From Chloroflexi bacterium HGW-Chloroflexi-2 (GTDB lineage: Bacteria > Chloroflexota > Anaerolineae > Anaerolineales > Anaerolineaceae): 64,000 nucleotides of DNA. The notes below the pieces were generated by a model that was not told where the DNA came from, made no database searches, and saw only the letters and a program-made list of their open reading frames with translations. Position numbers and translations under genes: made by a program. This document shows, piece by piece, positions 1 to 64,000 of the stretch; within the stretch, counting starts at the first letter, position 1, and the number at the start of each line of letters is the position of its first letter. Location of the stretch: assembly GCA_002840735.1 (NCBI GenBank), contig PHBY01000004.1:62001-126000 (forward strand), read 5' to 3'.

Positions 1-1
1 T

Positions 2-958
2 CGAGGAGAAACAGGTTCCATATTTCCTTCTTTGATCGCAAAATGGGCACCTCCCTTCATTGCTTCCAACCCACAAATCCAGCTTGATCCCGGGCGCATC
101 ATCATCGAAGCGAATGCACTGAAAACCTTTGGAAAATCCGGCTCACTTTCACATCTGACGAATGAAAAAATTCGCCTGCCTGAATTTGTCTGGATGGATA
201 CAACACACAATATTCTAATCATGGAAGATGTATGTAATTGCCCTGACCTTGCCGAATGGATTCAACTCTCGCAGGAAAATGAGAAGGTTTACTCCATTGG
301 CAAAAGCATTGGAACATTTATTGCCAATATTCACAAATACAGCGCTAACCAGTCGGATCTGGGATTACAGTTTCTCAATCAACGCATTCAAAAAACGCGC
401 CTGGAAGTCCTGTATCAGAATGTGAAGATGTATGCCCAAAAAGCACATCTGGAAAACGTAGATGATGTAGGAAACGCAGCACTCGCTTATGGAAAATTGT
501 TACAGGCACCGGGGAATGTGATCATCATGGGTGACCTGTGGTTACCTTCGATCATTGTGTCTGGTGAGGAGTTGAGAATTATTGATTGGGAACTTTCACA
601 TTATGGTCGACCTTCTCAGGATGTCGGGCATCTGGCTGCCCATTTATGGATGCACACCCATCGACCACCGTCCAAATTTACAGCAGATAATGCCAGGTTG
701 ATATTGCAGGGGTTTTTGGAAAGTTATCGAACCACGCTGGGAAAGGATTTTGACCAAATTTTTGGCGTTGATGGTGTACAGGAAAGTTCCATTCATTTCG
801 GATCTGAAATTTTGGCCAGAACCGTGGGTTATTTTCAAACAGGTTATCTTTACCAGGGATTGGATTGGAATCATCCGGATATTCAACAAGCTGCTCAAAC
901 AGCTGCCCGGCATATTCTCAATCCAGCTGGTGAAAAAACCTTTGAAATTCTTAAATAA
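2..958 (+). CDS. APH-family small-molecule kinase, C-terminal part (5' end outside window)
   Basis: The reading frame is open from the first bases of the window, so the start and the glycine-rich N-lobe lie upstream. Visible are a probable ATP-binding lysine strand (IAKW), a hinge region (LIMEDV) and a Brenner-type catalytic motif GDLW followed by the metal-binding IDWE (residues counted from a TTG at position 32: about 170-190). This order is that of the aminoglycoside phosphotransferase/choline kinase/methylthioribose kinase superfamily. The spacing and the IIIEANAL helix resemble methylthioribose kinase, but the substrate cannot be told from sequence. The usual HxD is replaced by GDLW. A TTG at position 32 could be read as a start but would delete the glycine-rich loop, so I regard the gene as truncated by the window edge. 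Confidence 0.75.
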   Translation, partial: RGETGSIFPSLIAKWAPPFIASNPQIQLDPGRIIIEANALKTFGKSGSLSHLTNEKIRLPEFVWMDTTHNILIMEDVCNCPDLAEWIQLSQENEKVYSIGKSIGTFIANIHKYSANQSDLGLQFLNQRIQKTRLEVLYQNVKMYAQKAHLENVDDVGNAALAYGKLLQAPGNVIIMGDLWLPSIIVSGEELRIIDWELSHYGRPSQDVGHLAAHLWMHTHRPPSKFTADNARLILQGFLESYRTTLGKDFDQIFGVDGVQESSIHFGSEILARTVGYFQTGYLYQGLDWNHPDIQQAAQTAARHILNPAGEKTFEILK

Positions 959-970
959 GGCAAAGAGAAA

Positions 971-1055
971 TATCATCTCAATTAATCGTGGTTAGCAGGT
1001 GTTTTGGAGTGCACTTGCACTCCAAAACACCCTACTGCTAATTATTGAGATGATC
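971..1055. repeat. Palindromic dispersed repeat, copy 1 of 3
   Basis: An approximately 84-bp imperfect palindrome with outer arms ATCATCTCAAT and ATTGAGATGAT and a strong central hairpin (GGTGTTTTGGAGTGCA paired with its complement). It lies in the 136-bp gap between two co-directional genes. Copies 2 (6608-6694) and 3 (36625-36712) share the architecture, but their arm bases change together. It looks like a REP/MITE-type element; no coding capacity is visible. Confidence 0.85.
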
Positions 1056-1094
1056 CAAAGAGAAGATATCTATTCAATGTAGAAAGAAGGACTT

Positions 1095-2486
1095 ATGAAA
1101 AAATATGACTTAGCAGTTATTGGTGCAGGTTCAGGTGGTTTAGTGGCAGCCATGACTGCCAATCGCCGTGGCCTTAAGGTGGCTATGATCGAAAAAAATA
1201 AAATTGGTGGCGAATGTACCCATGCGGGTTGTGTTCCCAGCAAAACATTTATCAGCAGTGCCCGGCTTTTCCATGCGATGAAAAAAGCAGAACGGCTTGG
1301 TTTACCAGCTTCCAATCCAGACAGCCGCCTGGATTTTGGCAGGGTGATGGAGCATGTCAATGATGTGGTTCAGAGCATTTACGAATATGAAAAACCCCCT
1401 GTTTTTCAAGATCAAGGGATTGATGTTTACATACATGATGCTGGTGCAGCATTCATTAACCCCACTGAAATTAAAATTGGTGAGGAAGTCATTTTTACGA
1501 AAAACACCATTATTGCCAGCGGTTCCTCACCGCGCATGGCACCACATAGTGGCGGCCAAATGCCTGATGTGTTGACTAACAACAACTTCTGGGATTTACG
1601 TGAACTGCCGGAATCCATTGTCTTCCTGGGTGGAGGTGTAATTTCCGTGGAATTGGGTCAATCTCTGGCAAGGTTCGGATCAGAAGTGAGTATTATTGAG
1701 CAGTATCCCCGAATTCTGCAGGTCACAGATGAGAAGGTTGGTGAACTGGTGAGTGAAGTTCTGGGCAGGGAAGGAGTTAAGATCTACACGAATACAAAGG
1801 TAATCGATTGTCTGGCTCTTGATAATGGAAAAGTAAGACTCTTTCTCGATCAAAATGGGGAAAGAAAGGAAATGGTGGTCGATCGAATTTTTGCTGCCCT
1901 CGGACGTGTTCCCAATATCGCCGGATTGGAACTCGAGAATGCCGGTGTGGCGTATAACGAATTTGCGATTAAAACCAATGAATATCTGCAAACAACAGCC
2001 AATAACATTTACGCCATCGGTGATGTCGCATCGCCTGCCAAATTTACCCACATGGCTTCTTATCAGGCAGAAATCGCACTGGAAAATATTCTTTCCGGTA
2101 ACCATGTATTGAATGATTTATCAATTGTCCCATGGGCAATCTTTATGGAGCCAGAGATCGGGCATGTTGGTTTGAATGAAGCACAAGCAAGGAAAAAATA
2201 TGATCAAGTGAACACCTTTCAGGTAGAGACCAATTCCATTGATCGCTTTAAAACAGAGAGTGAAACCGAAGGCTTCCTTAAAATTGTGATGGATGAAGAA
2301 GATCGCATTCTGGGAGCGGATGCCATTGGAAAACATGCCGGTGAATGGATCCAGTTTTTCACACTGGCCATCAAACTTAAATTACCGATTCAAGACCTGG
2401 GCAACTTAATTTTTATCTATCCTACCTTTTCAGAAATCATTAAAAAGGCGATTTCCCGATATCTTCGTACCAAGGAAAATCAATAA
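1095..2486 (+). CDS. Flavoprotein disulfide reductase, mercuric-reductase/dihydrolipoamide-dehydrogenase-like (paralogue 1)
   Basis: A 463-residue pyridine nucleotide-disulfide oxidoreductase. The N-terminal FAD-binding motif GAGSGG (10-15) is followed by the redox-active disulfide C41-THAG-C46 in the context GGECTHAGCVPSK. A NAD(P)H-binding GGGVISVELG and the second FAD contact YAIGDV follow, then the dimerisation domain. In the C-terminal catalytic motif the His of glutathione reductase is replaced (IYPTFSE), as in MerA-like proteins. No CC dipeptide C-terminus or heavy-metal domain is present, so mercury reduction is not supported. It probably reduces a disulfide or quinone substrate. The start follows AGAAGGA. 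It shares this fold with genes at 6745 and 12473. Confidence 0.9.
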   Translation: MKKYDLAVIGAGSGGLVAAMTANRRGLKVAMIEKNKIGGECTHAGCVPSKTFISSARLFHAMKKAERLGLPASNPDSRLDFGRVMEHVNDVVQSIYEYEKPPVFQDQGIDVYIHDAGAAFINPTEIKIGEEVIFTKNTIIASGSSPRMAPHSGGQMPDVLTNNNFWDLRELPESIVFLGGGVISVELGQSLARFGSEVSIIEQYPRILQVTDEKVGELVSEVLGREGVKIYTNTKVIDCLALDNGKVRLFLDQNGERKEMVVDRIFAALGRVPNIAGLELENAGVAYNEFAIKTNEYLQTTANNIYAIGDVASPAKFTHMASYQAEIALENILSGNHVLNDLSIVPWAIFMEPEIGHVGLNEAQARKKYDQVNTFQVETNSIDRFKTESETEGFLKIVMDEEDRILGADAIGKHAGEWIQFFTLAIKLKLPIQDLGNLIFIYPTFSEIIKKAISRYLRTKENQ

Positions 2487-2518
2487 ATCAATAATTGCTA
2501 CTCAATTATTTAACGATA

Positions 2519-2557
2519 AAAGGTTGAGATGATGATCTCAACCTTTCCGATTTTTTT
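2519..2557. terminator. Rho-independent terminator between convergent genes
   Basis: A perfect 12-bp stem (AAAGGTTGAGAT / ATCTCAACCTTT) with a 4-base GATG loop is followed by a run of seven T. It lies in the 113-bp gap between the flavoprotein gene (+) and the ABC ATPase gene (-). The A-run on the other side makes it potentially bidirectional. Confidence 0.85.
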
Positions 2558-2599
2558 AGGCCTTGTAATATCAACTACTGCGATTCTAATGATTGCGTT

Positions 2600-3643
2600 T
2601 TACTGTTGACTGACTTCAAAGAGTTTTTCTGGAGGAAAGTAGACATAGATATTTTCTCCATGTGGTATTACCGGCGCAGGCATAGGAACCCTGGCCCTTA
2701 CGGTTAAGGATTGAATTTCCACTTGATATTCGATATATTCGCCACGATACATACAATCGGTTACAACTCCTTGCAAAGTATTGATTTCCGGTTCAGTTTG
2801 CACCCGGATATGTTCAGGACGGATGGCAAATAAGGCGGATTCTGCATGATGTCCATTGGTATTCACAGATAATTTACCAAAATCAGTTGTTAACACACCA
2901 TTCGCCAGGTTTCCTTTGAAGAAGGTGGATACACCCACAAAACGTGCTGAAGATTGGGTGGGAGGTTTGGTGAACAATTTCATCGGTTGATCAATGGCTG
3001 CTACCTGTCCGTTGATCAAAAGTGCTGTGCGATCGGACATCCCCATGGCTTCATTCAGATCATGCGTCACCAGAATCGTTGTAATGCCCAATTCCTGTTG
3101 TATCCGACGGATGGCTTCCTGCAAATTGACCCGCACTTCTGTATCCAGGCTGCTGAGGGGTTCATCCAGCAACATTGACTTCGGTTGTAAGATTAATGCC
3201 CTGGCTAATGCTATCCGTTGTTGTTCCCCCCCGGAAAGCTGGGAAGGCTTTCTTTTTTTTACCCCCGGTAGACCAATCAAATTCAACATTTTTTTGACTT
3301 CAGCGCGAATCGTTTCCGGATTAGCCCCCTGTACTTTCAAACCAAATCCGATATTTTCTTCCACGTTAAGAAAAGGGAACAGATAAGCTTTCTGAAACAT
3401 GAGAATCGCACCACGTTTGTTGGGTGCAACCGGTAAAATGCTTTTACCGTCAAATAAGATTTGGCCTTCATCAGGACTTTCCAGGCCCGTTATTAATTTT
3501 AAAATGGTTGATTTTCCACTGCCTGAAGGCCCCAATAACGCCACTAATTCACCTGAATGGATCTCAAGTGATAAATGATTCAAAACTGGCTGATGACTGC
3601 CCGGATATGTTTTTTTAAGTTCAACTAATTCTATTTTCGTCAT
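2600..3643 (-). CDS. ABC transporter ATP-binding protein (importer, YnjD/PotA-like)
   Basis: A 347-residue nucleotide-binding subunit. Walker A GPSGSGKST is near residue 38, the signature LSGGEQQR near 138, Walker B SMLLDEP next to it, and the switch His lies in LVTHD. A C-terminal TOBE-like β-domain (after about residue 240) is typical of the spermidine/iron/thiamine importer ATPases and longer than E. coli YnjD. It is the last gene of a four-gene minus-strand operon: its start overlaps the stop of the upstream permease. It energises the importer formed with the genes at 3643, 4434 and 5321. Confidence 0.9.
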   Translation of the reverse strand: MTKIELVELKKTYPGSHQPVLNHLSLEIHSGELVALLGPSGSGKSTILKLITGLESPDEGQILFDGKSILPVAPNKRGAILMFQKAYLFPFLNVEENIGFGLKVQGANPETIRAEVKKMLNLIGLPGVKKRKPSQLSGGEQQRIALARALILQPKSMLLDEPLSSLDTEVRVNLQEAIRRIQQELGITTILVTHDLNEAMGMSDRTALLINGQVAAIDQPMKLFTKPPTQSSARFVGVSTFFKGNLANGVLTTDFGKLSVNTNGHHAESALFAIRPEHIRVQTEPEINTLQGVVTDCMYRGEYIEYQVEIQSLTVRARVPMPAPVIPHGENIYVYFPPEKLFEVSQQ

Positions 3644-4437
3644 TAATACTGCTCCCTGATTGTATTCCCATGCTGGACAAGAAATCGCGCTGAAGCTGCA
3701 ATGATGATCACTGGAGGGGCAACAAATAAAAGTGATAAGGCGGCAATGGAAGTTGGATTTCCTCCTGATACCGCTGAAAACAACAGCATTGGTAAGGTCA
3801 GAATCTTTCCACCACCAATTAATAATGTTAATAAGTACTGGCTCCAGGAAATTAAAAATGCAAATAAAGCAGCCACGATCAGACCAGGAAATACCAATCT
3901 GAGTGTGACCGTAAAAAATATTCGTAGGCGGCTGGATCCCAACACCAACGCCTGGTGTTCGTAATTTTCATCATAACGTGAAAATACCCCTGAAAGTGTG
4001 AAAATTGTGTAGGGCAAAGTAGGTACCAGATGTGCCAGAATAACCCCAAATAATGTACCAGACCAACCCAATCGCAAAAATAGGATATTAAGTCCCATCC
4101 CAACTGCTAAAGGAGGAACAACAGTCGGTAAAAAGAAAATTAACCAGGCTATTTGTCTACCGCGAAAAGTACGCAAACCCAGCGTTCGTGCTGCCGGAAA
4201 ACCTATCAGCAAGGATAAAAAGCTGACCAACATGGCAATACCAATACTGATAAATAGCCCGGAAGTCGTCCGGGGGTCATTCAACATACGGGTTACGATG
4301 TTCGTTGTCCATGATGTGGGTAATGGCGCTGGAAAAAACCAGCGTTCAGAAAACGCATAAAGCATAAACAAAACCATTGGGGCTATCAGGATTCCATACA
4401 GGAATATGCGAAAGATTACAATTGTAAGATTTTTCAT
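3643..4437 (-). CDS. ABC transporter permease (YnjC-type, second permease)
   Basis: A 264-residue inner-membrane permease with about six hydrophobic helices, starting with a transmembrane segment (residues 8-28). The cytoplasmic EAA loop appears as HQALVLGSSRLRIFFTVTLR. It belongs to the binding-protein-dependent permease family that pairs two different permeases with one solute-binding protein. The start overlaps the stop of the preceding permease by four bases, so the two are probably translationally coupled. The substrate cannot be assigned from sequence. Confidence 0.88.
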   Translation of the reverse strand: MKNLTIVIFRIFLYGILIAPMVLFMLYAFSERWFFPAPLPTSWTTNIVTRMLNDPRTTSGLFISIGIAMLVSFLSLLIGFPAARTLGLRTFRGRQIAWLIFFLPTVVPPLAVGMGLNILFLRLGWSGTLFGVILAHLVPTLPYTIFTLSGVFSRYDENYEHQALVLGSSRLRIFFTVTLRLVFPGLIVAALFAFLISWSQYLLTLLIGGGKILTLPMLLFSAVSGGNPTSIAALSLLFVAPPVIIIAASARFLVQHGNTIREQY

Positions 4438-5318
4438 TCCTGAGTGCCCTCCTTCTCGCCCCGCAGACTGATGATCGCTACGATCATGACAATCAATGTA
4501 ATCACAAAGCTGATCACCATTCCTTCTGCACGGCTATTTAAATCCGGATTCAGGAAGAAGTCCAGTGCCAGAACTGGCAACATACGTGGGTATCGTACGC
4601 CAAGTATGGCTGGGACTTCATAGGCACTGAAAACAAACCCAAATATGATTAATGAACCTGCCATAAGTGAAGGCAATACCTGGGGAATCGTGATATACCA
4701 CAACCTTTGCCAGCGTGAAGCGCCCAGATTTTCAGCAACAATATCCAGATTTTCTGCCTGTGAGCGCAATACTGCCAGTACGATCAACGTCAGGAAGGGG
4801 ATCTCTTTCGTAACATAATCCAGAATAATCCCAATACCTGAACGGTCTTTTACCAGGATTGGAAAATCAGCTGGCGTCTGAATGAGCCCCAAAGAGGCTG
4901 TAAATCGAGCTAATAAACCACTTTGGGAAAAAAATAGTAAGAGCGCTATCGCCCAAACCAAATGCGGAAAAGCCAGATTCCAGTTCAAAGCCAAAGTGTC
5001 CGTTTGCTGGGATTTACCTTTGTTATTACTGAGCCAGATGGCTATTGTCAATGCACCGATGGCAGAGAGCAATGTCGAAGCCGTTGCAACCCATAATGAA
5101 AATCCTAAGGATGACCAAAATTCCCGCCCAGCGGGTCCCTGGCCTGAAAAGACATTTCGATAAGCCTCAAAACTGATGGTTTCCTGCTCCGTTCCGGTCA
5201 TTAATCCAAAACTTTGTGCCAAACCGAATAGAATACTGGCCCCAAACAACAGACTGATTACCAGTATTGCTGGGGCCAACTTTATCCATGGAGAAGAAAA
5301 ATCCAGTCGTTTGAACAT
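4434..5318 (-). CDS. ABC transporter permease (YnjC-type, first permease)
   Basis: A membrane permease of 294 residues from the ATG at 5318. An upstream in-frame start at 5351 would run into the preceding solute-binding-protein gene, so I prefer the inner start, just after that gene's stop at 5321. Hydrophobic helices begin near residue 10. The EAA-like loop AENLGASRWQRLWYITIP lies in the C-terminal half, followed by the usual PSLMAGSLIIFGF helix. It pairs with the permease at 3643 to form the membrane channel of the importer. Confidence 0.88.
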   Translation of the reverse strand: MFKRLDFSSPWIKLAPAILVISLLFGASILFGLAQSFGLMTGTEQETISFEAYRNVFSGQGPAGREFWSSLGFSLWVATASTLLSAIGALTIAIWLSNNKGKSQQTDTLALNWNLAFPHLVWAIALLLFFSQSGLLARFTASLGLIQTPADFPILVKDRSGIGIILDYVTKEIPFLTLIVLAVLRSQAENLDIVAENLGASRWQRLWYITIPQVLPSLMAGSLIIFGFVFSAYEVPAILGVRYPRMLPVLALDFFLNPDLNSRAEGMVISFVITLIVMIVAIISLRGEKEGTQE

Positions 5319-5320
5319 AA

Positions 5321-6580
5321 TTATTGAGCTAACAAAACAAACTGACGCCAACCTTCTTCAACTAAACTCTGGTATTCAGCAGCGGTGTCACCCACCAATG
5401 CTTTTGCCAGGTCTGAAGGCGGTGTTGCGGCGTTACCCAATTTTTGTGAGGCTTCCTGTAATTTTGTCAGTGCTGCCGAATCGGTGACGCGATTGATATC
5501 AATGCCAAACCCAAGTCCAAATCCATTCTCGGGTAAGACCTGAGCTGCCTGAAATTCCGGATCAAGAATCAAGTTTGCCAGAACCAATGCGGCCGCTTTA
5601 CTGGGTGCATTCAAAGGTATCCCAACATAATTAAAATCGCCAATCATGTAGTTGTCGAAGACAAATGCACGTGCGGTTTCCGGGACGAGACCTTGTTCAA
5701 TTAATGCTCCAGCACCAACGATTGCTTGCGTGATGCTGAAATCTACTTCCTGGTTGGCAAATAAACTGTGTAATTCGTTTTCATCTTTGGGATAGGTCTC
5801 ACCCTGACGCCACAAATAGGGCTTGATTTCATTGAAATAATCCCACAAGAGTGGAGAATATTCATTCCAGATTGCCTGATCAAATCTTCCCCATTGTTCC
5901 ACGTTGCCACTGAGCTCATATAAAGCGCCTTTTGCAAAGCGGGTTCCCTGGAATCCTCCAGGACCTGGGGCAATATAGGTAAAACGACCCGGATTTTCAA
6001 CAACCCAATCTTTCAATTCAGCATAAGAACGTGGTAAGTCTTCGGGCTGCATACGTGCAGAATCATAAATCAATTGGAACTGTGCAGATGACCAGGGGCT
6101 TTCCTGAAAGTCAACCGGGGTGCCAAAGTCACGATTAATGGCCGGGTTATCCCAATTTACCAGACGGCTATTTGGCAATTTGTCAGCCCAGGCAGGTAAA
6201 AGGAGATTGGCTTGTTTCAGCGTGGTAAAATTTTCCCCGTTGATCCAGATCAGATCGACAACACCCGGATCTTTACCGGCTTGTTTTTCACTGAGCACCT
6301 GATTGACCGCGTCGACAGTGTCAGCAACGGGCACTCTGTTCAGGGTGATATCATAACGTTCTTTTAAAGCTTTCCCATAAAAGCTATCAACGTAATTATT
6401 GATGGATTCAGATCCACCCCAGAGATACCAATTGACGGTTTGTCCTTTGGCTGCTGCAACGACACTATCCCAATCATTGATGTCGTAAGTTGTGGGAGAT
6501 GTTTGAGTATTATTACCGGCAACATTGCAGGCGCTCAATAGGACTGTAAAAAGTATCAAGATTGCAATTATTTTTTTCAT
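5321..6580 (-). CDS. ABC transporter solute-binding lipoprotein, YnjB family (COG4134)
   Basis: A 419-residue exported lipoprotein. A 17-residue signal ends in the lipobox LLSAC. I chose the ATG at 6580 because it gives a proper lipoprotein signal and has AAAGGAA upstream; the open frame continues to 6658 but only through the flank of a repeat. The segments AKGQTVNWYLWGGSESIN and VDLIWINGENFTTLKQANLL match what I recall of E. coli YnjB. That family is an uncharacterised extracellular binding protein; thiamine-like or other cations have been guessed but not shown. It is first in the four-gene importer operon. Confidence 0.85.
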   Translation of the reverse strand: MKKIIAILILFTVLLSACNVAGNNTQTSPTTYDINDWDSVVAAAKGQTVNWYLWGGSESINNYVDSFYGKALKERYDITLNRVPVADTVDAVNQVLSEKQAGKDPGVVDLIWINGENFTTLKQANLLLPAWADKLPNSRLVNWDNPAINRDFGTPVDFQESPWSSAQFQLIYDSARMQPEDLPRSYAELKDWVVENPGRFTYIAPGPGGFQGTRFAKGALYELSGNVEQWGRFDQAIWNEYSPLLWDYFNEIKPYLWRQGETYPKDENELHSLFANQEVDFSITQAIVGAGALIEQGLVPETARAFVFDNYMIGDFNYVGIPLNAPSKAAALVLANLILDPEFQAAQVLPENGFGLGFGIDINRVTDSAALTKLQEASQKLGNAATPPSDLAKALVGDTAAEYQSLVEEGWRQFVLLAQ

Positions 6581-6607
6581 ATCATTCCTTTTTTTAATTT
6601 TTTTCCG

Positions 6608-6694
6608 TATCATTTCAATTAATCGTGGTAAGCGGGTGTTTTTGGCGTGCACCTGCACGCCAAAAACACCCTACCGCTAATTATTGAGATGATA
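6608..6694. repeat. Palindromic dispersed repeat, copy 2 of 3
   Basis: An 87-bp palindrome: outer arms TATCATTTCAAT / ATTGAGATGATA and an inner stem GGTGTTTTTGGCGTGCA with its exact complement around a CC loop. It lies 28 bp upstream of the YnjB-like gene and downstream of the flavoprotein gene at 6745. Relative to copy 1 the stem base pairs change on both sides (GGAGTG/CACTCC becomes GGCGTG/CACGCC). Confidence 0.88.
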
Positions 6695-6744
6695 CTTTTT
6701 TCCCTATGTAAGACGACGACTCTGCTGGTATTCTTACCTCGCTA

Positions 6745-8151
6745 TCAAGAAATTCGATAGCGAAGATATGTTTTGATTTCTCGTAGCATATTAGGCAAAG
6801 TTTCGCGCATAAAAGCATCTGCAATTTTTTGGATTCCATTGGAGAATGTTGGGTAGGGATAAACCTGCCGGTATAATTTGTACATCGATATGCGCTGGTT
6901 GATTGCCAGGGTGAAGAATGAGATCATTTCGGAAGCATGCGGAGCAACAATGGTAGCGCCGAGGATCGTTCCGGTTAAGCGCACAACATCGACCAGAATA
7001 AAACCATTTTGAATATCATCGGTATAACCCCGGTCCAAATCTTTCAGGTCAAAGCGTAAATGCATAATCAGATTAGGGTGACATTTTTCTTCGATTTGTT
7101 TGCGGGTCAGACCGACCGTTGCAATTTCAGGATCGCTGTAGGTGGAAGTCGGGAAGAGTGGTTCCTTTTTTGAAGCTGGCAGATAGGGAAATAATATCTT
7201 TTGAACCACACGGCGTCCCTGTGCGTTGGCTGAGTGGGTAAATGCAGAGGTTGGGGTTACATCACCAATGGCGTATACACCTTTTACATTGGTGCGTCCA
7301 AAACCATCTACCTGAATGCCATTACGATCGTAAGCAATGCCAGCTTTTTCGAGATCCAATTGATCGATGTTGCGTACCCGCCCAATGGCTATCAATACTT
7401 GATCCACATCCTGAATCGGGAAAAGCTCATCCTGACGCCTGGCAAAAAGTGTTTTTGATTCTTCTTCATAATGATCACTGGTGGCTTTTAGATGCACATT
7501 AATCCCGCGTTTTTCCAGCTCGGGCTGCATGGCCTCCGCGACCTCAGGAGGGTAGGTTGGTAAAACATGCTCATCCAGTGCAATCAATGTAACCCGCGAA
7601 CCTAATTTTTGAAAGGCAAAGGCCATTTCGACCGCAATAATACCAGCACCCATAATAACCAGATGACGGGGCAGTTGAGAGATATCAAATAATGATTCAT
7701 TCGTCAATGTTCTCTCCTCGGGTAAGCCAGGAATGTCAAGGAGTCGCGGGCGTGCTCCGGTGGCAATGACAATATGATCCGCACTGATCAGTCGTTTGTC
7801 GCCATCTGGGACCGTCACTTCAAGCTCTTTTGGGTTATTGAATCTTGCATGCCCCTGGATGAAATCAATATTCGGATAATGCTGCATTTCTGTGGTTTCT
7901 TTGTCGCGCAATTGATTGCGTTTTCTGGTTACCTCAGCCAGAACTTGGTTAACATCATCTCCAGGTCGGTATTTTTTAGCCAGGTGGATTAAAGTCTTCG
8001 ATGGTACACAACCCACATTGGTACAATCACCACCCACATGCAGGCTTTCGATCAAAGCTACCCGTTTTCCAAGATTCGCCAACCCAATTGCAACAGTGAT
8101 ACCTCCAGAACCGGCACCAATGACTACATGGTTGGAATGCTCTGTTTTCAT
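6745..8151 (-). CDS. Flavoprotein disulfide reductase, mercuric-reductase-like (paralogue 2)
   Basis: A 468-residue NAD(P)H-dependent flavoenzyme: FAD motif GAGSGG (12-17), redox disulfide C43-TNVG-C48 (GGDCTNVGCVPSK), NAD(P)-binding MGAGIIAVEMA, second FAD contact YAIGDV and a C-terminal interface domain with YPYPTFSN. The catalytic His is replaced by Tyr, as in MerA relatives. The start overlaps the stop of the TVP38-family gene by ATGA, so the two are coupled. The pairing of a MerA-like oxidoreductase with a TVP38 membrane protein recurs in several phyla. The function is unknown, and membrane redox is a guess. No merR, merT or merP lies nearby. Confidence 0.9.
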   Translation of the reverse strand: MKTEHSNHVVIGAGSGGITVAIGLANLGKRVALIESLHVGGDCTNVGCVPSKTLIHLAKKYRPGDDVNQVLAEVTRKRNQLRDKETTEMQHYPNIDFIQGHARFNNPKELEVTVPDGDKRLISADHIVIATGARPRLLDIPGLPEERTLTNESLFDISQLPRHLVIMGAGIIAVEMAFAFQKLGSRVTLIALDEHVLPTYPPEVAEAMQPELEKRGINVHLKATSDHYEEESKTLFARRQDELFPIQDVDQVLIAIGRVRNIDQLDLEKAGIAYDRNGIQVDGFGRTNVKGVYAIGDVTPTSAFTHSANAQGRRVVQKILFPYLPASKKEPLFPTSTYSDPEIATVGLTRKQIEEKCHPNLIMHLRFDLKDLDRGYTDDIQNGFILVDVVRLTGTILGATIVAPHASEMISFFTLAINQRISMYKLYRQVYPYPTFSNGIQKIADAFMRETLPNMLREIKTYLRYRIS

Positions 8152-8858
8152 TTTGTTATTCCTTCTCTTTTTTTATAAAGTCGCGATAAAACCAGGCTGC
8201 CAATAAAAATCAAAATGGATGCAGCTAATGTGGCAGGATTAAGTTTTGGAACCCCACCATCAAATTGTTCAATGGAGGCACCTGCCAAAATAAAGGCAAT
8301 TGTTCCAGGGATTGATCCTAAAGCGGTTGCAGTAATAAATGGCAGCCAGCGTATACGTAAAAACCCGGCCAGATAATTCACCAGGTCATACGGCAAAAAC
8401 AGAAAGCGCATAATCATGACAGTTTCAAAGCTATTCTTACGCATCCGCTCCGCATAGCGTTGCACGATGTTATCGCTTGAGCTTTCCTTGAAAATTCCCT
8501 GACCAAAATAATATCCAACCAGATAGGCAATGGTTGCTGAGGTATTACTGGCAATAATGGTATACAGTACACCCAACACAGGGCCAAAGAGAAATCCTCC
8601 TGCCAGTGTCAAAATTGTGGATGGAAAAATAACCAACGGTCGAATGGCGTAAAGAATTATATAAATAGCTGGCCCCCACAAGGAGTTGGTCATCAAGCCT
8701 AATAATTGCTGCATGACCTCAACAGCAGTTAAGTTTTGGCTGTAGGCATAAACCTGATATCCGGCGATTAATCCCAACCAGAAAAGGAATGCCAGAATTT
8801 TGGTCCTATTTTTCTTAATCCAGATTGGTAGAATAAGCATTTTGTTTGTTGAATTCAT
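8148..8858 (-). CDS. TVP38/TMEM64 (DedA/SNARE-associated) family membrane protein
   Basis: A 236-residue polytopic protein with five or six hydrophobic segments. The central region has the family pattern: FPSTILTLAGGFLFGPVLG, then FLFLPYDLVNYLAGF, then ATALGSIPGTIAFILAGAS. The family is thought to act in lipid or membrane homeostasis; the biochemical role here is unknown. AAAGGAA precedes the ATG. It is the middle gene of an operon with a CDP-alcohol phosphatidyltransferase upstream and a flavoprotein reductase downstream. A second member of the family is at 33140. Confidence 0.88.
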   Translation of the reverse strand: MNSTNKMLILPIWIKKNRTKILAFLFWLGLIAGYQVYAYSQNLTAVEVMQQLLGLMTNSLWGPAIYIILYAIRPLVIFPSTILTLAGGFLFGPVLGVLYTIIASNTSATIAYLVGYYFGQGIFKESSSDNIVQRYAERMRKNSFETVMIMRFLFLPYDLVNYLAGFLRIRWLPFITATALGSIPGTIAFILAGASIEQFDGGVPKLNPATLAASILIFIGSLVLSRLYKKREGITK

Positions 8859-8872
8859 TATGATAGTTTCCT

Positions 8873-9484
8873 TTAATCCATGTTCCGATATGCCCAGGTC
8901 ACCTGTTTAACAGCTGATAAAAGTACCAGGATGGCTAACAATACAAACAGATAGGGTAACCAACCAGGAAAAATGAGAAATAACGAATAAATGATGACTG
9001 CTTCTCCTCCTTCAATAATGGCTGTTGGCATGGCGACAGAAGTAAGTTCCCCGCGGATTTTAGCGCCCAGGTTCCTTTTTTCAAGGTTGGCGGCCAGCAT
9101 CATCCAGGCAGCACTATTGATATAAAAACTGGCAAATAAAAAGGTTAATGCAATGAATACCGTCAAGTCCTGTGATGCAAAAGCTAATCCAAGCGGAATG
9201 CTTACATAGGCGACCATATCCAATACGATGTCAAGATAACCGCCAAAATCGCTTTGCTTTTGATTAACACGAGCAACGGTGCCATCCAGCCCATCTAAAA
9301 AACGATTAAGATACCAGAGACCAAGTGACAATCCATTTTGTCCCTGCCAGGCAGCCACGCCGGCACCCACACTTACTACACTGGCACCGATGGAAATGGC
9401 ATTTGGCGAAATAGATTGCAAAGGCCCTCTGGCCAAAGGTTCCATAATCTTTTCTTTTGGAATTCTCAAGTACTGATCAAACAT
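8873..9484 (-). CDS. CDP-alcohol phosphatidyltransferase family protein
   Basis: A 203-residue integral membrane protein. The signature DGLDGTVARVNQKQSDFGGY, with the following aspartates of LDIVLD, fits the CDP-OH-P transferase consensus DxxDGxxAR...GxxxDxxxD in which four Asp bind two metals. It would join a CDP-diacylglycerol-type donor to an alcohol (glycerol phosphate, inositol or serine); the acceptor is not predictable. Short for the phosphatidylinositol-phosphate synthases but complete. GGGAG precedes the start. It leads the operon 9484-6745. Confidence 0.88.
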   Translation of the reverse strand: MFDQYLRIPKEKIMEPLARGPLQSISPNAISIGASVVSVGAGVAAWQGQNGLSLGLWYLNRFLDGLDGTVARVNQKQSDFGGYLDIVLDMVAYVSIPLGLAFASQDLTVFIALTFLFASFYINSAAWMMLAANLEKRNLGAKIRGELTSVAMPTAIIEGGEAVIIYSLFLIFPGWLPYLFVLLAILVLLSAVKQVTWAYRNMD

Positions 9485-9553
9485 AGTTCCACTCCCGATA
9501 GAAGGTTTAATTACTCAAAAAAAATTTTCTCAACAAATGGACTAATATAACAA

Positions 9554-10390
9554 TTACTTTAATATCAGTTCCAGTGTGCCCATATCCATGTTGACATCTA
9601 CAAACAATTGGTATCCTGAACCAGAATTTTTATAAACATTTTGATCTGTCTCCCAAGGTCCTTCAACAATTAATCCCCTCACAATTCCATTTACTGTTAC
9701 TGTTGCTGGAATAGCCTCTGGAATTTCCACTCGGATAAAACCCAGACCGGAAATAATCGTTACCTGGGCATCCTGTTGTAACGCACCTGAAAAATCAAGT
9801 GTATATCTTCCACCCGCTCCCCGAAAATTCAATTGTTCAAAATTCGCGTTGGATAATCCTGAAAGGGATAAGTTTGATCCGGCTGATCCAATCTCAAATG
9901 TTTCCATTTTCACAGGATTCGGCTTGTTGAAAATGACTTCTGTTTCACTGACGGAATCCAAAAATCTGAAGCTTCTCAGGTTGATATCGGTCAGATCAAT
10001 CATGCCTTCATAAGCCCTTCCCTCAATGAACAAATCCAGAGGGTCTCCATTCAATTTCAGATTCCAATTGTTGACAAATTTCTGTGAGGGAATGGTAGAA
10101 AATTTCGATATTCCAGCCTGTGATATCGATATCTGTTGATTATCCTCAACAATATCCGGCTGCCAATTTTCAGTATTGTTTTCAATCAATCCTGTAATAC
10201 CATTTTCATCACTGGCTGACACCTGCAAATTACCTCCACCCATGACTAAATTAATTTCTGCCGGGTTTGTATTAGTGAAGTTTTCTTGAATTGAAAATTG
10301 TTTGGTAGTACTGGTTTTTACTCCGCAACCTGCCATTACAATCATTATTGGTATAAAATATAAAATCTTTCTGAATGGTTTCATTGTCAT
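9554..10390 (-). CDS. Secreted lipoprotein with toast-rack/DUF4097-like β-repeats
   Basis: A 278-residue lipoprotein: basic N-terminus, hydrophobic core and lipobox VMAGC at about residue 22. The remainder is rich in short β-strands with repeated hydrophobic/Ser/Asn patterns (GGGNLQVS, GSAGSNLSLSGLSNANFEQLNFRGAGG), as in putative adhesin (DUF4097/DUF2154-like) domains with a right-handed β fold. Family assignment is by pattern only; no catalytic residues are evident. GAAGGAAGAAG precedes the ATG. It stands alone on the minus strand. Confidence 0.65.
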   Translation of the reverse strand: MTMKPFRKILYFIPIMIVMAGCGVKTSTTKQFSIQENFTNTNPAEINLVMGGGNLQVSASDENGITGLIENNTENWQPDIVEDNQQISISQAGISKFSTIPSQKFVNNWNLKLNGDPLDLFIEGRAYEGMIDLTDINLRSFRFLDSVSETEVIFNKPNPVKMETFEIGSAGSNLSLSGLSNANFEQLNFRGAGGRYTLDFSGALQQDAQVTIISGLGFIRVEIPEAIPATVTVNGIVRGLIVEGPWETDQNVYKNSGSGYQLFVDVNMDMGTLELILK

Positions 10391-10551
10391 AATTCATCTT
10401 CTTCCTTGATTCATAGGCCAGGTAAATTCCCTGGCAATAAATTTATTTTCGTACCTTCTGTCTTTGACGATGATATCAATTGATTTCTTACATTCAGATA
10501 AGTTTGTCGACGTATTATTGTCGAAATGTACCGAAGAAATGAAATAATTAT

Positions 10552-10583
10552 GAAAAAAAAAGGAGATCTGTTGAGATCTCCTC
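10552..10583 (-). terminator. Rho-independent terminator of the small membrane-protein gene
   Basis: On the minus strand, AGGAGATCT and its complement AGATCTCCT form a 9-bp stem with a 4-base loop, directly followed by nine T. It lies 35 bp past the stop of the gene at 10617. Confidence 0.88.
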
Positions 10584-10616
10584 CTGTTTCTTCAATGGTT
10601 TGTTCGTAAGGGATTA

Positions 10617-11063
10617 TTATTTTTTCATCAGGCTACGGAAAACCAAACCGGCGACCACACCATAAATCACATGTCCCATCAGGCTGAACCATTGGTCAGT
10701 GCCAATTTTGAAGACCATCTCGGTCATTCCCAACCCTAGAGGCATCAGGATTAATGCTCCCAACACCCACCAGATAACACCATTCACCATACCTGAGATA
10801 ATTGCAAACCCAACACTGAATTCAAAGTTTGTCAGGAATAGTACCAAACCATAAGCGAACCCAATGGCTCCACTGATAACCATGTGCACGAGAACGCCAA
10901 CGATTGGGGATTGTGATCCGACCAGCATAGCCACCATGGGTAACATGCCCATCATTGCCATCATCATTCCAAAGACAACACCACCTACCAGACCACCAAT
11001 CACACCATTGACAACATATTTCATAATTTGTTTTTGTTCAACTGAGACAACATTTGCAGACAT
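10617..11063 (-). CDS. Small polytopic membrane protein of unknown function
   Basis: A 148-residue protein with four hydrophobic segments rich in Gly and Met (GGLVGGVVFGMMMAMMGMLP and others). I chose the ATG at 11063 because AAGGAG sits 6 bases upstream. An in-frame ATG at 11141 would add a lysine-rich stretch and overlap the gene at 11138. The Gly/Met-rich helices resemble small membrane proteins often annotated only as hypothetical in Chloroflexota; I do not recognise a named family. Confidence 0.7.
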   Translation of the reverse strand: MSANVVSVEQKQIMKYVVNGVIGGLVGGVVFGMMMAMMGMLPMVAMLVGSQSPIVGVLVHMVISGAIGFAYGLVLFLTNFEFSVGFAIISGMVNGVIWWVLGALILMPLGLGMTEMVFKIGTDQWFSLMGHVIYGVVAGLVFRSLMKK

Positions 11064-11137
11064 TATTTTCTCCTTATTAACAACAGGTTTTTTATTCGAT
11101 GCTTCTTTGACGATGACCATTGTATTTTTCTTACGAA

Positions 11138-11665
11138 TCAATTGTTACTTCGTTCATCAATTAAATCAAATATTTTTTCTCCGGCACGAATCGGTACTTT
11201 GATCCGATTTTCTGCAGGGGGGATTGGGCAAGACCAACGTGGATTATATGCACAGTAAGGATTATAGGCGTAGTTGAAATCAATTAAAAATTTTCGGTTA
11301 TGGACTCTATTTGGTTCCAGATATCGTCCAGCGCCATAAGTTTCCTTCCCTGCCAATGCATCAGCAAAGGGCAAGAAATATTCGTGATCATTTTCGTAAA
11401 TGGTTAACGCTGCCTGCTGGCCATCAACACTGAAATGAAAGCGACCAAAGCGCTGGTATTCCTGGATGGAACCGGTTGATGTTTGCATGATGACCGTTTG
11501 TTTCTCCGTAAACTCTTCAACCGTCACTTCCAATTTCAAATCCGGATTTTCCGGAAAATAATTTAGACCTGCAAAAACATGTTTTTGCTCATGCGTTAAT
11601 GGGCTGTGCTGATCATTTTTATAGAATTCATCTTTATCTTTTCTGAATCGGGTCAGTGTGTTCAT
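11138..11665 (-). CDS. DUF1684 family protein
   Basis: A 175-residue soluble protein with the DUF1684 hallmark in its C-terminal half: a conserved FNYAYNPYCAYN segment followed by WSCPIPPAENR. The family is widespread and of unknown function; the invariant Tyr/Asn/Cys/Pro residues suggest a binding or enzymatic site. GGAGG precedes the start. It is the first gene of a minus-strand pair with the membrane protein at 10617 and is divergent from the peroxiredoxin at 11857. Confidence 0.85.
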   Translation of the reverse strand: MNTLTRFRKDKDEFYKNDQHSPLTHEQKHVFAGLNYFPENPDLKLEVTVEEFTEKQTVIMQTSTGSIQEYQRFGRFHFSVDGQQAALTIYENDHEYFLPFADALAGKETYGAGRYLEPNRVHNRKFLIDFNYAYNPYCAYNPRWSCPIPPAENRIKVPIRAGEKIFDLIDERSNN

Positions 11666-11856
11666 TTTATTACCTCCAAAAGTTTATTGATTAGACGATA
11701 ACTGCTACAATAATCTTACAAAACAATTTAATAGTTTACTTGTTGCTTCATGAATTCACACTGTAAGTGCCAGTTTTTGTTGCATTTAATTTCAGTAAAA
11801 TTTGTGATATCGGGGCGGCTATTAAGAAAATATCAATTCAAATTTAGGAGGATATA

Positions 11857-12384
11857 ATGGATTTACCTATGCGAGCAGATTTAAAAGTGGGAGAAAAATT
11901 CCCAAATTTTGAGTTACCTGACCATACCGGTGAAGTTCAAAAACTTTCACAACTATTGCGCGGTTTCCCAGGTATATTAATTTTTTCCCGCGGGTATTTT
12001 TGTCCAAAGGACCGCCGGCAGATGATGAATTATGTTGAAGATCTACAACCGGAACTGCGGGTTAATTATTGTAAAATGATCACCGTCTCTGTCGATGATA
12101 AGCTTACCACCCAGGAAGTTCGTGATCAACTAAATGCCAACTGGCCTTTTTTATGCGATACAGATAAAAAGCTGTTGCATGAGCTGGAAATGGTTGACAC
12201 AACCGATCCAATGCACGGTGAAATTTACATTCCTTACACATTTGTGCTTGATAGGGATAGGACCATATATAAAATTTACAATGGATGGTGGTTCTTGGGT
12301 AGACCAACTGTGGAAGAATTAAGGATGGATTTACGTGCGTTGGTTAGCCAGCGTTCTGATTGGGTTTATTCTAATCCGGCTTGA
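11857..12384 (+). CDS. Peroxiredoxin-like protein (AhpC/TSA family), cysteine form
   Basis: A 175-residue thioredoxin-fold protein. The sequence KVGEKFPNFELPDHTGEVQK is the usual peroxiredoxin entry strand, and the candidate peroxidatic cysteine is in RGYFCPKDRRQM (about residue 50). The FVLDRDRTIYKIYNGWWFLG strand completes the fold. It belongs to the redoxin group that carries CPxDRR rather than the classical TxxCT motif. Strong AGGAGG ribosome-binding site. It contrasts with the peroxiredoxin-like protein at 43654, where the same strand carries selenocysteine. Confidence 0.85.
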   Translation: MDLPMRADLKVGEKFPNFELPDHTGEVQKLSQLLRGFPGILIFSRGYFCPKDRRQMMNYVEDLQPELRVNYCKMITVSVDDKLTTQEVRDQLNANWPFLCDTDKKLLHELEMVDTTDPMHGEIYIPYTFVLDRDRTIYKIYNGWWFLGRPTVEELRMDLRALVSQRSDWVYSNPA

Positions 12385-12407
12385 TGTAAATCAAAACCCA
12401 TTTTCAG

Positions 12408-12447
12408 AAAAAACCCCTGATATTTTGAATAGTATCGAGGGTTTTTA
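12408..12447. terminator. Bidirectional rho-independent terminator
   Basis: An inverted repeat AAAAACCCCTGATA / TATCGAGGGTTTTT (one mismatch region) with about a 10-base loop, flanked by A- and T-runs. It separates the convergent peroxiredoxin (+) and flavoprotein (-) genes and can serve both. Confidence 0.8.
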
Positions 12448-12472
12448 TATAATGTGGAGCCTTGGAGTGAAA

Positions 12473-13849
12473 CTATGGCAAATTGCTGAAGAGGGTATTG
12501 AGTGACTCAGCCAATGTGGGATGAGCAAATATCCCATCCCGTAAGGTGGTATAAGGTACTTTCCCCATCATCGCAATTTGTAACATCGACATGATCTCTC
12601 CACCTTCAACACCAAGAATGGCAGCACCAAGAATTTGTTTTGTTTCAGTGTTGACCAATGCTTTCATAAAACCACTGGTGCGGTCCAACTCCAATGCCCT
12701 GGCAACATAACTCATTGGTATCTTTACCACTTCAAAATCAATATTAGCAGCCTGTGCTTCTTTTTCTGATAATCCTATTCTGCCAAGTTGAGGATCTGTG
12801 AAAAGCACATATGGCACCATTCTGTCTTTTATACTTAACGACTTCTTGTGCAACAGATTGCCTTCCAAAATTCGAAAATCATCATACGCAATGTGCGTGA
12901 ATGCTGGTCCACCCTTGATATCACCGACGGCATAGATACCAGGAATGTTGGTCTCAAGTTGTTCATTGACCTCAACAAAACCCCGTTTATCAATCTTTAC
13001 CCCAGTTTTTTCCAGACTCAGTTGATCTGAATTTGGGATGCGGCCGGTGGCTACCAAAAGATGAGAACCGTTCAGGTCAATTTGCCCGTTTGGCGTTGAT
13101 ACCTGTAAGTTGATCCTGTAATTTGCAGTTTGGGATATGGAAGCCGTCTGGGCGTTCAGATATACTTCAATCCCATCTTCCTCCAGAATTTGCTGCATTC
13201 CTTCAGCGATGTCATCATCTTCACGTCCCAACAATTGTTTTGAATGTTGTAGAATCGTCACCTGGCTGCCAAAGCGATGAAACATCTGACCGAATTCAAG
13301 TGCAATATACCCCCCACCCAGAATAATCAGGTGTTCCGGGACTTCATCCAGTTCCATAATCGAAGAGGAATCTAGATAATTGACATTTTCCAATCCTGAA
13401 ATGGCAGGAATATTGGGTCTGCCACCAGCATTGAGGATGATGGTGTTGGCACTTATTTGAAATGCTTCATTCTCGGATTTCACTTCCAGAATTTTGTTGC
13501 CAATAAAAGCGGCTTTTCCATAAAGTAAAGATACTCCAGCATCAACAATCCGTTGTTCACTGCCATCCCGAAAACTGGAGACAATCTCTCTTTTTCGTTC
13601 TCTGACCTGGCTGAGGTTAACAGTAAGATTGTCTAAGGCAACACCATATTTTTGCGCATGACGTGCCAGGTGAGCAACCTCGGCACTGGCAATCATGGTC
13701 TTGGTAGGCGTACAACCCACATTTACACATGTACCGCCAACAAATTTTTCTTCGACCAGGGCAATTTTTTTCCCGGCAGCAGCAAAGGCTCTGGAAAGTG
13801 GATTTCCAGCCTGCCCTGCGCCAATAATGATAACATCAAATATTTCCAT
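12473..13849 (-). CDS. Flavoprotein disulfide reductase, mercuric-reductase-like (paralogue 3)
   Basis: A 458-residue class I pyridine nucleotide-disulfide oxidoreductase: FAD motif GAGQAG (10-15), redox disulfide C41-VNVG-C46 (GGTCVNVGCTPTK), NAD(P)-binding GGGYIALEFG and YAVGDI. Unlike paralogues 1 and 2 it keeps the catalytic histidine in the C-terminal AHPTLAE motif, so it resembles a classical disulfide reductase more closely. Start: ATG at 13849; a TTG at 13858 is possible but has no better ribosome-binding site. Downstream of the OpuC-type importer on the same strand, 12 bp after its last gene, so it may be co-transcribed. Confidence 0.88.
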   Translation of the reverse strand: MEIFDVIIIGAGQAGNPLSRAFAAAGKKIALVEEKFVGGTCVNVGCTPTKTMIASAEVAHLARHAQKYGVALDNLTVNLSQVRERKREIVSSFRDGSEQRIVDAGVSLLYGKAAFIGNKILEVKSENEAFQISANTIILNAGGRPNIPAISGLENVNYLDSSSIMELDEVPEHLIILGGGYIALEFGQMFHRFGSQVTILQHSKQLLGREDDDIAEGMQQILEEDGIEVYLNAQTASISQTANYRINLQVSTPNGQIDLNGSHLLVATGRIPNSDQLSLEKTGVKIDKRGFVEVNEQLETNIPGIYAVGDIKGGPAFTHIAYDDFRILEGNLLHKKSLSIKDRMVPYVLFTDPQLGRIGLSEKEAQAANIDFEVVKIPMSYVARALELDRTSGFMKALVNTETKQILGAAILGVEGGEIMSMLQIAMMGKVPYTTLRDGIFAHPTLAESLNTLFSNLP

Positions 13850-13861
13850 AATTTTCAACTT

Positions 13862-14494
13862 TCAAATTCTCTTTCCATAAATTCTAAATTCAGCCCGTTG
13901 CTCCAAATAGCGAATAAAGTAGTTGGCTGCAAAAGACAACACGGTAACCGCCAGTGCTCCTGTAAATATTTTGTCGTAATTGGCAGTGATCACCCCCTGA
14001 AAAAGCAACACGCCCAGTCCACCTGCATTAATAAAGGCAGCGATTGTACCAATACCAATGGAAGAGAGCGCTACCAGACGAATCCCTGCCAACAACATGG
14101 GCAATGCCAAAGGAAATTCTATTTGCCAGAACCTTTGCCATCCATTTAATCCCATCCCCCGGGCAGCTTCCAGAACTGCCGGTTCAATGGTCGTTAACCC
14201 CACCAGCCAGTTTCTGATCAGCAACAATTGAGCATAGGCAGTCAGGGCAATGATGGCTGGTCTGGTTCCCAATCCAAATAGGGGAATCAGTAATACGAAG
14301 AATGAGAGACTCGGAATCGTGTAAATAATACCCAGAACACTCATCACCGGACCGCGCAACCAGCGAACCCTTGCCAGCAATAACCCCAGCGGGATCCCGA
14401 TCAGCAGGGAGAAAAAAATCACCGCCAGTGTCAGTTGTAAATGTTGCAGGAAAAGTTTTGCCACCACATCAAAATTGTTGACCAGATAATTCAT
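13862..14494 (-). CDS. Osmolyte ABC transporter permease (OpuCB/OpuBD type)
   Basis: A 210-residue permease with about five transmembrane segments, the size of single-domain glycine betaine/choline/carnitine permeases. The EAA loop reads AARGMGLNGWQRFWQIEFPL, and IGTIAAFINAGGLG is the conserved last motif. It forms the channel with the second permease at 16512. Follows the ATPase gene by 11 bp. Confidence 0.9.
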   Translation of the reverse strand: MNYLVNNFDVVAKLFLQHLQLTLAVIFFSLLIGIPLGLLLARVRWLRGPVMSVLGIIYTIPSLSFFVLLIPLFGLGTRPAIIALTAYAQLLLIRNWLVGLTTIEPAVLEAARGMGLNGWQRFWQIEFPLALPMLLAGIRLVALSSIGIGTIAAFINAGGLGVLLFQGVITANYDKIFTGALAVTVLSFAANYFIRYLEQRAEFRIYGKRI

Positions 14495-14505
14495 TGTTTC
14501 AGCTT

Positions 14506-15555
14506 CTATTCTGAAGGTAGGTTGGAAATTAACATTTCACGCAAGTCAGAATACCCAACCGTACCCAGTAAATGATTTTCCGAATCCTTCACGGGCAGTG
14601 AGTCTCTGCCACTACACAACAACAACGAAACTACCGATCGCAAATCGTCTTCCGGGTGTAATACTGTGCCAGGTCTTTCAACAGGTTGAGATCCACCCGT
14701 AAAAATTGACTGATTTTTTCTGGCTTTTAAGATGGAATTGACATTTACAAGACTCAATTTTCGAAGAATATTGCTGGACCCCAGCAGGTCCTCAATAAAT
14801 TCATTTTCGGGTTGGGTCACCAGTTCCAGAGGGGTACCATATTGCACCAGTTTTCCGGCACGCATCACAATAATTTTTGTTGCCAATCGAAATGCCTCTT
14901 CTACATCATGGGTAACAAATAGAATGGTTTTATTCAATTTTCCATGAAGATCAATCAATTCGCTCTGCAAGCGTTCGCGATTAATCGCATCTACGGCTGC
15001 AAAAGGTTCATCCATCAACAGGATTTCCGGGTCTGCCGCGAGAGCACGCGCTAATCCAACGCGCTGCTGTTCACCACCCGAAAGCTGTCTGGGGTAGCGT
15101 GGCAAGTACGAAACAGGTAACCCAATCAATTGCATGAGCATTTCCAGCCGGTCGATGATCTGCTTTTCTTCCCATCCCAGAAGATGGGGGACAATGGAAA
15201 TATTCTTTTGAATAGTCATATGCGGAAAGAGCCCAACCTGTTGGATCACGTATCCGATTTGCCGTCGTAATTCATTCACCGGCAATGTATGAATTTCTTT
15301 ACCACCCATCCAGATTTTCCCACTATCCGGTTCATACAAGCGATTGACCATTTTTAATAATGTTGTTTTTCCACAACCTGATGGTCCTAAAAGAACAACC
15401 AGATCACCAGCCGGGATCTTGACCGAAACCTGATCCACGGCTGGGTTTGTGTTGGTTGTAAATGATTTAGACACACGCTCGAAAACTATCTCACCCGATT
15501 CGCTAACCGGTAGGATGTTTGTGTCTGCTGTAGAGGAAATCATTTCGTTGGACAT
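14506..15555 (-). CDS. Osmolyte ABC transporter ATP-binding protein with C-terminal CBS region (OpuCA type)
   Basis: A 349-residue ATPase: Walker A GPSGCGKTT, Q-loop VIQQVGLFPHMT, signature LSGGEQQR, Walker B EILLMDEPF and switch VTHDVEEA. The region after about residue 265 ends in a CBS-like element (LPVKDSENHLLGTVGYSDLR), as in OpuA/OpuCA proteins where tandem CBS domains sense ionic strength. Only one clear CBS unit is seen. It powers compatible-solute uptake. Confidence 0.9.
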   Translation of the reverse strand: MSNEMISSTADTNILPVSESGEIVFERVSKSFTTNTNPAVDQVSVKIPAGDLVVLLGPSGCGKTTLLKMVNRLYEPDSGKIWMGGKEIHTLPVNELRRQIGYVIQQVGLFPHMTIQKNISIVPHLLGWEEKQIIDRLEMLMQLIGLPVSYLPRYPRQLSGGEQQRVGLARALAADPEILLMDEPFAAVDAINRERLQSELIDLHGKLNKTILFVTHDVEEAFRLATKIIVMRAGKLVQYGTPLELVTQPENEFIEDLLGSSNILRKLSLVNVNSILKARKNQSIFTGGSQPVERPGTVLHPEDDLRSVVSLLLCSGRDSLPVKDSENHLLGTVGYSDLREMLISNLPSE

Positions 15556-15563
15556 GCTTCGTT

Positions 15564-16481
15564 CTACTTAACCAGACCATTTTCTAATAAAAACGCTCTG
15601 GCTACATCGGCTGGTTCCTTGCCTTCCGGACCATCTACCTGCCAGTTCAAGCCAGACATGATATCATCGGTCAGCAAGGGGGCAAAATCATTCAATATTT
15701 TTTCAATTTGCGGATATTTTTCGAGAGTGTCCTGACGAATCACCGGGGCAACATTGTAGATGGGGTAAAAGACCAGATCATCCACCAGTAGCAGAAGGTC
15801 ATTACCTTTGATTGCACCATCTGTGCCAAATGCAACAACTACATCCACCTGTCCTTCCAGAAGGGCTTGATAGCGCAAGCTACCCGTACCCAATTGTTTA
15901 ACTTCCTTGAATTCAAAACCACCGTAGGCTTGTTGTAACCCTTTAAGACCATCCTCACGCTCGAGGAATTCAGCCGGTCCCCCTAATACCAGTTCGGACG
16001 CTTTTTGTGAAAGATCAGAATAAGTCTGAATGCCATATTGCGCAGCCACTTCTTTCGTCATCGCTAACGCCTGGGTATCATTGAATGGGGAAGGGGTTAG
16101 CCAAGTCAGGTTGTATTGTTGTTCATAACCGCTCTTCACCGTTGTATAAATCTCCTGAGCGTCCTGAATGGGATCTAATTTCAACATTGTCAATAATCCG
16201 GTTGACGTGTATTCCGGATAGAGATCTATATCACCATTCATCATCGCTTCGTGGGCAATGGGTGTTCCGCCCAGATTGAGTTTTCTTTCAACCGTAAAGC
16301 CCTCTTTTTCTAATAATTGGGCATACATTTCCGCAACAATAAATTGCTCGGTAAAGTCTTTCGATCCGACGATAACTGTTCCAACGCTATCCGCAGATGG
16401 AGAGGGGGAACAGGCACTTAAAATCAACGCTGAGCTCAGCAAAACAAACACAAAAGTAAAGATTTTTTTTGATTTTAACAT
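15564..16481 (-). CDS. Osmolyte-binding lipoprotein (OpuCC/OsmF type)
   Basis: A 305-residue solute-binding lipoprotein: signal with lipobox LILSAC (residue 24 Cys). The mature part begins with IVGSKDFTEQFIVAEMYAQL and contains GGTPIAHEAMMNGDIDLYPE and EYTSTGL, the signature of the QAT (quaternary amine transporter) binding proteins. Expected ligands are glycine betaine, choline or carnitine; the binding-cage aromatics cannot be verified by eye. It lies between the permease at 16512 and the ATPase. Confidence 0.9.
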   Translation of the reverse strand: MLKSKKIFTFVFVLLSSALILSACSPSPSADSVGTVIVGSKDFTEQFIVAEMYAQLLEKEGFTVERKLNLGGTPIAHEAMMNGDIDLYPEYTSTGLLTMLKLDPIQDAQEIYTTVKSGYEQQYNLTWLTPSPFNDTQALAMTKEVAAQYGIQTYSDLSQKASELVLGGPAEFLEREDGLKGLQQAYGGFEFKEVKQLGTGSLRYQALLEGQVDVVVAFGTDGAIKGNDLLLLVDDLVFYPIYNVAPVIRQDTLEKYPQIEKILNDFAPLLTDDIMSGLNWQVDGPEGKEPADVARAFLLENGLVK

Positions 16482-16511
16482 TTAACTCCTCCTTAGAGTT
16501 TTACAACTTGA

Positions 16512-17153
16512 TTAATTTTCAGGTACTTGATACCTTCTTAAAAACAATGACCAGAACGATTCGCTGGATAAAGCTAACAACGCAACAGGTATTGCGCCTA
16601 CCAGCATAATCGGAACATCATACAAGGCAAAGCCACGGGTAATGAAGTCACCTAAACCACCGCCGCCGATAAACGAAGCCAGCGTAGCGCTGGAGATTAC
16701 TTCAACCGAAGCGATCCGGATTCCAGTGACAATTGCAGGGATTGCCAGTGGAATCTCAATTTTGGTCATTACCTGGGTTTTGGTCATTCCCATGCCCGTT
16801 GCTGCTTCAATAGTGAATGCATCTACCCCGCGAATCCCTGTATATGTGTTAATCAATACCGGGGGAAAAGCTAAAACAGTCAACGCGATCAGGGAAGGAA
16901 AAAATCCCAGGCCCAGATAAGGCAAGGCAAGAAAAAGAATAGCCAGGCTGGGAACAACACGGAATGCGTTAAAAATATTGATAACAACCTGGGCAATGCC
17001 TGTACGTTTAGCGATCCAAATTCCAATTGGCAGGGCAATCAATAAACTGATCACCATAGCAAAGGAACTCAGAACTAAATGTTGGCGAGTCGCATTCCAA
17101 AAAAATGACTGATTGTTAATATAGTATTGGAATGCATCCTGCAGTAATTCCAT
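16512..17153 (-). CDS. Osmolyte ABC transporter permease (second; OpuCD type)
   Basis: A 213-residue permease. RTGIAQVVINIFNAFRVVPS and GVDAFTIEAATGMGMTKTQV (the EAA loop) are typical of proline/glycine-betaine permeases; IGGGGLGDFITRG is the closing motif. Start: ATG at 17153, although a TTG at 17165 in the same frame is also possible. It is the first gene of the four-gene importer operon 17153-13862. Confidence 0.88.
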   Translation of the reverse strand: MELLQDAFQYYINNQSFFWNATRQHLVLSSFAMVISLLIALPIGIWIAKRTGIAQVVINIFNAFRVVPSLAILFLALPYLGLGFFPSLIALTVLAFPPVLINTYTGIRGVDAFTIEAATGMGMTKTQVMTKIEIPLAIPAIVTGIRIASVEVISSATLASFIGGGGLGDFITRGFALYDVPIMLVGAIPVALLALSSESFWSLFLRRYQVPEN

Positions 17154-17336
17154 AAAGAAACCCAATTACCCATGTATCATTCAAAAAAACAAACATAACA
17201 AAGTCATGATTTATTATTACACAAACACATCCGGTTGTTCAAGGTTTGTACAACACCAGGGTGTATTAAATCCAATCAAAGTAATAAACAGCTTTAACCC
17301 AAGTAAGTTTTGTGTTTTTTTACCAGGCTGGATGAC

Positions 17337-17621
17337 TCAGTTATCGACGATGACACCTTTCCAAAAAGCGACATGGTCTTTTATTTCTTGTGCCGCACTA
17401 GAGGGCTGGGGGTAATACCAGGCAGCACTTCGATTGGTTTTGCCATCCACAACAATATCAAAATAACTGGCTTTCCCCTTCCAGGGGCAAACAGTGTGCG
17501 AATCGTTCTCCTGAAAATATTCTTTATTGATTGATTCGGGTGGAAAATATAAATTTCCTTCCACCTTTTTGACTATTTCACTTTCAGCAATTACTTTTCC
17601 ATTCCAAATAGCTTTGGCCAT
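17337..17621 (-). CDS. DUF427 domain protein
   Basis: A 94-residue single-domain protein. The family pattern is clear: an initial WNGKVIAES strand, the LYFPPESI segment, then CPWKGKASYFDI and AAWYYPQP. DUF427 proteins are small β-rich proteins of unknown function often found near redox or lipid genes. It lies immediately downstream of the two selenoprotein genes on the same strand but 95 bp away, so co-transcription is uncertain. Confidence 0.88.
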   Translation of the reverse strand: MAKAIWNGKVIAESEIVKKVEGNLYFPPESINKEYFQENDSHTVCPWKGKASYFDIVVDGKTNRSAAWYYPQPSSAAQEIKDHVAFWKGVIVDN

Positions 17622-17716
17622 AATAAATTTCCTTTCTACGTATATGAATTTTGTTTCAGCTATTTAGATGTTATGTATTCAAAATTTCTTACGAAAACGC
17701 TACAAACAATTAAAGC

Positions 17717-18679
17717 TCATAAATTCCAAGGACAGTAATCCCTATTAAATATATGAATGCTGCCACCTTGTTTGGTATGATCAATCATATCGAGAGCTGC
17801 CAATAAAACTTCTCTTTGAGTTTCATGATCATTCGGAGCGCCGAGAGGACGCCCCATGGGAAAGTCAGTCAACACAATTCTGGGTAAATGCATTGCCCGC
17901 AGACGATCACTAAATACACCAGATGCTATCACTACAGTAGCAATCCCACTTTCTTCCATCGCTCTGGCTACATGCCCCACGGACACATGACAAACCGGTC
18001 AGACCGGTACCAGAATGAGCCCATGAATTTCTTCATTGTGAAGTTTCTCAATCCAGCGCGGAAGAGCATGGTTTTGCAAGCGCATTTGAGAACACGCTCC
18101 TACAAAAGAATAAGCTGGCGAGGAAAATTCCCCTATTATGCCGTCGGCAGCCAGTTCATTCAAACGGTCAATTGGGAAGTTCACATTGCGATCCATTATT
18201 GCTCCACGTACATCGTATCCGCCATGACGGACTTTGAGCTGATCTGGAGGTGTATTGGTTGGAATGGATGTAAGTTCTGGTTCGAGACGGAGAAAATCTG
18301 TTATTCTTTCCTCAGCTTGGTTTTGGGTCATATCCTCTACACCAAAAGGTTTTGGATCTTGTCCCTGGACAAAATGCCCTGTGGATGCGATTAATGCAAA
18401 GCGCATCTTATCCTTCTGGAGCTCTACCTGAGTAAAAGCAGTTGTTTCGTACTTAAACCTTCCTGTTCCTACATAACCTTTTTGTTGATATTGATAGATG
18501 TGGCTGATTATTCTCTGCAGGTTTCCATCATCCAGTGTGTCCCCCAACTTCCATAATAATTCCTGAAAAAACTTTGTCACTTCTTCATCGGTAAGATCTT
18601 TCAAAAACTTGAAGTTCATATCTGAGCGGGAGCCATAACTAAAAGATTTCTTGAGTTGGCTAATTGTCTCTTCCGTCAT
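17717..18679 (-). CDS. Selenoprotein, glycine/betaine/sarcosine/D-proline reductase B-like (UxxC), read through UGA
   Basis: A 320-residue protein if the in-frame UGA at 17999-18001 is decoded as selenocysteine (U227). The motif is LVPVUPVCHVSVGHVARAME: UxxC directly followed by a GHVARAMEE stretch that stays in frame for 89 more residues. The region after U aligns by pattern with the catalytic end of GrdB/PrdB-type selenoproteins. Those proteins bind their substrate through a Schiff base and use the Sec selenol in reductive C-N cleavage. Here there is no pyruvoyl-type partner (GrdE/PrdA) or GrdA nearby, so the reaction is probably different (a generic reductase). 22 bp downstream of another selenoprotein gene. 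Confidence 0.85.
17999..18001 (-). other. In-frame UGA, predicted selenocysteine codon (U227)
   Basis: TGA on the minus strand, followed in frame by CCG-GTT-TGT (P-V-C). The downstream frame is conserved-looking and continues to 17717. A weak local hairpin (CATG/CATG) follows, but I could not fold a convincing bacterial SECIS by eye. Confidence 0.85.
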
Positions 18680-18701
18680 AAAAATCCAGTTTTAATAAAG
18701 A

Positions 18702-19394
18702 TCAATTCTCACCAAAGGCTTTTCGAAATTCTTCAACTGCTTTCGGTCCGTTTTCAGCCAGGCGTTGATAAAATGCTACACGGTCACTTTCGCGATAATC
18801 CAAGCGCTCCACAGTGAATGGAGCCAGCCGGACGCCTGTTTTACGTCTTTTCACAACATCCAGTAAATACTCCAGGGAATTTCTGACACTATTTGCATCG
18901 GTCCAATCGGATTTATAGACAGGGACCCCGGAGCGATTAAAAATCCAGGTCATATTAGGCATGGATCCAAAATAACGATGACAGGCTCCATCCAGAGCAT
19001 CCAGCAGAATGGGACGGTTGACACCCAGCACATCCCGCAAGGCTTTGGCATGCGTATTTTTTTGCTTCATGCTAGTTAAATGAGGATAACTTTCACCTGG
19101 ATGAGCTTCGTTGGTGTAAATAAAAATTGACCCGATATTCTCTGAGGAAAAATCATTTGCAATTTTATTCATAGCTGACGCCGCCAGCCCACAGTATGGT
19201 CAGGTAAAACTACCAAATTCTACAACGGTAAAGAGAGATTGATTGAGAGTTTCTTCCAAACTGGTAGGTTGTTCTTCCAAATTCCACAAGGTAAAGTTTT
19301 CTGATTTTTTCCCTAAAGATGGGCTTATATCAAAACGCATCCAGCGTTCAAATTTTTCTGGAACAAATTCATCGTAATTGTAAACATCCATCAT
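18702..19394 (-). CDS. Selenoprotein, iodothyronine-deiodinase-like thioredoxin-fold protein, read through UGA
   Basis: A 230-residue protein when UGA at 19200-19202 is read as selenocysteine (U65). The core motif FGSFTUPYC is the deiodinase signature (animal deiodinases have FGSCTUPPF), followed downstream by YTNEAHPGESY, matching the EEAHP segment near the deiodinase active site. UxxC makes a thioredoxin-like redox pair. Bacterial members are not known to act on thyroid hormone; a peroxidase or reductase role is likely. Start: ATG at 19394 behind AAAGGA; a longer in-frame opening to 19511 would overlap zwf. Directly precedes the selenoprotein at 17717. Confidence 0.88.
19200..19202 (-). other. 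In-frame UGA, predicted selenocysteine codon (U65)
   Basis: TGA in the deiodinase signature. Fifteen bases downstream a hairpin GCTG-GCGGCGT-CAGC (minus strand, 19188-19174) has a GG-containing loop at the distance expected for a bacterial SECIS element (about 16-20 bases after UGA). Confidence 0.85.
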
Positions 19395-19422
19395 TCCTTT
19401 ATTAATTATTCCTCCAAAAAAT

Positions 19423-20880
19423 TTAGTGATTTCCACATCCTCGCATCCATTGATACCCATCTCTAGCCAATAAATCATCGGACTGTTTTGGTCCCCAGCT
19501 ACCTGGATCATAAATAGCTAATGGTGATTTTGTCGCATCTTCCCATGTGTTGATAAATGGGTCAAGGATTTCCCAGGCCAGTTCACTTCTATCACTTCTT
19601 GTAAACAAAGCCGCGTCACCAAGCAATGCATCTAACAAAAGCCGTTCATATGCCTCTGGAATGGCATTATTCCCAAAGACATCTTTATAATGATACTCTA
19701 AATCTACTGATTTAGTTTCGGCAATGGTATCTGGAACTTTGGTTTCAAATTTAAGGTGAATGCCTTCGTCAGGCTGCAAACATAATGATAAGGTGTTGGT
19801 TGTAAATGAGTAACTTTCTGGTAAAGGAAACATCAAATGGGGTGGACGCTTAAATTGTATGACAATCTCACTTATCTTTTCAGCCATCTTTTTTCCGGAA
19901 CGTAGATAAAAGGGTACACCTTCCCAACGCCAGTTATCGATAAAAAATTGAATAGCAGCATAAGTTGGCGTTTGAGAATTTAATGCAACACCGTCTTCCT
20001 CTTTATATCCACGGTACTGCCCGAGGACAGAATGTTTATGAACCTCTGCTTGTGATATTCTTCTGATTGCCTTGAGAACCTTTACTTTTTCATCACGTTG
20101 GTCATTAGCTTTATGAGAAGCGGGTGGCTCCATGGACACAAGAGACAGTAACTGTAGCAAATGATTTTGGAACATGTCACGCACTACCCCAACGGTATCA
20201 TAATAACCTGCACGATGCTCCAATCCAACTTTTTCGGCAACTGTGATCTGCACATTGCTGATATAGTTTCGATTCCAAACAGGTTCAAAGATGGTATTTG
20301 CAAAACGTGCAATCAAGATATTCTGGACTGTTTCCTTCCCTAAATAATGATCGATACGATAAATCTGATCCTCACGTAATACCTTCAAGATATCGTGGTT
20401 AAGTTTTTTGGCTGATTCAAGATCAGTACCAAATGGTTTTTCAATTACTACGCGTCGCCATCCATTCTCTTCCTCAATTTGTCCAGATTTTCCCAGATTT
20501 ACAATAATATCTGTAAAAAAATTTGGGGGAGTTGCCAGATAAAAAACCCGATTGGCTGATCCATTTTCTAAGTTTTCCAGTGTGTTGGCTAAATGTACAA
20601 AAGAATTCTCATCCTGAAATTTTCCAGAAATATAATGCAGTTGGTTTTCAAATTCACGCCATTTTTCATTATTTACCTGGAAACCCGCAAATTTATCGAT
20701 TCCCTCTCGTGCGATTTTTCGTAATTCCAGATCTGTCCAAGATCGTCCAGCAAATCCCACGATATTAAAATTACCTTTAAGCCGATCTTTCTGAAAAAGA
20801 TTGAATAATGCCGGAATAAGTTTACGTTGCGCCAAGTCACCAGAGATCCCAAAAATAACAATGGTTGTCGTTGTATCCAT
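19423..20880 (-). CDS. zwf: Glucose-6-phosphate 1-dehydrogenase
   Basis: A 485-residue enzyme oxidising glucose 6-phosphate to 6-phosphogluconolactone with NADP+ (or NAD+). The nucleotide-binding strand IVIFGISGDLAQRK is at the N-terminus, and the active-site motif RIDHYLGKE carries the substrate Lys and catalytic His. IEKPFGTDLESA follows the family pattern. I chose the ATG at 20880 (GAGGAG upstream) over an open extension to 20910. It is divergent from glk and the rest of the pentose phosphate cluster. No pgl (6-phosphogluconolactonase) is seen in the window. Confidence 0.97.
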   Translation of the reverse strand: MDTTTTIVIFGISGDLAQRKLIPALFNLFQKDRLKGNFNIVGFAGRSWTDLELRKIAREGIDKFAGFQVNNEKWREFENQLHYISGKFQDENSFVHLANTLENLENGSANRVFYLATPPNFFTDIIVNLGKSGQIEEENGWRRVVIEKPFGTDLESAKKLNHDILKVLREDQIYRIDHYLGKETVQNILIARFANTIFEPVWNRNYISNVQITVAEKVGLEHRAGYYDTVGVVRDMFQNHLLQLLSLVSMEPPASHKANDQRDEKVKVLKAIRRISQAEVHKHSVLGQYRGYKEEDGVALNSQTPTYAAIQFFIDNWRWEGVPFYLRSGKKMAEKISEIVIQFKRPPHLMFPLPESYSFTTNTLSLCLQPDEGIHLKFETKVPDTIAETKSVDLEYHYKDVFGNNAIPEAYERLLLDALLGDAALFTRSDRSELAWEILDPFINTWEDATKSPLAIYDPGSWGPKQSDDLLARDGYQWMRGCGNH

Positions 20881-20951
20881 AAAGAGACTCCTCAATAAAT
20901 AATATTGCAATCGATCTTATAAACCGCTTGCATCCAATTGGATGATGTTTC

Positions 20952-20980
20952 TTGTACTTTTCTTACCAATTCTGTATAAA
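20952..20980 (+). promoter_or_regulatory. Candidate sigma-70 promoter for the glk operon
   Basis: TTGTAC, a 17-base spacer and TATAAA, located 85 bp upstream of the glk start codon in the glk/zwf divergent gap. Matched by eye only. Confidence 0.5.
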
Positions 20981-21064
20981 AATTCATTTGTTTGTAATAA
21001 ATGTTCAGTGATCCGCATCATATACAGGTAGGAAAAAATTGTCTTCAGAAAGGAAATAAAATTT

Positions 21065-22048
21065 ATGGGATTATTTCATCTCGTGGGAGATATAGGAGGA
21101 ACAAAAACAACACTGGCGATTACCAGTGCTGGTGGTTCCCCAAGGGACTTTTTGGTTAAGCAAACTTTTCCCAGTAAAGACTTTAACTCTCTCGAGGAAA
21201 TGATAACACTTTTTTTAAAAGGAAAAGAAGAAAATCTTTCTCGAGCAAGTTTTGGGATTGCCGGACCTATTATCAACGATCAGGTGAAAGCCACCAATTT
21301 GCCATGGAATATTTCAGAGAAGAATATGAGCGAGGTTTTAAATCTTCCTGTCAGTCTGATTAATGACCTATCCGCAACCGCTCATGCTGTTCCGTTCCTG
21401 AGGGAGGATGATCTTATTACACTCAACAATGGAAATCCTGTCAAAAACGGTTCGCTGGCAGTGATTGCGCCAGGTACCGGGTTGGGTGAAGCTTTTCTGG
21501 TTTGGGATGGCAAACGCTACCGTCCATTTCCTTCCGAAGGAGGTCATTCTGATTTTGCACCGGTTGATGCTTTACAAATTCAATTATTGGCATATCTTCA
21601 ACGGAAATTTAATCATGTCAGTTATGAACGCCTGAGTTCGGGAAAAGGTTTGCCAAACATTTACTCATTTTTAAAGGATGAGAAAGTAGTTGAAGAGCCG
21701 GATTGGTTACGCCAGCAACTGGAAGATGTTTCGGATCAAACCCCGGTGATTTCCCGGGCAGCTCTGGAGGGCAAGGCAGAAATTGCAATAAAAACAATGG
21801 AATTGTTCACTAAAATACTGGCAGCAGAAGCGGGGAACCTGGCATTAAAAATTCTCTCCAATGGTGGACTTTATCTGGGTGGTGGCATCCCACCCAGGAT
21901 ATTACCCTTCTTAAAAAATGAAACCTTTCTGACTGCATTTCAAAACAAGGGTAGGTTTGCTTCTTTCCTGCAGGATGTGCCCATTCATGTCATTCGTAAT
22001 CCTGAAACGGCTTTGATTGGTGCTGCCTGTCACGCATTGGAGTTTTAA
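21065..22048 (+). CDS. glk: Glucokinase (Glk family)
   Basis: A 327-residue hexokinase-fold kinase that phosphorylates glucose with ATP. GDIGGTKTTLAI (residues 8-19) is the phosphate-1 motif, APGTGLGEAF the second, and EGGHSDFAP the glucose-contact segment typical of the proteobacterial/cyanobacterial Glk type rather than the ROK type (no CxCGxxGCxE zinc motif). AAAGGA ribosome-binding site. It feeds glucose 6-phosphate to the neighbouring zwf and tal-pgi products. Could accept other hexoses. Confidence 0.92.
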   Translation: MGLFHLVGDIGGTKTTLAITSAGGSPRDFLVKQTFPSKDFNSLEEMITLFLKGKEENLSRASFGIAGPIINDQVKATNLPWNISEKNMSEVLNLPVSLINDLSATAHAVPFLREDDLITLNNGNPVKNGSLAVIAPGTGLGEAFLVWDGKRYRPFPSEGGHSDFAPVDALQIQLLAYLQRKFNHVSYERLSSGKGLPNIYSFLKDEKVVEEPDWLRQQLEDVSDQTPVISRAALEGKAEIAIKTMELFTKILAAEAGNLALKILSNGGLYLGGGIPPRILPFLKNETFLTAFQNKGRFASFLQDVPIHVIRNPETALIGAACHALEF

Positions 22049-22100
22049 AAAAAACATGACTAATCAACAAAAAAATAATTATTAGAGAGTGATAAAAATT

Positions 22101-24107
22101 ATGAATAAATTACTAGATCAAAAAAGTATAGAATCAATTCGCTTTTTATCAGCGGATATTGTACAAAAAGCCAAATCGGGACATCCTGGAACACCCATGG
22201 GTGCTGCCAGTCTAGCTTACACGCTTTGGACTCGCTTCTTAAAACACAATCCCTCCAATCCAAACTGGGTAAACCGTGATCGATTTATCCTTTCTCCAGG
22301 CCATGCCTCGGCTCTTTTATACTCGTTACTTCATTTAACAGGTTATGATCTATCCCTTGAAGATTTGAAGCAATTTCGTCAATGGGAAAGCAAAACACCT
22401 GGTCATCCTGAGTTTGGAATGACCCCTGGTGTGGAAGTCACTACCGGACCCCTGGGGCAGGGTTTCGCACATGGAGTAGGAATGGCGATTGCTGAACGCT
22501 GGATGTCTGCACATTATAACCAGGATGATCATCAGATCGTGGATCATTATACTTATGCCATCATCTCAGATGGGGATCTTCAGGAAGGTGTCGCTTCTGA
22601 AGCCGCATCTTTAGCTGGAAAGCTAAAACTTGGTAAGCTGATTTATCTATACGATTCCAATGATATACAGATTGAAGGTAGCACGAATATTGCATTTAAT
22701 GAGGATGTTGCTAAACGGTTTCAAGCCTATCATTGGCAGGTGATTGGCCCGATTGATGGAAATGATATCAATGCTATTGATGAAGCGATACGGTCTGGAC
22801 AGGGAGAGACTGAAAAGCCTACCCTGATTATCTGTAAAACCCACATTGGTCATGGTGCACCTACCAAGCAGGACACTGCCTCAGCACACGGTGAACCTTT
22901 AGGGGAAGCTGAACTCAATTCAGCAAAAGAATCCAGGAATTGGCCATTGGAGCCTTTTTATATTCCTGAGGATGTCTTAGCGCATATGCGTTTGGCAATT
23001 GATCGTGGAAAACTGTTAGAAAAAGAGTGGGATCGCAAGTGGCATGCCTGGAAGGAGAGCAACTTGCTTTTGGCAAATAAATTTGAAAAAGCACTCAATG
23101 CTGAATTACCTGGTGATTGGGAAGAAGGTCTGGATGAGTTGTTCAGTCCAACAGATAAGCCGATCGCAACCAGAGAGGCTTCTGGCAGAGTAATCAATGC
23201 ATTGGCGAAGCATGTTCATAATTTGATTGGTGGTTCTGCTGATCTGTCTCCATCCACTAAAACAATCATCAAAGATGCAGGAGATTTTAATGCGGAAGAT
23301 TACAGTGGACATAATTTTCATTTTGGTGTTCGTGAACATGCCATGGGCAGTATCGTCAATGGTATGGCACTGCATGGTGGTGTGATTCCTTATTCAGCTA
23401 CTTTTCTGGTGTTTTCTGATTACATGCGCCCTCCCATTCGTCTTGCGGCGTTGATGGGATTACGCGTTATTTTTATTTTCACGCATGATTCAATTGGTCT
23501 GGGTGAGGATGGACCGACACATCAACCGGTAGAACATTTGCTGGCTTTACGTTCTATTCCAAACCTGACAGTATTCAGACCAGCTGATGCAACTGAAACA
23601 GCTGAAGCTTGGCGTTCTGCTCTCCTCAATCAGGCTGGTCCAACTGCTTTGATTTTATCTCGCCAGAACTTACCGATTTTTGATCGAAAAGAATTGGCAG
23701 TGGCTAAAGAAGCTCAAAAAGGTGGATATGTTTTATGGGAATCAAGTACTGAACCTGAAATTATCTTGATCAGCACCGGTTCAGAGGTTCATATTGCCCT
23801 TCAGTCTGGCAAACAATTGGCGTCTGAAGGATTTCAGGTAAGAGTAGTATCTATGCCCAGTTGGGAAGCATTTGACAAGCAACCAGACTCTTATAAACAT
23901 AGTGTTCTCCCTGACCATGTCAGGTCACGAGTTGCTATTGAAGCAGCAATTCCACTGGGTTGGGAGCACTATGTTGGATTGGATGGAACCATAATCGGTT
24001 TGAACCATTTTGGTGCGTCAGCCCCGGCAGAAATTCTTTATCAAAAGTTTGGTTTGGATGTCGAAAACGTAATTTTGCAAGCCAAAAAATTGTTAATAAG
24101 ACGATAG
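22101..24107 (+). CDS. tkt: Transketolase
   Basis: A 668-residue TPP enzyme that moves two-carbon ketol units between sugar phosphates. The N-terminal KSGHPGTPMGAA and the TPP/Mg motif ISDGDLQEGVASEAASLAGK (about 155-175) are clear. GVREHAMG marks the pyrimidine domain with the catalytic glutamate and HDSIGLGEDGPTHQPVEHL the phosphate site. Start: ATG at 22101, preferred over a GTG at 22089 that lacks spacing from the AGAGAG element. 52 bp after glk, same operon. Confidence 0.96.
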   Translation: MNKLLDQKSIESIRFLSADIVQKAKSGHPGTPMGAASLAYTLWTRFLKHNPSNPNWVNRDRFILSPGHASALLYSLLHLTGYDLSLEDLKQFRQWESKTPGHPEFGMTPGVEVTTGPLGQGFAHGVGMAIAERWMSAHYNQDDHQIVDHYTYAIISDGDLQEGVASEAASLAGKLKLGKLIYLYDSNDIQIEGSTNIAFNEDVAKRFQAYHWQVIGPIDGNDINAIDEAIRSGQGETEKPTLIICKTHIGHGAPTKQDTASAHGEPLGEAELNSAKESRNWPLEPFYIPEDVLAHMRLAIDRGKLLEKEWDRKWHAWKESNLLLANKFEKALNAELPGDWEEGLDELFSPTDKPIATREASGRVINALAKHVHNLIGGSADLSPSTKTIIKDAGDFNAEDYSGHNFHFGVREHAMGSIVNGMALHGGVIPYSATFLVFSDYMRPPIRLAALMGLRVIFIFTHDSIGLGEDGPTHQPVEHLLALRSIPNLTVFRPADATETAEAWRSALLNQAGPTALILSRQNLPIFDRKELAVAKEAQKGGYVLWESSTEPEIILISTGSEVHIALQSGKQLASEGFQVRVVSMPSWEAFDKQPDSYKHSVLPDHVRSRVAIEAAIPLGWEHYVGLDGTIIGLNHFGASAPAEILYQKFGLDVENVILQAKKLLIRR

Positions 24108-24116
24108 GGAGTTTGT

Positions 24117-24974
24117 ATGAGTTTAGAATATTGGTTCATGTTTCCCATGAGTATAGTGGTTTCTACCTTAGCGATGGCATCTGGGGTTGAAGGTGCGACA
24201 TTTTTTTCGCCCTTGTTCATTCTTGCTTTGCGCTTATCGCCGGAGGTGGCCATTGGTACGGCATTAATTACAGAGGTATTCGGTTTTGCAAGTGGTTTAT
24301 TTGCTTACACCAGGAAAAAGTTAATTGATTTTCGATTAGGGTTGAATCTCCTGGTTGTCACAATCCCATTAGCCATTATTGGAACTGTAATCGCCGGGAT
24401 AATTGATTCTGTTTATCTGATGATCATTCTCGGCGTTGGTTTGTTCGTGGTGGCTTTGAGTTTTTTACGACAGCCAGAACACAAAGATGTTGTTTTGATG
24501 GATAGACAGATTGTCGATGAATATGGTGGAAAGAATGCTCAGACAGTATTGGTAACTACTGAGGGGGAAGAAATTCGATACACAGTATTTAATCGCACAG
24601 AAGGTAGGATCCTCTCAGGAATTGGGGCTTTATTCATGGGAATGGTATCAACAGGTCTGGGAGAGATGAACGGCTATTTTCTATTGCAGCGCTGTCGCGT
24701 TCCCAGCAAAGTATCCGTAGCTACCAGCGTTTTTGTGGTTGCCGTTACAGCATTGGTAGCATCTAATGGTCATTTTATTCAATTTGCAAAAAACGGTGGT
24801 GAGGTATTGGGAACGGTATTAAGTTTGATTATTTTTACTGTTCCTGGCGTCATGATTGGTGGACAGATTGGTTCCAAAATCTCCAGCAAAATTCCACAAA
24901 GAGCCCTTGAGGTTGGATTAGCAATATTATTCATCATTGTAGCTGCTTTGACTCTTGGCCAGGTAATTTTGTAA
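24117..24974 (+). CDS. TauE/SafE family anion exporter
   Basis: A 285-residue polytopic membrane protein with about eight hydrophobic segments in two repeats. Each half opens with a small-residue-rich helix (SGVEGATFFSPLFILALRLS and the later MGMVSTGLGEMNGYFLLQ), the TauE/SafE pattern. The family exports sulfite, sulfoacetate or other organosulfur anions; the substrate here is unknown. AGGGAG ribosome-binding site only 9 bp after tkt, so it is part of the pentose phosphate operon, an odd companion. Confidence 0.85.
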   Translation: MSLEYWFMFPMSIVVSTLAMASGVEGATFFSPLFILALRLSPEVAIGTALITEVFGFASGLFAYTRKKLIDFRLGLNLLVVTIPLAIIGTVIAGIIDSVYLMIILGVGLFVVALSFLRQPEHKDVVLMDRQIVDEYGGKNAQTVLVTTEGEEIRYTVFNRTEGRILSGIGALFMGMVSTGLGEMNGYFLLQRCRVPSKVSVATSVFVVAVTALVASNGHFIQFAKNGGEVLGTVLSLIIFTVPGVMIGGQIGSKISSKIPQRALEVGLAILFIIVAALTLGQVIL

Positions 24975-25028
24975 TGGATTCGCATCTAAAGTTGTCTAAG
25001 TTTGAGAAAGAAGAAAAAGGAGTAAAAA

Positions 25029-27815
25029 ATGACAAAAATATATGAAATTTCAAAATATGGTCAATCAATCTGGTACGATAACATCCGCCGTGCTATGCTA
25101 AGGTCAGGTGAATTACAAAATTTGATCAACCAGGGTGTTAGCGGTGTTACATCCAACCCTTCCATATTTGAAAAGGCAATTGTTGGAAGCAATGATTTCG
25201 ATACAGCCATTAGAACTTTGGTTGATCAAGGATTGGATCAGAATTCAATTTATGAATCCCTGGTCATTGAAGACATACGGGCAGCTGCGGATGTATTGCT
25301 GCCCATTTACAATCAAACCAACGCGAAGAATGGCTATATCAGCCTGGAAGTCCGACCGACATTGTCGCATGACACAGCTGGAACGATTGAAGAGTCCCGT
25401 CGCTTATTCAGTACCCTGTCACGCCCCAATGTAATGATCAAGGTACCGGCTACACCGGAAGGAATGCCCGCAATCGAAACCTTGATTTCTGAGGGTATCA
25501 ATATTAATGTGACGCTGATTTTTTCATTGGCTCAATATGAAGCTGTAGCAAAAGCCTATATATCTGGCCTTCAGCAGCGGGTTGCTGCAGGAAAACCCAT
25601 TGATAAAATTGCTTCTGTGGCGTCCTTTTTCGTTAGTAGAGTTGACAGCATGACTGACGCAGCTCTATTAAAGCTGGGTAGAAGTGATCTTGAGGGAAAA
25701 ACTGCCATTGCCAATGCAAAAATAGCCTACGAAAGGTTTCTGAAAATCTTTCGCGGCGATCAATGGGACAAGTTAGAAAAACTGGGTGCACAAAAACAAA
25801 GACCTCTTTGGGCGAGTACAGGCACTAAAAATCTGGCATATTCGGATACACTTTATATTGAAGAATTGATTGGTCCGGATACAGTCAATACCGTTCCTCC
25901 ATCAACATTAAGCGCATTCCTGAACCATGGGCATGCAGATCTGACACTTCCCGGAGGATTCGATGCAGCACATCAACATCTTGTCGAATTAAAAAATGCA
26001 GGTATTGACCTGGATCAAATTACAGCGACATTATTGGAAGATGGATTGATTGCTTTTGTGAAGTCATTTGAAACTCTGATGGCTGGAATTGAAGAAAAAC
26101 AGGAGCAATTGAAATCAGAGTGGACTTCTTTTTCTGCAAATCTGGGTCAATATCAAAATATCGTCTCCAATGCATTGCAGGAAATAAAAAGGGACCGAAT
26201 TATTCAACGTATTTGGGAGCATGATTTTACTGTATGGAAATCAGATCCAACTGAAATCAGTAATCGATTGGGTTGGATGGACATTGCAGATCGAGTGCAG
26301 GCAGCTATTCCGAGGATGAATAACCTGGCGGAATCCTTGAGGAAAGAGGGTTATCAAAAGGCCGTTTTATTAGGCATGGGCGGTTCCAGTCTTGCGCCGG
26401 AAGTCCTTCGTAAAACTTTTGGCGTCAAACCGGGCTATCTCGATTTGACAATATTGGATAGCACAGATCCGGGAACCATTATACACAATGAGAATTCATT
26501 GGATTTGGAAAAGACACTTTTCATTGTTTCCACCAAATCTGGTTCCACACCTGAAACGCTCTCATTCTTCAAGTATTTTTACAATCAGGTTTCCTCCAAA
26601 GTGGGTACAGAAAAAGCAGGCGATCATTTCATTGCGATCACTGATCCGGGAAGTAAGTTGGTTGGGGTCGCTTCAGATTATGGTTTCCGCGAAATCTTTA
26701 TTAACGACCCCAATATTGGTGGAAGATATTCTGCCCTTTCTTATTTTGGTCTGGTGCCCGCATCTTTGTTAGGCGTTGACCTGCCAAAATTACTTGATAG
26801 GGCGATTACTGCTGCTTGTAATTGTGATGGTTGTAATTGCCCGGTCGATGGAGATAATCGCGGTGGTCAATTGGGAGCTATCCTGGGAGAATTATCAAAA
26901 TCGGGTAAAGATAAAATTACATTTGTTTTGTCCGCAGAGATCGAAAGTTTTGGAGATTGGGTTGAACAACTAATTGCTGAAAGTACTGGCAAAGAAGGAA
27001 AAGGAATTTTACCTGTTGTCGGTGAACCTTTAGGTACTCCTTCTGTATATGCTAATGATCGCTTATTCGTTAATTTAAGGATTGAGAATGATGACAGTCA
27101 TGACAAAATGACAGAAGAAATGGCAAATGCAGGTCATCCAGTTGTCACATTGCTCTTAAAAGATATTTATGATCTCGGGCATCAATTCTTCCTGTGGGAA
27201 ATGGCAACAGCAGTAGCGGGATCTCGCATGGGTATCAATCCTTTTGATCAACCAAATGTTGAAAGTGCAAAAATCCTGACGCGCAACATGCTGACCGCTT
27301 ATAAGGAAGAAGGAAAATTATTGGAACCAGAGCCTTTTGTCATAGAAGATGGTATACGGGGATATGGCAATTTCTCCACATCATCCATAAAAGCAGCATT
27401 ACAAGAATTTTTCCGGCCGGCACAACCAGATTCATATGTGGCTATTCAAGCTTATATTCAACCCACACCAGAAGCGGATGAGTTATTGAAGGCATTTAGA
27501 ACAATAATTCGCGACAATACTCGAATGGCAACGACCCTTGGATACGGCCCCCGATTTTTACATTCAACCGGGCAACTGCACAAAGGTGATGCTGGAAAAG
27601 GATTGTTCCTGCAATTGACCGCCAGCATACCGCATGATTTGATGATTCCAGATGAGGTTGGAAAAGATGCAGCCAGTACTTCATTTGGCACATTGAAAAC
27701 CGCTCAAGTTTTAGGTGATTTTCAGGCATTGCTTAATGTGGATAGAACTGTGATACGCTTCGATATGGGAGCCAATCTCTCTGAAAAAATAAAGAAATTA
27801 GGCGAGGTATTTTAA
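25029..27815 (+). CDS. Bifunctional transaldolase / glucose-6-phosphate isomerase fusion
   Basis: A 928-residue fusion. Residues 1 to about 365 are transaldolase: the Schiff-base lysine is K138 in MIKVPATPEG, preceded by GVTSNPSIFEKAI and followed by NVTLIFS. From about residue 390 a phosphoglucose isomerase domain begins (LGMGGSSLAPEVL, STKSGSTPET, ITDPGSKL, NIGGRYSALS). Fusions of this type exist in some Chloroflexota, actinobacteria and cyanobacteria. It channels sedoheptulose 7-P/glyceraldehyde 3-P and interconverts F6P/G6P. An unusual Cys-rich stretch CNCDGCNC (C597, C599, C602, C604) sits in a loop of the isomerase half where I would expect none. Confidence 0.93.
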   Translation: MTKIYEISKYGQSIWYDNIRRAMLRSGELQNLINQGVSGVTSNPSIFEKAIVGSNDFDTAIRTLVDQGLDQNSIYESLVIEDIRAAADVLLPIYNQTNAKNGYISLEVRPTLSHDTAGTIEESRRLFSTLSRPNVMIKVPATPEGMPAIETLISEGININVTLIFSLAQYEAVAKAYISGLQQRVAAGKPIDKIASVASFFVSRVDSMTDAALLKLGRSDLEGKTAIANAKIAYERFLKIFRGDQWDKLEKLGAQKQRPLWASTGTKNLAYSDTLYIEELIGPDTVNTVPPSTLSAFLNHGHADLTLPGGFDAAHQHLVELKNAGIDLDQITATLLEDGLIAFVKSFETLMAGIEEKQEQLKSEWTSFSANLGQYQNIVSNALQEIKRDRIIQRIWEHDFTVWKSDPTEISNRLGWMDIADRVQAAIPRMNNLAESLRKEGYQKAVLLGMGGSSLAPEVLRKTFGVKPGYLDLTILDSTDPGTIIHNENSLDLEKTLFIVSTKSGSTPETLSFFKYFYNQVSSKVGTEKAGDHFIAITDPGSKLVGVASDYGFREIFINDPNIGGRYSALSYFGLVPASLLGVDLPKLLDRAITAACNCDGCNCPVDGDNRGGQLGAILGELSKSGKDKITFVLSAEIESFGDWVEQLIAESTGKEGKGILPVVGEPLGTPSVYANDRLFVNLRIENDDSHDKMTEEMANAGHPVVTLLLKDIYDLGHQFFLWEMATAVAGSRMGINPFDQPNVESAKILTRNMLTAYKEEGKLLEPEPFVIEDGIRGYGNFSTSSIKAALQEFFRPAQPDSYVAIQAYIQPTPEADELLKAFRTIIRDNTRMATTLGYGPRFLHSTGQLHKGDAGKGLFLQLTASIPHDLMIPDEVGKDAASTSFGTLKTAQVLGDFQALLNVDRTVIRFDMGANLSEKIKKLGEVF

Positions 27816-28567
27816 TGGCGATTCGTGCTGTAATCTTTGATCTCGATGGTACCCTGGTACAAACAGAACGTCTGAAAGCATATTCCTATGCGAAAGCAAT
27901 TCGTGAACTAAGTGCTTATACGATTGAAGAAGCAATGGTGGTCGAAGCTTTTAAGGATGTAGTGGGGCTTTCAAGACGAGAGGTAGCACAGAGTTTATTG
28001 GAACGATTTCATCTTGAAGCAGCTGCTCGTAGTCGAATGGGGGAGTTTGGTGTGGAAACCCCCTGGCAAGCGTTCGTTCAGATCCGCTTGCAATTCTATG
28101 AGCAGCTGCTCTCAGACCCACAAATCATTCTTAATAATACCTGGCCCCACAATATGTTGTTGCTGGAAGAAGTTAAAAAAGCTGGCTGTCGTATTGGTCT
28201 TGCTACTATGTCGTATTGTCCTCAGGTGAATCGCGTTTTGGACGTTCTAAATCTTGGAAAAGCATTTGATTTTGTTGCCAGTCGTGATGATGTTGACCAT
28301 GGTAAACCTGATCCGGAGATCTATCGAATGGTAGCCTGCGAATTGGATGTACCGGCTGAAGAGTGTCTTGTAATCGAAGATTCACCTACAGGAGTAAAAG
28401 CTGCTTTAGCAGCGGGGATGCATGTGATTGCTGTCACCACCCCTTTCACCAGGGCAGCTTTCAGCAAAAATGAGCTGGTCGATAAACGTTGGATTGTTAA
28501 TAATCCCGAATTACTTCCACAAGTTGTAAAAGATTTGATGGAACAAGGAGGAAGTGAGGAAAAATGA
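27815..28567 (+). CDS. HAD-superfamily sugar-phosphate phosphatase/phosphomutase
   Basis: A 250-residue HAD hydrolase. Motif I FDLDGTLVQTE supplies the nucleophile Asp and acid Asp; motif II is ATMS, and motif III/IV GKPDPEIYRMVACEL followed by VIEDSPTGVKAAL. The cap lies between. Closest in pattern to β-phosphoglucomutase/CbbY-like proteins, which act on sugar phosphates. The start overlaps the tal-pgi stop by one base, and the end overlaps the SDR gene by four, so it is translationally coupled in the operon. Confidence 0.88.
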   Translation: MAIRAVIFDLDGTLVQTERLKAYSYAKAIRELSAYTIEEAMVVEAFKDVVGLSRREVAQSLLERFHLEAAARSRMGEFGVETPWQAFVQIRLQFYEQLLSDPQIILNNTWPHNMLLLEEVKKAGCRIGLATMSYCPQVNRVLDVLNLGKAFDFVASRDDVDHGKPDPEIYRMVACELDVPAEECLVIEDSPTGVKAALAAGMHVIAVTTPFTRAAFSKNELVDKRWIVNNPELLPQVVKDLMEQGGSEEK

Positions 28568-29262
28568 ATTTAGAAAATAAAGTAGCACTGATAGCTGGAG
28601 CGACAGGCGGTTTAGGCCGGGTCGTTTCAAAGATTTTTGCAGAAAATGGTGCCAGTCTGGTTCTGGTTGGTTCAAAACAGGATAAACTGGATCAGCTGGT
28701 GATGGATCTGAATCTATCTGAGCAGCAGTATCGAACCGTTGTGGCTGATCTCAGTCAGGAAACAGCAGCCCCTAAAATCCTGGAAGCTGCATTAGAAAAA
28801 TTCAACCATGTAGATATTTTGTTAAATTTTGTCGGGGGATGGATTGGTGGAAAGTCGATTACTGACACTACTAATGAAGATCTCTCTTCCATGATTCAAC
28901 AACATCTCTGGACAACTTTTTATCTTGTTCGTGCTTTTGTACCCCACATGCGAGCAAATCAATGGGGACGGGTTATGATCGTCTCAGCTCCCAGTGTTGC
29001 TCATCCGCAAGCAAATGGATTGCCGTACAATGTAGGCAAATCAGCGCAAGAAGCTCTCATGATGACGCTGGCACAGGAACTCATTGATAGTGGGGTAACA
29101 TCGAATGTATTGCGGGTGCGAGCAATTAATACATCCCATAACCTCACTCAGCAAAACAAATCCTGGGCTACCCCTGAAGAAATCACAGCTGCCATACTTT
29201 ATCTTTGCTCTGAAGAAGCACAAAAGATCAATGGAGCGATTATTCCATTGCTTGGCAGTTGA
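28564..29262 (+). CDS. Short-chain dehydrogenase/reductase (SDR)
   Basis: A 232-residue Rossmann enzyme. The cofactor motif is AGATGGLG near the N-terminus, and the catalytic YxxxK is YNVGK with a preceding serine in VSAPS. The basic/acidic residue after β2 is not decisive for NAD versus NADP. Substrate unknown; a sugar or polyol would fit the operon. Starts inside the HAD gene stop (ATGA overlap). Short but complete for the family. Confidence 0.85.
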   Translation: MNLENKVALIAGATGGLGRVVSKIFAENGASLVLVGSKQDKLDQLVMDLNLSEQQYRTVVADLSQETAAPKILEAALEKFNHVDILLNFVGGWIGGKSITDTTNEDLSSMIQQHLWTTFYLVRAFVPHMRANQWGRVMIVSAPSVAHPQANGLPYNVGKSAQEALMMTLAQELIDSGVTSNVLRVRAINTSHNLTQQNKSWATPEEITAAILYLCSEEAQKINGAIIPLLGS

Positions 29263-29280
29263 TGGACCAATGTATGAATC

Positions 29281-30645
29281 ATGACTAAATTAAGGTTTAC
29301 TTTCATTCTATGGAGTATTGTTTTCCTGACAGGCTGTGGCGTGGCAGAAAATTCTGTTGTCGTCTCTGAAACCAATCAACCTGAACAGGTTCAAATCAGA
29401 ATAGAAAACGAGGTCGTTTCTCCACCGCAAACTGAGACCATTCCTTTACCCATCACTCAATTACAGGAGCTTGCAGTCACATACAATCGTCTGGATGGAA
29501 ATAGACTAGTTGCGGGTGAGGGTGGCTTATCCTCATTTCCTGTAGAAGTTGCACTTGCAGGGACACCTGAATGGATTGTTGGGATAGCCCTTGAAGATAA
29601 GGTCGTTATCCATGTTGTTCTGATTGACGGACGTGTCCAGGCATTCGAGTTGGATAGTAATCTGGTGATTCAAGAAATTACCGCCAATATCTCAGCGCTC
29701 CATCCAGGCAACCCACCCGTGTTAGCCAGCGATGGGAATATTGCCTTTCTGATAAAACCACCCGATGATATTTCTCCCTTCACGCATCCTGTCTTACAGG
29801 AAAATGGATCACTGGTTTATATTGACGATAAAGGTGATTTAATTTGGACAACCGCAGGGACAACCTTACAATTTAAGGTCAATGCCCTGCCAGATGCACG
29901 TATCCTGATGGATGAATTGGGCAGACTGCTATTTCTTTCGAATCCAACCAGTGATTATCCTCATGGGGTGCTTGGTGATGCTCTGGAAGCCAGGTCAATA
30001 ACGCTGATTGATCCAAATAGCATCCCGGTCAGCATTAAAGAATTCCAAATTGATCCCGTTGATGTAATTGAAGGGATTGCACCGCTATGGGTAGATCTGG
30101 ATGGGGATGGTGTACGAGAGATAATTGTTACCCAAAGCAATATCCATGTTGGTGCTCGAATTGTTGTTTACAATCAGGAAGGGGAAGTCATTGCTCAAAG
30201 CGATCCGATCGGCCTGGGCTTTCGATGGTTGCACCTGATTGCAGCAGCTCAAATTGTCAATGGTGACACCCTGGATCTCGTGGTTGTGCGAACACCGCAT
30301 ATTGGTGGGGTGCTTGAAATTTATGAGCTGACAGAAGGTAAGCTTGAAATAAGTAACTCCTTAAAGGGTTACAGCTCGCATCAAATTGGAAGCCGAAATC
30401 TGGATGCATCTCTGGTTACTGATATGAATGCTGATGGAATACCAGACATTGTTGTGCCAGATCAATCTCAACAATATTTATCTGCTCTTCAAATTACGGA
30501 TGCAGAATGGACAGAAATTTGGAGAGTTCCAATGAATGGAAAACTCTCCACCAACTTAATGGGCTTGTACTCACCCAAGTCAGGTCTGGTTTTGGGCGCT
30601 GGAACTGAGGGTAATAAATTAATGCTTTGGGTTCTGAAGGATTAA
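29281..30645 (+). CDS. Secreted lipoprotein with FG-GAP/VCBS-like repeats
   Basis: A 454-residue exported lipoprotein with lipobox FLTGC (Cys at about 19). Calcium-binding-like loops DLDGDGVREI and DMNADGIPDI are seen, as in FG-GAP/VCBS β-propeller repeats. It is 18 bp past the SDR stop, on the same strand, so a surface protein sits inside a metabolic operon. No enzymatic motif seen; likely a cell-surface binding or structural protein. Confidence 0.75.
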   Translation: MTKLRFTFILWSIVFLTGCGVAENSVVVSETNQPEQVQIRIENEVVSPPQTETIPLPITQLQELAVTYNRLDGNRLVAGEGGLSSFPVEVALAGTPEWIVGIALEDKVVIHVVLIDGRVQAFELDSNLVIQEITANISALHPGNPPVLASDGNIAFLIKPPDDISPFTHPVLQENGSLVYIDDKGDLIWTTAGTTLQFKVNALPDARILMDELGRLLFLSNPTSDYPHGVLGDALEARSITLIDPNSIPVSIKEFQIDPVDVIEGIAPLWVDLDGDGVREIIVTQSNIHVGARIVVYNQEGEVIAQSDPIGLGFRWLHLIAAAQIVNGDTLDLVVVRTPHIGGVLEIYELTEGKLEISNSLKGYSSHQIGSRNLDASLVTDMNADGIPDIVVPDQSQQYLSALQITDAEWTEIWRVPMNGKLSTNLMGLYSPKSGLVLGAGTEGNKLMLWVLKD

Positions 30646-30727
30646 TGCTACACCATGTAATATTTGTTGACTTAAATGCGTCTAAAACATAAGCAAGATG
30701 AAATTATAACAATTAGACTGGGATTCA

Positions 30728-31450
30728 ATGCATATGAATTTGAAGAATTATAAATTACAGGCAGCAGAGATTGCGGTTAATCTGATACAGTCAGGGATGA
30801 TCGTGGGATTAGGATCAGGAAGTACAGCTTCGCTTGCACTTCAAATACTGGCAAACAAACTAAAAGATGGAACACTCCAGCATATTCATGCAATACCAAG
30901 TTCTGTCCAAATTGAACATCAGGCAAAACAACTTGGAATTCCACTGACTACTCTGGAAGAACACGGACAAATTGATTTGACCATCGATGGAGCGGATGAA
31001 GTGGATGAAGATTTATATCTGATCAAAGGTGGGGGAGGTGCTCTTTTGCGTGAAAAAATTGTTACCCAGGCAAGTCGCCGGGTTGTGATTATTGTTGATC
31101 AAACGAAATGGTCAAAGCGCATTGGTGTCAAATGGCCTGTTCCTGTTGAGGTATTACCATTTGGCTGGGGTTCCCAAGCACTTTTTCTGGAGGAGTTGGG
31201 GGCAAAATGGAAGCTAAGGAAAAAAACAGATGGATCCAATTACCTCACCGATCAGGGAAATTATATTCTCGACAGTAATTTTGGCGAAATCGAAGAACCG
31301 CGAAAACTTTCTGTACAGTTGGCTAATCGAGCCGGGATCATTGAACATGGATTGTTTATTGATCTGACAGATGATCTGATTATGGTGGGAGAGCGTGGTT
31401 CTCAGCATTTAACAAAAAATAAATTACCGAAAATTTGGAGGGAAAAATGA
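30728..31450 (+). CDS. rpiA: Ribose-5-phosphate isomerase A
   Basis: A 240-residue enzyme interconverting ribose 5-P and ribulose 5-P. GLGSGSTASLAL is the phosphate loop; TIDGADEVDEDLYLIKGGGG with the following LLREK contains the catalytic Asp/Glu/Lys set. Start at ATG 30728 or the ATG two codons later. Its stop overlaps the rpe start (ATGA). A separate RpiB-type isomerase is encoded in the microcompartment locus at 57353. Confidence 0.96.
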   Translation: MHMNLKNYKLQAAEIAVNLIQSGMIVGLGSGSTASLALQILANKLKDGTLQHIHAIPSSVQIEHQAKQLGIPLTTLEEHGQIDLTIDGADEVDEDLYLIKGGGGALLREKIVTQASRRVVIIVDQTKWSKRIGVKWPVPVEVLPFGWGSQALFLEELGAKWKLRKKTDGSNYLTDQGNYILDSNFGEIEEPRKLSVQLANRAGIIEHGLFIDLTDDLIMVGERGSQHLTKNKLPKIWREK

Positions 31451-32106
31451 TCACTTTTGAACCTTCGATATTATCTGCTGATTTTTCCAGGCTGGGCGAG
31501 CAGGCACAAGAAGCTCAGGTTGCTGGTAGTCAGATCATCCAGATTGACGTTATGGATGGAGTATTTGTTCCGAATATAACGTTTGGTCCTGGCATTGTGA
31601 GCGCTTTGCGATCTTCTGTCGGAATAAAATTGGATGTGCATCTGATGATCATACAACCAGAACGATTCATCCAGCAATTTATTGATGCTGGCGCCGACCG
31701 GTTGATCATTCACCAGGAAGCCAGTCAACATCTTTACAAAATATTGCAATCCATCAAGAATGCTGGTATTGAGGCTGGGGTATCCATCAATCCAGGCACA
31801 TCTTTGAGCGCGATTGAAGAAGTTCTTGAAGTTGTTGATGTAGTGCAGATCATGACAGTTAACCCTGGTTTTGGTGGTCAGTCCTTCTTATTCAGTCAAT
31901 TGAATAAAATTCGGAGATTGACAAAAATTCTGGACGAACGAGGGATACAAATCCCAATTGCGGTTGATGGAGGAATTGACACACAAACGGCTCCTCAAGT
32001 AGTCGAGGCAGGTGCAACAGTCCTGGTGGCTGGTTCAAGTGTTTTCAATCAGCAAAAAACAGTTGCAGAAAATTTGAAAGATCTGCACATGAGTGTAAAA
32101 AAATAA
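31447..32106 (+). CDS. rpe: Ribulose-phosphate 3-epimerase
   Basis: A 219-residue TIM-barrel epimerase (ribulose 5-P to xylulose 5-P). PSILSADFSRLG opens the barrel; IDVMDGVFVPNITFGP holds one catalytic Asp and metal ligands; MTVNPGFGGQSF and VDGGID complete the phosphate and catalytic sites. I chose the ATG at 31447 behind GGAGGG; it overlaps the rpiA stop. Confidence 0.97.
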   Translation: MITFEPSILSADFSRLGEQAQEAQVAGSQIIQIDVMDGVFVPNITFGPGIVSALRSSVGIKLDVHLMIIQPERFIQQFIDAGADRLIIHQEASQHLYKILQSIKNAGIEAGVSINPGTSLSAIEEVLEVVDVVQIMTVNPGFGGQSFLFSQLNKIRRLTKILDERGIQIPIAVDGGIDTQTAPQVVEAGATVLVAGSSVFNQQKTVAENLKDLHMSVKK

Positions 32107-32127
32107 TATCAAAATAAGGAGAAGATT

Positions 32128-33036
32128 ATGAATATAGGAATGATTGGTTTAGGTAAAATGGGTGCAAATATGGTGGCACGCCTGATAAAAGGTGGGCATA
32201 ATGTCGTTGCGTATGATATCAATGAAGCTTCCATAAAAGCAGTGGAAGAACTGGGTGCAAGCGGTGCGCGAACGATTGAAGAGTTGGTTGAAAAATTACC
32301 ACTACCTCGATTGGTTTGGGTGATGGTTCCATCCGGAAAAATCACCGATGATACCATCACAGCATTAGCCGGAAAACTTTCAAAAGGCGATACTATCATT
32401 GATGGTGGTAACTCCAACTACAAAGATTCGATGCGACACGCTGTGGAATTGGCTGAAAAAGAGCTAAGCTTTATCGATGTGGGTACCAGCGGAGGTATCT
32501 GGGGACTGGCGGAAGGATACAGCATGATGATTGGGGGAGATAAGGAAGTTGTGGAAAACTTCAGACCCATTTTTGAAACATTGGCACCAGCAGCAGATTT
32601 GGGATGGGGGTATGTCGGTCCTGCAGGTTCCGGTCACTTTGTAAAAATGATTCACAATGGCATTGAGTACGGCATGATGCAATCCTATGCTGAGGGATTT
32701 GAAATCTTAAAAGCGAAAAAGGAGTTTGGATTAAAACTGGCAGAGATCGCTGAAATTTGGAGATATGGCAGTGTTGTCCGTTCCTGGTTATTGGATTTGA
32801 CCGCCGAGGCATTGACTGAAGACGAAGACTTATCAGCCTTAAAAGCCTGGGTACCAGATTCCGGAGAAGGGCGCTGGACCGTATTTGAAGCAATTGATCT
32901 GGACGTTGCTGCCCCGGTGATTACATTATCCCTACAGCGCAGGATTCGCTCCCGTATGGAAGAGCCATATTCTGATAAATTGTTGGCAGCCATGCGTAAT
33001 AAATTTGGTGGCCATGCCGTCAAAAAAGCAAAATAA
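32128..33036 (+). CDS. gnd: 6-phosphogluconate dehydrogenase (decarboxylating), short YqeC/GntZ type
   Basis: A 302-residue enzyme converting 6-phosphogluconate to ribulose 5-P and CO2. GLGKMGANMV binds the dinucleotide; DGGNSNYKDS, VGTSGGIWGLAEGYSMMIGG and GSGHFVKMIHNGIEYGMMQ hold the substrate and catalytic Lys/Glu residues. It is the short form (about 300 residues), which in several bacteria is NAD+-preferring, in contrast to the 470-residue NADP+ form. Strong AAGGAG ribosome-binding site, 22 bp after rpe. Confidence 0.95.
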   Translation: MNIGMIGLGKMGANMVARLIKGGHNVVAYDINEASIKAVEELGASGARTIEELVEKLPLPRLVWVMVPSGKITDDTITALAGKLSKGDTIIDGGNSNYKDSMRHAVELAEKELSFIDVGTSGGIWGLAEGYSMMIGGDKEVVENFRPIFETLAPAADLGWGYVGPAGSGHFVKMIHNGIEYGMMQSYAEGFEILKAKKEFGLKLAEIAEIWRYGSVVRSWLLDLTAEALTEDEDLSALKAWVPDSGEGRWTVFEAIDLDVAAPVITLSLQRRIRSRMEEPYSDKLLAAMRNKFGGHAVKKAK

Positions 33037-33097
33037 TTGGAAAACAAAGTAAACGGATCGTCGCGTTAGTTTTGATTTCAATTTTATCGTCCTACTG

Positions 33098-33128
33098 GCC
33101 TGCTTCTGTGTTTGTTTAGGAAGCAGGC
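33098..33128. terminator. Hairpin after gnd (possible attenuator or terminator)
   Basis: A 9-bp perfect stem GCCTGCTTC / GAAGCAGGC with a 13-base loop between gnd and the TVP38-like gene. No T-run follows, so intrinsic termination is doubtful; RNA processing or stabilisation is equally possible. The downstream ribosome-binding site GGAG starts just after the stem. Confidence 0.45.
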
Positions 33129-33139
33129 TGGAGTGTCTT

Positions 33140-33874
33140 ATGAAAGATATGAAATTGCTAATCAAACCAAATGTTCGAACTTCATTTCTTACAATGAATA
33201 GAGTTCTTGCTGGTTTAGCCTGGTTATTTGTTTTCATCATCTTTTGGTGGTACACGACCTCACGTGAAATCACAACCGTTGAGTTGACAAGAAGAGTGAT
33301 TGGATTCCTGTCAGGCAATCCAATTGGCTTTTTATTCTATATTGGCTTATACATGATCCGCCCACTATTTATATTTCCGGCTACATTGGTAACCATGGCT
33401 GCCGGGTATTTATATGGGCCATTGCTTGGAATAATCCTGGCTATTATTGCGAGTAATCTTTCATCCATGATAGCGTTTTTTATAGGAAAGTTTTTTGGAA
33501 GTCAGATGATTGAAATTTTTTTTAAGTATGATCTCATAAAACGATATTCAACGCGCTTACGTGAAAACAGTTTTGAAACTTCATTGATATTACGCTTTCT
33601 ATTTTTACCTTATGACCTGGTAAGCTATTTTTCTGGTTTTCTCAAAATTAATTGGAGAGGTTTTCTACTGGCAACAATTTTGGGAAGTATTCCAGGGACC
33701 ATTTCATTTGGTTTGATCGGGGCTGCTTTTGAAGGAGAATTCTCTTCTGTACAAAACATCTTTGATTTCAAACTCTTTATCCTATCTGTGATCATGTTTT
33801 TTGTGAGTATTGCCCTTTCCCGTTGGTTTAAGTTGCGTGAAATGAAACGAATACTTGTGGAAAATGATATCTGA
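33140..33874 (+). CDS. TVP38/TMEM64 (DedA/SNARE-associated) family membrane protein (second copy)
   Basis: A 244-residue membrane protein paralogous to the one at 8148: an N-terminal hydrophobic segment, then IRPLFIFPATLVTMAAGYLY and FLFLPYDLVSYFSGF, and ATILGSIPGTISFGLIGAAF. The LPYDLV motif is shared by both copies. GGAG ribosome-binding site. Downstream of gnd, with a hairpin between, so it may be only partly co-transcribed. Confidence 0.87.
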   Translation: MKDMKLLIKPNVRTSFLTMNRVLAGLAWLFVFIIFWWYTTSREITTVELTRRVIGFLSGNPIGFLFYIGLYMIRPLFIFPATLVTMAAGYLYGPLLGIILAIIASNLSSMIAFFIGKFFGSQMIEIFFKYDLIKRYSTRLRENSFETSLILRFLFLPYDLVSYFSGFLKINWRGFLLATILGSIPGTISFGLIGAAFEGEFSSVQNIFDFKLFILSVIMFFVSIALSRWFKLREMKRILVENDI

Positions 33875-33882
33875 GATATCTT

Positions 33883-34464
33883 ATGAACACACCTTCGCAC
33901 ATCATCATTAACCTTGCCATTAAGCGCATAAAAGGATTAAGAAAAGCCAGAATTCCCTGGCAAGCAGTTTTTTGGGGCAGCATGATGCCTGATATACCTT
34001 TGGGTGTGCTTTCATTAGGGGTAACCTTCTATTATCGTGTCATCCTGGGAAATCAATCACCGGATTTGATGGAAGCTGTTTTACACCCGCTATATTTCAA
34101 TAATCCTTTTTGGATCAGCGCTCATAACCTGCTGCATGCCCCTTTCATCTTAGGTCTTTCTCTGGCAATTTTGTGGCGGTGGCGCATTCGTCCTGGACAA
34201 ATACAGCACTGGCTGTTCTGGTTCTTCTCTAGCAGCGCAGTTCATGCTGGTATCGATATTTTCACTCATTATGATGATGGGCCATTAGTATTCTGGCCGT
34301 TTAATTGGAATATTCGCTTCAACAGCCCGATCAGTTATTGGGATCCTGCTCATTTTGGTACCGAGTTTATGATCTTTGAACTTTTACTGGATGCTGTGTT
34401 GGTTGGCTTCTTATTGCTTCCAAAGATTACAAGATATCTTAACCATCGTAAAGACTCCGCATAA
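33883..34464 (+). CDS. Membrane protein, possible DUF457/YdjM-like metal-dependent hydrolase
   Basis: A 193-residue protein with three or four hydrophobic segments and conserved-looking polar clusters (HNLLHAPF, HAGIDIFTHYDDGP, WDPAHFG). The His/Asp-rich HAGIDIFTHYD and the WPFNW segment recall membrane-bound metal-dependent hydrolases (DUF457). Assignment by pattern only. 8 bp after the TVP38-like gene, probably the same transcript. Confidence 0.55.
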   Translation: MNTPSHIIINLAIKRIKGLRKARIPWQAVFWGSMMPDIPLGVLSLGVTFYYRVILGNQSPDLMEAVLHPLYFNNPFWISAHNLLHAPFILGLSLAILWRWRIRPGQIQHWLFWFFSSSAVHAGIDIFTHYDDGPLVFWPFNWNIRFNSPISYWDPAHFGTEFMIFELLLDAVLVGFLLLPKITRYLNHRKDSA

Positions 34465-34574
34465 TAATCTTTTTGCCCACTCCTCAATTTAAGGTGGTAA
34501 GAATGATCATATGGACGGCGTCATATAAGTAAGAAACTGAGATAGATCAGGCTTTCTTAGATTTAGAGGTAGTT

Positions 34575-34697
34575 ATGAATTCACCAGATGAAATACTAGC
34601 CGTAATATTGGGAGGGGGACGAGGAACACGCCTTCACCCACTTACTCAACAGCGTTCCAAACCCACATCCAGCCAATAAAAATAAGGTCTCTTCTAC
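34575..34697 (+). pseudogene. glgC (glucose-1-phosphate adenylyltransferase) 5' remnant
   Basis: A ribosome-binding site (AGAGG) and an ATG open a frame whose product, [18 protein letters not shown], is the N-terminal nucleotide-binding signature of ADP-glucose pyrophosphorylase, but it stops after 34 residues (TAA at 34677). In the next frame the DNA still reads P-A-N-K, resembling the conserved PxANKYRL that should follow, and then is lost. So this is the decayed first tenth of glgC; the rest of the gene is gone. About 270 bp of non-coding DNA follows, in which I see only the terminator at 34864. Confidence 0.75.
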
Positions 34698-34863
34698 GAT
34701 CTGAACTTGAACATACCTAGCATAAATCGGTTGGATCAAAATCCAAAAACTGAAGATGACAAGGTAAATCTGGAAGCAACCAGGAAATTTGTCTTATTTA
34801 TTTCTCATTTATCAATTAATATTTCAACATGCAAGCAAATCAAGCCAGAACGAGCAATATGAC

Positions 34864-34901
34864 CAAAAAATCAGAGTGGCATCTGATTGATGTCCACTCT
34901 G
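34864..34901 (-). terminator. Rho-independent terminator of the secreted-protein gene
   Basis: Minus strand: CAGAGTGGACATC ... GATGCCACTCTG forms a stem of about 11 bp, followed by TTTTTT. It lies 72 bp past the stop of the gene at 34973. Confidence 0.75.
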
Positions 34902-34972
34902 ATTGATTTCGGATTCGGTAGATCGTAATTGGATTTATAACAATAAAACAGGTTTTTATTGTTTGCTCAGGT

Positions 34973-35509
34973 TTACCAAATAGCTGCACTGGCTAATGGA
35001 ATTGGATAATCAATTACGATAGATCCTTTATCGCTGGGGTTCATCATGGAGCCCATGTTCATGACGGTATAAGTCCCATCTCCATTGTTCATGACTTTAG
35101 CGACATCTTCTTCTTCCCAACCAACTGGTGAACCCAGGAAAGTGTCAATCCCCTCGCCTAACAATACAACCATACCTTCAAAATTTGGATAAGTTTCAAC
35201 ATCTTTATAGAGAGCCCAACCTGCGGGAACTTGAGCCTTGTCAGGCACAGAAATTGGTACGGTCAGGAAAACTTTGCTGTTTTCATTTGCGCCTCCCTTG
35301 GCAGGTACAAGCACATAGTAAGCGCCGTGAGCTCCCATCACCCACATGCCATTCTGGTTATGAGTGCTAACTGAAGGACAGATGAAGAACTCTTCTTTAT
35401 CAGGTGCTTTTGCATTGACTACAGAAGGTGCAATCAAACTGAGAATACTGAGTGCTAAAATAGCAACCATTAAGAAACGACTTGTTTTTTTACTTGATAT
35501 TATTTTCAT
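34973..35509 (-). CDS. Secreted protein of unknown function
   Basis: A 178-residue exported protein: from the ATG at 35509 (AAGGAG upstream) a basic N-terminus and a hydrophobic stretch (MVAILALSILSLIAPSVV) end near a signal-peptidase-like NAKA site. The mature part has few motifs (FFICPSVSTHNQNGMWVMG, VGWEEEDVAKV, the tail SIVIDYPIP). A longer in-frame opening to 35725 would overlap the next gene and is rejected. I do not recognise the family. Confidence 0.7.
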   Translation of the reverse strand: MKIISSKKTSRFLMVAILALSILSLIAPSVVNAKAPDKEEFFICPSVSTHNQNGMWVMGAHGAYYVLVPAKGGANENSKVFLTVPISVPDKAQVPAGWALYKDVETYPNFEGMVVLLGEGIDTFLGSPVGWEEEDVAKVMNNGDGTYTVMNMGSMMNPSDKGSIVIDYPIPLASAAIW

Positions 35510-35628
35510 TATTTTCTCCTTATCTACTACAAATTGACCTATCGGATCCTTTTCGAGCAGTAAGTCATACGTTTTTGAGAAATGGCCTCGCTGTTCTACT
35601 AAATTAGATAAGGTGATCAAACTTAATC

Positions 35629-35958
35629 TTACTTTTGTCTTTTTGTCGTTGTCTGTAATTTTATTCGTAACATATCGGCGGTTGGAAAACCCTTCATGCC
35701 TTCTTCGGTTAAGTAAACCCGGCAACCAAGAAAATAAGCCTTTCGATCTTCAGGCCATAAGTCCTGTCCATTAATCCGGAATGAGGGGGATCCAAGAAAT
35801 TTCTCCTTCATTTCATCAACCTCATTGGCGATCAAAACAAGTTGAATATCTGTATCGTTTATGCCTTCACTTTTCAAAGCAGTTTTTAGATTTTCAAGAC
35901 CATTTTTCCAGGATGGACATCCTTCAAAATACAATAAATCAATTTTTAGTTCTGCCAT
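35629..35958 (-). CDS. Small thioredoxin-fold-like protein with CPxW
   Basis: A 109-residue protein. The N-terminal strand IDLLYFEGCPSWKNGLENLK and the later LGSPSFRINGQDLWPE (a cis-proline-like SPS) follow the minimal thioredoxin-like pattern of DUF2703/alkylmercury-lyase-like helper proteins. Only one Cys is in the usual position. An additional Cys is in YFLGCRVYLT. No UGA is involved. AAAGGAA ribosome-binding site. Its stop lies upstream of the secreted-protein gene. Confidence 0.65.
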   Translation of the reverse strand: MAELKIDLLYFEGCPSWKNGLENLKTALKSEGINDTDIQLVLIANEVDEMKEKFLGSPSFRINGQDLWPEDRKAYFLGCRVYLTEEGMKGFPTADMLRIKLQTTTKRQK

Positions 35959-36206
35959 TTCGATTGATTTCCTTTCTTCATAAATCGAATTGATAGCTTA
36001 AGAAGGAACGCCCATATTTTCCGAGTAAACCCTTTTGATTTGTTTCTCTGAGAAGGTTGCGTAACAAGCGGAATAAACAAATCATACCCCATGGATTTTT
36101 GCTCAGATGGGTGGTGGAATCCAGTCATGACTGCAAAATTTTCGCAATTACCATATTCATCCAACACCGATTCCCGATGTTTTGCGTAATATTTTTTAGC
36201 ATTCAT
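35946..36206 (-). CDS. Hypothetical small protein
   Basis: An 86-residue basic protein with no recognised motif; the end overlaps the start of the gene at 35629 by 13 bases. A weak GGAAAAAAG precedes the ATG. Could be a chance frame, as base composition alone does not distinguish it. Listed at low confidence. Confidence 0.35.
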   Translation of the reverse strand: MNAKKYYAKHRESVLDEYGNCENFAVMTGFHHPSEQKSMGYDLFIPLVTQPSQRNKSKGFTRKIWAFLLKLSIRFMKKGNQSKWQN

Positions 36207-36329
36207 TTCTTTTTTCCATTAATCTGCATTCCAATTAAGTTGTTCCTCATTTTGGTGGTGACAGTTCTCAGAATAATATCTACCTACACTGCTTTCATAA
36301 AAGATCCTCAATTACTCCGAATACTATTT

Positions 36330-36584
36330 CTAGGGGGTTCCTCTTAGTAATACTTTTCGTTCCAACTCGATAATGTGACGTTGGTAATGGTTTTTGCATT
36401 CAGTACAAAATCTAAATAAAGAGTTGGCTGTGGACTTCAGATCATCAATTGATGCTCCTTCAATGGCGCGGTCAGCAAGATATTCCATCATTGCCGTGCA
36501 TTCTTCACAGGTTAATTTCTCACTCTGGTTGTCTCCAAGTACGATTAATAGAACTTGCCAGAAGGGACGTGGGAGTTTTGGCAT
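36330..36584 (-). CDS. Small zinc-finger-like protein, possibly anti-sigma-factor-related
   Basis: An 84-residue protein with C-E-E-C and C-T-E-C pairs and a following histidine (CEECTAMMEYLADRAIEG, FRFCTECKNHYQRH), which could coordinate zinc as in anti-sigma (putative zinc-finger) domains. AGAGAGGAAAGG precedes the ATG. Separated from the GDE gene by a palindromic repeat. No sigma factor is adjacent, so the role is unclear. Confidence 0.55.
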   Translation of the reverse strand: MPKLPRPFWQVLLIVLGDNQSEKLTCEECTAMMEYLADRAIEGASIDDLKSTANSLFRFCTECKNHYQRHIIELERKVLLRGTP

Positions 36585-36624
36585 TGATCCTTTCCTCTCT
36601 GTATCAACTTATTAATGTAAATTG

Positions 36625-36712
36625 TATCCTTTCAATAATTAGCGGCCAGGGTGTTTTTGGCGAGCATCCGCTCGCCAAAAACACCCGATTACCCCGTTTT
36701 ATTGAGATGATA
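36625..36712. repeat. Palindromic dispersed repeat, copy 3 of 3
   Basis: An 88-bp palindrome: TATCCTTTCAAT ... ATTGAGATGATA outer arms, inner stem GGGTGTTTTTGGCGAGC with its complement. Against copy 2 the stem changes together again (GGCGTG/CACGCC becomes GGCGAG/CTCGCC), so the structure, not the sequence, is conserved. Lies between the small Cys protein and the debranching enzyme. Confidence 0.85.
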
Positions 36713-36764
36713 CTGTAAATTTATAATAATTAGACTGTAATCAGGCTGATTTTCTTACCGATTT

Positions 36765-38732
36765 TCAGTTTTTCTGTTCTGCCTGTGCTATCTCATCCCA
36801 TACCCGATTGATTTCGGCAATACTCCACGCTTGGGCTATACAGCCCCTTGGTGTGTAGGGAGCATCCCCATCAAAAATCTCACCAATGCTACCCAATCCA
36901 AAATCTGATAACTGGTTGATTAACGGCAGCAGAAATGATTTTGCAAGTGGTGGATTCTGATATACGCGCAGGTGAGCGCTGATAAAAGGACCAATGAGCC
37001 ATCCCCATACAGTACCTTGATGGTATGCACCATCACGATGGATCATATCGCCTCCATAATGGCCGATATAACCTTGTTCGGTAGGTGCCAGGCTGCGCAA
37101 TCCATGCGATGTCAACAAATAACGCACAGCAATCTCTACAATGGCTTTTTGTTGCTCTTTACGCAATGGGCTATAAGATAAGGAAGCAGCAATTAATTGG
37201 TTGGGTCTGATTGATGTATCAACGCCATTAGGCGTATCAATAACATCGAACAGGTAACCACCCTCTTTATTCCAGAATTTAGTAAAGTTTGTTTTCACCC
37301 GATTTGCAAGTGTCATGTATTTTTTATTGTCTTTTTCAAGTATTTTAGCAAAATTAGCCATCAACATTAAGGCGTTATACCACAGGGCATTTATTTCAAC
37401 CGGTTTTCCCATGCGTGGTGTTACAACCCAATCTCCAACTTTGGCATCCATCCAGGTTAGTTGGACACCGCCTTCCCCGGCAAATAACAAACCATCCTGT
37501 GGATCAACGTGGATCCCATATCGAGTGCCGTTCAGATGGCAGGTAATGATGTTTTCCAGCTTTGGATACAGCGTTTGGATCAATGAAAGATCTCTTGTTT
37601 TTGAATAATAGGCTTGAATGGCTTCAAAGTACCAGAGGGTAGCATCCACGGTGTTATATTCAGGTTCATCGCCTGCGTCAGGAAAACGATTTGGAAGCAT
37701 ACCCTGATCAATGAACTCAGAAAAAGTGGAGAGAATACTGCGAGCAATTTCGGGTCTCCCTGTAGCGAGGGTTAGCCCGGGTAGGCTGATCATTGTATCT
37801 CGACCCCAATCACCGAACCAGTGATATCCAGCTATGATAGATTTCCCATGTGGGTTGGCAGAACTTGACCGATCAACAATGAATTGGTCCGCAGCCAGGC
37901 TCAGCTGTGCTGGAATTGTTGGGGCTAAATCAATCAGTTTTTGTTCATAAATTTTCCGTTCTTGATAAGCTGAGCTACCATCAAGATTTGGATTGTCTTC
38001 ACTACTTAAAATGAATGTGACTGATTGGCCAGGCTCGATCGTAACGTCAAATTCCCCAGCGAAAAGATGATCATCAATGCTACCCAGGCCGCGATATTTT
38101 TCCAGAAGGAGTTCGAAATTTCTATACCATTCGTTTTTAATTTGAACAGCAGCATCTGTGCATAATATTCTATATGAAACCGCTCCATAAAAGGGGTTGA
38201 TTTGAATGCCATTTTCAACATTGAGAATCTGAACATTCCATCCTTCACCCACAGTTGCGGCATGATGGTCATGATAGTTTACCAACGCTTTTACTGAGAG
38301 TTTCAATGGGTTCGAAGCCCGTTTCAGATGGTATTGTACATAGGTGGTGTTGGATCCATATTGCATCCAGATTCGTTTTTCCAGCAATGCATCAGAAATA
38401 GTAAATGTCCAGACAGGAATGCTGCCTTCCAGATGAAAGAATTCAATATTTTGATAACCGTGTGGTTTGATAATCTCGCCAAGCCAACGATTCGTGAACA
38501 ATGGGATGGTTTGGTTGGCGTAGGTCACTGTTTCATCCAGTTTTGAAACCAGTAATGTTCTACCCAAAGGTGGTTGTAAGGCTGCGATCAATAATCCGTG
38601 ATATCGACGGGTCAGCAAATTTGCAATGGTACCAGAGGCGTATCCCCCAATGCCATTGGTTACAATCCACTCTTTTGATTGGGCAAACTCGAGGTTGTTT
38701 GTTATGCTTCTGGAAAATGCAATTGCATCCAT
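36765..38732 (-). CDS. Amylo-α-1,6-glucosidase (glycogen debranching enzyme family)
   Basis: A 655-residue enzyme: an N-terminal GDE domain (WIVTNGIGGYASGTIANLLT, RRYHGLL) and a C-terminal (α/α)6 domain with WFGDWGRDTMISLPGL and DATLWYFEAI, the carboxylate-containing catalytic region. It hydrolyses α-1,6 branch glucose in glycogen or starch-like polymers. Start: ATG at 38732, with GGAG upstream; an open extension to 38762 would overlap the next gene. It is the last gene of the minus-strand cluster 40350-36765. Confidence 0.9.
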   Translation of the reverse strand: MDAIAFSRSITNNLEFAQSKEWIVTNGIGGYASGTIANLLTRRYHGLLIAALQPPLGRTLLVSKLDETVTYANQTIPLFTNRWLGEIIKPHGYQNIEFFHLEGSIPVWTFTISDALLEKRIWMQYGSNTTYVQYHLKRASNPLKLSVKALVNYHDHHAATVGEGWNVQILNVENGIQINPFYGAVSYRILCTDAAVQIKNEWYRNFELLLEKYRGLGSIDDHLFAGEFDVTIEPGQSVTFILSSEDNPNLDGSSAYQERKIYEQKLIDLAPTIPAQLSLAADQFIVDRSSSANPHGKSIIAGYHWFGDWGRDTMISLPGLTLATGRPEIARSILSTFSEFIDQGMLPNRFPDAGDEPEYNTVDATLWYFEAIQAYYSKTRDLSLIQTLYPKLENIITCHLNGTRYGIHVDPQDGLLFAGEGGVQLTWMDAKVGDWVVTPRMGKPVEINALWYNALMLMANFAKILEKDNKKYMTLANRVKTNFTKFWNKEGGYLFDVIDTPNGVDTSIRPNQLIAASLSYSPLRKEQQKAIVEIAVRYLLTSHGLRSLAPTEQGYIGHYGGDMIHRDGAYHQGTVWGWLIGPFISAHLRVYQNPPLAKSFLLPLINQLSDFGLGSIGEIFDGDAPYTPRGCIAQAWSIAEINRVWDEIAQAEQKN

Positions 38733-38755
38733 AATTTTCTCCTGACTAATATTCA

Positions 38756-39496
38756 TTACCAAAGACGTAAGATCTCATTCTGGGCAAATATCGGATTCAC
38801 GGTAAGAGCCAATTTTTCATTGGCGTATAATTCTGGAGGCACACTGATATCTGCTACATATAACTCGCCAATCATTTCCCTTACATCAGGATTTTGCAGA
38901 CCTTGTTTGGGTAAGGCAAGTGTCAGGGTGGCTGTTGCTTTGATAACAGGGTCAAACAATGTTCCTGAGGTGGCATCCATTCCTGATGGAACATCCAGTG
39001 CTAAGATGGGATTTGATTGTTGGTTTGCCCAATTAATCAGTTCAGCGATGGAACCTCGTGGTGATCCTTTGAGACTATAGCCAATCAGACCATCCAGGAT
39101 TAATGCTGGATTCTGTACACGGTTCACTTGATGAGCCGGGTAGATGGGAATATTCATTCTTTGAGCGATATCCAGCTGGTGCCCGGGAATGGGGGTGAAA
39201 TTCTGAGAAGCGTTTGAAATGACGATCATGACGTTCGCTCCCCAATTGTGTAATCGTCTGGCAGCCACCAGAGCGCCACCACCATTCCCCCCGGTGCCTG
39301 CCAATACAACAATCTGTTTTCCTACAGGATTATCTTCAAGAAATCGAATTCGTGCTAAGTGAGCCAGATTTCTGCCAGCATTTTCCATCATCTGAATCAA
39401 TTCGATCTTATAGTCCTCCATCATAGCACGGTCCACTTCGATCATTTGCTCCGTGGTTAGAAATGGTACTTCTGTTTGAGGGAAATGAATTTCCAT
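38756..39496 (-). CDS. NAD(P)H-hydrate epimerase (YjeF N-domain)
   Basis: A 246-residue protein repairing hydrated NAD(P)H by epimerisation. LTTEQMIEVDRAMM and AGRNLAHLARI open the YjeF_N fold; VLAGTGGNGGGALVAARRL is the phosphate loop and LALDVPSGMDATSG holds the catalytic Asp. The usual C-terminal dehydratase (YjeF_C) domain is absent, so it is the stand-alone epimerase. Start at 39496 behind AAGGAG. Confidence 0.88.
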   Translation of the reverse strand: MEIHFPQTEVPFLTTEQMIEVDRAMMEDYKIELIQMMENAGRNLAHLARIRFLEDNPVGKQIVVLAGTGGNGGGALVAARRLHNWGANVMIVISNASQNFTPIPGHQLDIAQRMNIPIYPAHQVNRVQNPALILDGLIGYSLKGSPRGSIAELINWANQQSNPILALDVPSGMDATSGTLFDPVIKATATLTLALPKQGLQNPDVREMIGELYVADISVPPELYANEKLALTVNPIFAQNEILRLW

Positions 39497-39528
39497 AATT
39501 CTCCTTAAGTTTGAATACAACCCTGCCG

Positions 39529-40350
39529 TTATTGAGAAGACCAGGTTGTCGCAAAATCCGGATAAAGGGTTAATCCACCATCGACAAATAATGTTTGTCC
39601 GGTGATATAAGCTGCATCATCGGATGCCAGAAAGGTTGTAACAACAGCCATTTCTTCTGCAGTTCCTGCCCGGCCTAAAGGAATATGTTTTTCCACTTCT
39701 TTCTTCCTGATCGGATCATCTATCCAGGCACGATTGATCGGGGTTACGGTAGCACCTGGACCAATACCATTCACCCGAATTCCATATTTTGCGTATTCCA
39801 ATGCTAGCGTACGAGTCAGGTTTTGCATTCCCCCTTTGCTTACAGCATAACTTAGATATTGAGGTTTCGGAATTTCCTGATGAACACTGGATATATTGAT
39901 AACTACACCTGGCTTTTGCTGGGAAAGAAAATATTTGATCACTTCCCTGGCAACAAGAAAAGCACCTGTTATGTTCACATCCAATACCTTTTGAAAATCG
40001 CTCAGGGTGATTTCATGCGAGTTACCTGCCATTTGAATGCCGGCATTATTGATTAAGATATCCAGACCTCCAAAATTTTCGATTACATCTTTAACCATTT
40101 TGATCACTTGATCTTCCTTGGTTACATCCGCTTGCACAAGAAAATGGTTGACCCCGTGCTCTTTATCATCATGGTAATAGTTATCCAAAACTTGATGGAC
40201 CAATTCGTCCGTTTTTTCTGCTTCAATCATATTGCTACGATAATTAATAGCTACATGTGCTCCTTCTGCAGCAAATTGTACGGCGATTGCCTGTCCAATA
40301 CCAGATGAGGCTCCGGTTACTAATACCTTTTTTCCTTTAAGACCATTCAT
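39529..40350 (-). CDS. SDR oxidoreductase, glucose 1-dehydrogenase-like
   Basis: A 273-residue classical SDR: TGASSGIG cofactor loop near residue 13, NNAG, and catalytic Ser (INISSVHQ) and YAVSK. The C-terminal AYITGQTLFVDGGLTLYPDF closes it. Resembles Bacillus-type glucose 1-dehydrogenases (NAD(P)+), but the substrate is a guess. Start: ATG at 40350, 8 bases after GGAG. Confidence 0.85.
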   Translation of the reverse strand: MNGLKGKKVLVTGASSGIGQAIAVQFAAEGAHVAINYRSNMIEAEKTDELVHQVLDNYYHDDKEHGVNHFLVQADVTKEDQVIKMVKDVIENFGGLDILINNAGIQMAGNSHEITLSDFQKVLDVNITGAFLVAREVIKYFLSQQKPGVVINISSVHQEIPKPQYLSYAVSKGGMQNLTRTLALEYAKYGIRVNGIGPGATVTPINRAWIDDPIRKKEVEKHIPLGRAGTAEEMAVVTTFLASDDAAYITGQTLFVDGGLTLYPDFATTWSSQ

Positions 40351-40420
40351 TCTCATTTCTCCAGCTTAACGCATATTTTATATTTTTTATCATTACCATA
40401 GTAACATTTCATAGGTTAAT

Positions 40421-43090
40421 TTATCTTGGTTGCTTGGTTTGCTGTAATAGGTATCCAACCAATCCAGTCCAACCTGTTTGGTGGCCTGCGCCCAGGCCTG
40501 ATCCATTTTCACCATTGAAGTATTCATAGAATAGAATGTAATTATTCCAATCAGGATTATCCTTGTATTCCATATTGTCGATATTGATTGGACGGTTGCC
40601 TTCTTCATTTTTTAAGAACAACTTGATCAGGCGGTCAGATAAATCCTGTGCAACCTGCTGTAAATTCATATAATTTCCTGAACCCGTTGGGCACTCAATC
40701 ATTAAATCATCCCCATAATAATCATAAAATTTATACAGCGATTCTATAATCAGAAAATTGATCGGGAACCAGATCGGACCACGCCAGTTGGAGTTTCCCC
40801 CAAATAATCCACTCTCTGACTCGGCTGGTTGATAATTTATACTGAACTCTTCTCCTTGATATGAAAATTGATATGGATTTTCTTGATGGTATTTTGAAAC
40901 GGAACGGATTCCATATTCTGAAAGAAATTCGTTTGGATCCAATAAATAACGTAATTCACTTATCAGCCGTTCACGTGTCAGGATTGAGACGATGTGACGT
41001 TTACCAACTCCCTCCACTTCGACACTGGCCATATTCCCGCTCAGGTGAGGGCGTTGTTCAGTGAACCAGTGCATTCTACGGGCAAAATCTGGCATAGTTT
41101 CGAGAACTTCTGGTTCCAGTGTTTCAATTGCGATCAGAGGCATCAATCCGACCAGGGAACGTACTTTCAATGGCATGATGCTTCCATCCGGCAGATGAAG
41201 TGCATCATAGAAAAAGTTATCGATGTCGTTCCATAAACAATGTCCCTGTCCTCCACAATTCGTCATGGCATTGGCAATTCCAAGGAAGTGTTCGTAAAAT
41301 TTCGAAGCAAGATCCTGATAAATGGGTTTTTCTTTTGCCAGCTCCAATGATATTTTTAACATAACCAGGCTATAAAACGCCATCCAGGCGGTACCATCGG
41401 ATTGATCAATATGACCACCGGTGGGCAGTTGATGGCTGCGATCAAACACGCTGATATTGTCAAGTCCCAAAAAGCCACCCTGGAAAATATTATTTCCATC
41501 AGCATCTTTCCGATTCGTCCACCAGGTGAAATTTAATAATAGCTTTTGGAATACCCGTTCAAGGAATTCACGATCAGGTTTTCCCCGCGCTTTCGCGTCA
41601 ATTTCATAAACCTTCCAAACAGCCCAGGCATGAACTGGCGGGTTTACATCCCCCAATGCCCATTCATAGGCTGGTAACTGTCCATTGGGATGCATATACC
41701 ATTCACGTGCCATCAAGACCAGCTGACGTTTTGCGAAATCAGAATCAATCACAGCCAGTGGGATGGTGTGGAATGCCAGATCCCAGGCTGCATACCAGGG
41801 GTATTCCCATTTATCTGGCATGGAGATAATATCAAAATTTGTCAGGTGAGCCCATTGATGGTTTCTCCCTTGCTTACGACGCTCTGGGGGAGTAGGGGTT
41901 CCTGGATCACCTTGCAGCCATTGTTCTACATCATAATAATACAATTGCTTGTTCCACAACATCCCGGCAAATGCCTGTCGTTGAATCGATGCCATATCCT
42001 CAGAAAAATCTTTTGGTTGGATGGCAGCATAGAATTCATTGGCTTCAGAAATTCTACGGGAAAATAGATCATCAAACTGGTTGAATGGTTTACTGTGTAT
42101 CTTTTTGGAAAGTCGCAATTGAATGCTGTAGGATTGGCCTGATTCAATGACTTTATGAAAGTATGCGGCAACTTTTGTCCCGGATTTTTCAGGGTTGACA
42201 GCATCTTTGTCAACCTCTATAAGATAGCGATGAAAAGAATCTTTTTTATGTGGATTTTCATTTTCGATGTTGTATAAGCGCTGATTATTCGTTTCGTTTT
42301 CTGTAAAAAGTAAATCGAATGCATCTTGAGCATATAAATAGTATTGTCCTTGTGTGGCATGGGTGCCTTCTACAATCAAATAATTTCCGGCAGAGTCTAC
42401 TTGTTTCATCACCGGTTTCTCTTTAACATCACCCATTGGACCGGCAGTATACCCCCAACTCCATGTGTTTCGATACCAGAGCGTCGGTAACAGATGTAGT
42501 TCAGCATCTTCTGGTCCGCGATTGAAAGCACTAATTTTAATCAGGATATCGTTTTCGTCTGCCTTTGCGTATTCCACAAAAACATCGAAGTACTTGTTTT
42601 GGTCAAAAATTCCGGTATCTACGAGTTCGAATTCTGGCTCAGTACGTCCGCGCTGTTGATTTTCCGTGATTAATTCAGTATAAGGGAAGCGAGATTGTGG
42701 ATATTTGTACAGATATTTCATATAGCTGTGGGTTGGTGTGCTGTCCAGATAAAAATACTGTTCTTTTACATCTTCGCCATGATTTCCCTCCGCGCCTGAT
42801 AATCCATATAAACGTTCTTTCAAAATTGGGTCTTTTCCATTCCAGAGCGCAACCGCAAAACATAAATATTGATAACGGTCACTGATACCGGCTAACCCAT
42901 CTTCGTTCCATCGATACGCCCGACTGCGAGCATGATCATGAGGGAAATAATCCCAGGAGGTTCCAAATTCACTATAATCCTCACGTACAGTCCCCCAGGC
43001 ACGTTCACTGAGATAAGGTCCCCAATTTTTCCAATTACTTTCGCGCTTTCGATAACCATCGAGACGGATTTGTTCAGTTGATTTTTTCAC
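40421..43090 (-). CDS. Glycoside hydrolase family 63-like α-glucosidase
   Basis: An 889-residue enzyme of the MGH/GH63 type. LSERAWGTVREDYS and WDYFPHDHARSRAYRW near the N-terminus are typical, and the (α/α)6 core shows EYPWYAAWDLAFHTIPLA and DQSDGTAWMAFYSLVMLK-like segments with carboxylates. The C-terminal part has WRGPIWFPINFLIIESLYK and HQTGWTGLVGYLL. It hydrolyses α-glucosides, mannosylglycerate-type compatible solutes or disaccharides; specificity unknown. Likely leads the minus-strand sugar cluster, divergent from trxA-like at 43238. Length is normal for the family. Confidence 0.88.
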   Translation of the reverse strand: MKKSTEQIRLDGYRKRESNWKNWGPYLSERAWGTVREDYSEFGTSWDYFPHDHARSRAYRWNEDGLAGISDRYQYLCFAVALWNGKDPILKERLYGLSGAEGNHGEDVKEQYFYLDSTPTHSYMKYLYKYPQSRFPYTELITENQQRGRTEPEFELVDTGIFDQNKYFDVFVEYAKADENDILIKISAFNRGPEDAELHLLPTLWYRNTWSWGYTAGPMGDVKEKPVMKQVDSAGNYLIVEGTHATQGQYYLYAQDAFDLLFTENETNNQRLYNIENENPHKKDSFHRYLIEVDKDAVNPEKSGTKVAAYFHKVIESGQSYSIQLRLSKKIHSKPFNQFDDLFSRRISEANEFYAAIQPKDFSEDMASIQRQAFAGMLWNKQLYYYDVEQWLQGDPGTPTPPERRKQGRNHQWAHLTNFDIISMPDKWEYPWYAAWDLAFHTIPLAVIDSDFAKRQLVLMAREWYMHPNGQLPAYEWALGDVNPPVHAWAVWKVYEIDAKARGKPDREFLERVFQKLLLNFTWWTNRKDADGNNIFQGGFLGLDNISVFDRSHQLPTGGHIDQSDGTAWMAFYSLVMLKISLELAKEKPIYQDLASKFYEHFLGIANAMTNCGGQGHCLWNDIDNFFYDALHLPDGSIMPLKVRSLVGLMPLIAIETLEPEVLETMPDFARRMHWFTEQRPHLSGNMASVEVEGVGKRHIVSILTRERLISELRYLLDPNEFLSEYGIRSVSKYHQENPYQFSYQGEEFSINYQPAESESGLFGGNSNWRGPIWFPINFLIIESLYKFYDYYGDDLMIECPTGSGNYMNLQQVAQDLSDRLIKLFLKNEEGNRPINIDNMEYKDNPDWNNYILFYEYFNGENGSGLGAGHQTGWTGLVGYLLQQTKQPR

Positions 43091-43237
43091 TTTTTTACTC
43101 CTGCCTTTTTGACGTCATTGCAACCGTATCTCTTACATTATATTTACATAATAACATGCGAGAATCCAGTTTTTATAGGTAAGAATTCACTTGAAAAGAG
43201 CGTCTTATTCGAAGAAAGAGTAAATAAATGAAAGGAA

Positions 43238-43582
43238 ATGAAAATAAAAAAACCACTTCACATTTCAGATAATGAATTTCAAAATAAAGTATTGGATGCT
43301 TCCATTCCGGTAGTTGTTGACTTTTGGGCTCCATGGTGTGGTCCATGTAAGTTTATTGCACCTATCCTGGATAAAATCGCTGCTGATTTTGATGATAAAG
43401 TATTGATTGCCAAAGTAAACACGGATGAGAATCCTGAATGGGCAACCAAATTAGGAGTGCAAGGAATTCCAACCTTGTTGTTTGTCTCCCAGGGTGATAT
43501 AAAATCCCGATTGGTTGGTGCAGCTCCTGCTCAGCAAATCATTGCGAAAATTAATGAGTTGTTGCCGGTTACTACTGGGTAA
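43238..43582 (+). CDS. Thioredoxin
   Basis: A 114-residue thioredoxin: FWAPWCGPCKFIAP active site (W-C-G-P-C, about residues 31-35), VNTDENPEWATKLGV and the cis-proline GIPTLL. AAAGGA lies directly before the ATG. First of two thiol/selenol genes with the Sec peroxiredoxin-like gene at 43654. General disulfide reductase; a possible electron donor for that protein. Confidence 0.93.
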   Translation: MKIKKPLHISDNEFQNKVLDASIPVVVDFWAPWCGPCKFIAPILDKIAADFDDKVLIAKVNTDENPEWATKLGVQGIPTLLFVSQGDIKSRLVGAAPAQQIIAKINELLPVTTG

Positions 43583-43600
43583 ATAACTGTTTAGACTCAT

Positions 43601-43633
43601 CTGATCTAAACTCGTATTATGAGTTTAGATCAG
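43601..43633. promoter_or_regulatory. Perfect 13-bp hairpin between thioredoxin and selenoprotein genes
   Basis: CTGATCTAAACTC paired with GAGTTTAGATCAG over a 7-base loop, 18 bp past the thioredoxin stop and 20 bp before the next start. Not followed by a T-run, so it may be a weak terminator, an RNA-stability element or a cis-regulatory hairpin. It is not in SECIS position. Confidence 0.5.
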
Positions 43634-43653
43634 AATTTAATGAAAGGATATGG

Positions 43654-44199
43654 ATGAGAAAAAGTCAGGCTGGACAAAAAGCAAATCAAATTATTTTAAA
43701 CAGTGTAGAAGGCGATACTTTTACCCTCTCAGAGGAACTTCAAAAAGGCAAGAATGTTCTACTGGTCTTCTTAAGACATCTGGGTTGACTGCCCTGTCGT
43801 GAACATGCTGCACAGTTGTGCCAGCGTCAGGAAGAATTCGAACAGTTGAACACCAGAGTTGTCATCATCTCATTTGGAACATTGCCTGCCCTGCAAACAT
43901 GGATGAAAGAAACCTGTGTTACATTTGATGTGCTACTGGACCCGGATCGTTCAGTCTATCGAGCTTATGAGTTAGAAGAATCTCGCTGGCGATCCTGGAG
44001 CCCAAGAACCTTATGGACCTATGCCAGATTACTAATTTCTGGTAGAAAATGGCTGCCGAAAGAAGGCGATACTTCCCAAATGGGTGGAGATTTTATTATC
44101 GATTCAATGGGAAATGTCAGGTTGGCCTATAGGAGCAAAGAACCTGCAGATCGGCCAGCTGTTGATAAGTTATTGAAAATCATAAAAGACATACCCTAA
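43654..44199 (+). CDS. Selenoprotein, peroxiredoxin-like (AhpC/TSA, PRXL2-type), read through UGA
   Basis: A 181-residue thioredoxin-fold protein if UGA at 43786-43788 is selenocysteine (U45): the motif LRHLGULPCREHAAQL has UxxC in the place where PRXL2/AhpC-TSA relatives have CxxC (RxxGCxxCR). The remaining frame encodes strand VVIISFGTLPAL and the family segment RRSVYRAYELEE-like (DRSVYRAYELEE). A peroxidase or reductase acting with the preceding thioredoxin is a reasonable guess. ATG chosen behind AAAGGA at 43643. Third selenoprotein of the window. Confidence 0.85.
43786..43788 (+). other. In-frame UGA, predicted selenocysteine codon (U45)
   Basis: TGA after GGT in the RHLG-U-LPCR motif, with the same frame open for 137 codons afterwards. 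CTGT/ACAG can pair around a 14-base loop shortly downstream, but I do not claim a definite SECIS. Confidence 0.82.
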
Positions 44200-44282
44200 G
44201 ATTTCTTTGAGGGGGTCTGATATACCTAAAAAAGTAATTTCTCAGATGCTGGCAATTAAGTCCCCTTTTTTACTATTAGGCA

Positions 44283-45404
44283 CTAATTCACATATTCCAT
44301 CAGATAGCCATAACCTTCTTTTTCCATCTCTTCATAAGGAATGAAGCGTAAGGCAGCGCTGTTGATGCAGTAGCGCGTACCAGTTGGTGAAACAGGATCA
44401 TTAAAGAAAAGGTGCCCTAAATGAGAATTACCTGCCCGACTGCGGACTTCGATGCGCACCATACCGAAAGAATTATCCTCTTTAGACCTGACAGTGTTCT
44501 CATCGATAGGCTTGGTGAAACTTGGCCAGCCGGTACCACTATCAAATTTATCACTTGAAGAGAATAATGGCTCACCAGTGACCACATCCACATAGAGACC
44601 ACGTTCGTGATTGTCCCAGTATTCATTATTAAAGGCTGATTCAGTACCTGCGTTTTGGGTTACTTTGTACTGCAGGTCGCTCAGGTTTTCTCTGATCTGA
44701 TCTTCGCTAGGTCGTTGATAGTTATCTGGATCGACGACCATTTCACTGATCGTGTTAACCTCGTCACTGGAAATATGGCAGTATCCAAGGGGATTTTTTA
44801 TTAAGTAGTCTTGATGGTATTCTTCAGCATCATAAAATCGTTCCAGTGTTTCAATTTCCACCACAAATTTTTCATGACGTGCTCTTTCAATAGATGCGAT
44901 GCGCTCCACAGTTGCCTTAGAAGTTTCATCTGTGTAATAAACACCTGTTTGGTATTGGGTACCGATATCATTCCCCTGAGCATTTTTGATAGTGGGGTCA
45001 ATTACCTGAAAGTAAGCGAATAGAATCGCGTCCAGACTGATAACTTTAGGTTGGTATTCAACCCGAATCGTCTCGCGATAACCAGTTTGGCCGGTTATCA
45101 CTTTATTGTAAGTTGGTTCAATGTCTGCATTACCGTTAGCATATCCGCTTACCACGTCAACTACGCCGGGGAGTGATTGCATCAACTTTTCCAACCCCCA
45201 AAAACATCCTCCCGCCAGATAAATAACCTCTACTCCCTCTTTTTCCACGTATGTTGGATCAAATCCTGTTTGTGTCATTTCACTCACTTTCTCCTCTTCA
45301 GTCATGGTCGGATTGCTGATCGGTGTTTCTGTCGTTGAACCACAGGCACTGACCAAAATCATCACCAGGGCTGTTAACATAAGAATTTGTACTTTTTTTG
45401 TCAC
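44283..45404 (-). CDS. Exported methionine sulfoxide reductase MsrA-MsrB fusion lipoprotein
   Basis: A 373-residue lipoprotein (from GTG 45404, 8 bases after AAGGA; a TTG at 45410 is also possible). Lipobox LVSAC; MsrA domain with the catalytic GGCFWGLEKLM, then MsrB with GTGWPSFTKPI and the catalytic Cys in GTRYCINSAALRF. It repairs both S- and R-methionine sulfoxide on the cell surface. Both catalytic cysteines are Cys here, not Sec. The MsrB zinc-ligand CxxC pairs are not evident. Confidence 0.93.
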   Translation of the reverse strand: MTKKVQILMLTALVMILVSACGSTTETPISNPTMTEEEKVSEMTQTGFDPTYVEKEGVEVIYLAGGCFWGLEKLMQSLPGVVDVVSGYANGNADIEPTYNKVITGQTGYRETIRVEYQPKVISLDAILFAYFQVIDPTIKNAQGNDIGTQYQTGVYYTDETSKATVERIASIERARHEKFVVEIETLERFYDAEEYHQDYLIKNPLGYCHISSDEVNTISEMVVDPDNYQRPSEDQIRENLSDLQYKVTQNAGTESAFNNEYWDNHERGLYVDVVTGEPLFSSSDKFDSGTGWPSFTKPIDENTVRSKEDNSFGMVRIEVRSRAGNSHLGHLFFNDPVSPTGTRYCINSAALRFIPYEEMEKEGYGYLMEYVN

Positions 45405-45506
45405 CTTCAAAATCCTTCAAACTACCTTTAAACTAGGTCTTCTACTTGTACCTTTACAAGATTACAATTAATCGTTTTTACTACACCTGAATTAAACAGA
45501 AATTAA

Positions 45507-45935
45507 TTAGCCCAATTCGGCTTTAATCATAATCAATACTTCATTCCGTGCGAGAAACCCTGGCACCCAGGGAGAATTATAGCCGGCAACTATGAAGTCA
45601 CTGACGGGTTCCAGTCCTGCTTTTTTCAACCTAACACCGAGTTGCTGCTTGGCTTTAATAATTCTTTCCCCCTGAAAATAACCTGAGTAACGAATTGCCG
45701 CCACCTTATGGGGTAGCAGACTCGTTAATTGGACAGCATCATTTTTCGGAATTGGCAGTGTGTCCTGGGTGAATCCTGAAGGCATGATGAAGGCAACCGT
45801 ATAATTTCCATCCCCATGGATGGTGACAGGTTTGGTCATGGCGATCTTTTGGGATTGCGACACCTGGACTGGTGAAGTCATAGCGGTTTTTTCGAATGTT
45901 GACGTGAAATATTTACGAATTTTTTTGAAAAAATA
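45507..45935 (-). pseudogene. SOUL heme-binding family gene, 5'-truncated
   Basis: The encoded segment FEKTAMTSPVQVSQSQKIAM and the later PHKVAAIRYSGYFQGE are typical of the C-terminal three-quarters of SOUL/HBP proteins (KIAMTxPV). The first β-strands (usually the YEVI..REY part) are absent. Upstream the frame stays open to 46106 but codes for an unrelated hydrophobic stretch and meets the SDR gene. Likely a 5'-deleted remnant. An intact but divergent N-terminus cannot be excluded. Confidence 0.55.
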
Positions 45936-46049
45936 CTCTTGGTGTGTAATTGACCTGGGCTTATAGAATGAATAAAATTGGAACAAAAATAACATATAAT
46001 TATTGGATGCAAAGGCTAGTAACTGATAAAATTTACCAAATCTGGAGGA

Positions 46050-46997
46050 ATGTTGATTAAATATTGGAAGGATTATAAGTGGTCGAATGTCTTTGCAATG
46101 ATCCATAATCTTAAATTAGACCCCAAAATCTGTACCGATAATTTTTCCGGTCATATGGTGGTTATTACTGGAGCAACCTCCGGCATTGGTTATGCTACAG
46201 CCAGGAAATATGCTTCTTGCGGAGCGGATTTATTATTCATTAATCGTAATGAAAATAAAACGAAAGAATTAGTAGAAGAATTATCCAGGGAATTCAATAC
46301 CAATAGTTCATACATCATAGCTAATTTTTCACGATTGTCAGAGGTTCACCAGGCAGCAGAACAATTACGCTGCAACGAAAGAAATATTGATGTGTTAATT
46401 CACAATGCAGGTGTATATCTGACAAAAAGAATCCTCACAGTCGATAACAATGAGGAAGTCTTCCAGACAAATTATTTGAGTACTTTTATTTTAAATTACT
46501 ACTTGAAAGAAAAACTTAGAAATCAAAAAAGCGGAAGAATCCTATTTGTTAATTCTGAGGCATACCGATTTGCTGCTTTTGGTATTGCTATGGACGATTT
46601 AACCTGGAGTAAACATAAATATTCTGGCATAAAAAGTTATGGCGCGGCAAAAATGGCACAATTGCTTTCAATGATAGAATTTAATGAATATTTTCAAGGT
46701 TCCAACATCTCAATTAATGCAATGCATCCGGGTAATGTCAGGACAAATAGTGGACAAAGTAATGGCTGGTTGTATAAAATATTCAAAAAAAAAGTTATAG
46801 ATCGGGGAGCGATTCCCTTATCGATTTCTGCAGACGCTCTCTATTATTTAGGGGTTTCCGCTGATTTAGATAATGTCTCAGGAAAGTTTTTTAACCTCAC
46901 CACAGAAGAAGAACTTACCCCGCCAGCATTGGATAGGGATGAAGCAGAAAAATTATGGATGATCAGTTTGGAATTGGGTGGTCTTAATGGTAGATAA
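46050..46997 (+). CDS. SDR family NAD(P)-dependent oxidoreductase (retinol-dehydrogenase-like)
   Basis: A 315-residue classical SDR: TGATSGIG cofactor loop near residue 36, HNAGVY, and YGAAK as catalytic YxxxK with VNSEAY serine. The pattern of substrate-loop and chain length resembles RDH/WW-domain-type retinol dehydrogenases. GGAGGA directly precedes ATG 46050 (spacing is short; TTG 46053 is an alternative). Overlaps the desaturase-like gene by 11 bases, suggesting one pathway, perhaps terpenoid or retinoid. Confidence 0.83.
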   Translation: MLIKYWKDYKWSNVFAMIHNLKLDPKICTDNFSGHMVVITGATSGIGYATARKYASCGADLLFINRNENKTKELVEELSREFNTNSSYIIANFSRLSEVHQAAEQLRCNERNIDVLIHNAGVYLTKRILTVDNNEEVFQTNYLSTFILNYYLKEKLRNQKSGRILFVNSEAYRFAAFGIAMDDLTWSKHKYSGIKSYGAAKMAQLLSMIEFNEYFQGSNISINAMHPGNVRTNSGQSNGWLYKIFKKKVIDRGAIPLSISADALYYLGVSADLDNVSGKFFNLTTEEELTPPALDRDEAEKLWMISLELGGLNGR

Positions 46998-48600
46998 AGA
47001 AAATAAAGTTGTTATTGTCGGTGCTGGTATGGCAGGATTAACCGCAGCTGCCTATTTAACCAGAGAAAATTTCAATGTGTTATTGTTAGATAAAAATGAG
47101 AGGGTTGGGGGATTAGTAGGAACTTTTGAAAGTAACGGTTTCTTCTTTGATTCCGGTCCAAGGGCTTTTGTAAATTCAGGTATTGTGAAACCAATATTAC
47201 AGGATTTAGGCATTCAAGCTGAATATTTAGAAAATAGGATTACGATTGGGGTTGAAGACCAATTTTTCAAAATTCATTCGATGCAGGATTTGCAGGAGTA
47301 TAAGCGTATATTGGTCGATATTTACCCTGAAAACAAGCATGAAATCGAAGAAATCATTTCGATCATTTCAAAACTTTCTGACTATACCAAAGTCCTGTAT
47401 GATTTTGATAACCCGAATTTTGTTAATTTCAAGAGTGATATAAAATTCATATTCAAAAAACTGATTCCCTGGACATTTAAATTCTTAATTGCTATGAGAA
47501 AGTTGAATCAATTCAACATTCCAATGGAAGAATTTCTTAAGAGTAAAACTGCCAACCAATCCTTAATTGATATCCTAACGCAACACTTTTTTAGAAATAC
47601 CCCAACAAATTTTGCCCTGGGATATTTTTATGTTTATCTTGATTACTTTTATCCAAAGGGCGGGACTGGGGTATTAGGCAACCTTCTGAAAGAAAAAATT
47701 CTTGAGCGCAGGGGGGATATTAAACTGAATAAAAGTATTGTAGAAATTATTCCTGCAAAATCAGTGGTCATAGATTCTGATGGTGATGAATATCATTATG
47801 ATCATTTGATTTGGGCAGCGGATTTGAAAACGATGTATCGAAGTCTCAACTTAGCAGGACTTGATGATATGACTTCGTCTGAAATTGAAACGGAGACTCA
47901 TCGTGTTTTGTCTTCCCGAGGGGCTGAGTCGGTGTATATTTTATATATGGCTGTCAATCGTCCACCGAACTATTTCCGGGAAAATGGGGGGGAGCATTTG
48001 TTTTACACACCTGAAAAACAGGGGTTAGGAGAAACGGATCAGGGCGATAGGCATGAACTAATAAATAATTTTGAGCATAAATCGAAAAAAGAAGTTTTCG
48101 ACTGGCTGGAGAAATATCTTGAATTAAATACTTTTGAGATTTCTATTCCGGTTCTACGAGATTCCAGCCTTGCGCCTGAAGGGCAATCAGGTTTGATGGT
48201 CAGCTGTCTTTTTGACTATGACCTGATCCAAAAAGTTGAATCTGCTGGTTGGTACCTTGAATTCAGGCAAACTTTCGAAGATCAGATCATCAAAATTCTC
48301 TCAAAAACAATTTATAATAACATAGAGGAAGATATACTCTTTAAATTTTCATCGACACCATTGACAATCAACAAAATATCAGGAAGTTCAGAGGGAGCTA
48401 TTACTGGTTGGACATTTGAAACGCCAGTCCCAGTGGTCAACAAACTGCAAGATATACCAAAGTCTGTTTTGACTGCAATTCCAAATACCTATCAAGCAGG
48501 TCAATGGTCTTATTCACCAGCAGGGGTACCGATAGCAATGTTAACAGGCTGGTATGCAACCCAAAAAATTATTAAAAAACAAAAGAATCAAAAAGTTTGA
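46987..48600 (+). CDS. FAD-dependent phytoene-desaturase/CrtISO-like oxidoreductase
   Basis: A 537-residue flavoprotein: VVIVGAGMAGLTAAAYLTRE, the DKNERVGG segment and a C-terminal WSYSPAGVPIAMLTGWYAT typical of the CrtI/CrtISO/retinol saturase (RetSat) family. ATG 46987 lies inside the SDR gene end. It probably oxidises, reduces or isomerises an isoprenoid chain. No other carotenoid genes (crtB, crtE) are present, so the substrate is unknown. Confidence 0.83.
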   Translation: MVDKENKVVIVGAGMAGLTAAAYLTRENFNVLLLDKNERVGGLVGTFESNGFFFDSGPRAFVNSGIVKPILQDLGIQAEYLENRITIGVEDQFFKIHSMQDLQEYKRILVDIYPENKHEIEEIISIISKLSDYTKVLYDFDNPNFVNFKSDIKFIFKKLIPWTFKFLIAMRKLNQFNIPMEEFLKSKTANQSLIDILTQHFFRNTPTNFALGYFYVYLDYFYPKGGTGVLGNLLKEKILERRGDIKLNKSIVEIIPAKSVVIDSDGDEYHYDHLIWAADLKTMYRSLNLAGLDDMTSSEIETETHRVLSSRGAESVYILYMAVNRPPNYFRENGGEHLFYTPEKQGLGETDQGDRHELINNFEHKSKKEVFDWLEKYLELNTFEISIPVLRDSSLAPEGQSGLMVSCLFDYDLIQKVESAGWYLEFRQTFEDQIIKILSKTIYNNIEEDILFKFSSTPLTINKISGSSEGAITGWTFETPVPVVNKLQDIPKSVLTAIPNTYQAGQWSYSPAGVPIAMLTGWYATQKIIKKQKNQKV

Positions 48601-48668
48601 TTTTCTATGATACTCTTTAATTAATTATCATGGTTAACTTTACATACCAATAGTAGGGAAATCACATT

Positions 48669-49088
48669 ATGATCGTAAAGATTGTTATTTTTGCATTCAT
48701 CATTCTGGAAACGTCTAATGTTCTCGCTTTATATTTCGCACCAGGATCAAGAAGGGCGAATGCGGTTGGTGTGTTTTCTGCCTGGGAATTATCAAAGCAG
48801 TATCCAGAAATCCATAACTTTGTAAAATATCTTGTTAATTGGGTGGCAGGCACAAAATTAATATTTCTCTTGCTGCTAGGTGTGATTGTCCTTTATGGAA
48901 ATCTTGAAATCCAAAAATTGAGTATGTTAGCACTATGTCTTGCAACGCTGTCATTCTTCTGGCGCTTATTTCCGCTGATCAGAAAGATGGATCGGGAAGA
49001 CCAAATTCGACCCAGGAATTACTCCATCGTTTTAGGCGTGATGATTTTTGCATTTATTGTATTTTTTGGGCTGGCAGCTTTTCTTTGA
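48669..49088 (+). CDS. Small membrane protein (four helices)
   Basis: A 139-residue protein with four hydrophobic stretches; N-terminal LETSNVLALYFAPGSRRANAV and C-terminal NYSIVLGVMIFAFIVFFGLA. No recognised domain. Its stop overlaps the start of the hydrolase gene (TGATG), so translation is coupled. Confidence 0.7.
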   Translation: MIVKIVIFAFIILETSNVLALYFAPGSRRANAVGVFSAWELSKQYPEIHNFVKYLVNWVAGTKLIFLLLLGVIVLYGNLEIQKLSMLALCLATLSFFWRLFPLIRKMDREDQIRPRNYSIVLGVMIFAFIVFFGLAAFL

Positions 49089-49978
49089 TGGGTACATTAA
49101 CAAAAATCATAATGTATTTTCTCAGGTCACAACTCTCTGGGTGGTCTGAGGGTACCATCACCGAACAGCGTACCAGGCAGGAAAAATCTGTTCGTTTTTT
49201 TCGCTTACCAAAACAAATTCGGAGTCAGAAAATCACCGATTTTGGCGTCCCTGCAGAATGGATCGATTCTCCGGACTCAGGTGCCGAAGTGATCCTTTAC
49301 CTACATGGAGGTGCGTACGCCCTGGGTTCGATTAATTCCCATCGTGAACTGATTGCCAGGCTTGTGTTAACTACGAATTGTAAAGCACTCGCGATCAATT
49401 ATCGCCTTGCACCGGAGAATCCTTTCCCCGCTGCATTAGAAGATGTAATTATGGCATATGAGGGGGTGCTGTCAGGTGGTGTAGCGCCATCGCAGATTTG
49501 TATTGCTGGCGATTCTGCTGGAGGTGGTCTGGCGATAGCCACACTCTTTGCACTGAGAGAGCAAGGGATACCATTACCTGCAGGCGTTTTCTGCTTTTCT
49601 CCCTGGCTTGATTTAACACTCAGTGGTGATTCTGTTAGGAAAAACATGAATCTTGATCCGATTTTAAGTGGCCCAATCCTTCATAAATATGTGAATTACT
49701 ACATTGGTAACCATATTACAAATGATCCCTTGATATCCCCACTATTTGGAGATCTGCGAGGTTTACCACCGATCCACATTCAATCCGGAAGAAATGAGAT
49801 CCTGCTGGATGATTCTGTTCGCTTTTATGAAAAAGCGCAGCAGGCTGGAGTTGATGTGACCTTGAAAATTTGGGATGATATGTTCCATGTTTTTCAGTTA
49901 TTTTCATTTTTACCCGAAACGCAGGAAAGCATGAAACAAGTTTCTGCATTTATTAACAGGGTCTTGCTTGTTGAATAA
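49088..49978 (+). CDS. α/β-hydrolase, hormone-sensitive-lipase type
   Basis: A 296-residue esterase-type hydrolase: oxyanion-hole motif HGGAYALGS, nucleophile elbow GDSAGGG (Ser), and acid Asp/His in the C-terminal part (LLDDSVRF and WDDMFHVF). It belongs to the HSL/acetyl-hydrolase (Aes-like) group; substrate unknown. ATG 49088 overlaps the membrane gene stop; an upstream in-frame opening to 48935 is a shadow of that gene. Confidence 0.88.
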   Translation: MGTLTKIIMYFLRSQLSGWSEGTITEQRTRQEKSVRFFRLPKQIRSQKITDFGVPAEWIDSPDSGAEVILYLHGGAYALGSINSHRELIARLVLTTNCKALAINYRLAPENPFPAALEDVIMAYEGVLSGGVAPSQICIAGDSAGGGLAIATLFALREQGIPLPAGVFCFSPWLDLTLSGDSVRKNMNLDPILSGPILHKYVNYYIGNHITNDPLISPLFGDLRGLPPIHIQSGRNEILLDDSVRFYEKAQQAGVDVTLKIWDDMFHVFQLFSFLPETQESMKQVSAFINRVLLVE

Positions 49979-50026
49979 TTCTTGATTTGTCAGCCTGAGA
50001 GCTTTTGTATAAGTATCGGTTAAGAT

Positions 50027-50641
50027 ATGGTTGACACTTCTGCACAACAAAGCTACTATAAAAACATGAACAATATTATTAATGATAAAAAAGAATTGTC
50101 ACCCGAACAAAACGAAGAATTACTTCAAACATTGAAAACTCGTTTTGAGAAAAACATGCAGCGTCATGCAGGTCTTGAGTGGGCGAACGTCCAGTTAAAG
50201 TTGGAAGCCAAACCCGTGAAAATCTGGTCACTCAACGAAATGGAAAAAACTGGTGGAGAACCGGATGTGGTTGGTTATGATGCAACAACCGGTGAATTTA
50301 TTTTCTTTGATTGTTCAGCTGAAACACCAGATGAACGCAGGAATGTGTGCTACGATCATGAGGCCCTTCTAGCCAGGAAAAAATTTCCTCCGGAGGAAAG
50401 TGCAATGAACATGGCTGAGGAAATGGGGATTGAGCTTCTCACCGAAGAACAATATCGAGCCCTCCAAAAACTGGGAAAATTCGATTTGAAAACCTCCAGC
50501 TGGTTAAAAACTCCTGCTGAAATCCGGAAACTCGGTGGAGCTATCTTTGGGGATCGACGCTATAACACAGTCTTCATATATCACAATGGCGCGGATTCAT
50601 ATTATGGCGCCAGGGGATTCCGTGGTTCGCTACGTGTCTAG
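50027..50641 (+). CDS. DUF4256 family protein
   Basis: A 204-residue soluble protein with the DUF4256 signature: MQRHAGLEWANVQLKLEA, DVVGYDATTGEFIFFDCS, and DRRYNTVFIYHNGADSYYGA. Function unknown. No good ribosome-binding site; the ATG at 50066 is an alternative start that would give 191 residues. Ends 3 bases into the convergent gene at 50638. Confidence 0.78.
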   Translation: MVDTSAQQSYYKNMNNIINDKKELSPEQNEELLQTLKTRFEKNMQRHAGLEWANVQLKLEAKPVKIWSLNEMEKTGGEPDVVGYDATTGEFIFFDCSAETPDERRNVCYDHEALLARKKFPPEESAMNMAEEMGIELLTEEQYRALQKLGKFDLKTSSWLKTPAEIRKLGGAIFGDRRYNTVFIYHNGADSYYGARGFRGSLRV

Positions 50642-51527
50642 ATGTTGGTTGTATCTTGACTAGGTGAGTTATCAACTTTGTCGATCAGATCTTTCCTTAA
50701 TAACACAAGAATCAAGCATGACCAAAGAATCAACAAAACGTGCAGGGCGTCATTCTCATTGAACCATACGGCATAATTCTGGTAGAGATTTCCCCCGATG
50801 TCCTCCAGCAAAAAAACGAAATAGCCAATATTGACGATCAGAAAACCGATCCATATGTAAATGAGTTTAAGATTTAACTTATCTTTGTGCTTTTTGTAAT
50901 GAAGAATGTTCAGAATGAACATGATCAGGAAATTTACCCCAATAAAAGCCATAAAACCCTCATAGGAAATTAAGAATTTCACTGGAATCACAGCTCCTAC
51001 AAACATATACACTGAATAGGCAGCGCTATCAATTATTGCAAATTTCAATAATCGTTGTCTTCCTACAATCCCCGTGCTGGTATATCCCGTTGCAGCTACG
51101 AGAAAATTAATGCAGTAGGCTGTAAGCAGCATGTACGCAAGCTCAAAATTACTGGTAAACAGACAATGCTCCAAACCGCGGCATTTCAACTCATAACCGA
51201 AAGCCTGATAACTCGTCCCGGCGACAATTGCACTGATGCCCCACGACGATTAATCCGATAACCCAATAATATCGTGACTGCTGGTTTTTTTGTTACCAAA
51301 AAATATACTCCAATAGCAATCATGATCAAACCTAATAAATAAACCAGAATTGTTGAACTTGGCTGAATAAGGATGACATCTTTGCCAGGGATTGAGAAAG
51401 TTACATAAGGCATGCCAGATAGGAATTGATCTAGGGTCGTTAATGGCAGCATTAAAAGACTCTCTGTATTGCTAAAAATCCATATAGATAGGATAACAAT
51501 CATCATCCTCAAAAAGATTAATACCAA
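50638..51527 (-). pseudogene. DUF6962-like membrane protein, disrupted by a single-base frameshift
   Basis: Two overlapping minus-strand frames make one membrane protein: 51527-51186 encodes the N-terminal helices (YLLGLIMIAIGVYFLVTKK), and 51189-50638 continues with TM helices. The joining stretch, GISAIVAGTSYQAFGYELKC, is only readable in the second frame and precedes its first start codon. The shift can be placed at a run of four G near 51243: one extra G would join the two frames into a protein of about 296 residues. Real disruption or homopolymer error. Confidence 0.7.
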
Positions 51528-51610
51528 ATTAATTAATAATACTATATTTTCTATTCTGATTTATCAAGGAAAATTGCAGCAGAAATAGGTTTGTAGAACC
51601 ATTTGATTGC

Positions 51611-51858
51611 TTACAGTGATGCAGAGGTTGAATAACCTCTTGATAAGGATCCAACAATATTGGAAATTCCCCAGGCTGAACCAAGCAGTCCAATTTGTGC
51701 GACGGTTAGTTTACCAATATCGGAAAGGTAAATTGGGAATAACTCTCCAGTGAGCAAATACGAAGCATCACCATTTGACCGGCAATATTAGCCAGGATCA
51801 TAGCCAGCAGAAACCAGCGTAAATTGATATTGAGGAGGGAGAGTTTGAGTGTTTTCAT
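51611..51858 (-). pseudogene. MFS transporter 5' remnant, frameshifted
   Basis: From ATG 51858 the frame reads NLRWFLLAMILANIAGQMVM (a first transmembrane helix of a major facilitator), then shifts: LFPIYLSDIGKLTVAQIGLL and GSAWGISNIVGSLSRG, typical of MFS helices 2-3, are in another frame, which stops at 51611. The remaining nine or so helices are missing. The rest of the gap 51859-52037 and 51528-51610 shows nothing else. Confidence 0.65.
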
Positions 51859-52037
51859 GGAGACCGGATAGTGAATTGTGATTGATGTTTTGTTTATATA
51901 TCCATTTGCCTGAGAAGACTATAGTTATTTGATCGGATTTTACCTGGTCAAAATGCTGAAATGAAAGATATAGATCTTTATGGCATGGATATTGCATTTT
52001 AGTTCTCATCAATTCTGTTAATTATCGCCAGGTATCC

Positions 52038-54137
52038 ATGCCACGATTTCTGAAATCACTATTTTTTGCTCTTATCATTTTTATGTTGTTCCTGGGTTCG
52101 GTTCAGGCCGAAGATGGCACTGAACCGCAATTAGTCTATTTACCCCTGATTTACAATGAAAAATACACAAATCCATGGCTAGGTCCTGACGGTGGTTTTG
52201 TGGTGAACATGATTACCAGCCCCACTAATTCAAAAATTATTTATGTCGGAACATGGGGAAATGGCGTCTTCAAGAGTGTTGATGGAGGAATGACGTGGGT
52301 GAAAACCAGTAATGGATTGGGAGATTTGTACATCAATTCGTTGGCGATTGATCCTCAGAATGCAAATATCCTGTATGCAGGTACATATAATGATGAAATC
52401 TATAAAACCACAAATGCAGGTGAAACCTGGTCTCATTCCAGCCAGGGTGTGCAAGATGGTGCCATCATTTATACCATTGCTATTGACCCTTATAACCCAG
52501 ACATCATCTATATCGGGACGCGTGGAAAATTTGCGGTTGATCCACCACCCTGGAAAGGGATTGTTTATCGCAGTAAGAATGAAGGGATCAATTGGTCTCC
52601 CGTTCTGGAAAATGTAGGTGGTAGCAATCAGCAGGATTGGGCGTATGATATTGTGGTAAATCCAAAAAATCATTGTATGGTTTTTGTCGCTATGCATGAG
52701 TATGGTGTCTATCGCAGCTTGAATTGTGGGGATTCATGGGAAAGTATGAATGGGAATGGGCTGACGGATCTCTCCGGAAGAGCCCTGGTGATTAATCCCA
52801 CCGCAACGAATAGTGATGCCGTTTATTACGCAACCTGGCATCGCACCGGTGTGTATAAATCGACGAATAATGGTGACAGTTGGACGAACCAATTTCTCTA
52901 TTCAAAAATCTACAATATGGACCTGGATCCACAACAACCCGCTATTTTATATGCTGCAGATTTCTATGATGGAATATTGAAAACAACCAATGGTGGTGGA
53001 AGCTGGGCGAATATTGGATTGGGTGAAAACTTGTTGTATACCGTGATGGTCAATCCATTACTGCACACACAGGTATTTGTTGGCACAGCCGGGAATGGAA
53101 TTTTCCGCAGTGATCAGAGTGGTGCTGGTTGGATCCACAGCCAGAATGGACTGAACAACTCAATGATTACTGGCATTCAGTTTCACCCGGGGGAATCAAC
53201 CCAAATATTTACCAGCACATCTCGGGGAGGCTTTCATGTATCTCCAGACAGTGGTGAAAACTGGCAACAACTCAATAATGGATTAACCGATCTGGATGCG
53301 AGTGGGTTCGTGCTGCATCCCCAAAATCCGAACCAGGTTTATTTATTGACCTATAGTGGTGGATTGTTCACCTGTGAATTGCCGGATTGTAAATGGAGTC
53401 AGAAGAATATTGGGTTGCCGGTAATGGATCTTTTATCGACTTCTGGTTCTGGTTTTTTTCCGCAGAACGAATTAGAAGCTGAATTGGTCGCAAATTCTGA
53501 GGATTTGATGATTGAGGATACCAAATCTGTCAGTAATCAACCATTGAATGACCTGGAATTTGCACTCAATAATCCAGCCATTGTTTATCTGGCTACCAGT
53601 GCAAACGGTGTGTATCGGAGTAACAATGGCACTGAAAGTTGGTCTAATGCGGGATTAAGTGGAAAGAACATACTGAAATTAGCGCTTCATCCAGCTAATA
53701 GCGATGTTGTTTATGCATCTGTATTTAATAGTGACCTGGTTTATACAACCAGTAATGCAGGTGCTTCATGGAGCAGCAACCAGGTGCCGGGTGGAATTGT
53801 GAATGACCTGGCAGTTAACAAAGATCAACCGGGGGAATTGCTCGCTGCGACAAATAGTGGGGTCTACAAGCGGACAGATGGGGGTGCATGGCAGTTGTTG
53901 GGATTAAATGGCCAAATGATAACTGCTCTGGGGATTCATCCGAACCAACCCAATTTAATCGTGGTGGGATGCCCGGGTGCGGTGTATTATTCCAAAGATG
54001 GTGGACTGAATTGGTTTGCTGGACCAGGTGATTTAATTGAAACGAAGATTAAGACTGTCTCATTTGATCCCAACAAAATGGATATAGCATATTTAGGTAC
54101 CAATACCCAGGGAATATATCGATTATTACTCAAATAA
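52038..54137 (+). CDS. Large secreted β-propeller protein with Asp-box repeats
   Basis: A 699-residue protein with a signal peptide (hydrophobic LFFALIIFMLFLGSVQA). It carries at least six Asp-box-like loops, SVDGGMTW, TTNAGETW, SKNEGINW, STNNGDSW, TTNGGGSW, SPDSGENW, spaced by about 45-60 residues, the sialidase/BNR and YCF48/VPS10-like fold. The family ranges from sialidases to surface sensors; no sialidase catalytic RIP/Tyr-Glu set was recognised. Cell-surface attachment is not indicated by an anchor. A similar, smaller repeat protein is at 61663. Confidence 0.83.
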   Translation: MPRFLKSLFFALIIFMLFLGSVQAEDGTEPQLVYLPLIYNEKYTNPWLGPDGGFVVNMITSPTNSKIIYVGTWGNGVFKSVDGGMTWVKTSNGLGDLYINSLAIDPQNANILYAGTYNDEIYKTTNAGETWSHSSQGVQDGAIIYTIAIDPYNPDIIYIGTRGKFAVDPPPWKGIVYRSKNEGINWSPVLENVGGSNQQDWAYDIVVNPKNHCMVFVAMHEYGVYRSLNCGDSWESMNGNGLTDLSGRALVINPTATNSDAVYYATWHRTGVYKSTNNGDSWTNQFLYSKIYNMDLDPQQPAILYAADFYDGILKTTNGGGSWANIGLGENLLYTVMVNPLLHTQVFVGTAGNGIFRSDQSGAGWIHSQNGLNNSMITGIQFHPGESTQIFTSTSRGGFHVSPDSGENWQQLNNGLTDLDASGFVLHPQNPNQVYLLTYSGGLFTCELPDCKWSQKNIGLPVMDLLSTSGSGFFPQNELEAELVANSEDLMIEDTKSVSNQPLNDLEFALNNPAIVYLATSANGVYRSNNGTESWSNAGLSGKNILKLALHPANSDVVYASVFNSDLVYTTSNAGASWSSNQVPGGIVNDLAVNKDQPGELLAATNSGVYKRTDGGAWQLLGLNGQMITALGIHPNQPNLIVVGCPGAVYYSKDGGLNWFAGPGDLIETKIKTVSFDPNKMDIAYLGTNTQGIYRLLLK

Positions 54138-54245
54138 GTTTACCGTTTTGATTGTGAAACCCACTTTTCCGTAATTGTACCTAAATGATTTGCCCAAAAA
54201 ATGGAACTCCTGACACAATTTATACGTCTACTTGTTATCCAATAG

Positions 54246-54614
54246 TTGTGGACTATTATTTTATGTACCGAACTTCGCACCAATAATTCCGTCAAAAACT
54301 GCAAAGAGGATGATTCTGATTGGCTGGATGTTCAAATTACCGAAGCAGGAGATTATATAATTCAGGCATCCTCCATTAACGGCGGTGCCGCGGTTAAGAT
54401 CATGCTCTTTGAAGAAGATGGAGAAACGTTGATTGCCAACGGCGAATCACAAGGTATAGGGCAGCATGCAAGTGTCCTGTTACATGTTGACAATGTAGGG
54501 AATTATAAAATTAAAATTGAACCGTTGGTGGAAAATCTAATGGGTTCAGAAGCACTTTACCAAATTATGGTAGATGATGTAACATTCACATTTCTTCCAT
54601 TAGTGGAAAGATGA
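54246..54614 (+). pseudogene. Extracellular pre-peptidase-C-like domain fragment
   Basis: A 122-codon frame (TTG start) encoding DWLDVQITEAGDYIIQASS and NYKIKIEPLVEN, the strand pattern of bacterial pre-peptidase C-terminal domains. There is no signal peptide or catalytic part upstream, and the preceding 100 bp reads as coding only in another frame. Probably the leftover C-terminus of a secreted protein; the ending TFLPLVER recalls the VYLPLIYNE start of the neighbouring secreted protein. Confidence 0.45.
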
Positions 54615-54669
54615 TTCTAAAAAAAAAGAAAGAATGTTTGGGTTCCCCCAAATATCTAAATCTATCTTC

Positions 54670-54942
54670 TCATTCTTCTAAATACAGCGAATCGACAATC
54701 CCGACGATCACAGAGTTGACGCATCCATCCGGGTTTTCCAGCACCTGCCGGTTTCCCCCACCTTCGCGGTTAATGAGAACAGTATCACCAACGCCAGCGT
54801 GAGTACTATCCAGGGCAATGAAATACCCTTCTGGTGTGTCATTTGGCAAAGCCAAGGGTTGAACAACCAGTAACCTGCGCTGCTTAAAATCAGGGTGACT
54901 GATGGTGGTAACGACTGTTCCAATTACTTTTGCTAAAATCAT
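54670..54942 (-). CDS. BMC-P pentameric shell vertex protein (EutN/CcmL family), copy 1
   Basis: A 90-residue EutN/CcmL protein: AKVIGTVVTTISHPDFKQR, LLVVQPLA and GVGDTVLINREGG correspond to the family β-barrel, with the conserved IVGIVDSLYLEE C-terminus. Pentamers cap the vertices of bacterial microcompartments. Last gene of the BMC operon (57922-54670). The GDTV loop and the VQPL strand are well conserved. Confidence 0.92.
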   Translation of the reverse strand: MILAKVIGTVVTTISHPDFKQRRLLVVQPLALPNDTPEGYFIALDSTHAGVGDTVLINREGGGNRQVLENPDGCVNSVIVGIVDSLYLEE

Positions 54943-54951
54943 ATTTGCTCT

Positions 54952-55272
54952 TTAAGTGTACTTAACCCACCCAGGTATCATGCTGAAATCAATCTCACCA
55001 TCTGGTCGTACTTCATATTCATCCACGATACCTACCAGGGTGAGATCTACCGGTACAAATGTAATCTCAGGCATTGCCAATGCTGCCTCCCTGGCACGTG
55101 CGGTTACACAAATATCACCAGGTCCAGCCTGCACCACATCAACAGCAACCACAAGGCCGCCCTCAGGGTGAAGGGCTTTATCGAGTGGTTGGACGATTAG
55201 TAGTTTTAAACCTTCCAAACCTTCGTATTTGACTGTGCAAATTGCGGTGCCCATAACTTTTGAGAATTTCAT
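54952..55272 (-). CDS. BMC-P pentameric shell vertex protein (EutN/CcmL family), copy 2
   Basis: A 106-residue EutN/CcmL protein: KVMGTAICTVKYEGLEGLKL, LIVQPLD and GPGDICVTARAREAAL, with VGIVDEYEV closing. Start: ATG at 55272 right behind the previous stop; an opening to 55347 is a shadow. About 15 residues longer at the C-terminus than copies 1 and 3. Vertex pentamers in the same shell may be of three types. Confidence 0.9.
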   Translation of the reverse strand: MKFSKVMGTAICTVKYEGLEGLKLLIVQPLDKALHPEGGLVVAVDVVQAGPGDICVTARAREAALAMPEITFVPVDLTLVGIVDEYEVRPDGEIDFSMIPGWVKYT

Positions 55273-55276
55273 CTGA

Positions 55277-55654
55277 TTATTTGACTCCCGTGCTATGCAG
55301 GACTCGTTTGATGATCCGATCCAACAGAGCAGTATCAATCTGGTCACCCAGCTTCTGCTTTACTGCAATCCGGATGCGCTCAGATAAATCGATTTGATCG
55401 GAGGATTGCATTCGTTGCGATGGAGATCCTGTTGAATAACTATGATATTTTGGTTGTGAAGAGCTCGATGATAAATAAGGCCGAATGGGTACACTTGGAT
55501 CAATACTTCCCTGTTGTTGTAAGATTAATCCCAGTTCTTTGGCTTTTTCGTAAGCGAGCACGGTCAAGAAAATATCATCATTAACTTGTAGTTCGCGAAC
55601 ACCTCTATTAACAAGATCCTCAATATCTTTTTCCGTATAAAATTCTCTGGGCAT
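55277..55654 (-). CDS. BMC-associated protein with two helical modules joined by a Ser/Gln linker
   Basis: A 125-residue protein. Residues 1-45 (YTEKDIEDLVNRGVREL and LTVLAYEKAKELGLIL) recall the N-terminal motif of several microcompartment proteins; residues 45-85 are a Pro/Ser/Gln-rich linker, and residues 85-125 (LSERIRIAVKQKLGDQ, LLDRIIKRVLHS) form a predicted amphipathic helix pair like an encapsulation peptide. No catalytic residues seen. I infer a scaffold, adapter or cargo-tethering role, not proven. It is flanked by BMC-P and BMC-H genes on the same strand. Confidence 0.7.
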   Translation of the reverse strand: MPREFYTEKDIEDLVNRGVRELQVNDDIFLTVLAYEKAKELGLILQQQGSIDPSVPIRPYLSSSSSQPKYHSYSTGSPSQRMQSSDQIDLSERIRIAVKQKLGDQIDTALLDRIIKRVLHSTGVK

Positions 55655-55742
55655 GGATCTCCATCTTTTCTGGTTTCAGTACGTGGGCTTTCGACAATTT
55701 GCTGCGAGTAGCTAGACAGTGACAAACTTTGCTCAAATTGAA

Positions 55743-56069
55743 TTACTTCTTCTCAGCAGAACGACCACTAAATGAACCTTTTGTGCTTTGGGGCAGAATT
55801 AATTCCAAATCCTGGTGGGGTCTTGGGATGACATGTACAGAAGCTAATTCGCCAACACGTTTGGCAGCAGCTGCACCTGCGTCAGTTGCTGCTTTAACAG
55901 CGCCCACATCACCACGTACCATGACGGTCACATAGCCACCTCCAATATATTCAGAACCTATGAGAACCACATTGGCGGCTTTTACCATCGCGTCAGCAGC
56001 TTCAATTGCTCCGATGAGACCTTTTGTTTCAACCATTCCTAATGCTATCTGAGCTGTATCAAGAGACAT
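55743..56069 (-). CDS. BMC-H hexameric shell protein (CcmK/PduA type)
   Basis: A 108-residue BMC-domain protein: [20 protein letters not shown] opens the fold, and the pore loop reads IGGG in [35 protein letters not shown] forms the second helix. ATG 56069 behind AAAGGA; an open stretch to 56084 is not used. The short tail SGRSAEKK is polar. The only BMC-H gene in the operon; no BMC-T gene is present in the window. Confidence 0.95.
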
Positions 56070-56118
56070 TTTTATTCCTTTCAAATTTGCAAAACTAATT
56101 TTGGTTTGAGATTTCTAT

Positions 56119-56409
56119 TTATTCCTGACGGTAGGTGATCGTTCCACCCACTTCCAGATGGTCGATAATTGCCATGATCACTGCATCCACCGGTGTGTCT
56201 TTGGTGATGGTTGTCTGCCGGGCACTAGATCCAGCGGCAGTCAATACCAGGTCTCCAATACCCGCATCCAATGTATCAATGGCAACGTAGGGTTTTCCAG
56301 AGGCGGCACCGGTTTCATCCGTCTGGCGTACAATCAGCAGTTTTCGCCCATGCAGTTTTTCATCTTTAATGGTTGCTACGGTCGTTCCAATCACTCTGGC
56401 AATCAACAT
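56119..56409 (-). CDS. BMC-P pentameric shell vertex protein (EutN/CcmL family), copy 3
   Basis: A 96-residue EutN/CcmL protein: ARVIGTTVATIKDEKLHGRK, LLIVRQTD and AGIGDLVLTAAGSSAR, closing AIIDHLEV. The closest of the three to canonical EutN/CcmL. 15 bp downstream of deoC on the same strand. Confidence 0.93.
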   Translation of the reverse strand: MLIARVIGTTVATIKDEKLHGRKLLIVRQTDETGAASGKPYVAIDTLDAGIGDLVLTAAGSSARQTTITKDTPVDAVIMAIIDHLEVGGTITYRQE

Positions 56410-56424
56410 AATAACTTCTCCGTT

Positions 56425-57351
56425 CTAGTACCCTTTGGTTGCTGTCGGGGCCTCTTTTTTAGTTTCAGTCACATTTCCAGTCTGAACAATTTTAACACCA
56501 GCAGATGCACCCAGACGGGTGGCACCTGCCTTGACCATATTCTCTGCGTCTTCACGGGTACGCACACCACCTGCAGCTTTCACACCCATCTCAGGTCCAA
56601 CTGTTCGTCTCATCAATTCAACATCACGTACAGTCGCTCCACTACTGGCAAATCCTGTGGATGTTTTTACGAAATCTGCTCCGGCTTCCTTTGATAACAG
56701 ACTGGCAATCACTTTTTCTTCGTCGGTTAACAAAGCCACTTCAATGATTACCTTAACAATGGCACCATGACGGTGGGCTGTTTCAACAATTCCACGAATA
56801 TCTCGAGCCACTAACTCAGTATCTCCTGCTTTAAGAGCGCCGATATTAATGACCATGTCGATCTCGGTGGCACCGTCTTTGATCACCTGTTCTGTTTCAA
56901 ATACTTTCACTTCAGGTGGGGTGGCACCTAATGGGAATCCCACCACAGAGCAGACTTTAACCTCGGTACCTTTCAACAGATCAGCGCACAATTTAATCCA
57001 CGCCGGATTGACACATACAGATGCAAAACCATATTTTCGTGCCTCAAAACAAAGCTGAGCAATTTGATCCGGTGTAGCATCCGGTTTGAGTAATGTGTGG
57101 TCAATTTTCTTCGCCAGGTTCAGATCGTCCGGAATTACACCCACTGTTGATGCAATGCGTTCTGCCCCTGCAGAAATGACATGTCCGGCATTATCGAAAC
57201 AGGTTTTTACTCGAACGCCGTCAGCAATTTCCGAAACACAATATGATCCATCCGGGTAATTTTCAATGACATCCTGTTCTGCCATTGCTAAAAGCACTTC
57301 CCGTGTAATAATTTCTACCAACGATTCGACTAATTTTTTATCTGGAACCAT
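56425..57351 (-). CDS. deoC: Deoxyribose-phosphate aldolase (DeoC/DERA) with N-terminal targeting extension
   Basis: A 308-residue class I aldolase; DERA domains are about 220-250 residues, so roughly 75 extra residues sit at the N-terminus. That extension begins with a predicted amphipathic helix ([18 protein letters not shown]), like microcompartment encapsulation peptides. The catalytic core has [13 protein letters not shown] and the Schiff-base lysine K229 in DFVKTSTGF, with [10 protein letters not shown]. It splits deoxyribose 5-P to acetaldehyde and glyceraldehyde 3-P; in SPU-type microcompartments it is the signature enzyme. Stop overlaps nothing; RpiB starts 2 bp before. Confidence 0.93.
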
Positions 57352-57352
57352 G

Positions 57353-57922
57353 TCACCTTCTTTTTAAATACTGGTTTTCAACCAGATTGATTTTATCAAC
57401 CCGTTTGGCATGACGACCACCACCAAAATCCGTTGCCAGCCAGACTTGAACGATTTGCTTGGCCAGGTTGACGCCAATCAGACCAGCACCCAGGGTTAAT
57501 ACATTGGCGTTATTGTGTTCGCGGCTGTTAACAGCGGATGAATAATCATAGCATAGAGCAGCCCGCACGCCAGGGACTTTGTTTGCCACCATGCAGGAAC
57601 CAATTCCGGCACCATCAATCACGATTCCTCGACAAACCAAACCATCACTGACTTGTTGGGCAACAGCCAGGGCAAAGTCTGGATAATCACAGGCTTCCTT
57701 AGAAAAGGTGCCACAATCGATGACCTCATGCCCGGCGGCGGTGAGGTCTTTTTTGAGTGCTTCTTTCATATCAAAACCACCATGATCTGATCCAATGGCG
57801 ATGGCCTTTTTTCCCGATCCGGTACAGGGCGAATTATTTATTTCTATATCAGGTGCTCCCATCGTACGCGAAACGACATTTTTTACAATTGCGTGCAATT
57901 CGGAATCGGATAATTGATTCAA
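57353..57922 (-). CDS. RpiB/LacAB-type sugar-phosphate isomerase with N-terminal targeting helix
   Basis: A 189-residue protein: residues 1-21 ([20 protein letters not shown]) form a probable amphipathic targeting helix plus a linker to about 38, then the RpiB core: [35 protein letters not shown], and [20 protein letters not shown]. The position of the E. coli RpiB catalytic Cys (in the ILICGTG motif) is Asp here (IVIDGAGIG), so catalysis may differ. It may isomerise ribose 5-P, an allose- or a deoxyribose-related phosphate. First gene of the BMC operon. Confidence 0.88.
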
Positions 57923-57968
57923 TGATCTCCCTCTTGATTTATATCAGAAAAAGATTGATAATAATAAC

Positions 57969-57980
57969 TGGTAATGACCA
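57969..57980. promoter_or_regulatory. Operator candidate TGGT-AATG-ACCA (DasR/NagR-like)
   Basis: A perfect 4-bp-arm inverted repeat TGGTNNNNACCA, flanked as ACTGGTAATGACCACA, in the divergent rpiB/GntR gap. GntR/HutC regulators such as DasR and NagR bind TGGTCTAGACCA, so this could be the operator of the adjacent regulator. It lies 13 bp downstream of the -10 box of the BMC promoter. Confidence 0.6.
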
Positions 57981-57992
57981 CATAACAACTTG

Positions 57993-58022
57993 ATTATAGT
58001 ATCATTGAGAAAGAAATGTCAA
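57993..58022 (-). promoter_or_regulatory. Consensus sigma-70 promoter of the BMC operon
   Basis: On the minus strand: TTGACA (58022-58017), an 18-base spacer and TATAAT (57998-57993), both hexamers perfect. The -35 hexamer overlaps the first codon of the GntR gene. Expected start near 57986 with a short leader to the rpiB-like start at 57922. Note the overlap with the divergent regulatory gene, which allows autoregulation. Confidence 0.82.
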
Positions 58023-58753
58023 GATTTATTAATCATAATAATGCCATACCGAAATATTTTCAACTGGCCAGCATATTGAAAAGTCAGATTGACGAAGGAG
58101 AATGGAAACCACGTCAATCAATTCCCTCTGAACGACAATTAGAACTGCAATATAAGGTCAGTCGGCCAACTGTTCGTCAGGCAATCGAATACCTGGAAAA
58201 GCTGGGGTATATCTATCGCGAACATGGTCGTGGAACTTTTGTTTCGCCGCAAAAATTGCAGAAAAAGATGTTGGAATTAACCAGTTTTTCGGAAGATTTG
58301 TTGCGTAAAGGGATCCAGCCGAGCCAGATCATTTGCTCAATTAATCACGTGGTGCCATCTGAAAAAATCCTCAGCCGTCTTGAACTACCACTTGAAAGCA
58401 GTGTATTACGGATTGAGCGAATTCGATTAGGCGATGAAATTCCGATTGGGCTGCAGATTTCCTATGTGGTGCTAGGGGATGACCAACAAATCGATGAGGA
58501 TGATCTTCAGCAGTATGGATCACTTTATCGTGTTATGGAAGAAAAGTTGAATATTATTCCAACAGAAGCCGATGAAACCCTGGAAGTAACACTGGCAACT
58601 CCAGAAGAAGCTACTTTATTACAGGTCAAAGCTGGCGCGCCGTTGTTGTTGAACGAGCGTCTGACGTATGATCAAAATCGTAAACCAGTTGAGTTTGTAA
58701 AAATTCTTTATCGCGGTGATCGCTATCAGTATATCATCCGATTGACCAGATAG
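58016..58753 (+). CDS. GntR-family transcriptional regulator with UTRA domain (HutC/NagR type)
   Basis: A 245-residue regulator: N-terminal winged HTH (PRQSIPSERQLELQYKVSRP, TVRQAIEYLEKLGYIYREHG) and a UTRA effector-binding domain (LTSFSEDLLRKGIQPSQII onward to LNERLTYD). Such regulators respond to sugar phosphates or other metabolites. It is divergent from the BMC operon, with start inside its -35 box, and so is the likely local controller. Effector probably a sugar phosphate; inference from location. Confidence 0.92.
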   Translation: MSRFINHNNAIPKYFQLASILKSQIDEGEWKPRQSIPSERQLELQYKVSRPTVRQAIEYLEKLGYIYREHGRGTFVSPQKLQKKMLELTSFSEDLLRKGIQPSQIICSINHVVPSEKILSRLELPLESSVLRIERIRLGDEIPIGLQISYVVLGDDQQIDEDDLQQYGSLYRVMEEKLNIIPTEADETLEVTLATPEEATLLQVKAGAPLLLNERLTYDQNRKPVEFVKILYRGDRYQYIIRLTR

Positions 58754-58852
58754 GAAATTCGGAAGTGATTTTAAGTTATCTATTTACTAAAAAGTTAATT
58801 TGGAGAATATAATCGCCAGGATGTTGTAATCAATTTGAACCGACAGCGAACT

Positions 58853-59215
58853 ATGAAAAAAAGAAATTATTTTGTGATATTGATCGTAATAATTACCATT
58901 TCAATTGTTTTTCTCGTGATGCAATTGTTAACCAGTAGTTCAAGAAAAATTACTTTTGAAGGTTGCACAAACGCTGGTGGTGAAGCCTGGTTGGTCGATC
59001 TCTATCATCCGGACATTTGTCCAGATTGTGTTTCTTATCGCAATTGTTTAGAGGAAAACAGAGATCAAAAGGACCTTTCTGAATTATGTCCTCAAGTTAC
59101 GGCATGTAGCGAATGCATCAGTAATAATCATCCTTATCCGGAAAAATGCCCGGATGGCAAACGAAAGATTGGCGAGATATCGGATGCTGCAATCTGGTTT
59201 CAATGTTGTAAGTAA
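58853..59215 (+). CDS. Cysteine-rich small membrane-anchored protein
   Basis: A 120-residue protein: one N-terminal transmembrane segment (YFVILIVIITISIVFLVMQ) and an exported domain with about 11 Cys, including CPDC, CSEC and a terminal CC. The spacing suggests disulfides or metal binding. No recognised family. ATG 58853 is preferred to a TTG at 58835; neither has a clear ribosome-binding site. Confidence 0.6.
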   Translation: MKKRNYFVILIVIITISIVFLVMQLLTSSSRKITFEGCTNAGGEAWLVDLYHPDICPDCVSYRNCLEENRDQKDLSELCPQVTACSECISNNHPYPEKCPDGKRKIGEISDAAIWFQCCK

Positions 59216-59285
59216 TTCAAAGCTCGCGTGGGTTTTAACTGGAAAATGGATAAAAGGAATGAAAATAGAATTCAGGAAATATGGT

Positions 59286-59528
59286 TTAAATTTCACCAGA
59301 TTCGATCAATAATATAATAACGGTGCCTATACCGGTCAAGATGACCCCCGTAAACATGAGAAAAAGGGAGTCAGGATAGAGTTTAATAATCATTAATAGA
59401 AAACTCCAGCCAAAAATGATTAATATAATCGAGATTATTTTTAGGAGTCTTCTTCTTAGCTTTATGTCGTTTTCAAAATTTCGTTTTGGTTTGATTCCCA
59501 ATTGATTGGATAATTGTATTTTAGCCAT
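59286..59528 (-). CDS. Small two-helix membrane protein
   Basis: An 80-residue protein with two hydrophobic segments (IISIILIIFGWSFLLMII and LFLMFTGVILTGIGTVIILL) behind a basic cytosolic N-terminus. No recognised domain. GGAGG lies about 14 bases upstream of the ATG, further than ideal. The gap 59529-59797 to alanine racemase is non-coding as far as I can see. Confidence 0.5.
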   Translation of the reverse strand: MAKIQLSNQLGIKPKRNFENDIKLRRRLLKIISIILIIFGWSFLLMIIKLYPDSLFLMFTGVILTGIGTVIILLIESGEI

Positions 59529-59797
59529 GGATAATTAATTTGCCTCCAATAGGAAAACAAAAACAATCATTTCCTATATAATTGCGGAGAAACCACAATA
59601 ATCCATCAGCCATTTTGCTAGTTAATTTATGAGTAATTAATTTAATCGAATATCGAGATATTTCTTTGAAATTATGATAGTGAAGTGGATTTGTGATTCG
59701 ACAATTGGTACACACAATTAGATTACAAATTGAACTGAAAAATCTGGTATAAATGCTAGATAATGAAAGTTCACTAGTGGAATTGAGAGATCTATCC

Positions 59798-60925
59798 ATG
59801 CTATATCAAACAATTGCAAAAATACATTTAAACAATATTTGCTACAATATCGAAGGAATTCGACAAGCAATCGGTTCAGAAAGAAAAATATTAGTTGCTG
59901 TCAAAGCTAATGGATATGGTCATGGTGCTGTGGCTGTTTCTCGTATGGCTGAGAAAATAGGGGTGGATTGGCTTGGGGTCGCAACCGTGCCAGAAGGAAT
60001 TCAGTTGCGAGAAGCTGGAATTCAGTTGCCCATTCTTAAATTCAGCCCGGTTTTTCCCGAGGAAATGGAAGCAGCGATAAAGAACAAATTGACATTAACT
60101 GTGTGTGAAAAACAAAATATTCTTTCATTGGAAAAAATTTGTGCGACTCTTGGAAAGAGTGTAGAGGTACATTTAAAAGTTGATACTGGTATGGGGCGTA
60201 TTGGTGTATCGGTTGAAGAGGCTGAACATCTGGCATATTTTATCGAAAGCGAATGTCCCCATCTCCATCTGGACGGCATTTTTACCCATTTACCGGTCAG
60301 TGACGATGGAGATCCTATCTATACCCAGGATCAAATTCTGCGGTTTAAAGAAATCATTGAGCAGATTAACGACCAGATTGGGAGAAAAATAAATTTGGCT
60401 CATTGCTCCAATTCGGGGGCAGTATTGGGTCATCCCTCTGCCTGGCTGGATATGGTACGACCAGGTATCATGATCTATGGCTTTTATCCCGGTGATAATA
60501 CCCCACAGAGTATTCCGCTGAAACCTGGACTTAGCTTTATAACACGGGTTTCCTTCCTTAAAAAGGTTGCTACAGGAACGACGATTGGATATGGTAGAAC
60601 CTGGACTGCGCCTGAAGATACCTGGGTTGCTACCATTCCAGTTGGATACGCAGATGGATTCAATAGACTGTTCTCCAATACGGGCCGAGTATTGATCAAA
60701 GGGAAATCATATCCCATAGTAGGACGTGTTTGTATGGATCAAAGTATGGTTAATCTGGGGCCAGACACGGACGTTAAAGTTGGCGATGAGGTGGTGTTGA
60801 TAGGAAAAAGTGGACATGAAGAAATCACCTGTGATGAATGGGCAAAGAAATTAGGAACAATTACATATGAGGTTACCTGCCAGATTAACGCCAGAGTAGA
60901 ACGTGTTTTTGATCCATTTGAATAA
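59798..60925 (+). CDS. alr: Alanine racemase
   Basis: A 375-residue PLP enzyme converting L- to D-alanine for peptidoglycan. The PLP lysine is in VAVKANGYGHGA near residue 34; the second catalytic residue Tyr is in the later MIYGFYPG region. PVGYADGFNR and GRVCMDQSMV are family hallmarks. I prefer ATG 59798 (typical length, N-terminus LYQTIAKIHLNN) over 59753, which adds 15 residues. Stand-alone gene with a terminator 50 bp downstream. Confidence 0.93.
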   Translation: MLYQTIAKIHLNNICYNIEGIRQAIGSERKILVAVKANGYGHGAVAVSRMAEKIGVDWLGVATVPEGIQLREAGIQLPILKFSPVFPEEMEAAIKNKLTLTVCEKQNILSLEKICATLGKSVEVHLKVDTGMGRIGVSVEEAEHLAYFIESECPHLHLDGIFTHLPVSDDGDPIYTQDQILRFKEIIEQINDQIGRKINLAHCSNSGAVLGHPSAWLDMVRPGIMIYGFYPGDNTPQSIPLKPGLSFITRVSFLKKVATGTTIGYGRTWTAPEDTWVATIPVGYADGFNRLFSNTGRVLIKGKSYPIVGRVCMDQSMVNLGPDTDVKVGDEVVLIGKSGHEEITCDEWAKKLGTITYEVTCQINARVERVFDPFE

Positions 60926-60975
60926 TAATGCTGATTGGTAAGGGATCAACAGAATAATTACATTTAAAAATTGAC

Positions 60976-61007
60976 CAGCCTTCGCTTCAATTGAAGTGCG
61001 AAGGCTG
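60976..61007. terminator. Rho-independent terminator between convergent genes
   Basis: CAGCCTTCGC pairs with GCGAAGGCTG, 10 bp, around a 12-base loop. On the minus strand AATTTTT follows 8 bases after the stem. It serves the lipoprotein gene at 61039 and, less well, alr. Confidence 0.7.
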
Positions 61008-61038
61008 TATTAAAGCATATATAAATGAAAGAAAATGA

Positions 61039-61444
61039 TTATTGAACTTCAAATTCCAATTTTTTTCCAATTTACCGTCCATGAAATTCTCTACTTTATA
61101 GGATCCCGATGGCCATAATTGATCATGTTGCAAATTGAATGTGAATTCATTTTCACCCTCAGGGTTGAGTTCGAATTCAATGATTAATAAATTTGAATCA
61201 CCTACTTCAACATCTACTGCAGTCCAGATTGCCTTAAGCGTGGTATCCTCCGACGTATTGGCTACCTTTGCTACACAATAAGAAGTCTGATCGGCTGAAA
61301 ACATTGTGAAATTCCCAGAGCCATCTTCATTGGAGGTCAGATAAGCATCGGTGATTTTTGCAGTGCTTAAACTGGTTTCGCAACAAGCAAAGTAAACATT
61401 ACAACGAAAATAATTATCAAGATTTGAAATTTGTTCTTTTTCAC
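61039..61444 (-). pseudogene. Small lipoprotein gene with two frameshifts
   Basis: A GTG at 61444 (behind AAAGGGG) opens a lipoprotein signal (KNKFQILIIIFVVMFTLL). After one shift the frame continues as CETSLSTAKITDAYLTSNED, then FSADQTSYCVAKVANTSEDT. A second shift, at seven A near 61072, gives the plausible native end GKLEKKLEFEVQ with TAA at 61039-61041. In the unshifted frame the protein runs into the terminator, which is unlikely. Either a degraded gene or two sequencing indels. Confidence 0.6.
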
Positions 61445-61546
61445 ATACCCCTTTTTTTGATAAATTATATCTGCGTTAACCTAATTTACAAGAGATAGTA
61501 CTTACAATATCCAAAAAAACCATTGAAACTATATAAAGAAATTTAT

Positions 61547-61575
61547 TTGACAAAAATTGTCCAAATTGCTACAAT
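61547..61575 (+). promoter_or_regulatory. Strong sigma-70 promoter for the Asp-box/MoaD-like pair
   Basis: TTGACA, a 17-base spacer and TACAAT, 88 bp upstream of the start codon at 61663. The best plus-strand promoter match in the window. Confidence 0.78.
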
Positions 61576-61662
61576 CTTTTTTACTGAAGACTGATTTGAA
61601 GAAAACCATCATTTACAACTTCTTTGCGACATAATGGATGAATATTTTAGAAAGGATAAATT

Positions 61663-62778
61663 ATGAGCAACGTGCGAGTTTTGGTAGGCACAAGAAAAGG
61701 TGCATTTATATTTACCTCAGATTTTAGAAGAGAAAAATGGGATATCAAAGGACCACTCTTCGCTGGTTTGGAGATCTACCATATAAAAGGATCAAGTGTT
61801 GATCCGCAACGAATTTATGCTTCCCAGGCAAGCGATTGGTTTGGACAGGTTAGTCACAGATCCAGTGATGGGGGATTTTCCTGGGAGACGATTGGCAACA
61901 AATTTGATTATGAAGGGAAAGTAGGAACCCATCAGGATTTTAGTGGTGACCAGATCCCCTGGAAATTCAGAAGAATTTGGGCTTTTGAACCGTCACCTAC
62001 AGAGAAAGATACAGTCTTTGCAGGAGCGGAAGATGCAGCATTGTTCAAATCCACAGATGGGGGCATGACCTGGCAGGAATTACCGGGATTACGGGAAATC
62101 CACTCAAATATGTGGATGCCCGGCGCTGGAGGAATGGGGTTGCATACGATATTGATCAACCCGAAAAATCCTGATCAGATGTTTGTAGCCATTTCAGCTG
62201 CCGGTGTTTTTCGCACAAATGATGGCGGACAGACCTGGAGTGGCATCAACCACGGATTAAAATCCGAATATGAATTACCCAATCCGGAAGCTGAAGTTGG
62301 CCATTGTGTCCATAGTATTACCATGCACCCTTCCAATCCGAATGTTTTGTTCATGCAGAAGCATTGGGATGTAATGCGCAGTGATAATGCCGGAGATGAC
62401 TGGTATGAAGTGAGTGATAATTTACCGAGCGATTTTGGTTTTCCTATAGCCGTGCATGCTCATGAACCTGAAACGATCTATGTAATCCCCATAAAAAGTG
62501 ATTTGGAACACTATCCTCCGGAGGGAAAACTCAGGGTTTATCGAAGTAGAACCGGTGGTTATGGCTGGAAAGAATTAAATGAAGGTTTACCACAAAAAGA
62601 TTGTTATGTGAATATTTTACGCAGCGCACTGGCGGTTGACACGCTTGATTCTTGTGGTGTTTATTTTGGCACAACCGGTGGACAGTTATACATGTCTCCC
62701 GATTCTGGTGAGACCTGGCAGACTGTTGCACAGAATTTACCATCTGTGTTATCTGTTGAGGTACAAGTTCTACAATGA
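61663..62778 (+). CDS. Asp-box β-propeller protein (BNR/sialidase-like), cytosolic
   Basis: A 371-residue protein without a signal peptide. It has five Asp-box loops: [32 protein letters not shown] and SPDSGETW. This is the WD40/YVTN/BNR-like repeat protein that is often encoded next to a small MoaD/ThiS protein in bacteria. No sialidase catalytic set is seen. AAAGGA ribosome-binding site. Its stop overlaps the downstream gene by four bases (ATGA). Confidence 0.88.
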
Positions 62779-63071
62779 TACGAGTTATTTTACCAACATA
62801 TTTACAAAGGCTTGCCAATGTAGGTCGGGAAGTTCAACTTGAAGTTGATGGCGATATCACTTTCTTAGAATTATTGGATGTTATAGAAGAAAAATATCCG
62901 ATGTTGAAGGGAACTATCCGGGATCATGTTACCAAAGAACGCAGGGCTTATTTGCGATTCTTCTCCTGTGGTCAGGACTTATCACACCTGGCGCCAGAAA
63001 CATTATTACCTCGCGAGGTTTTGATAGGTAAGGAGCCTTTTCGAATTGTGGGCGCTATGTCGGGCGGGTAA
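62775..63071 (+). CDS. MoaD/ThiS-family ubiquitin-like protein
   Basis: A 98-residue β-grasp protein ([19 protein letters not shown]) ending in MSGG. The C-terminal GG is the thiocarboxylate site in MoaD/ThiS sulfur carriers. It is slightly long for MoaD (about 80), with an insert. No moaA-moaE or thiF/thiG is present; a protein-modifier or sulfur-carrier role paired with the Asp-box protein is inferred from repeated gene neighbourhood, not shown here. Confidence 0.85.
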
Positions 63072-63101
63072 CCATAGATAATTAATATTCGCATAGGTAT
63101 A

Positions 63102-63137
63102 AAATTTCATCCTTTTAATTCCAAAATTGAAGGATGA
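63102..63137 (+). terminator. Rho-independent terminator after the MoaD-like gene
   Basis: TTCATCCTT pairs with AAGGATGAA around a 14-base loop, followed by TTTTTT. Located 31 bp past the stop. The following gap 63138-63388 shows no ORF. Confidence 0.75.
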
Positions 63138-63388
63138 ATTTTTTGTTATGTTATAATGGGCCAAAGCAATCATTGATCATATGGGGATTTGTTGATTGAG
63201 TCTTGTTTAAGCTTTCACTTAACAATCGGTTATAAATAGGATTTATCAATTATCCTCTCTCAAACAGGAATTGAATAAATCGATCATATTTATTTTGTTG
63301 TTGGCTTCAATCATTAGCAAACAAACCAAGTTTTTTACTGTGATTAATAATTTCGTTTGATTGGATTGCTTGAGATAAAGGAGAAAAA

Positions 63389-64000
63389 TTGGAATTGAAA
63401 AATTCTTTACAATCAGATCAATTTTCTGAGATCATCATTGTATCAAATCGTGGGCCGGTTACCATTACCAAAGATGAAAATGATGAAACCAGTTATAAAC
63501 GAGGAAGTGGGGGATTGGTGACAGCTCTGACAGGTCTGGCACGTTATAAAAAATTAACATGGGTTGCCTGCGCTATGAGCCCGGAGGATGCAGAATGGAA
63601 GGAAGGCCAGATTTGTCTGGAGGATAATGATTGTAGCCTGAGTGTGCACTTTATTAATCCAGATCCAGAAGCTTACGATGGATATTACAATCAAATATCG
63701 AATCCCTTATTATGGTTTTTGCAACATTCCATGTGGGATGTGCCTCGGTCTCCCGTAATTGATCACAAAACCTGGAAAGCCTGGGACTCTGGTTATCAGG
63801 TAGTGAATCGGCAATTTGCAAAAGAAATCGCCGATCTGGTGAGGCAAAAGAATAAACCTGTTCTCATCATGTTACAGGATTATCACTTATATTTGACGGC
63901 AAGGTATCTTAAGAAATATTTGCGAGGTCAGGCTGTCACTATTTTATTGTTTGTCCATATTCCCTGGCCCGGTCCTGAATATTGGGGAATTTTACCCAGC
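63389..64000 (+). CDS. otsA: Trehalose-6-phosphate synthase (GT20), 5' part, runs off window
   Basis: 204 codons visible: IIIVSNRGPVTIT (the conserved N-terminal SNRGP), RGSGGLVTAL (donor/acceptor loop), and further LQDYHLYL and FVHIPWPGPEYW, typical of glycosyltransferase family 20. It makes trehalose 6-P from UDP-glucose (or ADP-glucose) and glucose 6-P. Start: TTG at 63389 with AAAGGAG 5 bases upstream; no ATG in frame is suitable. Follows on from the window's sugar-phosphate theme. The 3' part lies outside. Confidence 0.93.
   Translation, partial: MELKNSLQSDQFSEIIIVSNRGPVTITKDENDETSYKRGSGGLVTALTGLARYKKLTWVACAMSPEDAEWKEGQICLEDNDCSLSVHFINPDPEAYDGYYNQISNPLLWFLQHSMWDVPRSPVIDHKTWKAWDSGYQVVNRQFAKEIADLVRQKNKPVLIMLQDYHLYLTARYLKKYLRGQAVTILLFVHIPWPGPEYWGILPS

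Follow-up and report, generated by a model that had tools for sequence, protein, structure and literature searches.

Genetic organization of the locus

The window, i.e. the whole 64,000-nt stretch of Chloroflexi bacterium HGW-Chloroflexi-2 DNA analysed here, contains a deiodinase-like selenoprotein gene with a zwf-like gene directly upstream on the same strand (gap of 28 nt) and a second selenoprotein gene, also on this strand, which begins 22 nt past it and was absent from the earlier note on this DNA. The features of the locus are as follows:

19423-20910 (-): zwf-like gene (glucose-6-phosphate dehydrogenase), named from sequence, start not fixed
18702-19394 (-): deiodinase-like selenoprotein gene, 230 aa, Sec at residue 65, UxxC (UPYC) active site
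19200-19202 (-): in-frame UGA (Sec codon) of the deiodinase-like gene
19173-19189 (-): bSECIS-type hairpin, 10 nt past the UGA, 6-7 bp stem, 3-5 nt loop
17717-18679 (-): second selenoprotein gene, PrdB/GrdB-like reductase subunit, Sec in VPVUPVCH
17999-18001 (-): in-frame UGA (Sec codon) of the PrdB-like gene
17970-17988 (-): putative SECIS hairpin of the PrdB-like gene, z -1.1 versus shuffles for the window alone

Reading TGA as U turns 18702-19394 (-) into a single frame, 231 codons long with the stop counted, in which U occurs once internally, at residue 65 of the product, in the context VVEFGSFT-U-PYCGLAASAMN. The earlier note had placed an in-frame UGA at the selenocysteine position of the deiodinases, and its coordinates, frame and motif (FGSFTUPYC) are all exact; the EAHP block that it reported after Sec was found at residues 96-99, EAHPGE lying 31 residues past Sec65. 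The likeness to the animal motif, also claimed there, holds for the position of Sec, but the motif itself is UPYC (UxxC) and differs from the animal UPPF. Translation with table 11 yields two ORFs, 18702-19172 (156 aa) and 19200-19511 (103 aa). Upstream, no stop interrupts the frame as far as an ATG at 19511, which falls within the end of the zwf-like gene; the start was therefore set at 19394 to agree with the length of the homologues.

Selenocysteine decoding of the in-frame UGA

The relatives compared (the best 80 of 246) are mainly Chloroflexota, some being labelled Planctomycetota, Gemmatimonadota, Acidobacteriota, Latescibacterota or Neomarinimicrobiota; the nearest among them are Anaerolineaceae bacterium KA20 and Chloroflexi bacterium HGW-Chloroflexi-3 (both 85%). 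The site codon is TGA in all 79 that cover the Sec site, L146, in which this site is not covered, being excluded from the count. Locus L145, a frameshifted second copy on the L096 contig, was counted both in the 79 TGA loci and in the ten hairpin failures listed below; its second aligned piece gives a spurious GTA codon at the Sec site. No Cys form was found in the close clade, i.e. among these 79 covered loci of the best 80 of 246.

A deiodinase-like homologue was detected in 21 of 400 sampled genomes of the phylum. From the 25 matched stretches, 19 neighbourhoods were used, leaving out G335, G241 and the second G270 match (with TGA and TAG); the two sets of relatives overlap, as L076, L108 and L142 correspond to G387, G343 and G080. 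The 20 homologues in these neighbourhoods carry U (13), C (2), S (2), G (1), D (1) or A (1) at the site, the deiodinase-like proteins L053, L055, L054, L060 and L062 having Ser, Ser, Gly, Asp and Ala, respectively. The earlier note regarded a codon other than Cys or Sec in relatives as evidence against its reading. Such codons are present in 5 of the 20 distant homologues but absent from the close clade, and for the latter reason they do not refute Sec; the wider family can lose the chalcogen, which the clade of the window protein was not seen to do.

The host genome (4.1 Mb, 40 contigs, 99.87% complete) encodes SelB (349.7 bits, cut-off 242), SelA (546 bits) and SelD (347 bits, the gene itself with one TGA), as well as a tRNA-Sec with anticodon TCA, so that the check for selA, selB, selC and selD proposed earlier ended with all components found. 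A test of co-occurrence with SelA was uninformative, as a match over the cut-off was found in 11 of the 13 genomes that carry a Sec homologue, compared with 321 of 400 in the phylum. G217 has a 20-bit SelA match only and G270 has none, and both carry UGA homologues. The G270 genome, 95% complete, contains UGA-containing deiodinase-like and PrdB-like genes; its lack of a SelA match may reflect either a missing contig or a divergent system.

The SECIS hairpin

The hairpin downstream of the UGA is 17 nt long (GGCUGGCGGCGUCAGCU) and, with the U of this codon as nt 1, spans nt 14-30. It has a 7-bp stem and a 3-nt GGC loop at -7.8 kcal/mol when the G-U and closing C-G pairs are included; the hairpin claimed in the earlier note is therefore present, but its 7-base loop is obtained only without these pairs. 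According to the accessible text of PMC13188914, the bacterial SECIS model comprises a loop of 3-9 nt, an upper stem of 4-16 bp, an energy of -7.5 kcal/mol or lower and a G in the first two loop positions, at 16-37 nt from the UGA. The window hairpin agrees with these constraints as printed there, and the distance previously described as SECIS-compatible proved to be so, the GGC loop lying 17 nt after the UGA.

Taken by itself, the window sequence has a hairpin that is only modestly unusual: it was equalled in 3.9% of 2000 synonymous recodings, and an equally good fold was obtained in 23 of 200 dinucleotide shuffles (z -1.1). Across the window and its 79 relatives it is conserved far beyond chance and far beyond the requirement of the protein: -7.5 kcal/mol or lower was reached in 61 of the 80 sequences, versus 1.8% of synonymous recodings (100 per sequence). 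All six stem pairs are formed in 70/80, one or more being missing in L088, L117, L119, L133, L135, L137, L139, L143, L145 and L147. In the 65 distinct rows pairing amounts to 93.6%, compared with 86.4% (sd 0.8) when the 3' partner was shuffled 1000 times, a control that ignores kinship and in which the observed value was never reached. Columns 16 and 28, which pair with each other, hold A-U in 64 and C-G in 9 of the 80 sequences; since both amino acids change with this double substitution (Met/Leu and Ser/Ala), it is the RNA pairing that is kept. The nine C-G cases may go back to few evolutionary events.

In ten further Sec homologues, among them the UPPF, UPIT and UPLA types, a hairpin occupies about the same place in all (start nt 13-15, end nt 29-31), while the protein sequence under it differs; -7.5 kcal/mol was reached in six of them, the exceptions being L047, L048, L049 and L050. 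No hairpin stronger than -5 kcal/mol was formed by six of the seven homologues lacking Sec. The seventh, L060, with Asp at the Sec site, still has a hairpin of -8.3 kcal/mol, which may be a relic of Sec loss or due to chance.

It might be argued that the UGA is a real stop, the region being a pseudogene, misassembled or composed of two distinct ORFs, as table 11 indeed splits the frame. However, the UGA is kept in every covered relative (79/79, from the best 80 of 246), comparison of homologues revealed protein conservation on both sides of it, the hairpin is conserved and the Sec machinery of the genome is complete. The conservation of the UGA and of the hairpin, together with the recoding control, brings this explanation close to refutation, and we consider its probability negligible. 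The conservation of the codon and the hairpin and the presence of the machinery likewise uphold the Sec decoding proposed in the earlier note: it is established, or nearly so, that the UGA at 19200-19202 is read as Sec through the hairpin just downstream.

Relationship to the deiodinase family

In a Pfam scan of the window protein T4_deiodinase was the best match (E 9.6e-6, 25.5 bits versus a cut-off of 27), closely followed by AhpC-TSA (24.6 bits) and Redoxin (21.8 bits); L044, 67% identical, scores 33.3 bits with T4_deiodinase. Ten of 11 homologues match PF00837 at E ≤ 0.001 and 10 of 11 also match AhpC-TSA, which in single-sequence scans outscores T4_deiodinase in 6 of 10 relatives, a result that counts against the explanation favoured below. 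The NCBIfam model NF038285 (deiodinase_rel) gave 35.7 bits, under its curated cut-off of 250, and the protein was not filed there. A PF00837 search of the host genome returned no match, which is no proof of absence; the window protein itself lies under the cut-off.

A profile built from the 11 homologues and compared with the PDB placed mouse Dio3 (4tr3) on top (E 3.7e-17), followed by Dio2. The AlphaFold2 model of the window protein (mean pLDDT 88.1) matches the fold of Dio2 with Z 20.0 (1.9 Å over 157 residues) and that of Dio3 with Z 19.5 (3.3 Å over 162 residues), the next entry having Z 16.5; Foldseek also places Dio3 first. Thiol-disulfide oxidoreductases of the ResA/DsbE type (4nmu, 1st9, 3gl3) are alike in fold and in the position of their CxxC-type motif (Z 15.7-16.4), but score below the deiodinases (4nmu E 8.3e-11 versus 3.7e-17). 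Membership in the deiodinase family, as claimed in the earlier note, is thus supported by profile, fold and relatives, the single sequence lying just under the Pfam cut-off. We regard Sec decoding and deiodinase family identity of the 18702-19394 product as almost certain, and it is established, or nearly so, that this is a genuine selenoprotein gene of the described bacterial deiodinase-like family.

A tree of 39 rows gathers the UPYC proteins into a single clade, apart from the animal enzymes, that comprises 23 rows, each with Sec, and has a support of 100/100. The relative L056 (UPPF) falls with the mouse enzymes, but with a support of only 86/84; the branch leading to the latter is long, and Dio2 fills 29% of the columns. 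The L056 gene (9711-10352, +) encodes a bacterial deiodinase-like selenoprotein with the animal-type UPPF and a T4_deiodinase score of 75 bits.

The window protein has the thioredoxin fold and the Sec position in common with animal Dio2 and Dio3 (9h48, 4tr3). An N-terminal membrane anchor is a feature of the animal deiodinase family; reading by eye revealed no such hydrophobic anchor before residue 55 of the window protein and no hydrophobic stretch in the 39 extra residues from the upstream ATG. Transmembrane regions are named for mammalian Dio in the accessible part of PMC11592359. The Dio3 residues Ser167, Thr169, Tyr197, Glu200 and His202 correspond to Ser62, Thr64, Tyr93, Glu96 and His98 here (numbering counted on the 4tr3 chain in the profile alignment, roles from the accessible text of PMC7506546); among the 11 homologues four of the five are invariant and Thr64 is nearly so. 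In contrast, the animal omega-loop segment with Trp207 is missing (a 9-residue gap), the omega-loop start given as AHxxDGW in the same part of PMC7506546 reads AHPGESY in the window protein, and His219 of Dio3 is replaced by Leu106, although His is found in other subclades.

Genes accompanying the deiodinase-like gene

The product of the second selenoprotein gene matches PF07355 with 32.1 bits (cut-off 22) and the PrdB model TIGR04483 with E 9.1e-30 and 103.8 bits, under the cut-off of 300, and shares with the PrdB/GrdB subunits described by these models the UxxC Sec motif and the surrounding region. It is a PrdB-like paralogue and was not filed as D-proline reductase. The zwf gene lies directly upstream of the deiodinase-like gene in the window and in 4 of 79 loci (L069, L070, L072 and L073), fragments of it being present in L071. 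A PrdB-like gene, with its UGA kept in 4/4, accompanies the same four of the 79 loci, 69 of which have at least 1800 nt downstream; it follows directly in L069 and L070, while in L072 and L073 one ORF, named sigma-factor-like by eye, lies between. A 33% PrdB-like homologue of L145, on the other strand, was not counted.

The gaps of 22-28 nt are the sole basis for proposing that zwf and the deiodinase-like and PrdB-like genes are probably co-transcribed in this lineage. The neighbours of the deiodinase-like gene differ between genomes, which counts against a co-transcribed module. PrdB-like relatives are common in the phylum (95 of 400 genomes). The PrdB-like gene was rejected as a general partner, since a search with the window PrdB-like protein gave no match in the 19 neighbourhoods, several of which are cut by contig ends.

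Of the 68 loci in which 1300 nt or more of upstream sequence is available, 8 carry another selenoprotein gene, DUF3179-like with the motif TW-U-P[LIV]C, a short distance before the deiodinase-like gene and in the same orientation (L075, L096, L099, L112, L117, L126, L136 and L140), two in tandem in L112. The name was given on similarity by eye and on the DUF3179 selenoproteins listed in the accessible part of PMC9312934. In L075 the stop of this gene is situated 220 nt before the Sec codon of the deiodinase-like gene, which would be roughly 20-30 nt before the start of the latter if it starts as in the window; the L075 DUF3179-like protein begins, by eye, with an apparent lipoprotein signal sequence. 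The host genome has a DUF3179 copy as well, to which the family scan was confined; it is free of TGA and is located beyond the window, at a distance of about 20 kb. Pairs of selenoprotein genes recur around deiodinase-like genes.

A few kb downstream in the window, glycine-betaine-type transporter genes and a gene for a mercuric-reductase-like FAD disulfide oxidoreductase are located at 12473-17165 (-); in L069 and L070, too, the gene for the binding protein of the transporter and that for the FAD enzyme occur near the selenoprotein pair. Homologues of the FAD disulfide reductase occur in 15 of 79 loci, some several kb off and many only 30-40% identical. The window also carries a third probable selenoprotein gene (43654-44199, +; TGA at 43786-43788), peroxiredoxin-like, with the motif FLRHLG-U-LPCRE, an AhpC-TSA score of 69 bits and a putative SECIS fold of z -0.6 (one fold). 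This ORF is situated just after a thioredoxin gene (43235-43582) and adjoins a fusion gene in convergent orientation (44283-45410), called MsrA/MsrB-like on the basis of sequence. The company of the deiodinase-like gene is varied and largely redox, therefore a general reductant-using enzyme is favoured over a dedicated pathway.

Proposed function and alternatives

We suggest that the deiodinase-like gene encodes a family selenoprotein acting as a cytosolic Sec/Cys reductase in redox defence, probably co-transcribed with its neighbours, and as a whole this reading seems reasonably probable. The fold, the Sec and the conserved residues are computed, whereas the catalytic cycle, the electron donor and the substrate are those that we infer. 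The protein would be a soluble cytosolic thioredoxin-fold reductase, likely a cytosolic, NADPH-fed thiol/selenol reductase, with a presumed redox rather than thyroid role, which the earlier note had likewise put forward as an inference. In the proposed cycle, the selenolate of Sec65, positioned by a deiodinase-type hydrogen-bond network of Ser62, Thr64, Tyr93, Glu96 and His98, would attack an oxidised or electrophilic substrate, Cys68 of UPYC would resolve the intermediate as a Sec-Cys selenenylsulfide, and re-reduction would be performed by thioredoxin or an NADPH-fed disulfide reductase. The zwf product would be a source of NADPH, its gene being probably co-transcribed with those of both UxxC selenoproteins, and the enzyme would serve redox defence or thiol maintenance, not thyroid hormone. 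Cys68, kept in 80/80 sequences (window and 79 relatives, codon table), is a possible resolving cysteine, but the UPPF, UPIT and UPLA relatives have Sec without Cys68, which counts against this role. No biochemical evidence for bacterial deiodinase-like members was found in the accessible parts of the family literature.

The protein might instead be a peroxiredoxin-like selenoperoxidase with organic or hydrogen peroxide as its substrate, in which Sec65 would be the peroxidatic residue and Cys68 would resolve. The closeness of the AhpC-TSA and Redoxin scores to that of T4_deiodinase in the window protein, and the higher AhpC-TSA scores in six of the ten relatives scanned, speak for this, as does the Prx motif described in mammalian Dio structures in the accessible part of PMC11592359. 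However, profile alignments place the Sec on the first Cys of a thioredoxin-type CxxC, and the best folds are deiodinases, most of the matches that follow being thiol-disulfide oxidoreductases, while peroxiredoxins score about 4-5 Z below the deiodinases, so that we consider a selenoperoxidase unlikely. Reductive dehalogenation, in which the selenolate would take the halogen off an aromatic or organic halide as in the animal deiodinases, appears less likely still. The Ser/Thr/Tyr/Glu/His network of Dio3 is conserved in the window protein, but the omega-loop segment with Trp207 is not, and the position of His219 is taken by Leu106; moreover, according to the accessible text of one of two structure papers (PMC7506546), the Glu200 network mainly anchors the omega-loop, and no dehalogenation gene was recognised alongside when families were searched for six neighbours.

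A wider reading may also be considered, in which the UPYC proteins would be a shared, perhaps exclusively selenium-dependent component of multi-selenoprotein modules, consisting of zwf, deiodinase-like and PrdB-like genes in Anaerolineaceae and of DUF3179 and deiodinase-like genes in other lineages, with two UxxC selenoproteins working in series on one substrate, possibly a halogenated or electrophilic organic compound. Taken as a whole it is rather improbable. If true, the animal thyroid deiodinases would share ancestry with a bacterial detoxification enzyme.

Known members of the family and significance

Bacterial deiodinase-like proteins were first described in a 2005 study of Sargasso Sea metagenomes, the accessible text of which reports Sec and Cys forms (4 and 6 sequences), bacterial SECIS elements and a suggested redox function (PMC1088965). 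A 2008 ocean survey gives 22 deiodinase-like entries in its first count column (PMC2398784, accessible part), and the part of a 2026 review available to us lists the deiodinase-like protein (PF00837, UxxC) as a high-confidence prediction (PMC13188914). As the family has been in print since 2005, the window gene adds to a known family and is not of a new kind. It resembles the Sargasso Sea proteins, as far as these are presented in the accessible text, in the deiodinase-position Sec, the UxxC motif, the bacterial SECIS and the suggested redox role; here, by contrast, it belongs to a genome with complete Sec machinery and to the UPYC clade, with a PrdB-like selenoprotein alongside. The sampled, partly accessible literature contained no mention of deiodinase-like gene pairs with PrdB-like or DUF3179 genes, which does not show their absence from print.

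Our results support the Sec-containing deiodinase-like family as established in Chloroflexota, with no Cys form among the 79 covered close loci (from the best 80 of 246) and a SECIS element that shows compensatory change. They also provide two concrete gene-pair contexts, with PrdB-like and with DUF3179 selenoproteins, and one bacterial UPPF-type relative, L056, near the animal deiodinases. The pair contexts together with L056 make both the role of the bacterial enzymes and the origin of the animal deiodinases testable.
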